The notes below the pieces were generated by a model, which was not told the DNA's origin, ran no database searches, and worked only from the letters and a program-made list of their open reading frames with translations. A stretch of 54,622 nt of DNA. Origin: Acidimicrobiia bacterium. GTDB lineage: Bacteria; Actinomycetota; Acidimicrobiia; IMCC26256; PALSA-555. Shown here piece after piece: positions 1 through 54,622 of the stretch. A program made the translations under genes and the position numbers. The stretch lies in contig SHVJ01000004.1 in the NCBI GenBank assembly GCA_009694295.1, positions 1 to 54,622 on the forward strand, written 5' to 3'. Every line of letters begins with the position of its first letter. Positions within the stretch are counted from its first letter, which is position 1.

Positions 1-122
1 TGCTCGCGCGCGACGTCGGCCTGCACCTCGGACAGCCGCGTCTGGTACGCCGTCTTGATCTCGTCTTTGTCGACGGTGGAGTCCACGCCGAGCACGTCGT
101 AAAGGGTCAGGTCTTCGCTCAC
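1..122 (-). CDS. J-domain-like protein, N-terminal fragment (runs off window edge)
   Basis: Reverse strand from GTG at 120-122 reads [40 protein letters not shown], resembling J-domain helices I/II. 4-nt overlap with the glyS stop. Confidence 0.55.
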
Positions 123-1507
123 GTTCCGATTCGCTCCTGTAGGTACGACACGATGTCGTTGATGGGCACGCGTTCCTGTGTCATCGAGTCGCGATCGCGT
201 GCAGTGACCGCATGGTCGTCGAGGGTCTCGAAGTCGACCGTCACGCAGACAGGCGTGCCGATCTCGTCCTGGCGACGGTAGCGGCGCCCGATGGAACCGG
301 CCGTATCGACGTCGATCATGAAGTGGGGGCGCAATATGGCCGCCACCTCGTCGGCGACCGGCACCAGCTTCTCCTGCTTGGAGAGCGGGAGCACCGCCAC
401 CTTGATGGGGGCCAGGCGGGGGTCGAAACGCAGCACCGTGCGCTTCTCGGCCTTGCCAGCGTCGTTCGGGGCCTCGTCCTCGTCGTAGGCGGCGAGGAGG
501 AAGGCGAGCAGGGCTCGGTCGGCGCCGACCGCGGGCTCGATCACGTGAGGAACGTACCGGCGGTCGTGCTCCTGGTCGAAGTAGGTGAGGTCCTGGCCGG
601 AGAACTTGGCGTGCTGGGTGAGGTCGAAGTCGCCTCGATTGGCCACTCCCTCGAGCTCGCCCCAGCCCCACGGGTACTCGAACTCGATGTCGGAGGTGCC
701 CACTGAGTAGTGCGACAGCTCCTCGGTGTCGTGCGGGCGGAGTCGCAGCTTCGACTCCGGGATGCCGAGATCGATGAACCAGCGCAGACGCTCCTGACAC
801 CAGTACTCGTACCAGCGCTCGCCGTCTTCGGGCGGCACGAAGAACTCCATCTCCATCTGCTCGAACTCGCGCGTACGGAAGATGAAGTTCCCCGGTGTGA
901 TCTCGTTGCGGAACGATTTGCCGATCTGTGCGATACCGAACGGTGGTTTCTTGCGCGTGGTGGTCTGCACGTTCGAAAAGTTGACGAAGATCCCCTGCGC
1001 GGTCTCCGGGCGCAGGTATGCCACCGCGGCCTCCTCTTCCACCGGGCCGACGAAGGTCTTGAACATGAGGTGGAAGTTGCGCGCCTCGGTGAGCGAGTCC
1101 TTGGCCCCACAGTTCGGGCATGCACCCGACGCGGGCAGGTGATCGGCCCGAAAGCGCTCTTTGCAGTTCCGGCAGTCGACGAGCGGGTCGGTGAACGTGT
1201 CGAGGTGACCGCTGGCCTCCCACACCTTCGGCGCCATGAGGATCGCGGCGTCGATGCCCACGATGTCGTCGCGCATCTGGACCATCGAACGCCACCAGGC
1301 GTCCTTCACGTTGCGCTTGAGCAACGAGCCGAGGGGCCCGTAGTCCCAGGTGGACCGGAACCCGCCGTAGATCTCACTCGACGGGAACACCAAGCCACGC
1401 CGCTTGCACAGGTTGACGACGCGTTCCATCAGATCCGGCTTGGCCATGAACGACAGATCGTATCGGGGCCGCTCAACCCCCTCTTTGGTCATTGGGTATT
1501 TGGTCAT
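119..1507 (-). CDS. glyS: Glycyl-tRNA synthetase
   Basis: 462 aa; class II aaRS motifs ([37 protein letters not shown], [19 protein letters not shown] region). Two in-frame ATGs (1507 and 1492). Confidence 0.96.
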
Positions 1508-1545
1508 TGGGCAACCACATGTGTTGTCGAGTGACCAAATACGGG

Positions 1546-2265
1546 TTACAGCAGGGCTGCACTCTTCAAACGGCGCTCGGACTGGTGCTCGAGCGCGGCG
1601 ATGCCGAGGCGCTCCACCTCGTGGAGCAACGCGGGCGAGTGCTCACACGAGAGCACGCCGTTGAGCCCACCACCGACGACACGGCCGACCACGTCGAGCG
1701 CCTCAGGCGAGATACGCCGACCACCGTGGCGGCCGCAGGGCTCGCACAGCACGCCGCCTTCCTGGAGGTCGAACGCGACGAACGGGTCGCCAGCACCGCA
1801 GCGCGCACACGTGTCGAGCTCGGGATGGAAGCCCTCGAGCGAGAGCAGCTTCCAATAGAACGCGGCGCTCACCATCGGCGACGGCTGGGCGGCCATGGTC
1901 TGCAAGGCCCCCACAAGCATCCGGTAGAGCCCGGCGTTCCGCTCCCGCTCTTGGGCCACCTGGTCGACGGCTTCGAGCATCGAGATGGCGTGGGTAAGTG
2001 CGGCGTAGGTGTCGCGGAGCTGACGGTTGGCGTCGATCGTCTCCACCTGCGTGACCACGTCGAGCTCGCGACCCCGGTAGCACTGGAACGCCACATGGCT
2101 CGTCGGCTCGAGCCGAGCACCGAAGCGACTCCCCGGCCGCCGGATCCCCTTCGCGACTGCGCGGACCTTGCCGTTGGTCTGCGTCATGAGGCTGACGATG
2201 CGATCCGCCTCGCCCAGCTTGTGAGTGCGGAGCACCACGCCCTTGTCGCGATACAAGCCCGGCAT
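1546..2265 (-). CDS. recO: DNA repair protein RecO
   Basis: [28 protein letters not shown]...; Cys cluster [17 protein letters not shown]; start chosen at ATG 2265 inside the longer ORF. Confidence 0.93.
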
Positions 2266-2305
2266 TGCATCAGTGTAACTACAGCAGTGGGATCTTGCCT
2301 GGGCG

Positions 2306-3067
2306 TCAGTTGGAATCGATCGCGCCGAATCTGCGTTCTCGGCGCTGGTACTCGCTGATCGCTTCGAAGAGGTCGGCGCGTCGGAAGTCGGGCCAGAGAG
2401 CGTCGGTGAACACGAGCTCCGCATAGGCGAGCTCCCACAGCAGGTAGTTCGAGATGCGGTACTCCCCCGAGGTGCGCACGAGCAGGTCTGGGTCGGGCAT
2501 GTCGGGCGCGTAGAGGTGCCGGCTGATCGTCTTCTCGTCGATCTTCGACGGATCGAGCTTTCGGGCGCGGGCCTCCGCCGCGATGGTGCGCACCGCGTCT
2601 ACGAGCTCAGCCCGTCCCCCGTAGTTGAACGCGAACGTGAGCGTCATCCGCCGGTTGCGCGCCGTGAGCGCTTCGGTGTCCTCGATGTGGCGCAGGACCC
2701 GGCGCGGCACGCGGCCGCCCCGGCGCCCGATGAAGCGCACCCGCACGCCGCGTTCGTTGAGGTCGTCACGGCGCCGGAGCAACAGCGACTCGTTGAAACG
2801 CATGAGGAAGCGCACCTCGTCGAGCGGGCGCCGCCAGTTCTCGGTGGAGAAAGCGAACACGGTGAGCCACTTGAGCCCGATGTCGAGGCCCCCCTCGACG
2901 GTGTCGAAGAGCGCCTCCTCACCGGCGGCGTGACCTTCGGTGCGCTTGAGTCCACGCCGTTTCGCCCACCGTCCGTTGCCGTCCATGACCACCGCGACGT
3001 GTCGAGGCACGCGCGCGGGGTCGAGGGAATCAGGCACCGGGGTCACTTCGCGCACGCTACCGCCCAT
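2306..3067 (-). CDS. uppS: Isoprenyl transferase (undecaprenyl diphosphate synthase family)
   Basis: PRHVAVVMDGNGRWAKRRGLKRTEGHAAG, FAFNYGGRAELVDA, DPDLLVRTSGEYRISNYLLWELAYAELVFTDALWPDF. Confidence 0.95.
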   Translation of the reverse strand: MGGSVREVTPVPDSLDPARVPRHVAVVMDGNGRWAKRRGLKRTEGHAAGEEALFDTVEGGLDIGLKWLTVFAFSTENWRRPLDEVRFLMRFNESLLLRRRDDLNERGVRVRFIGRRGGRVPRRVLRHIEDTEALTARNRRMTLTFAFNYGGRAELVDAVRTIAAEARARKLDPSKIDEKTISRHLYAPDMPDPDLLVRTSGEYRISNYLLWELAYAELVFTDALWPDFRRADLFEAISEYQRRERRFGAIDSN

Positions 3068-3138
3068 CCCGTCACTGCAAAGGTTGGAACGCCCGGATTG
3101 CCATCCCGCACTCCGATCTGGCACTACGGTTCCGCGCC

Positions 3139-4047
3139 GTGCGCTGGTCGGCGGTGGTGAACCCGACGGCAGGGCGCGGCCGCACGTCCAAGGCACTTCC
3201 CGCTCTGCAGTCTGCGTTCGCGGCCCACGACATTCCCGTGCACGTCTCGCTCGACGCGGTCGATGGCAAACGCCACGCGCGAGAAGCGTTCGCCCGAGGC
3301 GACGGCGTCATCGCGTGCGGCGGCGACGGCACCGTGAGCAGCCTCGCCGCGGTTTCGGCCGACGAGCAGGGGCCACTCGCGGTCGTTCCCACGGGCGCGG
3401 GCAACGACCTGGCCCGCCATCTCGGCATCCCTCGACGCGCGAGCGACGCGATTGAGCTCATCGAACACGGACGCATCACCACGATCGACCTCGGGCGTGC
3501 CACCGCACAAGATGGCGCGACCACGATGTTCACTACCGTCGCCAACACCGGCTTTGACGCTGAGGCCAACCGATGGGCGAACGGCGTGCGCTGGGCAACG
3601 GGTACGCCGTTGTACGTCCTTGCGTTGCTGCGCACGCTCGCCGTCTACAGACCAAGCCCGATGCGAGTGAAGGTCGATGATGCGGAGTGGGAGGGAGATG
3701 CCTGGCTCGTCGCGGTCGGCAACACGCGGTGCTACGCGGGCGGGATGATGATCACACCGGCCGCTCAGGTCGACGACGGTCTGCTCGACGTATGCGTGAT
3801 CCTCGGCGTGTCCAAGGCGGAGTTCCTGCGGCGGTCCCCACGAGTCTTCAAGGGCACGCACACCGCACTCGACGACGTGATCACGATGCGTGGAACAAGA
3901 GTGGAGATCTCCGCCGACGAGACGCGACGCGCACCGGAGCTGTGGGCGAGTGGTGAGCGAGTCGGCCCGCTCCCGGCTCAACTCGAAGCGGTACCAGGCG
4001 CGCTCAGGGTGCTCGTGCCGGAGGGGTCGCCGCTCACCCGACCGTAA
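3139..4047 (+). CDS. Diacylglycerol/lipid kinase family protein
   Basis: NPTAGRG, GGDGTVSSLAAV, PTGAGNDLARHLGIP, FTTVANTGFDAEAN; DAGK catalytic domain signatures. Confidence 0.9.
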   Translation: MRWSAVVNPTAGRGRTSKALPALQSAFAAHDIPVHVSLDAVDGKRHAREAFARGDGVIACGGDGTVSSLAAVSADEQGPLAVVPTGAGNDLARHLGIPRRASDAIELIEHGRITTIDLGRATAQDGATTMFTTVANTGFDAEANRWANGVRWATGTPLYVLALLRTLAVYRPSPMRVKVDDAEWEGDAWLVAVGNTRCYAGGMMITPAAQVDDGLLDVCVILGVSKAEFLRRSPRVFKGTHTALDDVITMRGTRVEISADETRRAPELWASGERVGPLPAQLEAVPGALRVLVPEGSPLTRP

Positions 4048-4768
4048 CGGTCGCCTCCATGCCCGCTGCGCGGTGACCGGCAACGTTGCAGTAGATCGTG
4101 TACTCGCCGGGGTCGAGCTTCGCCTTCTCGGCGGTCTTCGGCGAGGACGTCAGGACGAACCCAACGAACTTCGCGTCCTCGATCAGGAGCGTGTGAGCCG
4201 GCGCTCCCGAGAACTTGACGTTGATGATCCCGCCAGTGGGAATCGTGTACTCGTCGCTGTCGAACTCGATGGAGGCGAGGGCGACGACGTCGAGCTGGTC
4301 GACCGTAGGCCCCTTGGGCGGCACGTACGCGGCCGTCTCACCACCCTCTTCTTCTTCGCTCGGGCCGAGTGATACGAGACCGGCCGACATGATCAGCAAC
4401 AGCATTGCCGACGCGATCAGCAGGCGCGATGTCGAGCGCATGCGCGTGGATGCCGACATAAACGCGGCACCGGCCATGATCGAGATCGTCACGACCATGA
4501 CGACCACCACCGCGCCGGTCTTGCTGCCAGCGAGAAATGCGCGCGAAAGGTTGATGACCCACACCGCAATGGTGATGCAGGCGAGGATCGGCAGGGCAAG
4601 CGGCAGGATGGCGCGGCTCCACAGCGCTTCGCTGTGCGGGTACGGCGATCCGGCATCGAGCTCGGGGGGCTCGACCGGTGGCCCTCCGCTCGACGGGGCG
4701 TCCGGTGCCGGCTCGACCGGTTCCTCGGTCGGCTGCTCCGGTTCGGCTTCGGTCTCGATTGTGGTCAT
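4034..4768 (-). CDS. Membrane-anchored cupredoxin-domain protein
   Basis: TM segments followed by a plastocyanin-like C-terminus with candidate type-1 Cu ligands (HTLL..., YCNVAGHRAAGM). Convergent 14-nt overlap with the lipid kinase gene. Confidence 0.75.
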   Translation of the reverse strand: MTTIETEAEPEQPTEEPVEPAPDAPSSGGPPVEPPELDAGSPYPHSEALWSRAILPLALPILACITIAVWVINLSRAFLAGSKTGAVVVVMVVTISIMAGAAFMSASTRMRSTSRLLIASAMLLLIMSAGLVSLGPSEEEEGGETAAYVPPKGPTVDQLDVVALASIEFDSDEYTIPTGGIINVKFSGAPAHTLLIEDAKFVGFVLTSSPKTAEKAKLDPGEYTIYCNVAGHRAAGMEATVTVG

Positions 4769-5742
4769 TGCCTCACACCCTCGTCGGCAGCTTCGGCTTG
4801 GATCTGTTCGAGCTCACGGTCGAGCGCACGTCGTATTCGTTGCGGACGGCCCCGCCCATCTTCGTCGGCCGCCCACCGAAAGAAGATTACGGCGATGAGC
4901 GCCCACAACAGCATCCCGGCGCCGAGCTTCATGATGAGCCCCGCGGTCTGCTGATCCTCGAGCGTCGAGAGGCCCCAGAGATGGGGCTTCCCCACATAGA
5001 ACTCGTAGAGCGGCTTCCCGCCGAACGTGAGGAACGACGCCGGGACGGTCGGCACGATTGACTGGAGGAAGAGGAACACGGCGCGCATCGGCGGCGCGAG
5101 TCGAGGGATCTCCGGGAGCGGGCTGAGCACCGGCATCCAGATGATGAGCGACGCCACGAAGATCGCCGCGTGCAACACGAAGTGGAGCGGGTGGGAGTTG
5201 AGGCTCCCATCGACGACCGCCGGCCAGTGCGTGACGACGAGCACCACGTTGAAGACGGCGATCGCCGGGAAGAACCGCGACAGCGCGCGCACCGTTCGGA
5301 ACAGCGCGCTTGGCGGTCGCAGCAGCCAACGCGCCAGCCACGCCGGCGTACCGAGCAGAAGGAGCGGCGCCGCGACCATGGCAAGCAACAGGTGCTGCAC
5401 CATATGCACGCTGTACATCGAGGTCTCGGCCACGTCGTGGATCGGCCAACTCGACGCCAACCACACCGTGACCACGCCGAGCCCGAAGCACACAGCCTGG
5501 AAGCGCGTGACGACCGGTGCGCCCGTCTCAGCCTTCCCGCTCTCGGCGCCTACGGCGCCGGGCCGCTCGGGCCCCGACTCACTGCGCCGCAGGGTACCTG
5601 CGCCGCGGGTGTTCGTCTCAGCAAAGCGCGGACCGATGCGGCGCACCGCCAACCAGTAGCCGGCGCCGAGTACGAGGGTGATCAGCCAGACGTCGACGTG
5701 GGTGTGCCAGCTCGGGAGGGCGCCACCCACCCCCAAAGTCAT
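4765..5742 (-). CDS. ctaG: Cytochrome c oxidase assembly protein, CtaG/Caa3 family
   Basis: Multi-TM; HxVQHLLLAMVAAPLLLLGTP, HFVLHAAIFVASLIIWMPVL, EDQQTAGLIMKLGAGM. Start at ATG 5742 overlaps the upstream stop. Confidence 0.85.
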   Translation of the reverse strand: MTLGVGGALPSWHTHVDVWLITLVLGAGYWLAVRRIGPRFAETNTRGAGTLRRSESGPERPGAVGAESGKAETGAPVVTRFQAVCFGLGVVTVWLASSWPIHDVAETSMYSVHMVQHLLLAMVAAPLLLLGTPAWLARWLLRPPSALFRTVRALSRFFPAIAVFNVVLVVTHWPAVVDGSLNSHPLHFVLHAAIFVASLIIWMPVLSPLPEIPRLAPPMRAVFLFLQSIVPTVPASFLTFGGKPLYEFYVGKPHLWGLSTLEDQQTAGLIMKLGAGMLLWALIAVIFFRWAADEDGRGRPQRIRRALDRELEQIQAEAADEGVRQ

Positions 5743-6128
5743 GAGAATCGGTTGAGCGTGGAGAGCACGATCAGATACAGGATGATCGCGGCCACGATCC
5801 CTATGACGAAGAAGCGCCGGAAGATCGGCATATCGGTGCGCAGGTGCATGAACCACGCGGCGACGATCACGAACTTGAGGATCGCCATGCCGAGCAGCAG
5901 CACCACGATCAGCGCGTCGGGAATCTCACCTTCGGTGTAGGAGACCGCGATCTCTAGCGCAGTGACCACACACAGGATGACGGCGACGATGACGTACTGG
6001 AGCGGCGACGGATGCGGGTGGATCTCCCCCGGCGACATCTCGGGCGCATGTTCCGCGGGCGCGAGTGCTGACCCACCCTCTTCGACCTTGGCCAGGTCGG
6101 TGGATTCAGTGGTCATTGGCTCGGTCAT
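5739..6128 (-). CDS. Prokaryotic cytochrome c oxidase subunit IV family protein
   Basis: Small 3-TM protein (YVIVAVILCVVTALEIAVSY...MAILKFVIVAAWFMHLR) between ctaE and ctaG. Confidence 0.85.
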   Translation of the reverse strand: MTEPMTTESTDLAKVEEGGSALAPAEHAPEMSPGEIHPHPSPLQYVIVAVILCVVTALEIAVSYTEGEIPDALIVVLLLGMAILKFVIVAAWFMHLRTDMPIFRRFFVIGIVAAIILYLIVLSTLNRFS

Positions 6129-6781
6129 GAACCTGTCGGTCCGGGCTGGGGCACGAGGTAGACGACGGTGAAGATCACGATCCACACGACGTCGACAAAG
6201 TGCCAGTAGAGGCCGGCGATCTCAACCCGCTCGGAGTCTTTCTGCGTGAGCCGACCCCGCGAGGCCAGGCCCCACAGCGACATGAGCCAGATGATGCCTG
6301 CGGTCACGTGGGCGCCGTGGAAGCCGGTAGTCACGAAGAACGAGGAGCCAAACAGGTTGGTCGTGAGGTTGAGGCCCTCGCGGTTGAACTCCGTGAACTC
6401 GAAGACCTGGCCGGCGATGAACGTGGCGCCGAGGAGCGCGGTGGCCAGCAGCCAGATGCGCAAGCGGCGAATGTCGTTTCGCTGGATGGCCGCGAGCGCG
6501 AGCACCATCGTGAGGCTGCTCATCAGGAGGATGAACGAGGTCGCCGAGGTGAACGGGATGTCGAAGAGCTCCTTCGGACCCACGCCGACCGTGTCGCGCC
6601 CTCGGTAGAGCAGATAGGTCGCGATGAAGGCGCCGAAGAAGAGGCAGTCGGACGCGAGGAACAGCCACATTCCCAGCTTCAGGTTGGTGACGCCGGTTGC
6701 GGTCGCATGCGGGTCGTGCCCCGGTGAGCCACCCCGACTCGCCGGTGCGCCCACTTCGTTGGTCTGCTCGATCGTCGCCAT
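6125..6781 (-). CDS. ctaE: Cytochrome c oxidase subunit III
   Basis: GMWLFLASDCLFFGAFIATYLLYR, FFVTTGFHGAHVTAGIIWL, YWHFVDVVWIVIFTVVYL. Confidence 0.95.
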   Translation of the reverse strand: MATIEQTNEVGAPASRGGSPGHDPHATATGVTNLKLGMWLFLASDCLFFGAFIATYLLYRGRDTVGVGPKELFDIPFTSATSFILLMSSLTMVLALAAIQRNDIRRLRIWLLATALLGATFIAGQVFEFTEFNREGLNLTTNLFGSSFFVTTGFHGAHVTAGIIWLMSLWGLASRGRLTQKDSERVEIAGLYWHFVDVVWIVIFTVVYLVPQPGPTGS

Positions 6782-6790
6782 CGTGAGTCC

Positions 6791-8737
6791 TCAGACCGCC
6801 GGCTCGGGAGTGCGTGCAGGCGCAGATTCGGGCTCAGGCTCCGTCGCGGGCTCGATGGCCCACGCGTACAGCCCGTAGAGCAGCGTGAGCGCGCCGATGC
6901 CGAGCCACACGAAGCTGCGGTACACGGCGGCGTACCCGAGCGGAATGAGCCCGGCAGCCATCACCAATGGGTAGAACGACGGCGACGGCATGTGGATGTG
7001 ATGCTGCTGTCCGCCACCACCGCCGGCGTCGGCGCCCCCGCTCGGCAACGGCACGAGTCGTCCTTCGTCGTCTTCGGTGTACTTGTCGTGCCAGAACGCG
7101 TCGCGGGCCTCGACTTCGGGGATGTCGGCGAAGTTGTATTCCGGCGGCGGCGACGATGTCGTCCACTCGAGCGTCCGCCCGTCCCAGGGGTCGTTCCCCG
7201 CGACGGCACCGCGCTTGAGCTTGATCGAGACGATCACGTTCGTGAGGAAGATGAGCGTCGACATGGCGATGATGAACGCGCCGATGGTCTCGACGAGGTT
7301 CCACACGTCCCAGCCGAGGCCCGAGTCGTACCGGTACGTGCGCCGGGGCATCCCGTACAGGCCGACGAAGTGCATCGGGAAGAACGTGAGGTTGAACCCG
7401 ATCAGCATCGTCCAGAAGTTCAACTTGCCGAGGCGCTCGTTGAGCATGCGGCCGAAGACCTTGGGCAGCCAGTAGTACATGCCGCCGAACACCGCGAGCA
7501 TGAGCCCGCCGAACAGCACGTAATGGAAGTGGGCCACCACGAAGTACGTATCGGTTTGCTGGGTGTCGGCCGGAACGACCGAGTGCAGCACGCCGGAGAG
7601 CCCACCGATCGTGAACATCGCGATGAACCCGAGCGAGAAGAGCATCGCGGTGGTGAGCTGTACCGACCCGCGCCAGACAGTGGAAAGCCAGTTGAAGATC
7701 TTCACGCCTGTCGGTACTGCGATCAGCATCGTCGAGACGGCGAATGCCGAGATCGCCACCGGTCCGAGCCCGGTTGCGAACATGTGGTGCGCCCACACTC
7801 CCCACCCGAGGAACCCGATCGCGATCCCCGAGAACACCACGACCGCGTACCCGAACAGCGGCTTGCGCGAGAAGACCGGAAGGATCTCCGACACGATGCC
7901 CATGCCAGGGAGGATGAGGATGTACACCTCGGGATGGCCGAATAACCAGAAGAGATGTTGATAGAGCAATGGATCGCCGCCGGCCGCGGGTTGGAAGAAC
8001 AAGGTGCCGTAGCTGCGGTCGAAGAACACCATGATCAGCGCGACGGTGATGATCGGCATCGCGAACACGGTCAGGAACGCAACGACCAGCATCATCCAGA
8101 CGAACACCGGCATCCGCATGAGCGTCATACCGGGCGCGCGCATGTTGAGGATCGTCACGATGAAGTTGATCGCGGACGTCGTCGACCCGATGCCGAGCAT
8201 GATGATGCCGATGGTCCAGAAGTCGGGCCCGTGCCCGGGAAGGAACCCGGCCGTCATCGGGGTGTCGGACAGCGGCGTGTAGCCGAACCATCCACCGTTC
8301 GGGACGCCGTTGATCCCAGGGATCCAGCTCGAGTACAGGAAGATCGCACCGGCGCACACGACGTAGAAGCCGAAGGCGTTGAGCCTCGGGAACGCGACGT
8401 CGCGGGCGCCGATCATGATCGGGATGAAGTAGTTCCCGATGCCGACGGCCATCGGCATACCGACGAGGAACACCATGGTCGTGCCGTGCATGGTGAAGAG
8501 CTCGTTGTACTGAGCCGCGCTCACGACCGTGCCGTTCGGCCCGGCGAGCTGGAGTCGGATCAGCAGCGCCTCAAGGCCGCCCACGAGGAAGAAGATCAGC
8601 GCGGCCGAGCCGTACATGATCCCGATCTTCTTGTGGTCGATCGTGGTGAACCAGCTCGAGACGCCAGTGGTCTTCATGGGACGGCGCAGGATGAACGGCC
8701 GTCGCGCGGTCGTGAGTGCTCCGGTCACGGTGGTCAT
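6791..8737 (-). CDS. ctaD: Cytochrome c oxidase subunit I with C-terminal TM extension
   Basis: FGHPEVYILILPGMGIVSE, HHMFATG, YFVVAHFHYVLFGG; extra C-terminal TM region SPSFYPLVMAAGLIPLGYAAVYRSFVWLGIGALTLLYG. Confidence 0.96.
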   Translation of the reverse strand: MTTVTGALTTARRPFILRRPMKTTGVSSWFTTIDHKKIGIMYGSAALIFFLVGGLEALLIRLQLAGPNGTVVSAAQYNELFTMHGTTMVFLVGMPMAVGIGNYFIPIMIGARDVAFPRLNAFGFYVVCAGAIFLYSSWIPGINGVPNGGWFGYTPLSDTPMTAGFLPGHGPDFWTIGIIMLGIGSTTSAINFIVTILNMRAPGMTLMRMPVFVWMMLVVAFLTVFAMPIITVALIMVFFDRSYGTLFFQPAAGGDPLLYQHLFWLFGHPEVYILILPGMGIVSEILPVFSRKPLFGYAVVVFSGIAIGFLGWGVWAHHMFATGLGPVAISAFAVSTMLIAVPTGVKIFNWLSTVWRGSVQLTTAMLFSLGFIAMFTIGGLSGVLHSVVPADTQQTDTYFVVAHFHYVLFGGLMLAVFGGMYYWLPKVFGRMLNERLGKLNFWTMLIGFNLTFFPMHFVGLYGMPRRTYRYDSGLGWDVWNLVETIGAFIIAMSTLIFLTNVIVSIKLKRGAVAGNDPWDGRTLEWTTSSPPPEYNFADIPEVEARDAFWHDKYTEDDEGRLVPLPSGGADAGGGGGQQHHIHMPSPSFYPLVMAAGLIPLGYAAVYRSFVWLGIGALTLLYGLYAWAIEPATEPEPESAPARTPEPAV

Positions 8738-8765
8738 GTCGCCATCACTTTTGAGCGCAGTCCCA

Positions 8766-9959
8766 TCACTTCAGAGAGAGAAGGAAGTCGGCGAGGGTTT
8801 CGGCCTCGCTCCGGGTCATATCCGGGTACTTCTTCGTATCACCGTTGGGCGTGTTGTTCGTGAACGATGGCATCCCGACGCAGATGGCGCCCTCGATCGT
8901 CCCAGGCGAACCAAGCCGGCAGTCCTCCGACTGCATCGGGACGAGCGACGGTGCGTCCATGAGCCACTGGATGAGCTTCGAGCGCGTGAGCTCGTAGTAA
9001 CCGCTGGCGAACGTGGCCCGACTCGCGATGTGCGTGAGGTTCGGCCCGTAGGTGCTCACGCCCGAGTCGCCCACTGTGTGGCAGTTCCCGCACTGGAACC
9101 TCGCAGCAAACAGGTCTTCGGCGTCGCTTTCGGCCAGATCCACCGCGGGCCCTTCGCGCTGCGATTCGAGCCAGGCTTCGTACTCCGAAGGGCTCTGCGC
9201 GATCACGCGGAAGCGCATGTTGGCATGAGAGAGACCGCAGTACTCGGCGCACTGGCCGAGGAACACGCCTTCCTCGTCGGCGTGCACCTTCATCTGGTTC
9301 TCGCGGCCGGGGACCACGTCGCGCTTGCCGGCCAGTGCCGGCACCCAGAAGCTGTGCAACACGTTGCATCCGGGACTCGTCGAGCCGTCGGCCTGCGCCT
9401 GACCATTGGGCAGCGACTCGTCACATGCCTCGAGCGTGAGCAACACATCGCGCCCTGTGGGGATGTGCATCTCGTTTGCAGTGACGACGGCCTTGCCGGA
9501 GTCGGTCTTGGGGTAGTCGAACTGCCACCACCACTGCTTGCCGACGACCGTGATCTCGATCGGGTTCTTCGGCTTCTCGTCGAGGTCGAAGATCGTGCTG
9601 ACCGTGGGCACGGCGACGATGAGCAAGATCACCGCCGGCAGGATCGTCCACCCGATCTCGAGCGGCGTGCTGCCGTGCGTCTGCTTCGGCCGTACGTCCA
9701 CACCCGGACGCCGACGGAAGCGAATGGCCATGAAGATCGTCGCCCCGATGACACCGACGCCAACGATTACGGCCACCCAGAGGACCGGAGTAAAGAGGTT
9801 GTCGATCTGCTTGGCGTACTTGCCCTCAGGGCGCAGCGAGTTCTGGTGGTTCTTCGGGCCCGACTCCGTCGAGCAGGCGTTGAGAACCAACGCGAGAGTG
9901 GCGAGCGCCGGGATCCACCATCGTTTGTGGATCGCCCGGCGCGTGCGCTGCAGCCTCAT
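8766..9959 (-). CDS. ctaC: Cytochrome c oxidase subunit II with fused cytochrome c domain (caa3-type)
   Basis: Lipobox-like LVLNAC; CuA motif GQCAEYCGLSHANM; C-terminal CGNCHT haem-binding motif. The ORF extends to 10016; start at 9959 preferred. Confidence 0.93.
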   Translation of the reverse strand: MRLQRTRRAIHKRWWIPALATLALVLNACSTESGPKNHQNSLRPEGKYAKQIDNLFTPVLWVAVIVGVGVIGATIFMAIRFRRRPGVDVRPKQTHGSTPLEIGWTILPAVILLIVAVPTVSTIFDLDEKPKNPIEITVVGKQWWWQFDYPKTDSGKAVVTANEMHIPTGRDVLLTLEACDESLPNGQAQADGSTSPGCNVLHSFWVPALAGKRDVVPGRENQMKVHADEEGVFLGQCAEYCGLSHANMRFRVIAQSPSEYEAWLESQREGPAVDLAESDAEDLFAARFQCGNCHTVGDSGVSTYGPNLTHIASRATFASGYYELTRSKLIQWLMDAPSLVPMQSEDCRLGSPGTIEGAICVGMPSFTNNTPNGDTKKYPDMTRSEAETLADFLLSLK

Positions 9960-10055
9960 CTTCCCCGGTGTCGGTGAGTCTGGCTCTAAGCGCTCGGCCC
10001 CCGAGCGCGTCGGCACTCTAACCCCGGCCCGTCGCGAAACAGCAACTTGTGGGAG

Positions 10056-10985
10056 TCAATACCCGAGGCGGTCGAGGGCCTGGGGTCGGCGCTGCCAGTT
10101 CCGCTCCACCCGGACCGTGGTCTCGAGGTAGATCCGGGTGCCCAGGAGCGCCTCGAGCTCCCGCCGCGCCGCCGTGCCCGCCTCCTTGAGCAGCGCTCCA
10201 CCCTTGCCGATCACGATGCCCTTCTGCGAGGCCCGCTCCACCCGCACCACGGCCTGGAGCCGGAGCACGTCGTCGGGATGGTGCCGATCGTCGCCGTCGT
10301 CGTCCATCGGCTCGACCTCGACCGTGATCGAGTGCGGCACCTCCTCGTGGGTCACGAGGAGCAACTGCTCGCGCAGCAGCTCGGCCGCGATGAACATCTC
10401 GGCCTGATCGGTCACCACACCATCGGGGTAGTACTGCGGTCCCTCCGGCAGGCGACTCTCGAGGTCGGCGGCCAATGCATCGACGCCCTCCCCCGAGCGC
10501 GCCGACACCGGGAAGAACGCCTCGAAGTCGCCCAGCCACTCGGACGCACGGCCCAGGTGCTCGACGACCTGGGCGTCCGACGCGGCGTCGGTCTTGTTCA
10601 CCACGAGGATGCGAGGTGTCGCGACCTCCTGCACCATCGCGCTGATGAAGCGGTCACCGCGACCGATCGGTGCGTTCGCCTCGACGACGAAGCAGATCAC
10701 GTCGACCTCACTCAGCGTTGCGCGCGCCCGCTCGTTGGTGCGCTCACCGAGCGCGGTCCGGGGCCGGTGCAGCCCCGGCGTGTCGAGCAGCACGAGCTGA
10801 TGCGTTGGCGACGTGCGCACACCGCGGATCGTGGTGCGGGTGGTCTGCGGCCGCGGCGACGTGATCGCGACCTTGGTTCCGACGAAGCGGTTGACCAGGG
10901 TCGACTTGCCGACGTTGGGTCGACCGACCACGGTGACGAAGCCCGATCGGAAGCCGCCTGATCCGAAGTCGGGCGGGGCCGTCAC
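10056..10985 (-). CDS. era: GTPase Era
   Basis: TVVGRPNVGKSTLVNRFVGTKVAITSPRPQTTRTTIRG, DTPGLHRPRTALGER, NKTD, C-terminal KH region GIVIGKGGALLKEAG. GTG start at 10985 overlaps upstream TGA. Confidence 0.96.
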   Translation of the reverse strand: MTAPPDFGSGGFRSGFVTVVGRPNVGKSTLVNRFVGTKVAITSPRPQTTRTTIRGVRTSPTHQLVLLDTPGLHRPRTALGERTNERARATLSEVDVICFVVEANAPIGRGDRFISAMVQEVATPRILVVNKTDAASDAQVVEHLGRASEWLGDFEAFFPVSARSGEGVDALAADLESRLPEGPQYYPDGVVTDQAEMFIAAELLREQLLLVTHEEVPHSITVEVEPMDDDGDDRHHPDDVLRLQAVVRVERASQKGIVIGKGGALLKEAGTAARRELEALLGTRIYLETTVRVERNWQRRPQALDRLGY

Positions 10986-12268
10986 GATGGGGGCGCGTCG
11001 TCGGCTGGCGGTTCGCTGCTGCGGGCAAGCCGCACGAGGACCGAGACGATCCGGCGGCCTTGAACGACCTCGGTCTTGAAGTCGAAGCCCTGGAACTTGA
11101 CGCTTTCGCTCTCGACGGGCACATGTCCGAGCAGGTTGAACACCAGACCGCCGACCGTGTCCCACTCCTCGTCGGGCAGCTCGACGCCCAGCTCCTCGGA
11201 GAGGTCGTCGATCGGCAGGCTCCCGGCCACGCGGAGCGCGCCATCGGGGAGGTGCTCGATGCCGGGCTCTTCCACGTCGTACTCATCGGTGATCTCACCG
11301 ACGATCTCTTCGAGCAGATCCTCCATCGTGACGACGCCGGCGGTACCGCCGTGCTCGTCGACGACGACGGCCATGTGGAACTGACGTTCCTGCATCTCGT
11401 GCAGCAGCTCCGCGAGTCGCTTCTGCTCGGGGACGAACACGGCTGGGCGCAGCACACCGCGCACCGGCTCTTCCGCGCCGCCACTGCGCGCTCGGCGCAC
11501 GAGATCCTTGAGGTACACAAGCCCGACGATGTTGTCGGTGGTCTCGTCGTATGCCGGAAGCCGTGAGAAGCCGCCTTCGATGGCTCGCTCAATGGCCGCC
11601 TCGATCGGCGCACTCGCTTCGATCGCCACCATGTCGGGGCGTGGCTTCATCACTTCACGCACCACGCTGTCGCCGAACTCAAAGATCGAGTGGATGAGTC
11701 GTCGTTCCTCGCGCTCGATCGACTCTTCGTCGGCCGCCACGTCGGCCATCGTCCGGAGATCCTCTTCCGTGACGAACGGACCTTGCTTGAGCCCGCGCCC
11801 GGGAAGGAGCACGTTCGCGAATCCGATGAGCGCGCGTGAGACCCCGTGCAGCGGCGGGATGTTCGTGATCGCAAAGAGGAAGCCCGACATCGCCAGCGCG
11901 GCGCGGTCGGTGTTCTGGATCGCGTAGGTCTTCGGGATCACTTCACCGACCACGAAGAACAGCACGATCTGGAGCACGAGCCCCATGGCCACGCCGTACG
12001 TGCCGAAGTGCTTCTCCAGCAGGATGCCGATGAGGCTCGCACTGGTGAGCTGCGACACGAGCAAGAGCAGCAGCAGCGAGTTGATCGTCTGCTCGGGCTT
12101 CTCCAACATGCGTGCGAGGCGTGCCGCACCCTTCCGCCCCTCTTCTTCGAGGGTGAGCGCCCGGATCCGGTTCATGCGGGCGAAGGCCATCTCGGCGAGC
12201 GCGAGCAACGTCGAGAACAAGAACAGCACGACGACGATCGCTGTGATCAGCCAGTCGCTCCCGCTCAT
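10982..12268 (-). CDS. Hemolysin/CorC family protein (CNNM TM domain, CBS pair, CorC_HlyC)
   Basis: SxLLALAEMAFARMNRIRA, MKPRPDMVAIE, FHMAVVVDEHGGTAGVVTMEDLLEEIVGEITDEYD. Confidence 0.93.
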   Translation of the reverse strand: MSGSDWLITAIVVVLFLFSTLLALAEMAFARMNRIRALTLEEEGRKGAARLARMLEKPEQTINSLLLLLLVSQLTSASLIGILLEKHFGTYGVAMGLVLQIVLFFVVGEVIPKTYAIQNTDRAALAMSGFLFAITNIPPLHGVSRALIGFANVLLPGRGLKQGPFVTEEDLRTMADVAADEESIEREERRLIHSIFEFGDSVVREVMKPRPDMVAIEASAPIEAAIERAIEGGFSRLPAYDETTDNIVGLVYLKDLVRRARSGGAEEPVRGVLRPAVFVPEQKRLAELLHEMQERQFHMAVVVDEHGGTAGVVTMEDLLEEIVGEITDEYDVEEPGIEHLPDGALRVAGSLPIDDLSEELGVELPDEEWDTVGGLVFNLLGHVPVESESVKFQGFDFKTEVVQGRRIVSVLVRLARSSEPPADDAPPS

Positions 12269-12879
12269 GGAGTCGATCCCGTCTCGGCCTGGGCAACATC
12301 AGCCTGGGCAGCATCGGCCTCGGCAACATCAGCCTGGGCAGCATCGGCCTGGGCGCCGTCAGGGCGCTCGTTCGCGGCGAACCGGTCGAGCAGCTCGCGT
12401 TCACGGCGCTTCATCCGCTCGGCCTCGGCCGGCTCAGCATGGTCGTAGTCGAGCAGGTGCAGCACGCCGTGCACCACGAGCAACGCGAGCTCGTCGTCGA
12501 CGGCGAGCCCGCGCTCCTCGGCTTGACGCTTTGCCACCGTCGGACACACGACCACATCGCCGAGGACGGTTGGAAGGTCGGTGGGATCGGGCGCTGCGCC
12601 AGGACCCCGGCCGCCCTCATCGGGTTGTCGGCCGCCGGGCGCCACATCGTCGTCGAGCGGGAACGCGAGCACGTCGGTCGGTCCGGGCTCATCGAGGAAG
12701 CGCTCATGCAGATCGGTGATCGCCTGCTCGTCCACGAAGATCACCGAAAGCTCGGCATCGTTCGGCGCGCGCTCTTCTCGCAGCACGAGTTCGGCGAGCC
12801 GCACGAAGCGCAGCACGTCGACGGGTACGGCGTTCTGCTCATCGGCCCCGAACACCTGGACCGGTGCCGACGACCTCAC
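12265..12879 (-). CDS. ybeY: Endoribonuclease YbeY (rRNA maturation) with C-terminal repeat tail
   Basis: Metal motif HGVLHLLDYDH; tail AQADAAQADVAEADAAQADVAQAE. Confidence 0.93.
   Translation of the reverse strand: MRSSAPVQVFGADEQNAVPVDVLRFVRLAELVLREERAPNDAELSVIFVDEQAITDLHERFLDEPGPTDVLAFPLDDDVAPGGRQPDEGGRGPGAAPDPTDLPTVLGDVVVCPTVAKRQAEERGLAVDDELALLVVHGVLHLLDYDHAEPAEAERMKRRERELLDRFAANERPDGAQADAAQADVAEADAAQADVAQAETGSTP
12286..12360. repeat. 15-bp tandem repeat, 5 units, in-frame in the ybeY 3' end
   Basis: Units (plus strand): ggcctgggcaacatc / agcctgggcagcatc / ggcctcggcaacatc / agcctgggcagcatc / ggcctgggcgccgtc. Confidence 0.92.
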
Positions 12880-13838
12880 GCTTCACCCGATGCGCGCTCG
12901 TAGGCATGCACGATGTCCTGCACGATGCGGTGACGGACGACGTCGCCGCGATCGAGATCGACGAACGTCAAGCCGTCGATGTCGTGCAGGATGTTGCGCA
13001 CGGCGAGCAAGCCCGAGTGGTCGCGGCCCGCGGGCAGATCGATCTGCGTGACGTCGCCGGTGATCACGATCCGCGAGCCGAAGCCGAGCCGGGTCAGGAA
13101 CATCTTCATCTGTTCCGGCGTCGTGTTCTGGGCTTCATCGAGGATGATGAACGAGTCGTTGAGTGTGCGACCGCGCATGAAGGCGAGCGGCGCAACCTCG
13201 ATCGTGCCGCGCTCCATGAGGCGCACGACCACTTCCGGCTCCAACATGTCGTACAGCGCGTCGTAGAGCGGTCGGAGATACGGGTCGACCTTCGCGAGCA
13301 TGTCGCCGGGAAGGAACCCGAGGCGCTCGCCGGCTTCCACCGCCGGTCGCGTGAGGATGATGCGGCGGGTTTCCTTGGCCTGGAGGGATTGCACGGCGAG
13401 CGCGACCGCGAGGTAGCTCTTCCCGGTTCCCGCCGGGCCGATCGCGAACGTGACCGTGTTCGCCATCACCGCGTCGACATAGCGCTTCTGGCCCGCGGTC
13501 TTCGGCCGGATCGGCTTGCGACCCTTGAGCACCTCGGTGCCCAGCACCTCGGATGGTCGTTCATCGGCTTTCAGCATTGCGATGGTGCGCCCGAGCCCTT
13601 CTCGATCGAATGTTTGGCCGTCTTGGACCAGGAGCACGAGCTCCTCGAACAGCCGACCGACCCGCTCAGCGTCGTCGGCCTCACCGGTGACGGTGATCTC
13701 GTTGCCTCGCACGTGGATCGTGACGGGGAAGGCGCTCTCGACGATCTTCAGCAGCTCATCGCGTTGGCCCAGCAGGTCCACCATGAGGTGGTTGCCAGGA
13801 ACCAGGACTTTCAGCTGCGTAGAGGACGGGGCGGACAC
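12876..13838 (-). CDS. phoH: PhoH family ATPase
   Basis: FAIGPAGTGKSYLAVALAV, RPAVEAGERLGFLPGD, FIILDEAQNTTPEQMKMFLTR. Confidence 0.94.
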   Translation of the reverse strand: MSAPSSTQLKVLVPGNHLMVDLLGQRDELLKIVESAFPVTIHVRGNEITVTGEADDAERVGRLFEELVLLVQDGQTFDREGLGRTIAMLKADERPSEVLGTEVLKGRKPIRPKTAGQKRYVDAVMANTVTFAIGPAGTGKSYLAVALAVQSLQAKETRRIILTRPAVEAGERLGFLPGDMLAKVDPYLRPLYDALYDMLEPEVVVRLMERGTIEVAPLAFMRGRTLNDSFIILDEAQNTTPEQMKMFLTRLGFGSRIVITGDVTQIDLPAGRDHSGLLAVRNILHDIDGLTFVDLDRGDVVRHRIVQDIVHAYERASGEA

Positions 13839-13858
13839 GGTGTATCGAAGGTTAGTTA

Positions 13859-13884
13859 GACGGGGAGGGCAGGCCCTCCCCGTC
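13859..13884 (-). terminator. Perfect GC-rich hairpin downstream of the BldD-like gene
   Basis: GACGGGGAGGGC-AG-GCCCTCCCCGTC: 12-bp arms, no mismatch. Confidence 0.6.
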
Positions 13885-13923
13885 AGCCCCTCCCAGCGCT
13901 ACCGCTCCCGGAGCGCATTGGTC

Positions 13924-13946
13924 GAGAGGCGGCAAAGCCACCTCTC
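13924..13946 (-). promoter_or_regulatory. Second hairpin in the BldD-phoH intergenic region
   Basis: GAGAGGCGGC-AAA-GCCACCTCTC; the single non-Watson-Crick position becomes a G.U wobble only in minus-strand RNA. Confidence 0.45.
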
Positions 13947-13998
13947 GGGCGCGCCAGGAGATCCCGCTCTCGCATGAGATTGGCGTGCTTCGCACTGT

Positions 13999-14487
13999 CT
14001 AAGAACCGACGCGGAGGCCTAGTTCTTGGAGGTGGGCGCCGAACTCCTCGGGCTTGCGGCCGAGGACGGCAGCCAGGACCAGCACGTCGTCGCGACGGAT
14101 CGTGAGCATGCGACCGTTGAAGTCTTCTCGCTGGCGCTGGATCGTGGCCGAGTAGCGGGCGAGGATGGCTGCGTCGGGGTGCTCGAGCTGGTTCAGCCGC
14201 ACGAGATCGAGGGTCATCGTGGTGGCCATGCCGGCATCGACCCGGGTGAGGTCGATCTCGACCTCGGGGCCACCCTTGGGCAACAGCTGGTCGGCGGGCA
14301 CGTCGTAGAGCTCAGCGAGGCGCATCAGGCGACCGACGGAGAGCGCCCGTTCCCCACGCTCGTAGGCACCGAGGACGGAGGCCTTGAACTCCTGCCCGGA
14401 CCGGGCCTCCACATCGTGGAGCGACAAACCCTGCTGGCGCCGAATGGCCCGCAGCCGTTCACCGATATGAGTACCCGTGTCGCTCAC
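13999..14487 (-). CDS. BldD-like HTH (XRE) transcriptional regulator
   Basis: N-terminal HTH (IGERLRAIRRQQGLSLHDVEARSGQEFKASVLGAYERGERALSVGRLMRLAELYDV). C-terminal REDFNGRMLTIRRDD matches RXD-X8-RXXD. GTG start at 14487. Confidence 0.85.
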   Translation of the reverse strand: MSDTGTHIGERLRAIRRQQGLSLHDVEARSGQEFKASVLGAYERGERALSVGRLMRLAELYDVPADQLLPKGGPEVEIDLTRVDAGMATTMTLDLVRLNQLEHPDAAILARYSATIQRQREDFNGRMLTIRRDDVLVLAAVLGRKPEEFGAHLQELGLRVGS

Positions 14488-14548
14488 AGTGGTCTCCCCA
14501 ACCTCTCGTAACCTCGCGCGGAGCGTACCAAAGAGTGTCGCTTTGTGC

Positions 14549-15319
14549 TCACCCTCCGTGGCCCTCACCCAACATTTCCGAGAAATGGCGTCGGGTGGTG
14601 AGCGCCGCCGCCCCGGCGACCGCGGCGGTCTCAGCCCGCAGCACATAGGGTCCGACCCCCAGACGAGGGGCCGAGCCAAAGGCCTCAAGCTCCTCTTCGG
14701 TCAGGCCGCCCTCGGGACCCACCACCAGCAGCCACCCCTCGGGTCCCGGTTCCGCCAGTGCGGCCACGGGATCGCCCTCGCGGTCGGCCACGACGGCCCC
14801 GGGATGGCCGGCCAATGTGAGGAGCGGCACGGGGGCATCGACGACCGTCTGCTTCGACCGCCGCGACTGCATCGCCGCTTCACGAGCGACGATCTCGAGC
14901 CGCTCGACCGCCGTTGCGGCGCGCTTGGCATCCCATCGCACGACCGAGCGGGTCGCGGCGACGGGGATCACGCGATCCACGCCGAGCTCGGTGAGGCGGG
15001 TGACGACCGTCTCGGGCTTCTCGCCTTTCGTGAGCGCGAACGCGACGGCGAGCGTCGGTTCGAGATCGGGTTCGCGTCGAGTGTCGCTCTGCGCTGCGAG
15101 CGCGACCACGTCGCGATCCACGCTGGCCACGACATACTCGCGCCATCGGCCGAACCCGTCGGCCGCTGTGACGAACTCACCCACTCGAAGCCGACGCACC
15201 CGCGCGAGGTGATGACCATCGCGGCCGTCGATCGTCAGTTGCTCGTCGAGACCCTCATCGACAAATACGTGCGCGACCGCGCTCGTCGCCGCGGCCCAGC
15301 CGACCTGCTCAGACGACAC
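14549..15319 (-). CDS. rsmE: 16S rRNA (uracil1498-N3)-methyltransferase
   Basis: GRDGHHLARVRRLRVGEFVTAADG, VVGPEGGLTEEELEAF, LGPYVLRAETAAVAGAAAL-type C-terminus. Confidence 0.93.
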   Translation of the reverse strand: MSSEQVGWAAATSAVAHVFVDEGLDEQLTIDGRDGHHLARVRRLRVGEFVTAADGFGRWREYVVASVDRDVVALAAQSDTRREPDLEPTLAVAFALTKGEKPETVVTRLTELGVDRVIPVAATRSVVRWDAKRAATAVERLEIVAREAAMQSRRSKQTVVDAPVPLLTLAGHPGAVVADREGDPVAALAEPGPEGWLLVVGPEGGLTEEELEAFGSAPRLGVGPYVLRAETAAVAGAAALTTRRHFSEMLGEGHGG

Positions 15320-15392
15320 GGTCAGAACGACACGGTCAGAACGACACGGTCAGAACGACACGGTCAGAACGACACGGTCAGAACGACATGGC
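15310..15392. repeat. 14-bp tandem repeat between dnaJ and rsmE
   Basis: Four perfect copies of cagaacgacacggt (15323-15378), flanked by a 13-nt variant (15310-15322) and a partial variant (15379-15392). Confidence 0.95.
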
Positions 15393-15399
15393 CGCTGGG

Positions 15400-16509
15400 T
15401 TAGCGGAACGCAGACCGCAGCCGCGAGCGCACACCCTTGTCGGGGGGTGCCACCTCTTCGCCGCGCAGCTCCGCGAGACGGTGCAGCAACGTCGCTTCTT
15501 CCTCGGACAGGCGCGACGGGATGACGACGTCGACCCGCACGAGGAGATCACCGCGACCGCGACCGCGCAGCGAAGGCACGCCGGCGCCTTTGACGCGGAA
15601 CATCTGTCCGGGTTGGGTGCCGGGCGGCACGGTCAGATCGGTGCCGCCTTCGAGCGTGGGCACGCTCAAGACGGCGCCGAGCGCAGCCTGCGCGACCGAC
15701 AGCGGATGCGCGTGCAAGAGGTCGTCGCCATGGCGCTCGAAGTCGTTGTGCGGCACGACTTGCACGGTGACGTAGAGATCGCCGGGCTCACCACCGCGGG
15801 GCGCCGCCGGACCGCGTCCGGTGAGGCGAAGACGCTGGCCGGCGTCGACCCCGGCCGGGACCTCGACGTCGATGGTGCGCGCGGCTTGCACGCGGCCGTC
15901 GCCCCGGCAGTCCTTGCATTGCGAAAGGACTCGCATACCCGTGCCGGCGCACACGCCGCACGCCGAGGCGGTCACGATCTGCCCGAGGATCGAACGCCGG
16001 ACCTGACGCACCTCGCCCCTCCCGGCGCACACGTCACACAGGGTGGGTTGGGTCCCGGGCTCGCAGCCCAAGCCCTCACAACGGCTGCAAGCCACCGGAA
16101 GGCGGACCTCCATCGTGTGCGTGGTGCCGAAGGCAGCCTCCTCCAGCGTGAGCTCGAGCAGAGCCTCGGCGTCGGGACCACGACCCGGCGCGCCGCCCCG
16201 ACGGTTGCCGAACGGATCGCCGCCGCCCCCGAAGAAGGCATCGAAGAGGTCGCCGAAACCGAACGCGTCGGCACTCGGTCCTGCGCCAGCGCGCCCGCCG
16301 CCGTCGCCGAACACGTCGTAGCGCCGGCGCCGTTCCGGATCGCGCAGCGTCTCGTACGCGACCGAGATCTCCTTGAACTTCTCTTCGTGCGCGGGATCGT
16401 TGTGTCCGCTGTCGGGGTGATAGCGGCGGGCAAGCTCACGGTACGCGCGCTTGAGCTCGTCTTCGGTCGCTGATCGGCTGACGCCGAGCAGCTCGTAGTA
16501 GTCGGTCAC
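15400..16509 (-). CDS. dnaJ: Chaperone DnaJ
   Basis: J domain with YHPD, G-rich linker, four CxxCxGxG zinc-finger repeats. Confidence 0.97.
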   Translation of the reverse strand: MTDYYELLGVSRSATEDELKRAYRELARRYHPDSGHNDPAHEEKFKEISVAYETLRDPERRRRYDVFGDGGGRAGAGPSADAFGFGDLFDAFFGGGGDPFGNRRGGAPGRGPDAEALLELTLEEAAFGTTHTMEVRLPVACSRCEGLGCEPGTQPTLCDVCAGRGEVRQVRRSILGQIVTASACGVCAGTGMRVLSQCKDCRGDGRVQAARTIDVEVPAGVDAGQRLRLTGRGPAAPRGGEPGDLYVTVQVVPHNDFERHGDDLLHAHPLSVAQAALGAVLSVPTLEGGTDLTVPPGTQPGQMFRVKGAGVPSLRGRGRGDLLVRVDVVIPSRLSEEEATLLHRLAELRGEEVAPPDKGVRSRLRSAFR

Positions 16510-17525
16510 GAGAGGTGGCGGCCGAGCTGTTGCGATACCGCGGTCACCGCGGCGAGCGCGTGCCGGTAGTCCATACGTGTGGGTCCGAGCACTCCGACGA
16601 TGCCAGACGCGCCGCCTTCCGCCTCGTATGGCGCAACGACGATGGAGCAGTCGCGCAGCTCATCGAGCCGGTTCTCGGATCCGATGCTCACCGTGACCCC
16701 GCGGTCGAGCAGCTCGCGCACGAGGGAGACCACGATCACTTGACGTTCGAGCATCTCGAGCAGGCGCGCCGCGCCGTCGTTCGTAGAGAACGCTTCCTGC
16801 TCGGCGGCGATCCGACTGACGCCGCCGACGTACAGCGGCTCCGACGTTGCTTCGGCGGCGAGACCCACGAGCGCGTTGTGCGCGGCGTTCACAACATCGT
16901 CGGCGGCTGGATCGCCGGTGGTTGGAGCGTCGGGCAGGTCGACCCACGGACGCCCGCGCAACAATCCGTCGAGCGCCACGCCCGCCGCGCGCACGCGGCC
17001 TTCGTCGGCATCCTTGTCGAGGTGCAGGGCTTGCTTCTCGACGGCGCCGTTCGAGAGCACGACGACGAGCAACACCACGCGCGCTTGGAGCGGCACGAGC
17101 TGCACGCTGCGCACGACCGCGCTGTCGGGCTCCGGCGCCATGACCATCGCGGCGTGATGACTCACGCGCGACAACATCTGACTGGTCTCGTGGAGCAGGT
17201 CTTCGAGTGCCTGGTGCGTCGAAGCGAAGAAGTCGGACACCACGCGACGCTGCATCGGCGGCAACCCACCCGTCGGCGCATAGCGATCGACGAAGAACCG
17301 GTAGCCCTGGTCGGTGGGGACGCGGCCCGCCGAGGTGTGCGGTTGGCGGAGATATCCCTCCCGCTCGAGGACCGTCATCTCGTTGCGGACGGTGGCGCTC
17401 GAAACTCCGAGACCGCTCGCTAGGGCGATCGCCTGAGAGCCGACGGGCTGAGCGGTCTCCACGTACTCCTCGACCACCGCCTTGAGGATGGCGGCCTTGC
17501 GGTCGTCGAGCTCTGGTTGGTCCAT
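16506..17525 (-). CDS. hrcA: Heat-inducible transcription repressor HrcA
   Basis: LDDRKAAILKAVVEEYVETAQPVGSQAIA...SSATVRNEMTVLEREGYLRQPHTSAGRVPTDQGYRFFVD. Start placed at ATG 17525; the long upstream ORF extension is spurious. Confidence 0.95.
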   Translation of the reverse strand: MDQPELDDRKAAILKAVVEEYVETAQPVGSQAIALASGLGVSSATVRNEMTVLEREGYLRQPHTSAGRVPTDQGYRFFVDRYAPTGGLPPMQRRVVSDFFASTHQALEDLLHETSQMLSRVSHHAAMVMAPEPDSAVVRSVQLVPLQARVVLLVVVLSNGAVEKQALHLDKDADEGRVRAAGVALDGLLRGRPWVDLPDAPTTGDPAADDVVNAAHNALVGLAAEATSEPLYVGGVSRIAAEQEAFSTNDGAARLLEMLERQVIVVSLVRELLDRGVTVSIGSENRLDELRDCSIVVAPYEAEGGASGIVGVLGPTRMDYRHALAAVTAVSQQLGRHLS

Positions 17526-17594
17526 GGGGGTGCTCCACCTACGCCCCGGGACTGGGTCCAGGCTGGATTCCCAAGAATCTGGGGTGGGGACGTG

Positions 17595-17621
17595 TTGGCA
17601 CTCGATGTTATCGAGTGCCAA
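17595..17621. promoter_or_regulatory. CIRCE operator (HrcA binding site)
   Basis: TTGGCACTC-N9-GAGTGCCAA immediately upstream of hrcA; arms extend to 12 bp (TTGGCACTCGAT gtt ATCGAGTGCCAA). Confidence 0.9.
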
Positions 17622-17667
17622 CGCCGGCGCCTTGCGGTCACCTCGATTGCTTCGCTCCCGCTCCGCC

Positions 17668-18456
17668 TTAGGCGAACGCACCCTCCAGCACATGGGGGCC
17701 TTGGGGCCGCACGACACCTGAGGCGGCCTCCGCGGTGATCGCGAATCCCCAGGCGTCGGTAGGCGCACGGAACGCGGCGAGGTCGAAGTCACGGCCGAGC
17801 ACCCCAGCCGACACCATCGTTGGTGCGTCGTTCGGACCCGACATCGCCCAGAGCTGGTACGTCTGGTCGTTGGGCAGCCGCGGCAGATCAGCCGACATGA
17901 GATAGCCCGCGCCGTCGTGCATCGACACCAGGGTCGCCGTCGCACCGCCGCCGCCGCCGTCGTTGGGTGAGGCGTTGGGTGAGGCGTTGGGGGATTCGAG
18001 GTGCATCGTGCGCGAGCGCGGATCGGCCATCGCCGCGAGTGCCGCGCGACGCGTGCCGTCGCGCTCCATGCTGCTTGCGACGGCTTCGAGCCGGTCGTCC
18101 TGACGTTGGATCTTGTCGGAGAGCACGACGACGGTGACAGTGGCTGCCGCGACACTCGCGGCAGCGATCCCCGCGGTGAGGCGCAACGCGAAGGTACGCC
18201 GGCGGAACGGCAGCACGAGCGCCGGTGGCTCTTCGCCGAGCGCGTCTTCGATCCGCGCCCACAATCCCGGGGGCGCTTCCGAGCCGGCATGCGACAGGAA
18301 GGCTGCCGTCTCCCGCAGCCCGGCGAGCTCCTCGCGCGCTTCTGGTGACCGCTCGAGCCATGCTTCGAGTTGCTCGCGCTCATCGCCGTCGACCGCGTCG
18401 AGGGCGTAGGCGCCGAGCAGCTCGTGGAGCTCGTGGGGACTCAGCTCTCGAGCCAT
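17668..18456 (-). CDS. Anti-sigma-K factor RskA-like protein
   Basis: N-terminal ZAS-like LHELLGAYALDAVDGDEREQLEAWL, one TM, C-terminal RskA-type domain (YQLWAMSGPNDAPTMVSAGVL). Downstream of an ECF sigma gene. Confidence 0.85.
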   Translation of the reverse strand: MARELSPHELHELLGAYALDAVDGDEREQLEAWLERSPEAREELAGLRETAAFLSHAGSEAPPGLWARIEDALGEEPPALVLPFRRRTFALRLTAGIAAASVAAATVTVVVLSDKIQRQDDRLEAVASSMERDGTRRAALAAMADPRSRTMHLESPNASPNASPNDGGGGGATATLVSMHDGAGYLMSADLPRLPNDQTYQLWAMSGPNDAPTMVSAGVLGRDFDLAAFRAPTDAWGFAITAEAASGVVRPQGPHVLEGAFA

Positions 18457-19046
18457 GGTCCCCCATCTCCTGCTGCGCCGCTGGTGACCAGCGACGTGCG
18501 CAGATGCGCGAGGCCGGCGCGGATGCGGCTCTTCACGGTCCCTTCGGGTTGGCCGAGCATCTCGGCAACTTCCCGATACGAGTGACCGCCGAAGTACGCG
18601 AGCTCGATCGCGGCGCGTTCCGACTCCTGAAGCTCGGCGAGCGCGGCGCGCACGTTCTCGCCCAGCGTGAGCTGCTCGACTTCGCGTTCGAGGTCGTAGC
18701 TCTCCGTGGTTCGGCGCCGGGCGTCCTTCTCTTCCCGCGTTCGGCGCGACGACTCGGCTCGCACGAGGTCGACGCTCCGACCGTGGGTCTGGGCCAGAAG
18801 GAACGCCCGCAGCGATCCCCGCTCGGGATCGAACTTCTCGGGTTGGTTCCAGAGCCGGAGGAACACCTCCTGCACGACGTCCTCGGCCAGCACCCGCGAG
18901 TTGAGGATGCGCAGCGCGAGCCCGAAGGTGGCGCCGGCGTGACGTCGGTAGATCTCGGCGAGCGCAGCCTGGTGGAACCGGCCGACCGCGACCACAAGCT
19001 GGGCGTCGCTTGCGCCCCGGGGATCCTCAGCGCTCACGGGGCTCAC
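18441..19046 (-). CDS. ECF RNA polymerase sigma factor (SigK-like)
   Basis: Sigma region 2 (AEDVVQEVFLRLWNQPEKFDPERGSLRAFLLAQTHGRSVDLVR) and region 4 (ERAAIELAYFGGHSYREVAEMLGQPEGTVKSRIRAGLAHLR). Confidence 0.92.
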   Translation of the reverse strand: MSPVSAEDPRGASDAQLVVAVGRFHQAALAEIYRRHAGATFGLALRILNSRVLAEDVVQEVFLRLWNQPEKFDPERGSLRAFLLAQTHGRSVDLVRAESSRRTREEKDARRRTTESYDLEREVEQLTLGENVRAALAELQESERAAIELAYFGGHSYREVAEMLGQPEGTVKSRIRAGLAHLRTSLVTSGAAGDGGPWLES

Positions 19047-19140
19047 CTTCCCTCACAGGGCCTCGTGGAGCCTTGCAGATTGGACGCACAGTGATGGTTC
19101 GACACGCAGGCTGCCCCTGGATGCCTCTACTCTGCCGCTC

Positions 19141-19605
19141 GTGCGCATCGCCACCACCGCGAACGCCGCGCTGGCTCGGTGGCTTCGTGAGGCGACGAAC
19201 CGCCCCACGGGGCGCTTGTGGGCACGCCGACGGGTCCGGATCGAGTCGCAACGCTGCCATCCCGATCTGCTCGAACGGTTGCACGTGCTCGTGGAGCAAC
19301 TTCCCGAGACGAGCACCCGGTTCGTCGGTGGCATCCCGCTCGTCGGGCATCCCGGTGCAGTCGTGTTCGCGATGGCCGCCGGCCAGAGCTGGGTGATGCT
19401 CCGCCTCCCGCCTCACGTTCACTCCGTGGTCGTGCACAGCGAGTGGGGCAACCGAGGGTTGACGGGCGATTGGGTCGACGTTGATCCGTGGCTCACCGAC
19501 CTCGAGCCGTACGAAGCACTGAGCCGCGTCCGCGGATGGGTGCGCGCAGCGTACGAGTACGCAGGCGAGCTGGCGCCACCCCCTCCGCGGGTAAGCCCGA
19601 CGTAA
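19141..19605 (+). CDS. Conserved hypothetical protein
   Basis: 154-aa ORF from GTG 19141, in the gap between sigK-like and lepA; family not recognised with confidence. Confidence 0.6.
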   Translation: MRIATTANAALARWLREATNRPTGRLWARRRVRIESQRCHPDLLERLHVLVEQLPETSTRFVGGIPLVGHPGAVVFAMAAGQSWVMLRLPPHVHSVVVHSEWGNRGLTGDWVDVDPWLTDLEPYEALSRVRGWVRAAYEYAGELAPPPPRVSPT

Positions 19606-19611
19606 GCCTGG

Positions 19612-21399
19612 CTACTCGTCGAGGCGGAGTGCCGCGACGAACGCCTCTTGGGGAACTTCCACACGGCCGATCGACTTCATCTTGCGCTTGCCGGCCTTCT
19701 GCTGCTCGAGCAGCTTGCGCTTGCGCGTGATGTCGCCGCCGTAGCACTTCGCGATCACGTCCTTGCGCACCGCCTTGACCGTCTCGCGAGCGATGATGCG
19801 CCCGCCGATCGCCGCTTGGATGGGCACATCGAAGAGCTGGCGCGGGATCAGCTCTTTGAGCTTCTGCGTCATGCGGCGGCCGTAGTCGTACGCCTTGTCG
19901 CGGTGCATGATCGTGGAGAACGCGTCGACCGGCACGTTGTTGAGCAGCACGTCGACCTTGACGAGGTCGGAGCGCTGGTACTCAGCGGGCTCGTAGTCGA
20001 GGCTCGCGTACCCGCGAGTGCGCGACTTGAGCTGGTCGAAGAAGTCGAGGACGATTTCGGCGAGCGGGATCACGTAGACCAGCTCCACTCGGTCCTCCGA
20101 GAGGTACTCCATCTTGATCATCTCGCCCCGGCGGGTCTGCGTGAGATCCATGATCGGGCCGACGAAGTCGGTAGGTGTGAGCACCGTTATGTTCACGTAG
20201 GGCTCTTTGACGAAGTCGACCGCGTTGTTCTCTGGCATCGCCGACGGGTTGTCGACAACCTCGACTGCGCCGTTGTGCAGATGGGCGAGGTACTCGACGT
20301 TGGGGGCCGTGGCGACGAGCGAGAGGTTGTACTCACGCTCGAGCCGCTCTCGCACGATCTCCATGTGCAGCAGGCCGAGGAACCCACATCGGAAGCCGAA
20401 GCCGAGCGCGCCCGACGTCTCGGGCTCATACGTGAAGGATGAGTCGTTGAGGCGCAGCTTCTCGAGGGCTTCTCGCAGGTCGCCGTATTCGTCGCCGACG
20501 ATCGGGTACAGACCGCAGAACACCATCGGCTTGGGGTTGCGGTAGCCCGGGAGCGGCTCACCCGGGTGCGCGGCATTCGTGACGGTCTCACCGACGCGGG
20601 CCTCGCCAACGTCTTTGATGCCCGCGATGAGGTATCCGACTTCGCCGGGACCGAGCGACTTCACTGGCGTGGGCACCGGCAGCCGTACGCCGACTTCTTC
20701 GGCATCGTGGGTGGCTTTGGTCTGGAGGAAGCGGAGCTTTTCGTCGGTGGTGAGTGTGCCGTCGAACACGCGCACCGCACTGATCACGCCGCGGTACGGG
20801 TCGTAATACGAGTCGAAGAGGAGTGCGCGGAGCGGCGCGTCGGGGTCGCCTTCGGGTGCAGGCACTCGTTCGACGATCGCATCGAGGAGTTCAGGGACAC
20901 CCTCCCCTGTCTTGGCCGAGATCCGGAGGATCTCATTGACTGGGATGCCGAGCACCTTCTCGATTTCCGCGGCGCGCTTGTCGGGCTCGGCCGCCGGCAG
21001 ATCGATCTTGTTGAGCGCGGCGACAATCGTGAGGTTCGCTTCGAGCGCCGAGTAGCAGTTGGCGAGCGTTTGCGCCTCGATGCCCTGGCTGGCGTCAACG
21101 AGGAGGACGGCGCCTTCGCACGCGTGCAGGCTGCGGGATACTTCGTAGGAGAAGTCGACGTGTCCGGGCGTGTCGATCAGATGGAGGACGTGGTCCTTCC
21201 ACGTGAGCCGTACGTTCTGGGCCTTGATCGTGATACCGCGCTCGCGCTCGATGTCCATCGAGTCGAGGTACTGGGCGCGCATGTCGCGCGGATCGACAGC
21301 GCCACACAGCTCGAGGAGCCGATCGGCCAGCGTCGACTTGCCGTGGTCGATGTGGGCGATGATCGAAACGTTGCGAAAGCGGTCGCGGGACGTCGGCAT
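19612..21399 (-). CDS. lepA: Elongation factor 4
   Basis: [51 protein letters not shown]4-specific C-terminus [33 protein letters not shown]. Confidence 0.97.
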
Positions 21400-21471
21400 G
21401 GGACGTCCAGTCTCGCAGAGCGCGGCCGGACTCCTCCGCACGTCGGCGAGCGAAAAGGCGGAAGCGGCGTG

Positions 21472-22641
21472 TTACGCCGCGTCGGATTTCGGTGGCGCCC
21501 GGAGCGACCAGGTGCCATCGCCGTTCTCGACCACCTCGTATCCGCGATGGGTGATCAGGTCGTGGTGGTCTGGGCACACACCACCAAGAACCCCGTATCT
21601 GGTGATGCGATTCTCGGCGAAGCCGAGCGTGTGGTGCCGCTCGAGAGCACGGGTGTGGTCACAGTCGCGGACCTTGCAACGTCCCTGGTCACGTTCGTCG
21701 ACCGCAATGCGCAGCGCCACAGGTACGTGGCGGGTGGTGGAAACCACGGTCTGGACATCGACTCCGTCGGAGATCACGAGCTCCAACAGCCCGTGTGACA
21801 ACACCTTGCGAGCGTGATCGACAGGCACGGGCCCGACGCCGGGGATCTCGCAGACCTCACCTTCTCGGGTCTTGCCATCGAGCAGCGAGCCGAGGTCGAC
21901 GCGCACCCGCACCACGTCGGAATTCTGCGACCGCGCAGCCGTGGGTGCCGCAGCACTGCGGGCAAGACCGACGAGGGCGTCGAAGCGGTAGGCGTCGTGT
22001 GATTCGTGCCGCCCGGCGCGCCTGGCGGTGTCGAACGCGTCACGTTCGAGCGGTTTGAGTGCGGCGAGGATCTCGGCGATCTGCTCGGTAGGCCCAGAGA
22101 AGGTTCCGTGGGTGGCGTAGCCGCGCGTCCAGGTACGCAGATGACGTTCCTTGCGGGCCTGCTCACGACCCTTGGCCTCGTCGCTGGCCCACGCGATCAC
22201 ACGTTCCTTCTCGCTGCGCAGCTCACGGAACCCGCGATGTGTCGCAACGTGGATCAGGTGCTCTTCGGATCCAGGAGCGACCGAAGCAGCCGCAGTCACC
22301 TGGGCCGCTTGCGCGAGGGACAGGCCGCCGGCGCGCAGCGTGTCGGCGGTGGCCGGCAACGATGCGAGACGGTCCGCGGTCGTAAGCGTCTCGCGCGCCG
22401 CGTGCTCAGAGGTGCCTGACACGCCCGCAAGCCACTGCTCAGCGCTCACAGCATGCGACGTGCGGGTCCAGGCACCCGTGTCGGCCGCACGCTTGGCAAA
22501 GAGCAGCGTGACGGCTTCGCCGAGCTTGACGATCTCCGCGCCGACTTCGGTGAGTCGAGCCGCGTCAGCACCCGAGTACTCCTCGGGCACCAGCGATGCA
22601 GTGCGAACTGCAAGCGCGTCGCGGATCTCCTCGAACTTCAT
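21472..22641 (-). CDS. DUF222 / 13E12-repeat family protein with C-terminal HNH endonuclease domain
   Basis: DUF222-type helical region and HNH core [23 protein letters not shown]...[16 protein letters not shown]. Confidence 0.88.
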
Positions 22642-22819
22642 GCGACCACGATGACAGGGGGGTGTGACATTCAGGCCCGCGAAACGCCTGGAAACACGTC
22701 AAGATCCTGCCAATCTCGTGGCAGAAATCATGCGCGTCGGCGCGCGGCAAACACGCTACGCGTCGACATCAACGTCGATGTCGACACACTTCACTTGCAG
22801 AACTGCTGGACTGATCGAC

Positions 22820-23141
22820 ATGAAAGATGGCTGGGAGCGCGGGCACGGCGAGATCGAAGCCACACGCGAGAAGTTGCAATGGGGTCTCTGAGATCCCGAC
22901 CAGTTCTTCGCCGACCGCGGTCTCGCCTTGCGCTGTTTCGAAAGCTGATGGCGAATGGTGGGCCCACCTTCACAGACCTATTCGGTGGTGGACGCCCCGC
23001 AGGCGATCACACCGCGCCAGCGCCACCCGATACGGCCGCGGTTCATCGAAGGTGGATTGCAAGGAAAGCGCGGTTCGCCGATGGGTGGTCAAGCAGGAAT
23101 CGGCCGATATCGCGCGCCGACCCGGCGAAGGTCTGCCGTAA
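22820..23141 (+). pseudogene. Possible decayed small actinobacterial gene
   Basis: [41 protein letters not shown] in one frame, continuing protein-like in a second frame as [12 protein letters not shown]...[37 protein letters not shown]. Confidence 0.4.
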
Positions 23142-23256
23142 GTCCCCAGACTCAGCTGCCACCGCCCAATCTCACCCGACCCGCTGGAGGCCTGAACCGG
23201 TCCCCCTGATAGCCTGCTCGGGTCCCAGACGAATCTTTGGAGTAGCGCACGCCCTC

Positions 23257-23517
23257 ATGGCGAACATCAAGAGTCAGATCAAGCGGAACCGGCAGAACGA
23301 GAAGCGGCACGAGCGCAACAAGGGTGTGCGCTCGGAGCTGAAGAGTCGCGTGAAGGCGGCTCGGACTGCGATCGACGCCGGTGCGGCTGAGGCCCCTGAG
23401 GCCGCTCGCATGGCCCAGAAGCGCCTCGACAAAGCCGCTTCCAAAGGCCGGATCCACAAGAACCAGGCCGCTCGCCGCACCTCGCGTCTCATGAAGCGAG
23501 CTTCCAAGAGCGCCTGA
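23257..23517 (+). CDS. rpsT: 30S ribosomal protein S20
   Basis: [30 protein letters not shown]...[18 protein letters not shown]. Confidence 0.96.
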
Positions 23518-23521
23518 TCGT

Positions 23522-24586
23522 TCAGGTCCGTCTTGCTGCCGCCCGTGTGGTGAGTGCGGCAAGCCGAGCCACCAGCACCGACATCACTACATCGCCGGGG
23601 ATCGCGCGCTCGCCTTTCAGGTCGAGATCGGCCCGACCCAGGTGATCGAACGCCTGGCGTAGCCCGTCGGTCCCGAGGGCGCGCGCCTGGCGCAGCCGGA
23701 AGCCGGCAGCCCGAGGATTCATCCGCCCGCCCAATGCGGCCGCGGCGTCGTCGTTGCCACGGATCTCAGGATCGTCGAGGCGCAACAGCCGTCGGTAGTG
23801 CCCGTGCAGGAAACCCATCACTTCGAGCGGATGCAACGGCTTGGGATGCGTCGGGCTCGTGACGGTGAGCAATCGGTCCACGACCGCGAGCGCGCCCGGC
23901 ACATCGCCCTTCTCGATCGCGTTCGTGAGATCCCACATCGGGACCGCGCCCGCACCCGCGAGATACGGATCGACCTCTTCGACGTCGAGATCGGCACCAG
24001 GGCCATGAACCGCGGCAAGCATGTCGACGATGCCGGGCACCAAACCCGCGTCTTCGCCGACGTGCGCGATCAAGAGCTTGGCCGCGGCGGGACGCATCAT
24101 GAGCTGCGCGGCGTCGAGCTCACGAGCGAGCACATCAACCGCCTTCTCCGACGCGGTGCCCACCACTTCGCCCGATGCCTTCGCCAGCTTCTCGAGCGCC
24201 GTCGCCGTGGTTGCAGCACCGCGCGCCGTTCCCCCGGCCACGAGCACGAGCTCGGTGGTCTCCACCGGGTCGTCGAGGTACGCCTCGAGTGCCTTGACCT
24301 CGGGCTTGCCGAGGTTGCCGACGTCGTGCACCACGACGACACGCTTGGCCGTCATCATCGGCGGCGTGAGCGCCGCGTTCAACGCTGAGCCGAACGGTGT
24401 TCCGGTGATCTCGGCGGTGTCGCCACCGTCCTCATCATCCTCGGCATCGCTGCGACCGTCGGCAGGGATCGTGAAGTCCTCGAGTGCGAACGAACGGTCT
24501 TCGCCGTCGAGCAGCTCCTCGATGAGCGCCGACAGCGAGTCGTCGCGCAGGATCGGGTCGGCGCCCTTCACATAGTGAACCGTCAC
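23522..24586 (-). CDS. holA: DNA polymerase III subunit delta
   Basis: HolA-like architecture (VVVVHDVGNLGKPEVKALEAYLDDP...), adjacent to convergent rpsT and to the comEA/comEC block. Confidence 0.88.
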   Translation of the reverse strand: MTVHYVKGADPILRDDSLSALIEELLDGEDRSFALEDFTIPADGRSDAEDDEDGGDTAEITGTPFGSALNAALTPPMMTAKRVVVVHDVGNLGKPEVKALEAYLDDPVETTELVLVAGGTARGAATTATALEKLAKASGEVVGTASEKAVDVLARELDAAQLMMRPAAAKLLIAHVGEDAGLVPGIVDMLAAVHGPGADLDVEEVDPYLAGAGAVPMWDLTNAIEKGDVPGALAVVDRLLTVTSPTHPKPLHPLEVMGFLHGHYRRLLRLDDPEIRGNDDAAAALGGRMNPRAAGFRLRQARALGTDGLRQAFDHLGRADLDLKGERAIPGDVVMSVLVARLAALTTRAAARRT

Positions 24587-25461
24587 GAAATCCTCCGGTC
24601 CGACACCCTGATCCCGAGCGTGGCAGCTTCGGCTTCCAGGATCGCTTCCACCGTGCGGCAGACCTGCACGCTGCCGGCCACATCATGGACCCGCACGATG
24701 CGGCAGCCGTGCGCGACCCCGTAGGCAACGGATGCGAGCGACACGTCACGGCGGTCGTCGATCTCGAGGCCGAGCAGCTCACCGAGATACCGCTTGTTCG
24801 ATGCCGAGAGCAGCAGCGTGTATCCGGTGGCAGCGAGCATGTCGCTCTCCCGCAACAGGAGCGCGCTCATGGCGGGCGTCTTGCCGAGGTCGAGGCCGGC
24901 GTCGATCGCGATCTGCGACGTGTCGAGACCGACGGCCTCCGCCTGGGCCGCTCGATCCAGCAGGAAGTCATGGACCTCGCCGAGGAGGTCGTCGTAGTGC
25001 GGTTCGGGGTCGGGCACCCGGGGTTGCAGCCGGATGTGCGTGGCGACGACCGAGGCGTCGTGTTTGGCCGCCACTGAGAGGTACTCGGGGTCGCCGAAGC
25101 CGCTGATGTCGTTGCCCACGACGGCGCCGGCGCGACACGCCTCGTCAAGTACCGACGCTCGCCACGTGTCGACGGAGATCGCCACGTCGACTCGCTCACG
25201 CAACGCAGTGATCGCGGGAACGACGCGGTCGAGCTCTTCGGTCTCGCCGACCTCCGGACCCGGGCCGGCCTTCACGCCACCGACATCGAGCAGATCGGCG
25301 CCGACAGCAACCAGCTCGTCGGCCCGGCGGATGAGCGCATCGAGCTCGAACGTCTTGCCCTGGTCGTAGAACGAGTCGGGCGTGCGGTTGAGGATGCCCA
25401 TCACCAAGGTGCGGGTCGTGAGATCGACGACGCGGTCACCGAGGCGGAACGACCAGGGCAT
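24583..25461 (-). CDS. Dihydropteroate synthase-like protein (FolP2-type)
   Basis: LVMGILNRTPDSFYDQG, GADLLDVGGVKAGPGPEV, VVGNDISGFGDP, LSASNKRYLGELLG, RIVRVHDVAGSV. Confidence 0.85.
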   Translation of the reverse strand: MPWSFRLGDRVVDLTTRTLVMGILNRTPDSFYDQGKTFELDALIRRADELVAVGADLLDVGGVKAGPGPEVGETEELDRVVPAITALRERVDVAISVDTWRASVLDEACRAGAVVGNDISGFGDPEYLSVAAKHDASVVATHIRLQPRVPDPEPHYDDLLGEVHDFLLDRAAQAEAVGLDTSQIAIDAGLDLGKTPAMSALLLRESDMLAATGYTLLLSASNKRYLGELLGLEIDDRRDVSLASVAYGVAHGCRIVRVHDVAGSVQVCRTVEAILEAEAATLGIRVSDRRIS

Positions 25462-26926
25462 CGCGGCGGAGCATACGCCTGTGCCGCGCGAGCGCCGTCA
25501 CGCCCACGACGACCCCGAGCACGACGCCAGCGCGGAGGTCGATCGCGAACGGCACACGCGCCGCGGCATCGGCGATGCCGATAACGGCCTCGGCCATGAC
25601 GCGGGTGGGCAGTTGTAGCCCAGCCGCAAGTTCGGTCGCGCCGCGGCCAATGAGCCCACCGACCGCGCCAGCACCGAGCCCCCACAGGGTGAGGGGCCCG
25701 ACGAGGGGAACGGCGAGCAGATTCGCCGGGAGGGTGACGAGTGGCATCGAGCCGAACACCGGGAGCAGCACGGGCGCAACACCAAGCTGCGCGGCGGCCG
25801 TCGTACTGAAGCTCGCCCGCAACCACTCGGGCCCACGCATGCGTCGCGCGATCGGTGCGCTGAACAGCGCGATGCCCAGACTCGCTCCGCACGAAAGCTG
25901 GAAGCCCACCGAGTGCACGAGGAAGGGATCGATCACAAGCAGCGTCGTGACCGCGACCGTGAGGACGCGGATGGTTCGCGCCGGGCGACCGAGATGGACC
26001 GCCACCACGGCGCAGGCCGCCATCGCGCTGGCTCGCATGACCGACGGTTCCCAGCGGGTCATGAAGCCGAACAGCGCGAGCACCGTAAGCGTGCCGACCA
26101 GTCGCGCGCCTCGCGGGAAGCGCCGGAGCGCCGGACCAACGAGCGCGAGGACGAACGCCACGTTGGCCCCGGAGACCGCGAGCAGGTGCGTGAGCCCCGA
26201 AGACCGGAAGCTCTCCAACACGTCGTCGGGAATCGCTCGCGTGTCCCCGAGAAGGAAGCCAGCCATGAGCGCCCGCTCGGTGGGCGGAAGCGCGTCGTTT
26301 CCACGAAGCACCACGGATCGAATCGTGTTCGCGACGCGCATGTGAGTCGCGCCAGGCGCTTCGAAGTCGAGGAACCCGGTCGCGGCGAACTCCGCCACGG
26401 CATGGCGCCAACGCGAGCGCTCGTCGAACCCATCGAGCGGTCGAAACCAACCGCGCAACGTGACGCGATCACCGGCATCGAGCAACGCCAGTCGGGGAGC
26501 CGCGTCGTCAGTCGCAGTTACGAGGACGGTGCGGCCTCCGGCGTCACGCCATCCGGCATCACGCGACTCAGGGTCGACAAGGCGACCTCGCTCAATCCGG
26601 ACAAGCGCATTTGTGGTGAAACGCGTGCCGTCAGGGTCGTCGACCAGCGAGGCAGTGATCGTGCCGTCGGCTCGCTCGACAACCGCTTCCGCCAATGGCC
26701 ACTGGACGCGCCCGTGCTCAGCGCGTTGCGTGAGCGCGCATCCGGTGAGCACGACGGCGAGAAGCGCCAGCACGGATCGAGTGGGTGAACGTCGAAGCAA
26801 CGCCGCGATCACCCCCACGCTCAGGCCCGCAACGATCACCCCGACCGCCGCGCTGGGGCCAAAGCGCTCGCCGATGAGGATGCCGGCGAGCAGCGACCCC
26901 AGTACCGCGAGTGGAGCCCAACTCAC
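25436..26926 (-). CDS. comEC: ComEC/Rec2-type competence membrane protein (lacks C-terminal MBL domain)
   Basis: GLTHLLAVSGANVAFVLALVGPALR, TRWEPSVMRASAMAACAVVAVHLGRPARTIRVLTVAVTTLLVIDPFLVHSVGFQLSCGASLGI. Confidence 0.9.
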   Translation of the reverse strand: MSWAPLAVLGSLLAGILIGERFGPSAAVGVIVAGLSVGVIAALLRRSPTRSVLALLAVVLTGCALTQRAEHGRVQWPLAEAVVERADGTITASLVDDPDGTRFTTNALVRIERGRLVDPESRDAGWRDAGGRTVLVTATDDAAPRLALLDAGDRVTLRGWFRPLDGFDERSRWRHAVAEFAATGFLDFEAPGATHMRVANTIRSVVLRGNDALPPTERALMAGFLLGDTRAIPDDVLESFRSSGLTHLLAVSGANVAFVLALVGPALRRFPRGARLVGTLTVLALFGFMTRWEPSVMRASAMAACAVVAVHLGRPARTIRVLTVAVTTLLVIDPFLVHSVGFQLSCGASLGIALFSAPIARRMRGPEWLRASFSTTAAAQLGVAPVLLPVFGSMPLVTLPANLLAVPLVGPLTLWGLGAGAVGGLIGRGATELAAGLQLPTRVMAEAVIGIADAAARVPFAIDLRAGVVLGVVVGVTALARHRRMLRRDALVVPPR

Positions 26927-27651
26927 ACCGAGACACGGTCACGGAGGTCGGCGAATCGTTTCTCCCCGATGCCCCGCACGTCGCGCAGCTCGTTGACCGA
27001 CCGGAACCCACCCCGGGACTCGCGCTCGTCGAGGATCGCCGCCGCGAGCACCGGCCCGATGCCGGGCAGCTCCTCGAGCTGGGCGGCGGTCGCGGTGTTG
27101 AGGTTCACCACGGCGTCCGATGTTGCGCTTGGTTCACCGGTCACCGGATCGGGCAGTGCGTTGGTGACCTCGCCGACCTTTGGCACCAGCACCCGTTCGC
27201 CGTCAACGATCTTGGCCGCGAGGTTCAATCGGTCGAGATCGGCGTCGGGCAGGCCACCACCGGCGGCTTCCACGGCATCGATCACCCGCGATCCCGACGG
27301 GAGCTCGACGACGCCCGGACGGGCAACGGCACCGGCTACGTGCACGACGATCCCTACCGACCTCTGCGTGGTCGACGTGACCGCCGTTGACGGCGTTGTG
27401 CGCGCCGCGGCGGCTGACGGGCGGGTGCTGGTGCCCGACTCGCCGCCCGACACCCCGACGCGGTACCAGATGACCCCCGCGACGACGGCGACAACAACGA
27501 GCGCGATGACACCGAACCGCGCATCGGCCCGCCACTGGTCGATGCGGTCGCGCAGCGCGTCGAGTCCGCTCGCCATGACCGGGCGCGGCGGCATGGTTCG
27601 TCGACCGGGGTCGTCGCCCCAAAACTTGGGGTCGGGTCTCAAATCGGACAC
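26923..27651 (-). CDS. comEA: ComEA-like SLBB + helix-hairpin-helix DNA-binding protein
   Basis: One TM; VVHVAGAVARPGVVELPSGSRVIDAVEAAGG; VNLNTATAAQLEELPGIGPVLAAAILDERESRGGFRSVNELRDVRGIGEKRFADLR. Confidence 0.93.
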   Translation of the reverse strand: MSDLRPDPKFWGDDPGRRTMPPRPVMASGLDALRDRIDQWRADARFGVIALVVVAVVAGVIWYRVGVSGGESGTSTRPSAAAARTTPSTAVTSTTQRSVGIVVHVAGAVARPGVVELPSGSRVIDAVEAAGGGLPDADLDRLNLAAKIVDGERVLVPKVGEVTNALPDPVTGEPSATSDAVVNLNTATAAQLEELPGIGPVLAAAILDERESRGGFRSVNELRDVRGIGEKRFADLRDRVSV

Positions 27652-27770
27652 GGCTACCTCCGGGCGCGTTTCGACAAACCGGAGGAAGTACGGGGGAAGC
27701 CGAAGTGCTGACAGCCGGGTGAATTGGCTCCGCGGAGGTTATCCGCGTCCGGCGGTCACCGAATCACGAG

Positions 27771-30611
27771 TCAGGCGATCACGAAGTTGACGAGCCGGCC
27801 CGGGACCACGATCACCTTGCGCACCGTGGCGCCTTCGAGCAGCGCCGCGATGCGCTCGTCGGCCCGGGCGGCCGCTTCGAGCGCATCGTCGGAGATCCCC
27901 GACGGCACCCGAATCGTCGCGCGCACCTTGCCATTGATCTGGACCGGCACCTCGATCTCGTCTTCGACGAGCAGTGCCGGATCGAACTCGGGAAACGGCT
28001 CGTACGCGAGCGTGGCGGGACGGCCGAGGCGCTGCCACAGCTCTTCCCCAACGTGAGGGGTGAGTGGGGCGAGCATCAACACCATCGGCTCCACGACCTC
28101 GCGCGGCGCCGCACCTCGATCGGCGACCACTTGAGTGAGCCGGTTGTTGAGCTCGAAGAGACGAGCGATCGCGGTGTTGAACTTCAAATCGCCCATGTCG
28201 TCACGAACCGCGGAGATCGTGCGGTGCAGGAGTCGACGCGTCTCCTCGTCCGTCGGTTCGTCGCTCACGCGGACCTCGCCCGAATCCTCGTCGACCACGT
28301 TGCGCCAGAGCCGTTGGAGGAAACGGTGCACACCGATGATGTCGGTGGTGCTCCATGGCCGGCTGGCGTCGAGTGGTCCGGTGAACATCTCGTAGAGCCG
28401 CAGGGTGTCGGCGCCGTAGTCGCGGTAGATGTCGTCGGGTGCGACGGTGTTCTTCAACCCCTTCCCCATCTTCCCGAACTCGCGAGTGACTTCTTCTCCG
28501 TTGAAGAAGAACTTCCCGTCGCGCTCTTCGACCTCTGCTGCTTCGACTGCAATCCCGCGTTGGTCTCGATAGAGAAACGCCTGGATGTAGCCCTGGTTGT
28601 AGAGCCGGTGGAACGGTTCGACCGTCGAGACGTGGCCGAGGTCGAACAGCACCTTCTGCCAGAAGCGCGCGTACAAGAGGTGCAGCACGGCGTGCTCAAC
28701 GCCACCTACATAGAGGTCGACCCCGCCCGGGGGCATCCAGTACTCCTCGATCTCGCGATCGACCAGCGCGTCCTCGTTGGTGGGATCGAGGTAGCGCAGG
28801 AAGTACCAGCACGAGCCCGCCCACTGCGGCATCGTGTTCGTCTCGCGGAGGTACCGCTTCGGTCCGTCGCCCAAGTCGAGCACCACTTCCAGCCATTGCT
28901 CAGCGCGCGCGAGTGGGGGCGCCGGATCGCTCGCCGCGTCGTCGGGGTCGAGCGCGGCGGGCCGGAAGTCGTCGAGGTCGGGCAGCTCAACGGGAAGCAG
29001 CGACGCGGGGACCGCTCGCGGAAGCCCGTCCTCGCCGTACACAATCGGGAACGGCTCGCCCCAGTAGCGCTGACGACTGAAGAGCCAATCGCGCAACTTG
29101 TAGTTGATGGTCGGCGCGCCGGCCCCGTGCTCGACGAGCCACTCCCCGATCTTGTGCTTCGCGTCGGCGATGTTGAGCCCGTCGAGGAATCCGCTGTTGA
29201 TCGCTGGGCCGTCGCCCAGGTACGGACCTTCGAAGTCGTCGTCGGGTGGCGCGACCGTGCGCACGATGGGGACGTCGAACTTCTCGGCGAACTCCCAGTC
29301 GCGCTCATCCTGACCCGGTACGGCCATGATGGCCCCGGTGCCGTAGCCCATGAGTACGTAGTCGGCAATGAAGATCGGGATGTCGCCGTCGGTCAGCGGG
29401 TTGCGAGCGAACGCTCCCGTGAACACACCGGTCTTCTCGCGCCCTTCGGCCTGGCGTTCCATCTCCGACTGCTTGCCCGCGAACTCGCGGTACTTGGCGA
29501 CGGCGTCTCGCGGCGACACATCGGCACCGAACTCGCCCTTCCAACGCGCGGCAGTGTTCGACGGCCAGTCGTCGGGCACGAGCGCGTCGACGAGGGGATG
29601 CTCGGGCGCAAGCACCATGTACGTGGCGCCGAACACGGTGTCGGGGCGCGTGGTGAACACCTCGAGTTCTTCATCGTGGTCCACGAGCGGGAAACGAATC
29701 GTGGCGCCGACGCTGCGGCCGATCCAGTTGCGTTGCATCAGCTTGATCGGGTCGGGCCAGTCCAACAGGTCGAGGTCGCCAAGGAGGCGCTCGGCGTACG
29801 CGGTGATGCGAAGCGTCCACTGCTTCAACGGCTTCTTGAAGACGGGGAAGTTGCCGCGGTCACTGCGGCCGTCGGCGGTGACTTCTTCGTTGGCGAGCAC
29901 CGTGCCCAGTCCCGGGCACCAGTTGACGACCGCCTCGTTGAGAAATGCGAGTCGGTACGAGTTCACGACCTCCCGGCGCGTGCGCTCGTCGAGGTCGGAC
30001 CACGGCGTGCCGTCAGGATTGGCGTCGCCCGTCGGCTCGCGGCGGCCGGCCTCGAAATCGGCGACGAGCTCGGCGATCGGCCGAGCCCGATCGGCCTCGG
30101 CGTCGTACCAAGACTCGAAGATCTGCAGGAAGATCCACTGCGTCCAGCGGTAGTAGGCGACGTCGGTAGTCGCCACGCTGCGGCGCGGATCGTGACCGAG
30201 CCCGAGCGCGCGCAACTGGCGGCGCATGTTGGCAATGTTCGCCTCGGTGGCGGTACGAGGGTGCTGACCGGTCTCGAGTGCGTACTGCTCAGCCGGAAGG
30301 CCGAACGCGTCGTAGCCGAGGGCGTGCAGCACGTTGCGCCCGTTCATCCGCTGAAAGCGCGCGTACACGTCGGTGCCGATGTAGCCGAGCGGGTGACCCA
30401 CGTGCAGGCCAGCACCACTCGGGTACGGGAACATGTCGAGCACGTAGAGCTTTTCTTTGCCCTTCACCTGCTCGAATCCTTCGGAGAGCGCGCCGGACGG
30501 GTTCGGCGCCCAGAAGGTGTGCTGCTCCTCCCAGTGGTCTTGCCACTTGCGCTCGATCTCATTGGCCAGCCGCGCGGTGTACCGGGAGGCAGGCGCGGTG
30601 TCGTCATTCAT
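27771..30611 (-). CDS. leuS: Leucyl-tRNA synthetase
   Basis: [22 protein letters not shown] (HIGH region), editing-domain motifs, KMGKGLKN (KMSKS-like). ATG start at 30611 preferred. Confidence 0.96.
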
Positions 30612-30709
30612 CGCGGGCGAGCGTAGCGAGGCAGTCTCGCGATCTTTCCGTAATTGCATGGCGAAGGAACGGTGTGCGCGTACTCACTGATATCGTTGTC
30701 CCTTCTCGG

Positions 30710-30783
30710 GGGCCTGTGGCTCAGTCCGGTAGAGCACCTCCATGGCATGGAGGGGGTCGAGGGTTCGAGTCCCTCCAGGTCCA
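30710..30783 (+). tRNA. tRNA-Ala(GGC)
   Basis: 74-nt cloverleaf: acceptor GGGCCTG/CAGGTCC with G3:U70, D stem GCTC/GAGC, anticodon stem CCTCC/GGAGG with loop ATGGCAT, T arm GAGGG-TTCGAGT-CCCTC; no encoded CCA. Confidence 0.96.
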
Positions 30784-30866
30784 CTCTCCGTGGTATTCCT
30801 TTCACCTCCAGTGAGGGGCGTGTGTGGGCATCGAGCCGCCGCCCATTGGCGCGAGACTCATTGCTC

Positions 30867-31616
30867 GTGCTCAGCCAGCAGCAGATTGACCGGTTTGATC
30901 GGGATGGGTTTCTCGCCCTCGATCGGCCGTTCGTCTCCACCGACGACCTCGAAGTGGCGCGGCGACTCATCGACGGATTGTTCGAGCGCTTCGACGAGCT
31001 TCCCAGCGACCTCGCCTACGACCTCGGTGATGTGCAACTCCACGACGGACCGCAGCAGCTCCCAGAGATCAACGACGTGCTCCGGCTCGAGCCTCGACTC
31101 CTGACCACAGCCGCCTTTGCGCGTTGTCGCGACTTGGCCGCCGAGCTGTTGGGGAACAAGGTCAAGTGCTCGTTCTCCCACGCCATCAACAAGCCTTCGC
31201 ACACCGGCGCGGCCAGAGAGTGGCACCAGGATCTTGCCGACGCACCGCACCTGGCGGGAGTCGACGCGGTGCACATCTGGTTCGCGCTCCAGGATGTGAA
31301 CGAGGCCAACGGCTGCATGCGCTTCATCCCTGACGACGAGCATTCCCGTCTCCTGCCCCATCGACAGCGTGGCGGGAGCTCCCTGGCGCACGCGCTCGTC
31401 GCCGACGGCGTCGATCGCACACGGGCCATTGCCTGCCCCTTGCAGGGCGGGATGGCGACCGTTCACCGGCCGATGACGCTCCACTCGACCGGGCCCAACA
31501 CGACCCACGAGCCGCGCCTGGCTTGGATCATGCACTTCCATCGAGAGGCGCCGCGACCGCTGAGCGTCAGAGCCCGACGCTCGTTGTCACGGATCAAACG
31601 GTCGCTGCACGCCTGA
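30867..31616 (+). CDS. Phytanoyl-CoA dioxygenase (PhyH) family protein
   Basis: Fe/2OG oxygenase pattern: EWHQDLAD and GGMATVHRPMTLHSTGPN...RLAWIMHFHR. Start GTG 30867 or TTG 30861. Confidence 0.85.
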   Translation: MLSQQQIDRFDRDGFLALDRPFVSTDDLEVARRLIDGLFERFDELPSDLAYDLGDVQLHDGPQQLPEINDVLRLEPRLLTTAAFARCRDLAAELLGNKVKCSFSHAINKPSHTGAAREWHQDLADAPHLAGVDAVHIWFALQDVNEANGCMRFIPDDEHSRLLPHRQRGGSSLAHALVADGVDRTRAIACPLQGGMATVHRPMTLHSTGPNTTHEPRLAWIMHFHREAPRPLSVRARRSLSRIKRSLHA

Positions 31617-31660
31617 ATCTTTCCGGCATCGCGCGAGCGCTTCACTACCCTCAGATCCTC

Positions 31661-32317
31661 ATGATCGGGATCATCGACTACCGAGCTGGCAACGCGCCCA
31701 GCGTGGGGTACGCGCTGACCCGGCTCGGCATCGAGCACGAACTCGTCGACACGCCCGAGCGAATCGAGACGCTCGACCGCATCATCCTTCCCGGGGTTGG
31801 CGCCGCACGAGCGACGATCAACTCGCTCGAGTCGTCAGGCCTGGTCGAGCCTCTCACGCGTCGTGTGCGCGACGACGGCGTGCCGTTCCTCGGCATCTGC
31901 ATCGGGCTCCAGGTGCTCTTCGAGCACTCCGAGGAGAGCGACACGGCCTGCCTCGGATGGGTCCCCGGCGAGGTCCGGCGCTTCCCCGATACGGCCCGAG
32001 TCCCTCAGATCGGTTGGAACGCGGTGCACGTGCAGCGCGACCACCCGCTCACGGCATCCTTCCCCGATGGCGGTCACTGCTACTTCGTGAACTCGTACTA
32101 CGCGGTCCCGACGAGCGACGACGACGTGCTCGGCCGTACCGACTACGGCCTCGAGTTCTGTTCCGTCGTGGCCCACGACAACATCGTCGCCACGCAGTTC
32201 CACGCGGAGAAGAGCGGACCGCTGGGACTCGGCTTGCTCGCCGCCTTCGCCCAGTGGGACCCCGCATCACGGGATTTGGCATCACGGGATTTGGCATCAG
32301 GAGATTCGACATGCTGA
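31661..32317 (+). CDS. hisH: Imidazole glycerol phosphate synthase glutaminase subunit (HisH family)
   Basis: MIGIIDYRAGNAPSVGYAL, ILPGVGAA, LGICIGLQVLFE (Cys nucleophile), VATQFHAEKSG (His/Glu). Confidence 0.88.
   Translation: MIGIIDYRAGNAPSVGYALTRLGIEHELVDTPERIETLDRIILPGVGAARATINSLESSGLVEPLTRRVRDDGVPFLGICIGLQVLFEHSEESDTACLGWVPGEVRRFPDTARVPQIGWNAVHVQRDHPLTASFPDGGHCYFVNSYYAVPTSDDDVLGRTDYGLEFCSVVAHDNIVATQFHAEKSGPLGLGLLAAFAQWDPASRDLASRDLASGDSTC
32264..32308. repeat. 15-bp tandem repeat, 3 units, at the hisH 3' end
   Basis: gcatcacgggatttg / gcatcacgggatttg / gcatcaggagattcg; encodes ASRDL ASRDL ASGDS, ending 2 nt before the hisF ATG. Confidence 0.95.
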
Positions 32318-33108
32318 CCAAGCGGTTGATCGCCTGCTTCGACGTGGTCGACGGCCGGGTCACGAAGGCCCAACAGTTCCAGGACAACATCGACGTGGCA
32401 CCCGCAGAGGAGCTCGCACAGCGCCTCTACGACGACCAGATCGACGAGATCGTGTTTTACGACATCACGGCAAGCGCCCAACGGCGCAAGATCGATCTCG
32501 ACACGGTGCGCCGAGTGGCGCAGCACGTGTTCGTACCCTTCACCGTCGGCGGCGGCATCCGGTCGGTCGACGACATGTTCGAGGTGCTCAAGGCCGGCGC
32601 CGAGAAGATCAGCGTCGACTCCATGGCAGTGCGCAACCCCGACATCATCCGCCAGGGCGCTGAGGCCTTCGGACGACAGTGCGTGGTGCTCAGCACCCAG
32701 GTGAAGCACGTGGGCATCCGTGCAGGACTCCCGAGTGGCTACGAGGTGTTCATCGACGGCGCCCGCGAACCGACGGGCATGGACGCGCTCGACTGGGTGC
32801 GGCGCGGCGAAGACCTCGGCGCGGGCGAGATCGTGGTCAACAGCATCGATCGCGACGGCACCGCGTCGGGCTACGACCTCGACATCACGAGCGCGGTCGC
32901 CGCGTCGGTGAACGTGCCGGTGATCGCCTCGGGTGGTGCCGGCACGGTCGAGCACATCGCCGACGGCCTCACGACGGGCGGTGCACAGGCCGCCATCATC
33001 AGCTCGATCCTCTACTCACCGCGCTTGGAACGGAACCTCGGTGTTCGCGAGCTGAAGGAAGGACTCGCGGCACGCAACGTGCCGATGCGGCCCTATCTCG
33101 AGACCTGA
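32311..33108 (+). CDS. HisF family (beta/alpha)8 protein with substituted catalytic residues
   Basis: MLTKRLIACFDVVDGRVTK, FYDITAS, FTVGGGIRSV, NSIDRDGTASGYD, VIASGGAG. Residue 130 is Gln and residue 103 is Asp. Confidence 0.88.
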   Translation: MLTKRLIACFDVVDGRVTKAQQFQDNIDVAPAEELAQRLYDDQIDEIVFYDITASAQRRKIDLDTVRRVAQHVFVPFTVGGGIRSVDDMFEVLKAGAEKISVDSMAVRNPDIIRQGAEAFGRQCVVLSTQVKHVGIRAGLPSGYEVFIDGAREPTGMDALDWVRRGEDLGAGEIVVNSIDRDGTASGYDLDITSAVAASVNVPVIASGGAGTVEHIADGLTTGGAQAAIISSILYSPRLERNLGVRELKEGLAARNVPMRPYLET

Positions 33109-33509
33109 CGAGCCGCTTCCGGCCCATCGGTCACCTCGACGCGCGCCGCGTCGGCCCACAAGCGGTCGAGGTCGTAGAACTCACGCGTTTCTTCGAGGAA
33201 GACGTGGACGACCACGTCGGCATAGTCAAGCAGCACCCACGTCGCGTCGCCCAGTCCTTCGACGCCGATCGGACGCGAGCCATCGTGCTCTCGCATCACG
33301 AGCTGCACCTCGTCGACGATCGTTCGCACGAGACGCGTGTTTGATGCGCTCACCAACACGAAGTAGTCGATGATGCTGATGATTTCACCGATGTCGAGGA
33401 GCGCGATGTCCTCACCATTCTTTGCCAATGCCGCTTCGGCAGCGATGCGGGCACGGGATCGAGCGTCGACGCGAGCGTCTTCTCTCGCGTCGGAGTGCGA
33501 GCTGCTCAA
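33093..33509 (-). CDS. rsfS: Ribosomal silencing factor RsfS
   Basis: GEDIALLDIGEIISIIDYFVLVSASNTRLVRTIVDEVQ...GLGDATWVLLDYADVVVHVFLEETREFYDLDRLWADA. TTG 33509 is a plausible start; start uncertain. Confidence 0.9.
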   Translation of the reverse strand: MSSSHSDAREDARVDARSRARIAAEAALAKNGEDIALLDIGEIISIIDYFVLVSASNTRLVRTIVDEVQLVMREHDGSRPIGVEGLGDATWVLLDYADVVVHVFLEETREFYDLDRLWADAARVEVTDGPEAARQVSR

Positions 33510-33525
33510 GCGGCCCGCCCAGTCG

Positions 33526-34116
33526 TCATCGATCGCCAGTGTAGAGGCCGCGTTCGCGAATGCCTTGCACGACGACCGGCGGCACGAGTCCATCGATCGG
33601 ACGACCGTCGGCAAGCCGATCGCGAATGTCGGTCGACGACACATCGAGGCGCGGGATCGGTAGATGCTCAACGCGCCAACCATCACCAGGCGGTACGGCG
33701 TGCTCGCCCTCGCGTTCGATCACCACGACCGTTGCCAGCGCTCGCGTGGCGTCGAGGCGCTTCCATGTCGACATGTTCGCGACCGCGTCTGCTCCAAGGA
33801 TCAGGAACAGGTCTCGTTCGGGTGCTAGGAGCGCTTCGAGCGTGTCGGCGGTGATCGACGGAGCATCGCGATCGATTTCGATCGCGCTGGCCTCGATGCC
33901 GTCGACGCCATCGAACGCCGCTTCCACCAACGCCAGACGATCCGCTGCGGAAGCCACGACTCGATCGCGCTTCTGCCAGGGATCGCCGGCGACCACCACG
34001 AGCACCCGATCCAGTTTCAGTGCCGAGCGGGCATCCACCGCCGCCACGACGTGCCCGATGTGGACGGGATCAAAGGTCCCGCCGAGCACGCCCATGCGCT
34101 CTGCGCGTTCGGCCAC
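33526..34116 (-). CDS. nadD: Nicotinate-nucleotide adenylyltransferase
   Basis: GVLGGTFDPVHIGHVVAA, DLFLILGADAVANMSTWKR, RLDVSSTDIRDRLADGRPIDGLVPPVV. Confidence 0.95.
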   Translation of the reverse strand: MAERAERMGVLGGTFDPVHIGHVVAAVDARSALKLDRVLVVVAGDPWQKRDRVVASAADRLALVEAAFDGVDGIEASAIEIDRDAPSITADTLEALLAPERDLFLILGADAVANMSTWKRLDATRALATVVVIEREGEHAVPPGDGWRVEHLPIPRLDVSSTDIRDRLADGRPIDGLVPPVVVQGIRERGLYTGDR

Positions 34117-34203
34117 CGCGGCAGTGTACGAGGCTGTCGTTGAGACACTGGGCGTTCATATTCCGGCCACGCACCTGAAGCGCTTGCTCGGTAGCCTCGG
34201 GTC

Positions 34204-34875
34204 GTGACCGGAGAAGGCACGAGCCTGCTTGTTCGCGTCTGGTTGCCCGACCGCCCCGGCGCGCTCGGTCTGGTCGCATCGCGAATCGGTTCTGTCGGTG
34301 GCGACATCGTTGGCATCGACGTGCTCGAGCGAGGCGCCAACATCGCCGTTGACGAGTTCGCGGTGCTCCTCCAAGACGGCAGCCTCGTCGACCTGCTGGT
34401 CCGGGAGATCGAACAGGTCGACGGCGCGTCGGTCGAAGAGGTCCGATTCGTCGACGCGTTCCCTGATCCTCGTCTCGATGCCCTCGAATCGGCCGCGACG
34501 CTGTGCGAGGCGAGCTCAGTCGACGATCTCCAGCAAACCCTGCTCGCGCACACCCGTCGGGAGTTCCTTGCTGACTGGACGGCCTTGCTGCGCGCCGGCG
34601 CTGTGGTCGACACCTTCGGCGACGCACACCCGCCGGCTGATCTGCTGGCCGCACTCGCCGCAGGCACGACGGCGTCGCCCCGAGTCGCTGATGGCACCAC
34701 CGGGCCCGAGGACCTTGCGGTGGCTTCTCTCCCCCGGCACGACGCGACCCTGCTCATCGGACGCGCCGGACACCCGTTCCGCCGCCGCGAACGCGCGCAA
34801 CTCCTCGCTCTCGCAAGGATCGCCGACCGCGCCTGGATCCTCCTCGACGACTACCCAGGGTTCTTGGCACGCTGA
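34204..34875 (+). CDS. ACT domain-containing protein
   Basis: N-terminal LLVRVWLPDRPGALGLVASRIGSVGGDIVGIDVLER typical of ACT; remainder unassigned. Confidence 0.75.
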   Translation: MTGEGTSLLVRVWLPDRPGALGLVASRIGSVGGDIVGIDVLERGANIAVDEFAVLLQDGSLVDLLVREIEQVDGASVEEVRFVDAFPDPRLDALESAATLCEASSVDDLQQTLLAHTRREFLADWTALLRAGAVVDTFGDAHPPADLLAALAAGTTASPRVADGTTGPEDLAVASLPRHDATLLIGRAGHPFRRRERAQLLALARIADRAWILLDDYPGFLAR

Positions 34876-34902
34876 CGCTCGCATAGCGAGCGTCAGCGTG
34901 CC
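34866..34902. terminator. Long palindrome, copy 1 (bidirectional terminator-like)
   Basis: GGCACGCTGACGCTCGC-ATA-GCGAGCGTCAGCGTGCC: 17-bp perfect arms, followed by GAAAAA on plus; preceded by TTTTT-CG context on minus. Lies between convergent genes. Confidence 0.85.
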
Positions 34903-34916
34903 GAAAAACCGGGGCG

Positions 34917-36338
34917 TCAGCCTGCTTCGGCGATCGTGGAGACGAAGCGCTCGAGTTGGCGGAGGTTGCGGCACTCGTAGACGCCATCGCAGTGAGCCGC
35001 GTACTCGGCAATCACCGAGTCGCCGGTGTCCCAGTAGCCCTTGGGCTCGGGGTTGAGCCAATAGAGGTGCTTGGCCCGCTTGCGCAGCGCATCGAGCACC
35101 CACGCCTGCGGTGCGTGGTAGTTGTTGCGCGCATCGCCGAGCAGGATGATCGACGACTTCGGCGTGACCTCTTTGAGATGCCGGTCGTGGAACACCTCGA
35201 GTGCGTGGCCGTAGTCGGAGTGGCCGTCGACCCAGACGACATCGGCCTCGGTGTTCACCCGGTGGACGGCGTCCATCACGTCGTCGGACTCCTGGAAGAA
35301 GCGCGTGACCTCGTCGATGCCGTCGATGAACACCCACGACCGCACCTTGGAAAACTGGCTCGCCATCGCATAGACGAACTGCAAGGTGAACCGGGCGAAG
35401 CTCGCGACGGATCCGGAGATGTCGGCCACCACCATGATCTCCGGCTTCGACGGGTGCGGATTCCGGAACTTGGGTTCCGCCGGCACGCCGCCGTACGAGA
35501 GCGACGCGCGCACCGTGCGACGGAAGTCGAGGTGGCCCCGGTGCAGACGCCGACGCCGCTGCGCGAGGCGGGCCGCCAATGTCCTAGTCAGCGGGTAGAT
35601 CGCCCGTTGGAGCGACAGCATCTCGTCGCGAGAGGCGTGCATGAAATCGACGTCTTCGGGCAGCGGCTTGCGCAACGTACGCGCCATTGCCTCGACTCCC
35701 CGATCGGCAACGAGCCGACGACGGATCTCCGCCTCGACCAGCTCACGCAGCGTGCGCAGCCGCTCGTCGAACTCCTCGCGCTGGAGGCGCTGCGACAGCT
35801 CGTCGTCGGGCACCTCTCCCGCCTGTTGTGCGCGACCCATGAGCCGCGCACCGAGGTCGTCGAGATCAAGCTGCCGCAACGTGCGGTACAAGTAGTACGT
35901 GCCACCCACCGGACGGCCGGGCTCCATGCCTGCGAATGCGGTGACGGCCATCCCCGCCAGCCGGCGAAGCTCGTCACGGTCCATCGACATCAAAGCTGCG
36001 AGGAGCATCGCCGCGAGCTCTTCGCGTGACATGTCGCTGCCCGCGCCACCGCCACCAGCAGCTTCGGCCGCGAGCTGTTCCCAGAGCTCGTCGTCGGCGC
36101 CACCTTCGCCATCGACACCGGGCGAGTACAGCGAGAAGTACACGTCGAACACGGTCTCGAACGCGTTCCAGTGGTTGTGGTGCTTGACGAGCGTGGCGCC
36201 GAGTGCCGCCTTGAACACGTCGCGCTCCGCAATGTCGACGTGCTCGACGGCACGCATGGCGTCGAGGTTCTCGGTCATCGACACCGGCAGCCCCGCCGCT
36301 CGAAGCTCGTGTACGAAACCCTGAAGCACGTCCAACAC
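34917..36338 (-). CDS. VWA domain-containing CoxE-like protein
   Basis: MVVADISGSVASFARFTLQFVYAMASQFSKVRSWVFIDGIDEVT (MIDAS-like DISGS); paired with a MoxR-like ATPase. Confidence 0.88.
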   Translation of the reverse strand: MLDVLQGFVHELRAAGLPVSMTENLDAMRAVEHVDIAERDVFKAALGATLVKHHNHWNAFETVFDVYFSLYSPGVDGEGGADDELWEQLAAEAAGGGGAGSDMSREELAAMLLAALMSMDRDELRRLAGMAVTAFAGMEPGRPVGGTYYLYRTLRQLDLDDLGARLMGRAQQAGEVPDDELSQRLQREEFDERLRTLRELVEAEIRRRLVADRGVEAMARTLRKPLPEDVDFMHASRDEMLSLQRAIYPLTRTLAARLAQRRRRLHRGHLDFRRTVRASLSYGGVPAEPKFRNPHPSKPEIMVVADISGSVASFARFTLQFVYAMASQFSKVRSWVFIDGIDEVTRFFQESDDVMDAVHRVNTEADVVWVDGHSDYGHALEVFHDRHLKEVTPKSSIILLGDARNNYHAPQAWVLDALRKRAKHLYWLNPEPKGYWDTGDSVIAEYAAHCDGVYECRNLRQLERFVSTIAEAG

Positions 36339-36394
36339 TCTTGCTACGCTCCCGCTCCGCTACTTCCGCCTCGCTCCGCATGCATTACGTCACG

Positions 36395-37282
36395 TCACTT
36401 TGCTGGAGCGGGTTTCTCCTCAGGCACCAGTTCTTTGCGCGCCTTCGCGATGTCGCTCTGGTACTTGAGAAGCACGTGCAGCGTCTCCCCGATGACCTCG
36501 GGTGAGATCTCCTTCTTGCCCAGGTAGAGCAGCGTGCGGGCCCAGTCGATCGTCTCGGAGATCGACGGCGCCTTCTTCAGCTCGAGCTCACGGATCGATC
36601 GCACGACCCCCGCCACCTGCGCGGCGAGCTCGTCGTCGATCTCGGGCACGCGCACCCGCACAATGTCCTTCTCGCGCTCGAGGTCGGGATAGTCGACATG
36701 CAGGTAGAGACACCGGCGCTTCAAGGCTTCTGACAGCTCACGCGTGTTGTTCGACGTGAGGATGACGATCGGGATCTGGTTGCCCTTGATCGTGCCGAGC
36801 TCGGGGATCGACACCTGGAAGTCGGAAAGCACTTCGAGCAGCAACGCCTCGGTCTCGATCTCGACGCGGTCGACTTCGTCGATGAGCAACACGATCGGCT
36901 CTTCGGCCCGGATGGCTTCGAGCAGTGGCCGCGTGAGCAGAAACTCCTCGGAGAAGATGTCGGTCTCGACATCGCTCCAGTTCGTCTCGTGCTCGCGGTC
37001 GGACTGGATGCGCAGCAGCTGCTTCTTGTAGTTCCACTCGTACAGCGCTTTGGACTCGTCGAGACCCTCGTAGCACTGGAGACGGATCAGTCGCGACCCG
37101 GTGCTCTGCGCGATCGCCTTGGCGAGCTCGGTCTTGCCCACGCCGGCCGGGCCCTCGACGAGCACCGGCTTCTCCAGGCGGTCGGCGAGATAGACGACGC
37201 CGGCGATGTTGGCGTCGGACAGATAGTCGACGCTGCGCAGACGTTCGATGACATCGGGTACTGACTCAAACTGATTGGACAC
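36395..37282 (-). CDS. MoxR family AAA ATPase
   Basis: VLVEGPAGVGKTELAKAIAQ (Walker A), EPIVLLIDEVDRVE (Walker B), SNNTRELSEALKRRCLYLHVDYPD. Confidence 0.92.
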   Translation of the reverse strand: MSNQFESVPDVIERLRSVDYLSDANIAGVVYLADRLEKPVLVEGPAGVGKTELAKAIAQSTGSRLIRLQCYEGLDESKALYEWNYKKQLLRIQSDREHETNWSDVETDIFSEEFLLTRPLLEAIRAEEPIVLLIDEVDRVEIETEALLLEVLSDFQVSIPELGTIKGNQIPIVILTSNNTRELSEALKRRCLYLHVDYPDLEREKDIVRVRVPEIDDELAAQVAGVVRSIRELELKKAPSISETIDWARTLLYLGKKEISPEVIGETLHVLLKYQSDIAKARKELVPEEKPAPAK

Positions 37283-37291
37283 TGCTCTTCC

Positions 37292-38542
37292 CTACTCGCG
37301 GATTTGACCGTCGCCCCAGACGACGTACTTGTACGTCGTCAGCTCGCGCAAGCCCATCGGGCCGCGCGCATGGAGCTTCTGGGTGGAAATGCCGATCTCG
37401 GCACCGAGGCCGAACTCTTCCCCATCGGTGAACCGAGTCGATGCGTTCACGATCACGACCGCAGCATCGACCTCATCAGTGAACCGGCGGGCCGCGTCGA
37501 GATCACGGGTGAGGATCGCCTCGGTGTGACCGGTGCCGAAGCGGTTCACGTGATCGATGGCCGAGCCGAGATCGGGCACCACCGCCACGGTGAGCTTCAG
37601 GTCGAGGAACTCCTGACCGAAATCGGCGTCGGTGGCGACGGCCATCTCCGGCCAGCGGCTGCGGGCGCCGTCGTCGCCCAGGAGCTCGACTCCTCGGGCC
37701 GCGAGCTCGGCGCACACACGGGGCACGAACACGTCGGCCACCGCTTCGTTGACCACGAGGGACTCAGCCGCGTTGCACACGCTCGTGCGCTGCGTCTTGG
37801 CGTTCAGCACGATCTCGAACGCTTCATCGAGATCGGCCTGCGCATCCACGTAGACGTGGCAGTTGCCGTCGCCGTCGATCACGACGGGGACCGTCGCGTT
37901 CTCGCGAACGCTCGCGATGAGCGCGGGACCACCTCGGGGAACGAGGCAGTCGATGAAGTCGGTGAGCTGCATGAGCTGAACCGCGGCTTCGTGGGCAACG
38001 TCGTCGACCATGACGACGCCGTCTTCCGGGAGTCCGACCTTCTGGAGCGCTTCACGCAGCACGCCCGCGATCGCGAGGTTGGAGCGCAGCGCGGTCCCCG
38101 AACCGCGGAGGATCGCCGCGTTCCCTGACTTCAGGCAGAGGCCAGCGGCGTCGCTGGTGACGTTGGGACGGTTCTCGTAGATGATCGCCACGACACCCAG
38201 CGGCACGCGCACTCGTTCGATCCGCAAGCCATTCGGACGACGCCACCCGTCGAGCACCTCGCCCACGGGGTCGGTGAGCGCCGCGACCTTGCGCAACCCG
38301 TCGGCCATCCCGGTGAGGCGGTCGTCGGAGAGGCGGAGCCGATCGAGTGGTCCGGCCTCCATGCCCTCAGCAGCCGCGGCCTCGACGTCGGCCGCGTTCG
38401 CCGCCAGCACCTCGGGGGCCCGCTCGAGCAGCAGCTCCGCCGCAGCCAGCAGCGCGGCGTCTTTCTCGTCCGAACTCGCCCTCGCCATCCGCCGGCTCGC
38501 CGCCTTGGCGCGGCTCGCGAGCACGTCGACCGGGGTAGCCAC
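37292..38542 (-). CDS. proA: Glutamate-5-semialdehyde dehydrogenase
   Basis: VPLGVVAIIYENRPNVTSDAAGLCLKSGNAAILRGSG, KTQRTSVCNAAESLVV, ASTRFTDGEEFGLGAEIGISTQKLHARGPMGL. GTG start at 38542. Confidence 0.95.
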   Translation of the reverse strand: MATPVDVLASRAKAASRRMARASSDEKDAALLAAAELLLERAPEVLAANAADVEAAAAEGMEAGPLDRLRLSDDRLTGMADGLRKVAALTDPVGEVLDGWRRPNGLRIERVRVPLGVVAIIYENRPNVTSDAAGLCLKSGNAAILRGSGTALRSNLAIAGVLREALQKVGLPEDGVVMVDDVAHEAAVQLMQLTDFIDCLVPRGGPALIASVRENATVPVVIDGDGNCHVYVDAQADLDEAFEIVLNAKTQRTSVCNAAESLVVNEAVADVFVPRVCAELAARGVELLGDDGARSRWPEMAVATDADFGQEFLDLKLTVAVVPDLGSAIDHVNRFGTGHTEAILTRDLDAARRFTDEVDAAVVIVNASTRFTDGEEFGLGAEIGISTQKLHARGPMGLRELTTYKYVVWGDGQIRE

Positions 38543-38588
38543 GCAGCGAGTGTACCGGCGCCCCTCCACGGACCTCTTTACGGATTCT

Positions 38589-38627
38589 CGGCACGCCTGC
38601 GCTCGCTCAGCGAGCGTCAGCGTGCCG
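38589..38627. repeat. Long palindrome, copy 2
   Basis: CGGCACGCCTGCGCTCGCT-c-AGCGAGCGTCAGCGTGCCG: 16 of 19 positions pair; right arm plus flank shares TTTTCGGCACGCTGACGCTCGCT (minus strand) with copy 1. Confidence 0.8.
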
Positions 38628-38826
38628 AAAAGCCCGAAGGGGTTAGCGGGTGGGGCGAGGCCGCGCCCTTCGGCATGCCGTCGGCGGCGGCCTCGCACCC
38701 CCCGCGCACGCGCTGGCCGTGTCGAGCCCCCCGAATCGGTTGGCCCTCCCCCCGTCGGCCAGCGACGAACGTGCAGGAAGTCTGCCTACCGCCACTCTCC
38801 GACGCAAGACACCAAGCGCATCAATT

Positions 38827-39915
38827 TCACGGGAGAACTACAAGGTCGTCTTTATGGACGACTTCGTGCGGGGATCCTTCGTCGAGATCCTTCGTCTTCT
38901 TGCCCACGGCGGTGCCGAGCGCCTTGGAGGAGTAGCGCGTCAAACCCTTCGCGAACGGGATTCCGTGTTCGTCGACGACTTCGATCGCGTCACCGGCTTC
39001 GAAGGTCCCCTCAACGCGCACAACGCCTGCCGGGAGCAGCGAACGGTCCTGCTCACAGAGAGCGCGGGCGGCACCACTATCGACGGTGATGCGGCCCCGA
39101 GCTCCACGAGCGAAGGCGATCCAGAGCTTGCGGCTCGTCAGCCGGTCGGAACGAGGCCGCACCGCGGTGCCGACGGCTCGGCCCTCGACCGCGTCGAGCA
39201 CAACGCCGGGCGTTCCGGCGGCCGCGATCACCACGCGCACCCCGGACCACGCCGCGATTTTCGCCGCGGCGAGCTTGCTCGCCATCCCTCCGCTGCCCCG
39301 CTGCGTGCCCGCGCCACCAGCCACCGACTCGAGCGCTGCATCGACTTCCACGATCTCCTCGATGAGCGATGCGTCGGAGTCGAGCCGGGGGTCGGCTGTG
39401 TAGAGACCGGCCGTGTCGGTGAGCAGCACGAGCACTTCCGCCCCCACGAGGTTCGCGACGAGCGCGGCGAGTCGGTCGTTGTCGCCATAGCGGATCTCGT
39501 CGTCGGCGACGGTGTCGTTCTCGTTGACGACCGGCACCACGCCGAGATCGAGGAGACGGCGCAGCGTGGCGCGCGCATGGAGGTACTGGTCGCGTTCTCC
39601 GAAGTCATAGGCGGTCAGCAACACCTGGCCGCTCACTAAACCATGGCCGGCGAGGATCGAGCTCATTCGCTCCATGAGCCGCGGCTGACCAACGGCCGCG
39701 ATCGCTTGGAGCATGCCGACATCGGTGGGCCGCTCGGTGATGCCGAGTGCCGGCATCCCGGCGGCGATGGCGCCACTGCTCACGAGCACAACCTCGTGAC
39801 CGCACTCGCGCGTTGCGGCAATCTCGCCACAGAGCTTCACAAGCGCGTCGTCGTCGAGCTCACCACTCTCGCCCGTGATCGACGAGGTACCAACCTTGAC
39901 CACGCTCATGACCAT
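38827..39915 (-). CDS. proB: Glutamate 5-kinase with PUA domain
   Basis: VVKVGTSSIT, VLVSSGAIAAGM, VVPVVNENDTVADDEIRYGDNDRLAALVA, C-terminal PUA-like region. Confidence 0.95.
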   Translation of the reverse strand: MVMSVVKVGTSSITGESGELDDDALVKLCGEIAATRECGHEVVLVSSGAIAAGMPALGITERPTDVGMLQAIAAVGQPRLMERMSSILAGHGLVSGQVLLTAYDFGERDQYLHARATLRRLLDLGVVPVVNENDTVADDEIRYGDNDRLAALVANLVGAEVLVLLTDTAGLYTADPRLDSDASLIEEIVEVDAALESVAGGAGTQRGSGGMASKLAAAKIAAWSGVRVVIAAAGTPGVVLDAVEGRAVGTAVRPRSDRLTSRKLWIAFARGARGRITVDSGAARALCEQDRSLLPAGVVRVEGTFEAGDAIEVVDEHGIPFAKGLTRYSSKALGTAVGKKTKDLDEGSPHEVVHKDDLVVLP

Positions 39916-41157
39916 CTAGACGAACCCTTCGACGTACTCGAGCTCGATCTTGCCGATCCGCACGACGTCGCCCTCCTGCGCGCCGGCCTTCACCAACGCC
40001 CGCTCGACGCCCATGCGGCGGAAGCGGTCGTGAACGTAGGAGATTGCCTCGTCGTTCGTCAGGTCGGCCATCGCCACGATCCGCTCGGCGGCACGTCCGC
40101 TGACCCGCCACGACCCGTCGTCGTCGCGGTCCAGCGTGAAACCGTCTTCGACGGGGCGCAGCACGACGAACCCTTCCGGTTCGGGTTCGCTGGCGCGCGC
40201 CTCTTCCACCATCTTGCCGAGGGTCCCGATGAGCTCGTCGAGACCCTCGTGCGTAACCGCGGAGATCTTCCTGCCTTCATAGGGCATCTGGGCGACGTCG
40301 ACCTTCGTCCCGACGACAAGCCGCGGTCGCTCCAGCAGTTCGGGTCGGTAGCGCTCCAGCTCACCAATCAGGACGCGTTCCTGCTCTTCGGGCGTGTGCC
40401 CCTCGACATTCGCGAGATCCAACAACAGCACGAGAACCCGGGCGCGCTCGACATGCCGGAGGAACTGGTGGCCGAGGCCCTTCCCCTCTGCCGCCCCCTC
40501 GACCAGCCCGGGGATGTCGGCAATCACGAGTTCACGACCATCCCGCCGGACCACACCGAGGTGGGGTTCGAGCGTGGTGAACGGATACGCGGCGATCTTG
40601 GGCTTGGCCGCGCTCACGCTGGAGATCAATGTGGACTTCCCCGCATTCGGGAAGCCAACCAGCGCAGCATCGGCGAGCAACTTGACCTCGAAACACAGCC
40701 ACCGCTCCTCGCCGTACTCGCCCTGCTCCGCGAAGCTCGGTGCACGGCGCGCGTTCGAGAGAAACCGCGCGTTGCCCCGTCCGCCGCGTCCACCGAGAGC
40801 CGCCACATAGGAATCGCCGTGACCGACGAGGTCGGCAAGCACCGCGCCATCGCGATCCTTGATGGTCGTGCCTTCAGGCACGGTGACGACGAGGTCGGAG
40901 CCCCGCTTTCCATGGCGCTGCTTGCCGGCACCGTGCGTGCCCGAAGGAGCACGTCGATGCGGGTGGTCGCGGTACGAGAGGAGCGATGCGGTATTGCGGT
41001 CGGCTTGCACGATGACGTCGCCGCCCTTGCCACCGTCGCCGCCGTCGGGCCCGCCCTTGGGAACGTGGGCCTCACGCCGGAACGACATCGAGCCCGCGCC
41101 GCCATCACCCCCGCGGAGATTGACCTGAACCTCGTCAACAAACGACGACTGCGCCAT
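39916..41157 (-). CDS. obg: GTPase Obg/CgtA
   Basis: FVDEVQVNLRGGDGGAGSMSFRREAHVPKGGPDGGDGGKGGDV, VGFPNAGKSTLISSVS, C-terminal OCT-like domain. Confidence 0.97.
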   Translation of the reverse strand: MAQSSFVDEVQVNLRGGDGGAGSMSFRREAHVPKGGPDGGDGGKGGDVIVQADRNTASLLSYRDHPHRRAPSGTHGAGKQRHGKRGSDLVVTVPEGTTIKDRDGAVLADLVGHGDSYVAALGGRGGRGNARFLSNARRAPSFAEQGEYGEERWLCFEVKLLADAALVGFPNAGKSTLISSVSAAKPKIAAYPFTTLEPHLGVVRRDGRELVIADIPGLVEGAAEGKGLGHQFLRHVERARVLVLLLDLANVEGHTPEEQERVLIGELERYRPELLERPRLVVGTKVDVAQMPYEGRKISAVTHEGLDELIGTLGKMVEEARASEPEPEGFVVLRPVEDGFTLDRDDDGSWRVSGRAAERIVAMADLTNDEAISYVHDRFRRMGVERALVKAGAQEGDVVRIGKIELEYVEGFV

Positions 41158-41196
41158 CAGATCAGGATGCCCGGCGCGTTGCGCCGAAGGCAGGAA

Positions 41197-41451
41197 TTAC
41201 GAGGTGGGCGTGACGTCGACGAGCTTGCGGCCCTTGCGGCGGCCGAACTGGACGACTCCGTGGGCCGTGGCGAAGAGCGTGTCGTCGGCACCACGGCCGA
41301 CGTTCTCGCCGGGGTGGAACTGCGTGCCGCGCTGGCGCACGATGATCGAGCCGGCCGTCACCACGGTGCCGGAGTGGACCTTCACACCGAGACGCTGCGC
41401 GGCGGAGTCGCGCCCGTTGCGGGAGGAGGCGGCGCCCTTCTTCTTCGACAT
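41197..41451 (-). CDS. rpmA: 50S ribosomal protein L27
   Basis: [48 protein letters not shown]. Confidence 0.96.
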
Positions 41452-41471
41452 GTCAGCTCCTACTTTCCGCT

Positions 41472-41783
41472 CTAGCCCGGGGTGATCGAGGTGATCTCGA
41501 GCAGCGAGTAGTGCTGCCGGTGACCCCAACGCTTGCGGTTGTTCGACTTCGGCTTGTACACGAACCCGTTGATCTTCGGGCCCTTGGTGTCCTCGACGAC
41601 CTTGGCCTTCACGAGCGCCTTGCCCAGCTCGCTCGGGGTGGCGAGGACCTTGGCGCCGTCGACGAGGAGGATCGGCGCGAGCTCGATCTCGCCGCCAGGG
41701 TCGGTGCCGACGCGCTCAACCTCGACGCGTTGGCCAGCCTCGACCTTGTACTGCTTGCCGCCGGTGCGGATAACTGCATACAT
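41472..41783 (-). CDS. rplU: 50S ribosomal protein L21
   Basis: [25 protein letters not shown]...[25 protein letters not shown]. Confidence 0.96.
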
Positions 41784-41819
41784 GCGCGAATCGCCTCAAA
41801 ATCTCGGGGAAGGGAGATG

Positions 41820-43766
41820 TTACTTCAGGTCGTCCATCAGGGCCTCGTCGATGAGGTACCCACGGCCGTTGCACTCGGGGCAGATTGCGCTCACCGACTC
41901 GATGAGGCCCTCCGACACCCGCTTGCGGGTCATCTCCACGAGCCCGAGCTCCGAGACGTCGAACACCTGGGTCCGGGTCTTGTCCCGGGCCAACGCATCG
42001 CGGAACGCCCGCATCAGCGCCTCTCGGTTCGCCCGGATCTCCATGTCAATGAAGTCGATGACGATGATGCCGCCGATGTCGCGCAGGCGGAGATGGCGGG
42101 CGACCTCGTCGGCCGCCTCGAGGTTGTTGCGGAAGACGGTCTCCTCGAGGTTCGACTTGCCCACGTTCTTGCCCGTGTTGACGTCGACCACGGTGAGCGC
42201 CTCGGTGCGCTCGATCACGATCGATCCACCCGACGGGAGCCACACCTTGCGGTCGAGGGCCTTGAGAAGCTGCTCGTGCACGTGGTGCTTCTCGAAGAGC
42301 GGGATGCCCTCTTCGGCCTCGTCGTAGAACTCGACCCGGTCGGCGAGCTCAGGCGCGATCGCCTCGACGTACGCGTGCGCCTCCTCGAACAGCCCGCGGT
42401 CGTCGATGATCACCCCGCGGTACTCCTTGGTGAACTCCTCACGGAGCAGCCGGAGCGAGAGCGTCGGCTCCTGGTAGAGCAGACGGGCCGGCTTCGAGCG
42501 GGCAGCAAGCGCGGAGATCTGCTCCCACTGATCACGCAGACGCCGTACGTCGCGTTCGAGCTCTTCGGCCGTTGCGCCTTCGGCCGCCGTGCGCACGATC
42601 AGCCCGGCGTCGGGTGGCCGCAAGTCTTCAAGCACGCGGCGGAGGCGCTTGCGCTCGTCGTCGGGCAGTCGCTTCGAGATGCCGTACGTCGTGGGCTGGC
42701 CGGGCACCATCACCACGAAGCGCCCGGCGAGGCTCACCTCTTGGGTGAGGCGCGCACCCTTGGCGCCGATCGGGTTCTTGGTGACCTGCACCACCACCGA
42801 CTGACCGTTCTTGAGCAGACGCTCGATACGCGGCTGCTTCTCCTCGACCTCTTCGGGGTCGTACGCCACGTCGCCCCGGTACAGCACGCCGTTCTTCGGT
42901 GTGCCGATGTCGATGAACGCCGCTTCCATACCCGGGAGCACGTTCTGCACCCGACCGAGATAGATGTTCCCGTCGATGGAGAGGTCCGCATCGCGTTCGG
43001 CGGTGGCCACCTCATGCTCGACGAGCACACGGCCCTCGAGCAGCGCGATGTGCGTGTGCCCGTCGGGTCGCACGTGCACACACATGAGGTAGCGACCGGC
43101 GGGACGCCCCTTGCGCGTGCGCCCGCGGCGCCGCGCGAGTGCTTCCTCGTCGAGATCCTCGAGCGCGTACGAGTCGCCCACCCCGAGATCGGCGTGCACG
43201 ACGTCGTCACGGTTGTTGGTGGAACCAGCAGTCGGAGCACCGCCACCGCTCTTGTTACGGCCCCGGCCACCACGACGCCGGCGACGGCCGGTCTTCGCAG
43301 CGGGCGCGGCACCTGTCGCGGCCGTCGCGGTTACCGGCGCCGGACGGGAGTCACCGATCTTCGGTTTGCCCGCAGCCGGCGTGCGTTCGGCCAAGCCGGC
43401 GTCTTCGCGTGCATCGGCGGCGACGTCGTCGGACGTCAGGCCGCGATCGGCCGCCGCATCGTTCCAGTCTTCACCGGCCATATCGGAGGCCGCAGTCTCC
43501 AACGCGCTGGCGTTGCCAGCATTCGCACCTGTGCCCGCGCCAGCCGGCTTGCGCCGGTTGCGCCCGCCGCGTGATCCGCGTCGGCGGCGCTTCGGTGCGC
43601 CAGTGCCTTCCCCGTTCGGGGTCTGGGCGCTTGAGGTTGGGGCGCTTGAGGTTGGGGCCTCAGGCGATCCGGAGTTAGGCGATCCGGCGGGCGGCGGTGA
43701 GGCCGGCGTCGGCATCGGGGTGGTCGGTTCGGAGGTCTTGGCCTCCGGAGTCGTCTCGTCGGTCAT
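41820..43766 (-). CDS. rne: Ribonuclease E/G family protein
   Basis: S1-like NIYLGRVQNVLPGMEAAFIDIGTPKNGVL; GGIIVIDFIDMEIRANREALMRAF; CPECNGRGYL. N-terminal ~100 aa low complexity, so the start is uncertain. Confidence 0.93.
   Translation of the reverse strand: MTDETTPEAKTSEPTTPMPTPASPPPAGSPNSGSPEAPTSSAPTSSAQTPNGEGTGAPKRRRRGSRGGRNRRKPAGAGTGANAGNASALETAASDMAGEDWNDAAADRGLTSDDVAADAREDAGLAERTPAAGKPKIGDSRPAPVTATAATGAAPAAKTGRRRRRGGRGRNKSGGGAPTAGSTNNRDDVVHADLGVGDSYALEDLDEEALARRRGRTRKGRPAGRYLMCVHVRPDGHTHIALLEGRVLVEHEVATAERDADLSIDGNIYLGRVQNVLPGMEAAFIDIGTPKNGVLYRGDVAYDPEEVEEKQPRIERLLKNGQSVVVQVTKNPIGAKGARLTQEVSLAGRFVVMVPGQPTTYGISKRLPDDERKRLRRVLEDLRPPDAGLIVRTAAEGATAEELERDVRRLRDQWEQISALAARSKPARLLYQEPTLSLRLLREEFTKEYRGVIIDDRGLFEEAHAYVEAIAPELADRVEFYDEAEEGIPLFEKHHVHEQLLKALDRKVWLPSGGSIVIERTEALTVVDVNTGKNVGKSNLEETVFRNNLEAADEVARHLRLRDIGGIIVIDFIDMEIRANREALMRAFRDALARDKTRTQVFDVSELGLVEMTRKRVSEGLIESVSAICPECNGRGYLIDEALMDDLK
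43626..43687. repeat. 15-bp-period tandem duplications in the rne N-terminal / TIGR03936 C-terminal overlap region
   Basis: ggcgcttgaggttgg x2 (43626-43655), then aggcgatccgg x2 at 15-bp spacing (43662-43672 and 43677-43687). Confidence 0.85.
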
Positions 43767-44517
43767 TCGTCAGTCCTTTGCTCGTCACGCGCAACCGCGT
43801 CGCGGTGCGCGTCGCGCGATCGGCTTCCAGCGGCTCCAGCCGCGCGCCGTCGCGCTCGATCCATTGATGGGTTCGCAGCACCCGATCCTCTCCAACCTCA
43901 TTCTTCGACGCCGCAAGGTCGCGGAGCAAGGAGATGAGATCGTTTGGGCGGACACCACGGGGACGCGTGTTCACTTCTGCATGCACGACCGGAGCACCGT
44001 CATCGATGTTCACAACGAGGCTGCGGAACGCGGGGCGGAGATCCTCGACGACGTTGCGCCCCTTGCGCGTCGTCGTGATCGGAAGAGATTCAGATGCCAA
44101 CGCATGTTCAATCGCGCCGGCGAGAGTTGCTGAGTCGAGGTCGACGAGTCGGAGCTGGAGCTCGACGGTGTCGACCGCTTCTTGAAGCGACACTGCCCGA
44201 TCGGCGAGCTCACACGCGCCGCTCACATCGATGCCTTCGGGCAGTGCTGGAGAAAGTCGAGCAGGGAGCTCGTCGATGTCGACGGGCTCGGCGAGCTCGA
44301 GATCGAGATATTCGGCGACGCTCTCGTGCCCAGTACCGAGCGCAAGCCCGAAGCTCACCTTCGGCCGGGGCGAGAAGCCCAGCGTGAACGCCATCGGTAG
44401 CTGCTCGATGCGGAACGCACGCTCGAACGCTCGGGCCACGTCGCGATGCGACACGAACCGAACCTTGCCGAGCTTGGTGAACCGCACTCGAACCGGAATC
44501 CCATCTGATCCCTTCAC
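43675..44517 (-). CDS. TIGR03936 family radical SAM-associated protein (DUF2344)
   Basis: VRVRFTKLGKVRFVSHRDVARAFERAFRIEQLPMAFTLGFSPRPKVSFGLALGTGHESVAEYLDLEL. Confidence 0.9.
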   Translation of the reverse strand: MKGSDGIPVRVRFTKLGKVRFVSHRDVARAFERAFRIEQLPMAFTLGFSPRPKVSFGLALGTGHESVAEYLDLELAEPVDIDELPARLSPALPEGIDVSGACELADRAVSLQEAVDTVELQLRLVDLDSATLAGAIEHALASESLPITTTRKGRNVVEDLRPAFRSLVVNIDDGAPVVHAEVNTRPRGVRPNDLISLLRDLAASKNEVGEDRVLRTHQWIERDGARLEPLEADRATRTATRLRVTSKGLTNDRRDDSGGQDLRTDHPDADAGLTAARRIA

Positions 44518-46529
44518 GCTGGTCGCACTCCCTCAGCGCCGGCGTACCCGGCGCTGCCCTTCGGGCCGGTCGTTGCTCCGGCGAGCTCGCTTCGCTCGCC
44601 GCGCGGTCGGAAGGTCACGGGTACTTCGGCACCCAACGTCAGGTCTTGGCCGGTGCCCTGGCTTCCACCCGCGGGGGCCACCGTCGATGCGACGACGTGC
44701 TCGAGGGCGTAGTCGGTGCACACACCGCAGTCGTAGCAGGGTGTCCACCGACAATCGGGCAATCCGTGCTCAGCAAGCGCGGACTGCCAGTCCTGCCAGA
44801 GGAAGTCCTTGTGCAGACCGGCCGAGATGTGATCCCAGGGCAACACCTCGTCGTCGGTGCGGTGACGGGTCACGTACCAATCGGGATCGAGCCCCTCGGC
44901 CGCCATCGCATCCATCCAGTGGCCGAAGTTGAAGTGCTCACCCCACTCCTGGAACGTGCCGCCGTTGCGCCACACGCGCTCGATCACGCGTCCGATGCGG
45001 CGATCGCCACGGCTTGCGATGCCTTCGACGAACGTGGCCTCGGGATCGTGCCAACGCATCTGCACACCCGACTTCTTGGGCAGCGCGTCCTTCAGCATGA
45101 ACACCTTACGCTTCAGCTCTTCGACACCGTTCTGACCGAACCACTGGAACGGTGTGTGCGGCTTCGGTACGAACCCGCCGAGCGAAACCGTGCATGACGC
45201 GCTCTTGTTGTAGCGACGGCCGATCTCGACGACGTTGCGACCCAGCTCGGCGATGCCGAGCGTGTCCTCGTCCATCTCGGTCGGCAGCCCGGTGAGGAAG
45301 TAGAGCTTGACCCGCCGCCAACCCTGCTCGTACGCGCCCTCGACTGCGGAGTACAGGTCGGCTTCGGTGATGAGCTTGTTGATCACCTGACGGAGCCGCC
45401 AACTCCCCGCTTCGGGTGCGAACGTGAGGCCGGTACGCCGCACCTTCTGGATCTGACTCGCAAGTCCGACCGTGAACGCGTCCACGCGCAGCGACGGCAA
45501 GGAGAGGCCTACGCACCCCGTACCTTCCTGGTTGTTCACCAGGTCGGCGACCAGCCCGTCGATCCCCGAGAAGTCGGCGCTCGACAACGAGGTGAGCGCA
45601 ACTTCGTCGTACCCGCTGCGCTGCAACCCGTCTCGCACCATCGTGCGGACCTGCTCCCACGGCCGTTCGCGGACGGGTCGGGTGATCATCCCGGCCTGGC
45701 AGAAGCGGCACCCCCGCGTGCATCCACGGAAGATCTCGACGTTGAGCCGGTCGTGCACGACTTCGACGAGCGGCACGAGTTGGTGCTTCGGGTACGGCCA
45801 CTCGCCCAGGTCGGCCACGGTCCGCTTGTCGACGACCGCTGGCACATCGGCGTGCTTCGGCGTGATCGCCCGCAGCCATTGGCCGTCGTACTCCACGTCG
45901 TACATCGCCGGCACGTAGACACCAGGCACACTCGCCAGATCCCGCAGCACCGCCTCACGGTTCTTGCGCCCGCCCCGCTTCCAGGCGGCCAAAACCTCGG
46001 TGATCTCGCCGACCACCTCCTCGCCGTCGCCCATGACGAGCGCATCGACGAAGTCGGCCAGCGGCTCCGGATTGAAGGCACAGTGCCCACCCGCGATCAC
46101 AATCGGGTGCTCGGGCCGCCGCTCCTCGGACCGCACCGGCACACCGGCGAGATCGATGCAGCTGAGCAAGTTCGTGTACACGAGCTCGGCCGACAGGTTG
46201 AAGGCGAGCACGTCGAAGGCGCCCGCGGATCGGTGGGTGTCGACGGAGAACAGCGGGATGCTGTTCGCGCGCAGCTGCGCCTCGAGATCGATCCAGGGCG
46301 CGTAGGCGCGCTCGGCCGCCGCATCGTCACGCTCGTTGAGGATCTCGTAGAGGACTTGGAGCCCTTGGTTGGGGAGCCCGATTTCGTAAGTATCCGGATA
46401 GACGAGGAGCCAGGAGACCTGCTCGGGCCGATGCGTCGGCCGCAGCGATCCCCGCTCCATTCCGATGTAGCGAGCGGGCTTCTCAACCTTGGCGAGTAGA
46501 GGCTCGATCCTCGGCCACAGGTCTGTCAT
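44514..46529 (-). CDS. TIGR03960 family B12-binding-domain radical SAM protein
   Basis: PDTYEIGLPNQGLQVLYEILN; radical SAM EIFRGCTRGCRFCQAGMITRPVRER; LYFLTGLPTEMDEDTLGIAEL. Confidence 0.93.
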   Translation of the reverse strand: MTDLWPRIEPLLAKVEKPARYIGMERGSLRPTHRPEQVSWLLVYPDTYEIGLPNQGLQVLYEILNERDDAAAERAYAPWIDLEAQLRANSIPLFSVDTHRSAGAFDVLAFNLSAELVYTNLLSCIDLAGVPVRSEERRPEHPIVIAGGHCAFNPEPLADFVDALVMGDGEEVVGEITEVLAAWKRGGRKNREAVLRDLASVPGVYVPAMYDVEYDGQWLRAITPKHADVPAVVDKRTVADLGEWPYPKHQLVPLVEVVHDRLNVEIFRGCTRGCRFCQAGMITRPVRERPWEQVRTMVRDGLQRSGYDEVALTSLSSADFSGIDGLVADLVNNQEGTGCVGLSLPSLRVDAFTVGLASQIQKVRRTGLTFAPEAGSWRLRQVINKLITEADLYSAVEGAYEQGWRRVKLYFLTGLPTEMDEDTLGIAELGRNVVEIGRRYNKSASCTVSLGGFVPKPHTPFQWFGQNGVEELKRKVFMLKDALPKKSGVQMRWHDPEATFVEGIASRGDRRIGRVIERVWRNGGTFQEWGEHFNFGHWMDAMAAEGLDPDWYVTRHRTDDEVLPWDHISAGLHKDFLWQDWQSALAEHGLPDCRWTPCYDCGVCTDYALEHVVASTVAPAGGSQGTGQDLTLGAEVPVTFRPRGERSELAGATTGPKGSAGYAGAEGVRPA

Positions 46530-46617
46530 TTGCTCTTCCAGTGTAGCCGTGAGGCGGGTCTTGACCCTCTGGCCCGGCCAGGGCCAGGGGCCTCGGGTCG
46601 ACGGGCTTTGTTCGCGG

Positions 46618-47811
46618 CTAGTTGAAGCGGTTGGCGTAGACGTTGTTCACCAGCGCGATGCAGGCGCAACTGGTGATGAGGCTGGAACCGCCGTAGCTCA
46701 TGAAGGGGAGCGGGATCCCAGTGACGGGCATGATGTTGAGGGTCATGCCGATGTTCTCGAAGATCATGAACGTGAACATCGCCAGCACACCGGAGCACAC
46801 CAACGTTCCGTAGTGGTCGCGCGCGAGTTGGGCTATTCGCCAGATGCGCCACAGCACGATGGCGAAGAGCGCGAGCAGCAAGGACGCTCCGACGAATCCG
46901 AACTCCTCACCGACCGAGGTGAAGATGAAGTCGGTGTGCTGCTCGGGCACGAATCCAAGCCGCGTCTGCGACCCGTTGAGGTAGCCCTGCCCCGTCACAC
47001 CACCGGACCCGAGCGCCGCGGTTGCTTGGTCGACGTTGTAAGTGGTTTCGGCTGAGGCACCGATACCGAGCCGGGCCAGCTGGTACTCCTTGAGCACCCC
47101 CACACTGATCACCGCAAAGACCATCGTGACGCCGAGCGCGGCCAATGCGAGCAGATAGCGGCCGCGCACCCCACCGACAGCGAGGATGCCGATCACGATC
47201 ATCAGCAGCACCATGTTGGTCCCGAGGTCGGGTTGCATCTGCACGAGACCGAGCGGAATGAGCGCCAGTCCGATCATGACCGTGAGCCGCCACGGATCGA
47301 TGTCGCCTCGATGCTCGTTCACGTATCCGGCAAGCGCCACGACGAGCCCGAACTTCGCGAACTCCGCCGGCTGAAGCTGGAAGTTGAACGGGAGCTCGTA
47401 CCACGAGGTCGCGCCCTTCGAGGTCGAACCGATCGGCGTCAGGACGAAGAACAACGAGGAAACCGTCAGGATGTACGCCAACATCGAGAAGTCGCGGAAC
47501 TTGCGGTAGTCGATGCGGATCAACAGGGAGAAAACGCCTACACCGATCACCATCGCAAGGCCCTGGCGCACGATGTAGAAGGTCGGGTCCTTCGGATCCT
47601 TGTTGTGTGTCGACGAGTAGATCATCAACATGCCGAACAGCGCGATCAGCGCGCAGGCGCCGAGGAGGATCCAGTCGAGGCGCCCGGCGAACTCGCGGTC
47701 AACGAGTTGGCCGCGTCCCCCACCTTGCGACCCGGACCCCGATCCATACGCGGCGGCGCGTTGCATCCGCCGGTGATGGCGCCGGTGCTCGAGGGGGTTG
47801 TTGTACGTCAC
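46618..47811 (-). CDS. rodA: Rod shape-determining protein RodA (SEDS family)
   Basis: LQPAEFAKFGLVVALAGY, MQPDLGTNMVLLMIVIGI, PVTGIPLPFMSYGGSSLITSCACIALV. Confidence 0.95.
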   Translation of the reverse strand: MTYNNPLEHRRHHRRMQRAAAYGSGSGSQGGGRGQLVDREFAGRLDWILLGACALIALFGMLMIYSSTHNKDPKDPTFYIVRQGLAMVIGVGVFSLLIRIDYRKFRDFSMLAYILTVSSLFFVLTPIGSTSKGATSWYELPFNFQLQPAEFAKFGLVVALAGYVNEHRGDIDPWRLTVMIGLALIPLGLVQMQPDLGTNMVLLMIVIGILAVGGVRGRYLLALAALGVTMVFAVISVGVLKEYQLARLGIGASAETTYNVDQATAALGSGGVTGQGYLNGSQTRLGFVPEQHTDFIFTSVGEEFGFVGASLLLALFAIVLWRIWRIAQLARDHYGTLVCSGVLAMFTFMIFENIGMTLNIMPVTGIPLPFMSYGGSSLITSCACIALVNNVYANRFN

Positions 47812-49841
47812 TAGCGATCTCCGCCAGGCGTCTTCGGCTGGATGAGGCGCACCTCCGGTGGGTTCGGGTCGCCGCTCAGCGCTTGCATGATGCGCTTGGC
47901 GACGGGGGCAGCAACCGAACCACCGTTGCCGCCCTCTTCCACGAACACCACGATCACGTATTGGTGCGTCATGGGGTCGTCGGTGATGGTCTCGGGCGTC
48001 GCATCGGGGTTGATGATCCCCACGAACACCGAGGTGTCCTGCTTGCCGAACACCTCGGCCGTGCCCGTCTTCCCGGCAGCGGGCAGCCCGCCGTAGGCGC
48101 GGAACGCCTCCGCCGCGGTACCGATGCCGATGATGACCTTCTTGAGCCCTTCCATGATGACCGTGCGGTACGCAGGATCGAGCTCCACCTGGCCGATCTT
48201 CTGCGGCGGAAGCTTTCGCAGCTCCGACTGACCACCCGGCGTCAAGACGGCGCTCGCAAGGCGCGGCGCGTAGATCGTTCCACCGTTCACGAAGGCGGAA
48301 TAGCCCGTTGCGAGCTGGAGTGGCGTCACGAGGAAGTCACCCTGACCGACGGCCAACGCGGCGCTGTCACCAGGAAGCCACGAACGGTCCGAGTCATTCG
48401 GGCTGTTCTTGTTGAGGTCGGCCTTGAACTTTCGGTCGGGGACCCGCCCGACGTGCTCATCGGGGAGCCCGGTGCCGGTCGACCGTCCGAAGCCGAAGCG
48501 CCGGGCCACGTGCTGAATAACGTAGCCCTTCTTGAGGTTGCTGTTGTTGTATGCGTGCCAGAACCGGAACCCCATTGTGTAGAAGTAGACGTCACTCGAG
48601 ACCTGGATCGCAGACTCCATCCGCACCGCGCCGTGGCGCTCCTTCCCAGCGTTCTTGAAGGTCTGCTCGTTCGGAGGGTCACCGAACTTCAGTTCACCAT
48701 TGTCCTGGATGATCTCGTCGGGCGTGGTGGTCCCGGATTCAAGCGCCGCGAGCGCGGTGAACGTCTTGAAGGTTGAGCCTGGCGCGTATTGACCCTGGAT
48801 CGCTCGGTCGAGCAGCGGGAAGTTGCTCTTCGGATCATTCAGCGCGACGTACTTCTCGATCGGGATGCCATCGGTGAACTCGGTGATGTCGAACGTCGGT
48901 GCCGACGCCAACGCGACGATCGACCCGTCGGTTGCGTCCATCACCACCGCAGCACCGCCCTTGGCACTGAACGTCTTGAAGCGATCCTTGATCGATGGGT
49001 CCTTGAGCTTGCCTGCCTTGCGCATGGCGACGGTCAGCGACTCCTCGGCCACGCGTTGCACGTCCAAGTCGAGCGTGAGCTGCACGTCGTTGCCGGCCTG
49101 CGCTGCCTTGTCGCGCAGCACTTGGACCAGCCGGCCGCGACTGTCGACCTCCAATTTGCGCGTACGCGGCTCGCCACGGAGCTCGCTCTCGAAGACCTGC
49201 TCCACGCCGACCTTGCCGATGACGTCGTCGGGGCCGTAGCCCTCACCCTTGTGCAGCTTCTGCTCGCCCTTATTGACCGGACCCACGTATCCGAGCACGT
49301 GCGACGCCGGCGTCGCTTCGGCGAACACCGACGGGTAGATCAGCTTGATCTCCTCGAACAGCTTGTAGACGCGGACGCTCCGGCGCACCACATCGACCTT
49401 CGGGAACATCTCGGGACGTTCCTTGATGTAGACGAGCTTCTTGTACGGAACGTCATCCTTGATCGGAACTGGCTCATACGGTCCGTACCGCCCGCTGTCG
49501 AGCCGGTCGTTGACGTAGCCCTTGGTCACGCCCTCCGACTTGAGGGCCTTTGCGAGGTTGGGCACCAGGATCTTGCGCTCTTCATCGGTGAGGCCCCGAC
49601 GGATCCGAATCGTGTTGACGAGCTCGTTCTCGACCAGCTTCTGGCCGCGGCGGTCGTAGATGGACCCGCGCACGGCAGGCTCGTGGAGGATGCGGACCCG
49701 GTTGGCCTCCGTCTGCGCTGCGAAGCCCGTCGACGACGACCCCACTTGCAGAAACCACAGGCGCACGAACAACGCGCTGAACAAGGCCATGACAATCACA
49801 CCGATGATGCCGAGACGAACCCGGCTCTTGGCTTCTGTCAC
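47811..49841 (-). CDS. mrdA: Penicillin-binding protein 2 (elongasome transpeptidase)
   Basis: PBP dimer domain plus transpeptidase motifs YAPGSTFKTFTALAALE (SxxK), AAGKTGTAEVFG (KTG). Confidence 0.95.
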   Translation of the reverse strand: MTEAKSRVRLGIIGVIVMALFSALFVRLWFLQVGSSSTGFAAQTEANRVRILHEPAVRGSIYDRRGQKLVENELVNTIRIRRGLTDEERKILVPNLAKALKSEGVTKGYVNDRLDSGRYGPYEPVPIKDDVPYKKLVYIKERPEMFPKVDVVRRSVRVYKLFEEIKLIYPSVFAEATPASHVLGYVGPVNKGEQKLHKGEGYGPDDVIGKVGVEQVFESELRGEPRTRKLEVDSRGRLVQVLRDKAAQAGNDVQLTLDLDVQRVAEESLTVAMRKAGKLKDPSIKDRFKTFSAKGGAAVVMDATDGSIVALASAPTFDITEFTDGIPIEKYVALNDPKSNFPLLDRAIQGQYAPGSTFKTFTALAALESGTTTPDEIIQDNGELKFGDPPNEQTFKNAGKERHGAVRMESAIQVSSDVYFYTMGFRFWHAYNNSNLKKGYVIQHVARRFGFGRSTGTGLPDEHVGRVPDRKFKADLNKNSPNDSDRSWLPGDSAALAVGQGDFLVTPLQLATGYSAFVNGGTIYAPRLASAVLTPGGQSELRKLPPQKIGQVELDPAYRTVIMEGLKKVIIGIGTAAEAFRAYGGLPAAGKTGTAEVFGKQDTSVFVGIINPDATPETITDDPMTHQYVIVVFVEEGGNGGSVAAPVAKRIMQALSGDPNPPEVRLIQPKTPGGDR

Positions 49842-49889
49842 GCTGCGCTCGACCTCATGCAGATTGGGTGCTCAGCGGGCAAGGTCAGG

Positions 49890-51515
49890 CTACCCCCTGA
49901 GGATCGGCACGCCCGGTCGGACCTCTTGGTGATTTCCTGCGAGATCACGCACCACCTGCCCCGCTACCAACACGTACCTCACGCCTTCCGCCTCCACCCC
50001 AGGTGTTTCCACCGTTGAGCGATCGATGAGAGTTGCCGGATCGAAGATGGTGATGTCGGCATCGGCGCCGATCTGGAGCCGACCCTTCTTTCGCATCGCC
50101 GGTGCACCGCGCTCGGTGAGTTTCGCGGGAAGGATCGTCGCCTTCGCGAGCGCCGACATGAGGTCGATCACGCCGAGATCGCGCGTGTACCGACCGATCG
50201 CGCGAGAGAAGCAGCCGGTCGAACGCGGATGGTTGCGATTCCCCTCCTCGAGGATGGCGTCGCTCCCGAGCATGACCCAATCCGCCTTGAGCGCAGTGCG
50301 CACGTCGTCCTCGGGGATCGCGTACGCCGCTGTGAGCAGGTTCTTCTGTTGGGCCTGATACGAGGCGAAGCTCGACGCGCTCAGACGCTCCCCTGTGCCC
50401 ACGACCACCAGATCCTCGTAGGAGATGTGGAAGCGGTCCTGCCACCCGCTGTTGAAGCGAGGAGAGAGGAGATACGTGGCCCAGAAGTCGTAGGGGTACA
50501 TGCACGCCGTCACTTCAACACCGGCCGCACGAGCCTCTTCCAGCGTGGCCAGCGACTGCGCCATCGTGAAGGTGCCGCCCGTGCTGATGATGTGCTCGAC
50601 ATGGACCCGCGCCCCGGTCTCGTTGGCGACTCGCAGGATCTCATCCAGGGTCTCTTTGTTCGTCCCCGGCTCTACGTCGTCGGAGTAACGCCCGTGAAAT
50701 GTGCATGGCACGTCATGCGCCTTGGCCACCTCGGCGAGCGCCTTGATCTCCTCGAAGGACACACCGGGCGTGTACTCCGGCTCGAAGTCGACCGCGATGT
50801 AGCCGTTGTTCAAGTCCTCGTCGCACATCGCAACGAGCTGGTCGATCTGCGCCGAAGTAGCCGCGTCATCGATGCCCAGACCTGTGGCGGCGCTTCGGGC
50901 CCACTTGTCGCTGAACGCCCCGCCGAAGTGCGTGGGTGGCTTGTTCTCATCGGACGTCCATTTGGCGAAGTGGTCGGTGGCGCGTGCCTCGACGCCATGG
51001 AGTTCGAGGTTCGTCGTAACGCCGTCGGCGATCTTGTACCAGATGCCGTACGTGTTCGGCTCGTAGCTCAGGATGTCGATCCAACCCGGCGAGACAACGA
51101 GACCGGTCGCATCGATCGTCGTGGTTCCGGTGATCGCGTCCTTCGAGATCTCCTGCACCGACCCGCCGTCGATCCCGACGTTCGCGACGTGGTCGTAGCC
51201 CGACGCCGGATCCATGACGCGACCTCCCAAGATCGCGATCTCGTGCTGGTGGCCCGCCTCCCTCGGCAGGGTCGTGACACCGGGGATCGTCCGCACCTGC
51301 GGTGTCTTCTTCTTGCCGCCACCTCCGAACGCACCAAGGGCGGCGGCGATGCCTCCGAAGAAGGCGAACAACCCGGCCCCGACGAACGCCCGGCGCGTCA
51401 TATAGGTCCGGCGCATGCTGCGGCGGGCCTCTTCACGCTCGGCGCGACTCATCGGGCCAGGCGGTCGCCGCGCCGGTTGAGGTGGACCCGGCGGACCGGG
51501 TGGGACGTTTGTCAC
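49890..51515 (-). CDS. Tat-exported or membrane-anchored amidohydrolase of the N-acyl-D-amino-acid deacylase family
   Basis: TRRAFVGAGLFAFFGG N-terminal region; HPRSTGCFSRAIGRYTRDLGVIDLMSALAKATILPAKLTERGAPAMRKKGRLQIGADADITIFDP. GTG 51515 overlaps the mreD stop. Confidence 0.85.
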   Translation of the reverse strand: MTNVPPGPPGPPQPARRPPGPMSRAEREEARRSMRRTYMTRRAFVGAGLFAFFGGIAAALGAFGGGGKKKTPQVRTIPGVTTLPREAGHQHEIAILGGRVMDPASGYDHVANVGIDGGSVQEISKDAITGTTTIDATGLVVSPGWIDILSYEPNTYGIWYKIADGVTTNLELHGVEARATDHFAKWTSDENKPPTHFGGAFSDKWARSAATGLGIDDAATSAQIDQLVAMCDEDLNNGYIAVDFEPEYTPGVSFEEIKALAEVAKAHDVPCTFHGRYSDDVEPGTNKETLDEILRVANETGARVHVEHIISTGGTFTMAQSLATLEEARAAGVEVTACMYPYDFWATYLLSPRFNSGWQDRFHISYEDLVVVGTGERLSASSFASYQAQQKNLLTAAYAIPEDDVRTALKADWVMLGSDAILEEGNRNHPRSTGCFSRAIGRYTRDLGVIDLMSALAKATILPAKLTERGAPAMRKKGRLQIGADADITIFDPATLIDRSTVETPGVEAEGVRYVLVAGQVVRDLAGNHQEVRPGVPILRG

Positions 51516-52018
51516 CAGCCCCGGGCGCGGTCGGGGTCGTGGTTCGCCCACCGCGTGAACTTGAACACTGGTGCGGCCACGACTCCGTCGTACACCGCAG
51601 CAGTGATGACGACGAGCACTTGCTTCAGCGAGAAGAACCCATCCACCCCCGAGATGCCGCCCACCACGAGAAAGATCGTGCCACCCAGGATCCCGCCTAC
51701 GAACGCGAGCAGCGGCGAGATTCCCCGGACCTCACGCACAAGTCCGCCTTGGAGCACACCCAGGGTGTACCCCGTGAGGGCGAACGACAGTGCCGACAAC
51801 CCCACTGGCGTACCCGACAGGAGCATGTCGATCGCGAACCCGCTGGTGAACCCAAAGATCGCGCCCGCCTGCGGACCTTCCTCGTACGCGACGGCAATCG
51901 TTGCGATGAGACACAGGCTGGGGATCGCGTCGAACACCCGCAGATGCCGGAAGACCGTGTTCTCGAGGACAACAAGCGTCACGACGAGCAAGACCAGACG
52001 AACTCGACGCAGGACCAC
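51512..52018 (-). CDS. mreD: Rod shape-determining protein MreD
   Basis: Small multi-TM protein (GFTSGFAIDMLLSGTPVGLSALSFALTGYTLG) directly downstream of mreC. Confidence 0.88.
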   Translation of the reverse strand: MVLRRVRLVLLVVTLVVLENTVFRHLRVFDAIPSLCLIATIAVAYEEGPQAGAIFGFTSGFAIDMLLSGTPVGLSALSFALTGYTLGVLQGGLVREVRGISPLLAFVGGILGGTIFLVVGGISGVDGFFSLKQVLVVITAAVYDGVVAAPVFKFTRWANHDPDRARGW

Positions 52019-52021
52019 CTG

Positions 52022-52912
52022 TTACTTGGTCGCCTTGGGCTCGGGCCAGCGCAGCACCTTCACGTAGGTGAGATCGTCGAGATCCACGATGGGACGCACA
52101 GCGATCGTCATCTCGAGATCGCCCGTCGCCTGGGTCAAGCGGTGGACTCGGCCGACCGCGATGTCGGGTGGGAACGCCCCATCTTCCACCGCGGCCGTGA
52201 AGAGCAGCTCGCCCACGGTTACACACGTGTCGGGTATCGCGTTCTCCTCTGGGCACGCATGCAGCGGTTTGTCGTCGGGACCTCGATCGCAGATCGTGAG
52301 GAGGACGTCGCGGTCACCGGTGTGCGCTTCAGTCACGCAGCGTGCGCCGGTATTCGCGAGACGCACGCCCACTCCCAGCGCCGGCGCATCGACAAGCGTG
52401 ACCGTCGCGGTCGTCGCCGACACGGTGGTCACCTTGCCCACCAGTCCGTTCCCCGCGACGACGGGCTGACCCACGAACACACCTGAGCCCGTCCCCTTGT
52501 TGATCTCCACCGTGCGCTCGAAGTTGCCCGCCGCGGTCGCAACGACGCGCGCAGCGATCCCTGTGGCGTCCTCCGCCGTGGGCAGGTCGAGCAGGCGCTC
52601 GAGCTCGCTCACCTTCCCACCCACTGCCTTGTTCCGGGTGAGCTTTCCTTCGAGCTTCGCCAGGCGGCGCTTCAGCTCGACGTTCTGGTCCTTGAGGTCG
52701 CCGTAGTCAGTGACGCCGCTCGCCAAGTTGCGCAGCGGATCGAACGCGGTTTCGACCCCATCGCGAATCGGCGCAATCGCATCACGAGAGGTAGAACGGA
52801 ACGAATCGACGAGTCCGTTCCCACGGGAGTCGAGCGTGATGAGCAGCAGTGAACTGATCACGATCAGCAGCAGCACTGAGCGATGACGACCTTCTCGCCG
52901 ATGGACAACCAT
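52022..52912 (-). CDS. mreC: Rod shape-determining protein MreC
   Basis: Single TM then coiled coil; GSGVFVGQPVVAGNGLVGKVTTVSATTATVTLVDAPALGVGVRL. Confidence 0.93.
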   Translation of the reverse strand: MVVHRREGRHRSVLLLIVISSLLLITLDSRGNGLVDSFRSTSRDAIAPIRDGVETAFDPLRNLASGVTDYGDLKDQNVELKRRLAKLEGKLTRNKAVGGKVSELERLLDLPTAEDATGIAARVVATAAGNFERTVEINKGTGSGVFVGQPVVAGNGLVGKVTTVSATTATVTLVDAPALGVGVRLANTGARCVTEAHTGDRDVLLTICDRGPDDKPLHACPEENAIPDTCVTVGELLFTAAVEDGAFPPDIAVGRVHRLTQATGDLEMTIAVRPIVDLDDLTYVKVLRWPEPKATK

Positions 52913-52938
52913 GCGCGTTCAACCCCTACGCGCGCGGG

Positions 52939-53979
52939 TTAGTCGTCGGGTCCGCTGATCAGCACCTGCCGCATCACATCGAACTGCTCGAGGCACTGAC
53001 CCGAGCCGAGCACGACTGCGAACAGCGGGTTCTTCGCGCGCCAGCAGGGCATGCCTGTTTCAGCCTCCACCGCGGTGTCGAGGCCGAGAAGCAACGAGCC
53101 GCCACCCGCCAGCATGATCCCCCGCTCCATCACGTCGGCCGCAAGCTCAGGAGGCGTCTTGTCGAGGGTGACCTTGATGGCGTCGATCACCGCGGCGACC
53201 GGCTCTTCAATGGCTTCGCGAATCTCCTGCGTGGTGACGGTGACCGCGCGGGGCAACCCGGTGACGAGGTCGCGACCACGGATCTCGGCGTAGAACTCCT
53301 CTTCGAGCGGATACGCGCTCGCGATCTTGAGCTTGACCTCTTCAGCAGTGCGCTCACCGAGTGCGAGCGAGTACTCGCGCTTCATGAACGACGTGATCGC
53401 TTCGTCGAACTCATCGCCACCGACCCGACTCGACTCGGCCGCCACGATGCCGCCCATCGAGATGACGGCCACCTCGGTCGTGCCACCACCGATGTCGACG
53501 ATCATGTTGCCGGCGGGCTCGTGGATCGGGAGGCCGGCGCCGATCGCAGCGGCCATCGGCTCCTCGATCACCATGACGGGCTTTCGGGCGCCGGCGTACT
53601 CGGCGGCTTCCTGCACCGCGCGCCGCTCCACGCCGGTGATGCCCGACGGGATGCAGATGACCATGCGGGGCTTCGCCCAACGGTTGCGCTGATGCACGCG
53701 CTGGATGAAGTAGCGCAGCATCTTCTCGCAGATGTCGAAGTCGGCGATGACGCCGTCCTTGAGCGGACGGATCGAGTGGATGTGACTCGGCGTGCGGCCG
53801 AGCATCCGCTTGGCCTCGGAGCCCACCGCGAGGATGTCGCCCGTGCGGCTGTTGATCGTGACGATCGACGGCTCGTTGAGCACGATGCCCTGACCGCGCA
53901 CGTACACCACCGTGTTGGCGGTGCCCAGGTCGACGGCCATGTCGCGGCCGATGACATTGGAGTACCAGGGCTCGCTCAT
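52939..53979 (-). CDS. mreB: Rod shape-determining protein MreB
   Basis: AVDLGTANTVVYVRGQGIVLNEPSIVTIN, MIVDIGGGTTEVAVISMGGIV, RGIMLAGGGSLLLGLD. Confidence 0.97.
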   Translation of the reverse strand: MSEPWYSNVIGRDMAVDLGTANTVVYVRGQGIVLNEPSIVTINSRTGDILAVGSEAKRMLGRTPSHIHSIRPLKDGVIADFDICEKMLRYFIQRVHQRNRWAKPRMVICIPSGITGVERRAVQEAAEYAGARKPVMVIEEPMAAAIGAGLPIHEPAGNMIVDIGGGTTEVAVISMGGIVAAESSRVGGDEFDEAITSFMKREYSLALGERTAEEVKLKIASAYPLEEEFYAEIRGRDLVTGLPRAVTVTTQEIREAIEEPVAAVIDAIKVTLDKTPPELAADVMERGIMLAGGGSLLLGLDTAVEAETGMPCWRAKNPLFAVVLGSGQCLEQFDVMRQVLISGPDD

Positions 53980-54123
53980 AGACGAGGAGATCTGCTGACG
54001 AGGACCACGGGCCTGTAAGGGTAGGGCGTCGGGTGTGCGGTTTCCAGCCGGACTTCCTGGGTGCCCGATTGCCGCCACCCAGCGAGTCTCACAGCCAAAT
54101 TCCGCTGTTTCGCGGCAATCCGG

Positions 54124-54534
54124 TTACAGGTTGGGGAAGAAGAGAGCGATCTCTCGCTCGGCAGAGTCCACGCTGTCGGATCCGTGGACGAGGTTCTCAC
54201 CGGTCTCGAGAGCGAGATCGCCACGGATGGTGCCCGGGGCTGCCTCGCGGGGATTCGTGGCCCCCATGAGGTTGCGCACGACCTGCCAGGTGTCGGGTCC
54301 GCCCTCCACGACCATCGCCACGAGCGGTCCGCGGGTGATGAACGACACCAGATCTCCGAAGAACGGCTTCTCGCGATGCTCCTCGTAGTGTCGACCCGCG
54401 AGATCGGCATCGATCGTGCGCAGCTCCATCGAGGTGACGCGCAGGCCCTTGCGCTCGAGGCGGCCGACGATCTCCCCGACGAGGCTCCGCTCGACGGCGT
54501 CGGGCTTACACAGGACGAGAGTTCTGGTTGCCAT
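54124..54534 (-). CDS. ndk: Nucleoside diphosphate kinase
   Basis: [27 protein letters not shown]...[43 protein letters not shown]. Confidence 0.97.
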
Positions 54535-54546
54535 GGGGTTGGGACC

Positions 54547-54622
54547 CTAATCGGCGGCACGCAGCGCGGACCGAGCGGCGCCGACCACGTACAGCGACCC
54601 GGTGACGACGATCTGGTCGCTG
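54547..54622 (-). CDS. folC: C-terminal fragment of folylpolyglutamate synthase (runs off window)
   Basis: Reverse strand reads SDQIVVTGSLYVVGAARSALRAAD*, matching the FolC C-terminus and the usual folC-ndk order. Confidence 0.7.
   Translation of the reverse strand, partial: SDQIVVTGSLYVVGAARSALRAAD

Follow-up and report, generated by a model that had tools for sequence, protein, structure and literature searches.

Studies of barrel evolution, allostery and enzyme design use HisF as a model. Its two aspartates Asp11 and Asp130 are treated as an essential acid-base pair, and the aspartate of strand beta-5 is common to HisF and HisA. The window analysed here, a whole stretch of 54,622 nucleotides on contig SHVJ01000004.1 from the MAG of an Acidimicrobiia bacterium, carries a hisF homologue that keeps the first of these residues and has glutamine in place of the second. 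The locus raises the question of whether the encoded protein still serves histidine synthesis or has turned to something else, the preliminary description of this DNA having proposed a barrel with altered chemistry. As stated, that proposal is not supported: the protein is the sole HisF of genomes in which the pathway is kept, and it takes the place of the ordinary hisH and hisF. What is probable instead is an imidazole glycerol phosphate (IGP) synthase, formed by HisH and HisF, with a relocated carboxylate, and we give a probability of about 0.68 to the reading that the window hisF encodes a functional cyclase subunit of this enzyme, making histidine with its second catalytic carboxylate relocated.

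The gene (32311..33108, forward strand) encodes a 265-residue HisF homologue of D103/Q130 type, as judged by translation, family profile, an AF2 model and Foldseek. Its best NCBIfam family is TIGR00735 (285.5 bits, E 3e-85), a score that falls just short of the equivalog cut-off of 294.55 bits; the HisA/PriA model TIGR00007 gives 109.5 bits against a cut-off of 228.95, and a separate HisA is found in relatives. The AF2 model is a HisF barrel with a mean pLDDT of 92.9, whose best Foldseek matches are HisF structures at a TMt of about 0.9. Both the sequence family and the (beta/alpha)8 fold are those of HisF, and the D103/Q130 protein is a variant within this known family. The dN/dS of the gene, 0.05-0.22 overall and 0.05-0.08 against the same genus, indicates purifying selection.

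Alignment with Thermotoga maritima HisF (1thf) and HisF-LUCA runs without a gap up to residue 132, and the gap-free Thermotoga numbering from the ATG at 32311, on which the preliminary description relied, is borne out through that residue. Positions 103 and 130 are thus no alignment artefact, and misalignment was rejected as the source of the swap. Translation and alignment also confirm the three residues to which attention had been drawn. Asp11 (32341..32343), the canonical general acid, is kept; a CAG codon (32698..32700) gives Gln130 in place of the canonical Asp, the general base, and a GAC codon (32617..32619) gives Asp103 in place of the Asn of sampled canonical HisFs. The two catalytic roles are those assigned in PMC11350729, the base role of Asp130 being itself inferred in the literature. 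In the AF2 model residue 103 lies at the end of beta-4 and residue 130 in beta-5, and in the Thermotoga barrel D11, N103, D130, T171 and S201 form one layer (PMC4565649).

The other residues that PMC4565649 and PMC5980557 list for the active site are kept in D103/Q130 HisFs. In the window protein these include R5, C9, K19, D51, G80, G82, K99, S101, S201/G202 and S225, together with Thermotoga D176 (query D182), the ammonia-gate residues R5/E46/K99/E167 (query E173) and intact phosphate loops, in agreement with the earlier observation that R5, K19, K99, D176 and the phosphate loop look intact. What the protein has in common with the canonical Thermotoga enzyme is the fold, D11, K19, D51, K99, D176, S201, the phosphate loops and ammonia gate, a HisH partner and the standing of sole HisF alongside a his pathway, whereas D130Q, N103D and a location outside the his operon set it apart.

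The two substitutions are tightly linked. Residue extraction after a genome-contig scan found Asp103 in 43/43 distinct Q130 sequences and Asn103 in 90/90 sampled D11-type HisFs with Asp130, and no N103/Q130 or D103/D130 intermediate was seen among these 43 and 90 sampled sequences. Since the same pair occurs in all 43, which come from independent MAGs and isolate genomes, the swap is not a matter of chance or sequencing error. Rather than a loss, the two changes look like a single coupled exchange by which the active site retains a carboxylate. The bearers form two clades. The close clade A (62-95% identical; D103, Q130, SSxLY) occurs in Acidimicrobiia, Cellulomonas (isolate genomes included), Bacillota/Oscillospiraceae, a spirochaete and Silicimonas; the deeper clade B also has D103 and Q130 but retains ASxxH, and its hosts are Binatota, Latescibacterota and some deltaproteobacterial MAGs. 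Against TIGR00735, clade A scores 272-291 bits, just below the cut-off, and clade B 339-349 bits, above it. Two MAG records titled 'Bifidobacterium breve' (L026 and L036) hold HisFs 95% and 82% identical to this acidimicrobial lineage, and their organism name is probably wrong.

By DNA pattern scan the variant is a minority form, present in 14 of 197 genomes of the class, all in the window's order, and in 2 of 118 genomes of the phylum of one clade B member. The canonical DNA pattern demands Lys at 132 and misses many canonical HisFs, so that most Acidimicrobiia genomes match neither pattern, and 2 of its 31 matches (L189 and L190) look like chance AT-rich matches; mutual exclusivity of the two forms is therefore judged from the family search only.

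Further changes accompany the pair, of which G20A in loop1 and T171N are absent from the preliminary description. Ala20 (32368..32370) is found in 36/36 clade A sequences, and glycine in all sampled D11-type HisFs outside that clade. In the Thermotoga enzyme G20A brings kcat down from 2.4 to 0.022 per s, about a 100-fold loss (PMC11350729), so loop1 of clade A must work differently or more slowly. The FH motif, reported earlier as altered, is indeed changed, Tyr235 (33013..33015) standing at Thermotoga His228 (FH to LY); however, this holds for clade A only (Tyr in 36/36), the histidine being retained in clade B, and H228Y was set aside as part of the swap. A105M and A224S are likewise additions of close clade A to the canonical pattern. 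T171N is common to ordinary relatives that retain Asp130, hence not specific to the swap, and was set aside as predating it.

These relatives are the Desulfo-type HisFs of Thermodesulfobacteriota and others (motifs VLGMDVK and LNSIDADGT). In a HisF tree computed without columns 103 and 130, the D103/Q130 sequences nest within HisF and join the Desulfo-type as its sister group with support 100/100, at a great distance from the canonical HisFs found in the same class; clade A itself has support 100/100. The two sister groups have in common Y50, N171, T18 and an insert after beta-5, but the Desulfo-type retains N103 and D130. One Omnitrophota sequence (L082) groups among clade B with N103/D130 but with the surrounding SMxVK and VNSIDADG motifs of the swapped clade, and is possibly a pre-swap or reverted form; the order of the N103D and D130Q changes is something that we infer. 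The AU test does not reject the pair having arisen only once (p = 0.39), and, the linkage being one by descent, it counts as one or two events and not as 43 independent ones. The scattered hosts of clade A argue for horizontal transfer, and our results indicate that the hisH-hisF(Q130) pair spreads horizontally as a two-gene cassette.

Whether such a cassette serves histidine synthesis can be judged from what else its hosts encode. The survey of the window's order covered 29 genomes: the MAG that holds the window and 28 others with a completeness of at least 90%. A Q130 HisF was found in 15 of them, that of G005 being a fragment at a contig edge (94% identity) with no other HisF beside it; canonical N103/D130 HisF was found in 10, an HisF2-like copy alone in one and no HisF in three. 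In none of the 29 did the family search reveal a Q130 and a canonical HisF together, and in 14 the Q130 protein is the only HisF. A paralogue standing beside a hidden canonical HisF was rejected, since relatives with a completeness of 90% or more showed no canonical copy. Canonical genomes of the order have hisD-hisC-hisB-hisH-hisA-hisF; Q130 genomes have hisD-hisC-hisB-hisA, with hisH and hisF gone and the hisH-hisF(Q130) pair elsewhere, and the same cluster lacking both genes is present in G040, a one-contig genome 99% complete. Where HisH is present in Q130 genomes there is one above the cut-off, directly upstream of hisF, with the exception of G009, whose second HisH belongs to an HisF2 pair. 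HisB (IGPD) was found in 26 of 27 genomes tested and HisG in 13 of 13.

A similar situation is seen beyond the order. Four Cellulomonas isolate genomes have the Q130 protein as sole HisF, in which nothing else but PriA resembles HisF and the ORFs tested near hisB and priA matched neither the HisH nor the HisF model; on the histidine prototrophy of Cellulomonas the open-access literature offered no useful evidence. It is also the sole HisF in clade B genomes (Binatota, Latescibacterota and others). Canonical HisF coexists with clade A HisF in three genomes, one spirochaete and two Silicimonas, where the Q130 protein might thus do something else. At 64.5% completeness, the MAG from which the window comes yielded neither a HisB match nor a second HisA/F-type match, and the pathway evidence thus comes from its relatives only. 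In these relatives the Q130 protein is the sole HisF of organisms that keep the pathway. Being the sole HisF with the pathway otherwise kept, it is the only visible IGP synthase candidate in many organisms, and its use as such in vivo is strongly inferred. In several Acidimicrobiia families and some Cellulomonas, the Q130 pair has taken over from the hisH and hisF that the his operon carried.

The partner, HisH (31661..32317, forward strand), scores 203 bits with TIGR01855 (cut-off 105.4) and has the likely glutaminase triad Cys80/His181/Glu183, and its 3' end shares 7 bases with the start of hisF; a complex of the two proteins is predicted from the adjoining genes, from the triad and from this being the one HisH above cut-off in nearly all Q130 genomes. 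The earlier predictions of a barrel that can still bind a phosphorylated ligand and dock HisH gain support from the kept phosphate loops and ammonia-gate residues and from the adjacent intact HisH. The HisH C-terminus (about 32270-32310) carries a short in-frame repeat, RDLASRDLASGD. At their 3' ends hisF and a convergent rsfS ORF share 16 bases (33093-33108); the Q130 pair adjoins rsfS in the window, G010 and G040, and sits among unrelated housekeeping genes in other genomes. Directly upstream of hisH lies a phytanoyl-CoA dioxygenase-like (PhyH) gene (30654-31616, forward strand), which precedes hisH in the close relative G011 (L003) too. It was not detected at that place in G009 or G010, and is therefore not part of the conserved pair. 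In its long form, with a TTG start, the PhyH ORF overlaps a tRNA-Ala (GGC) at 30710-30784 (forward strand); the real PhyH start should thus be downstream of the tRNA.

As for mechanism, acid and amide have traded strands, with Asp at 103 on beta-4, Gln at 130 on beta-5 and Asp11 on beta-1 unchanged. Asp103 may supply the carboxylate that position 130 has lost, and Gln130 may assume a hydrogen-bonding role; PRFAR cyclase activity, which would turn PRFAR and NH3 into IGP and AICAR, and the part of Asp103 as base are both predictions. The simplest alternative to relocation is that the protein is a working IGP synthase in which Asp103 is not the base but a partner to D130Q in packing or charge balance, Asp11 acting alone with Gln130, Asn171, water or a rewired loop1. 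In favour of this are the inferred status of the Asp130 role, the altered loop1 of clade A, and Gly364 at position 103 of the yeast enzyme (table in PMC5980557), by which 103 is not universally needed. However, a carboxylate has been gained in the same layer exactly when the old one was lost, in all sampled members of both clades, and we consider this alternative unlikely. The proposal of altered chemistry, in which the barrel has another phosphorylated ligand, or clade A a specialised side function, and histidine is made otherwise, can point to the loss of the textbook base, to G20A and H228Y and to the three genomes with a canonical copy. Yet it has to contend with the Q130 protein being sole HisF, with the pathway otherwise kept, in at least 14 genomes of Acidimicrobiia, in 4 of Cellulomonas and in clade B, and with its mutual exclusivity with canonical hisHF in the order survey, which makes it quite improbable.

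A different kind of suspicion attaches to WbuZ and AglZ-HisF2 (TIGR03572, NF038364), HisF paralogues that likewise have a HisH partner and lie outside the his operon, and that feed ammonia to a sugar-amidating enzyme instead of making histidine. The WbuZ and HisF2 models do match the window HisF (228.5 and 187.3 bits), and it is under the TIGR00735 cut-off, but both matches are far below the curated cut-offs of 299.7 and 310 bits. What is more, several genomes of the order hold a third kind of HisF, nearest to these models, which shows the opposite pattern, D11 changed to Leu with D130 kept. WbuX above cut-off was found in 6 tested genomes, all 6 with such a copy, and lies just upstream of the copy's HisH where both are located; none was found in the Q130-only genomes examined, and the window pair has unrelated housekeeping genes as neighbours. 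The HisF2/WbuZ identity was rejected for the window HisF on its scores, its residues and the missing WbuX, and is very improbable. The D11-to-Leu copies with HisH and WbuX, seen at L229 (G061), L233 (G009), L234 (G057) and L248 (G159), are likely a sugar-amidation module in several Acidimicrobiia. A decaying pseudoenzyme or an assembly artefact, to which the lost catalytic residue might point, is contradicted by a frame that stays open and residues that agree across many independent genomes, those of isolates among them, and by the dN/dS values; it was rejected and deserves hardly any credence.

Against the preferred reading of a relocated carboxylate weigh Ala20, H228Y and A224S of clade A and its TIGR00735 scores just below the cut-off. 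In its fuller form, namely a mobile HisF lineage whose general base passed from beta-5 Asp130 to beta-4 Asp103, with Gln in the old site and histidine still made, and whose clade A tolerates G20A so that acid-base pair and loop closure are both rewired, we lean towards it by a little.

We found no description of natural Q130/D103 HisF variants in the open-access literature, to which our search was confined, subscription papers lying outside its scope, and nothing relevant there on D130N in HisF. Engineered D130V HisFs (e.g. PDB 4ewn, D130V+D176V) replace the same residue as the window protein but, by the 4ewn description, are laboratory mutants without a compensating Asp103. N103D/D130Q is a ready-made reciprocal swap with which to weigh the position of the carboxylate against its mere presence, and a lineage living without Asp130 would illustrate how a catalytic residue passes from one strand to another. 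The textbook catalytic aspartate of HisF has probably moved here rather than been lost, and to conclude from its absence that the gene is inactive or the host auxotrophic would probably mislead.
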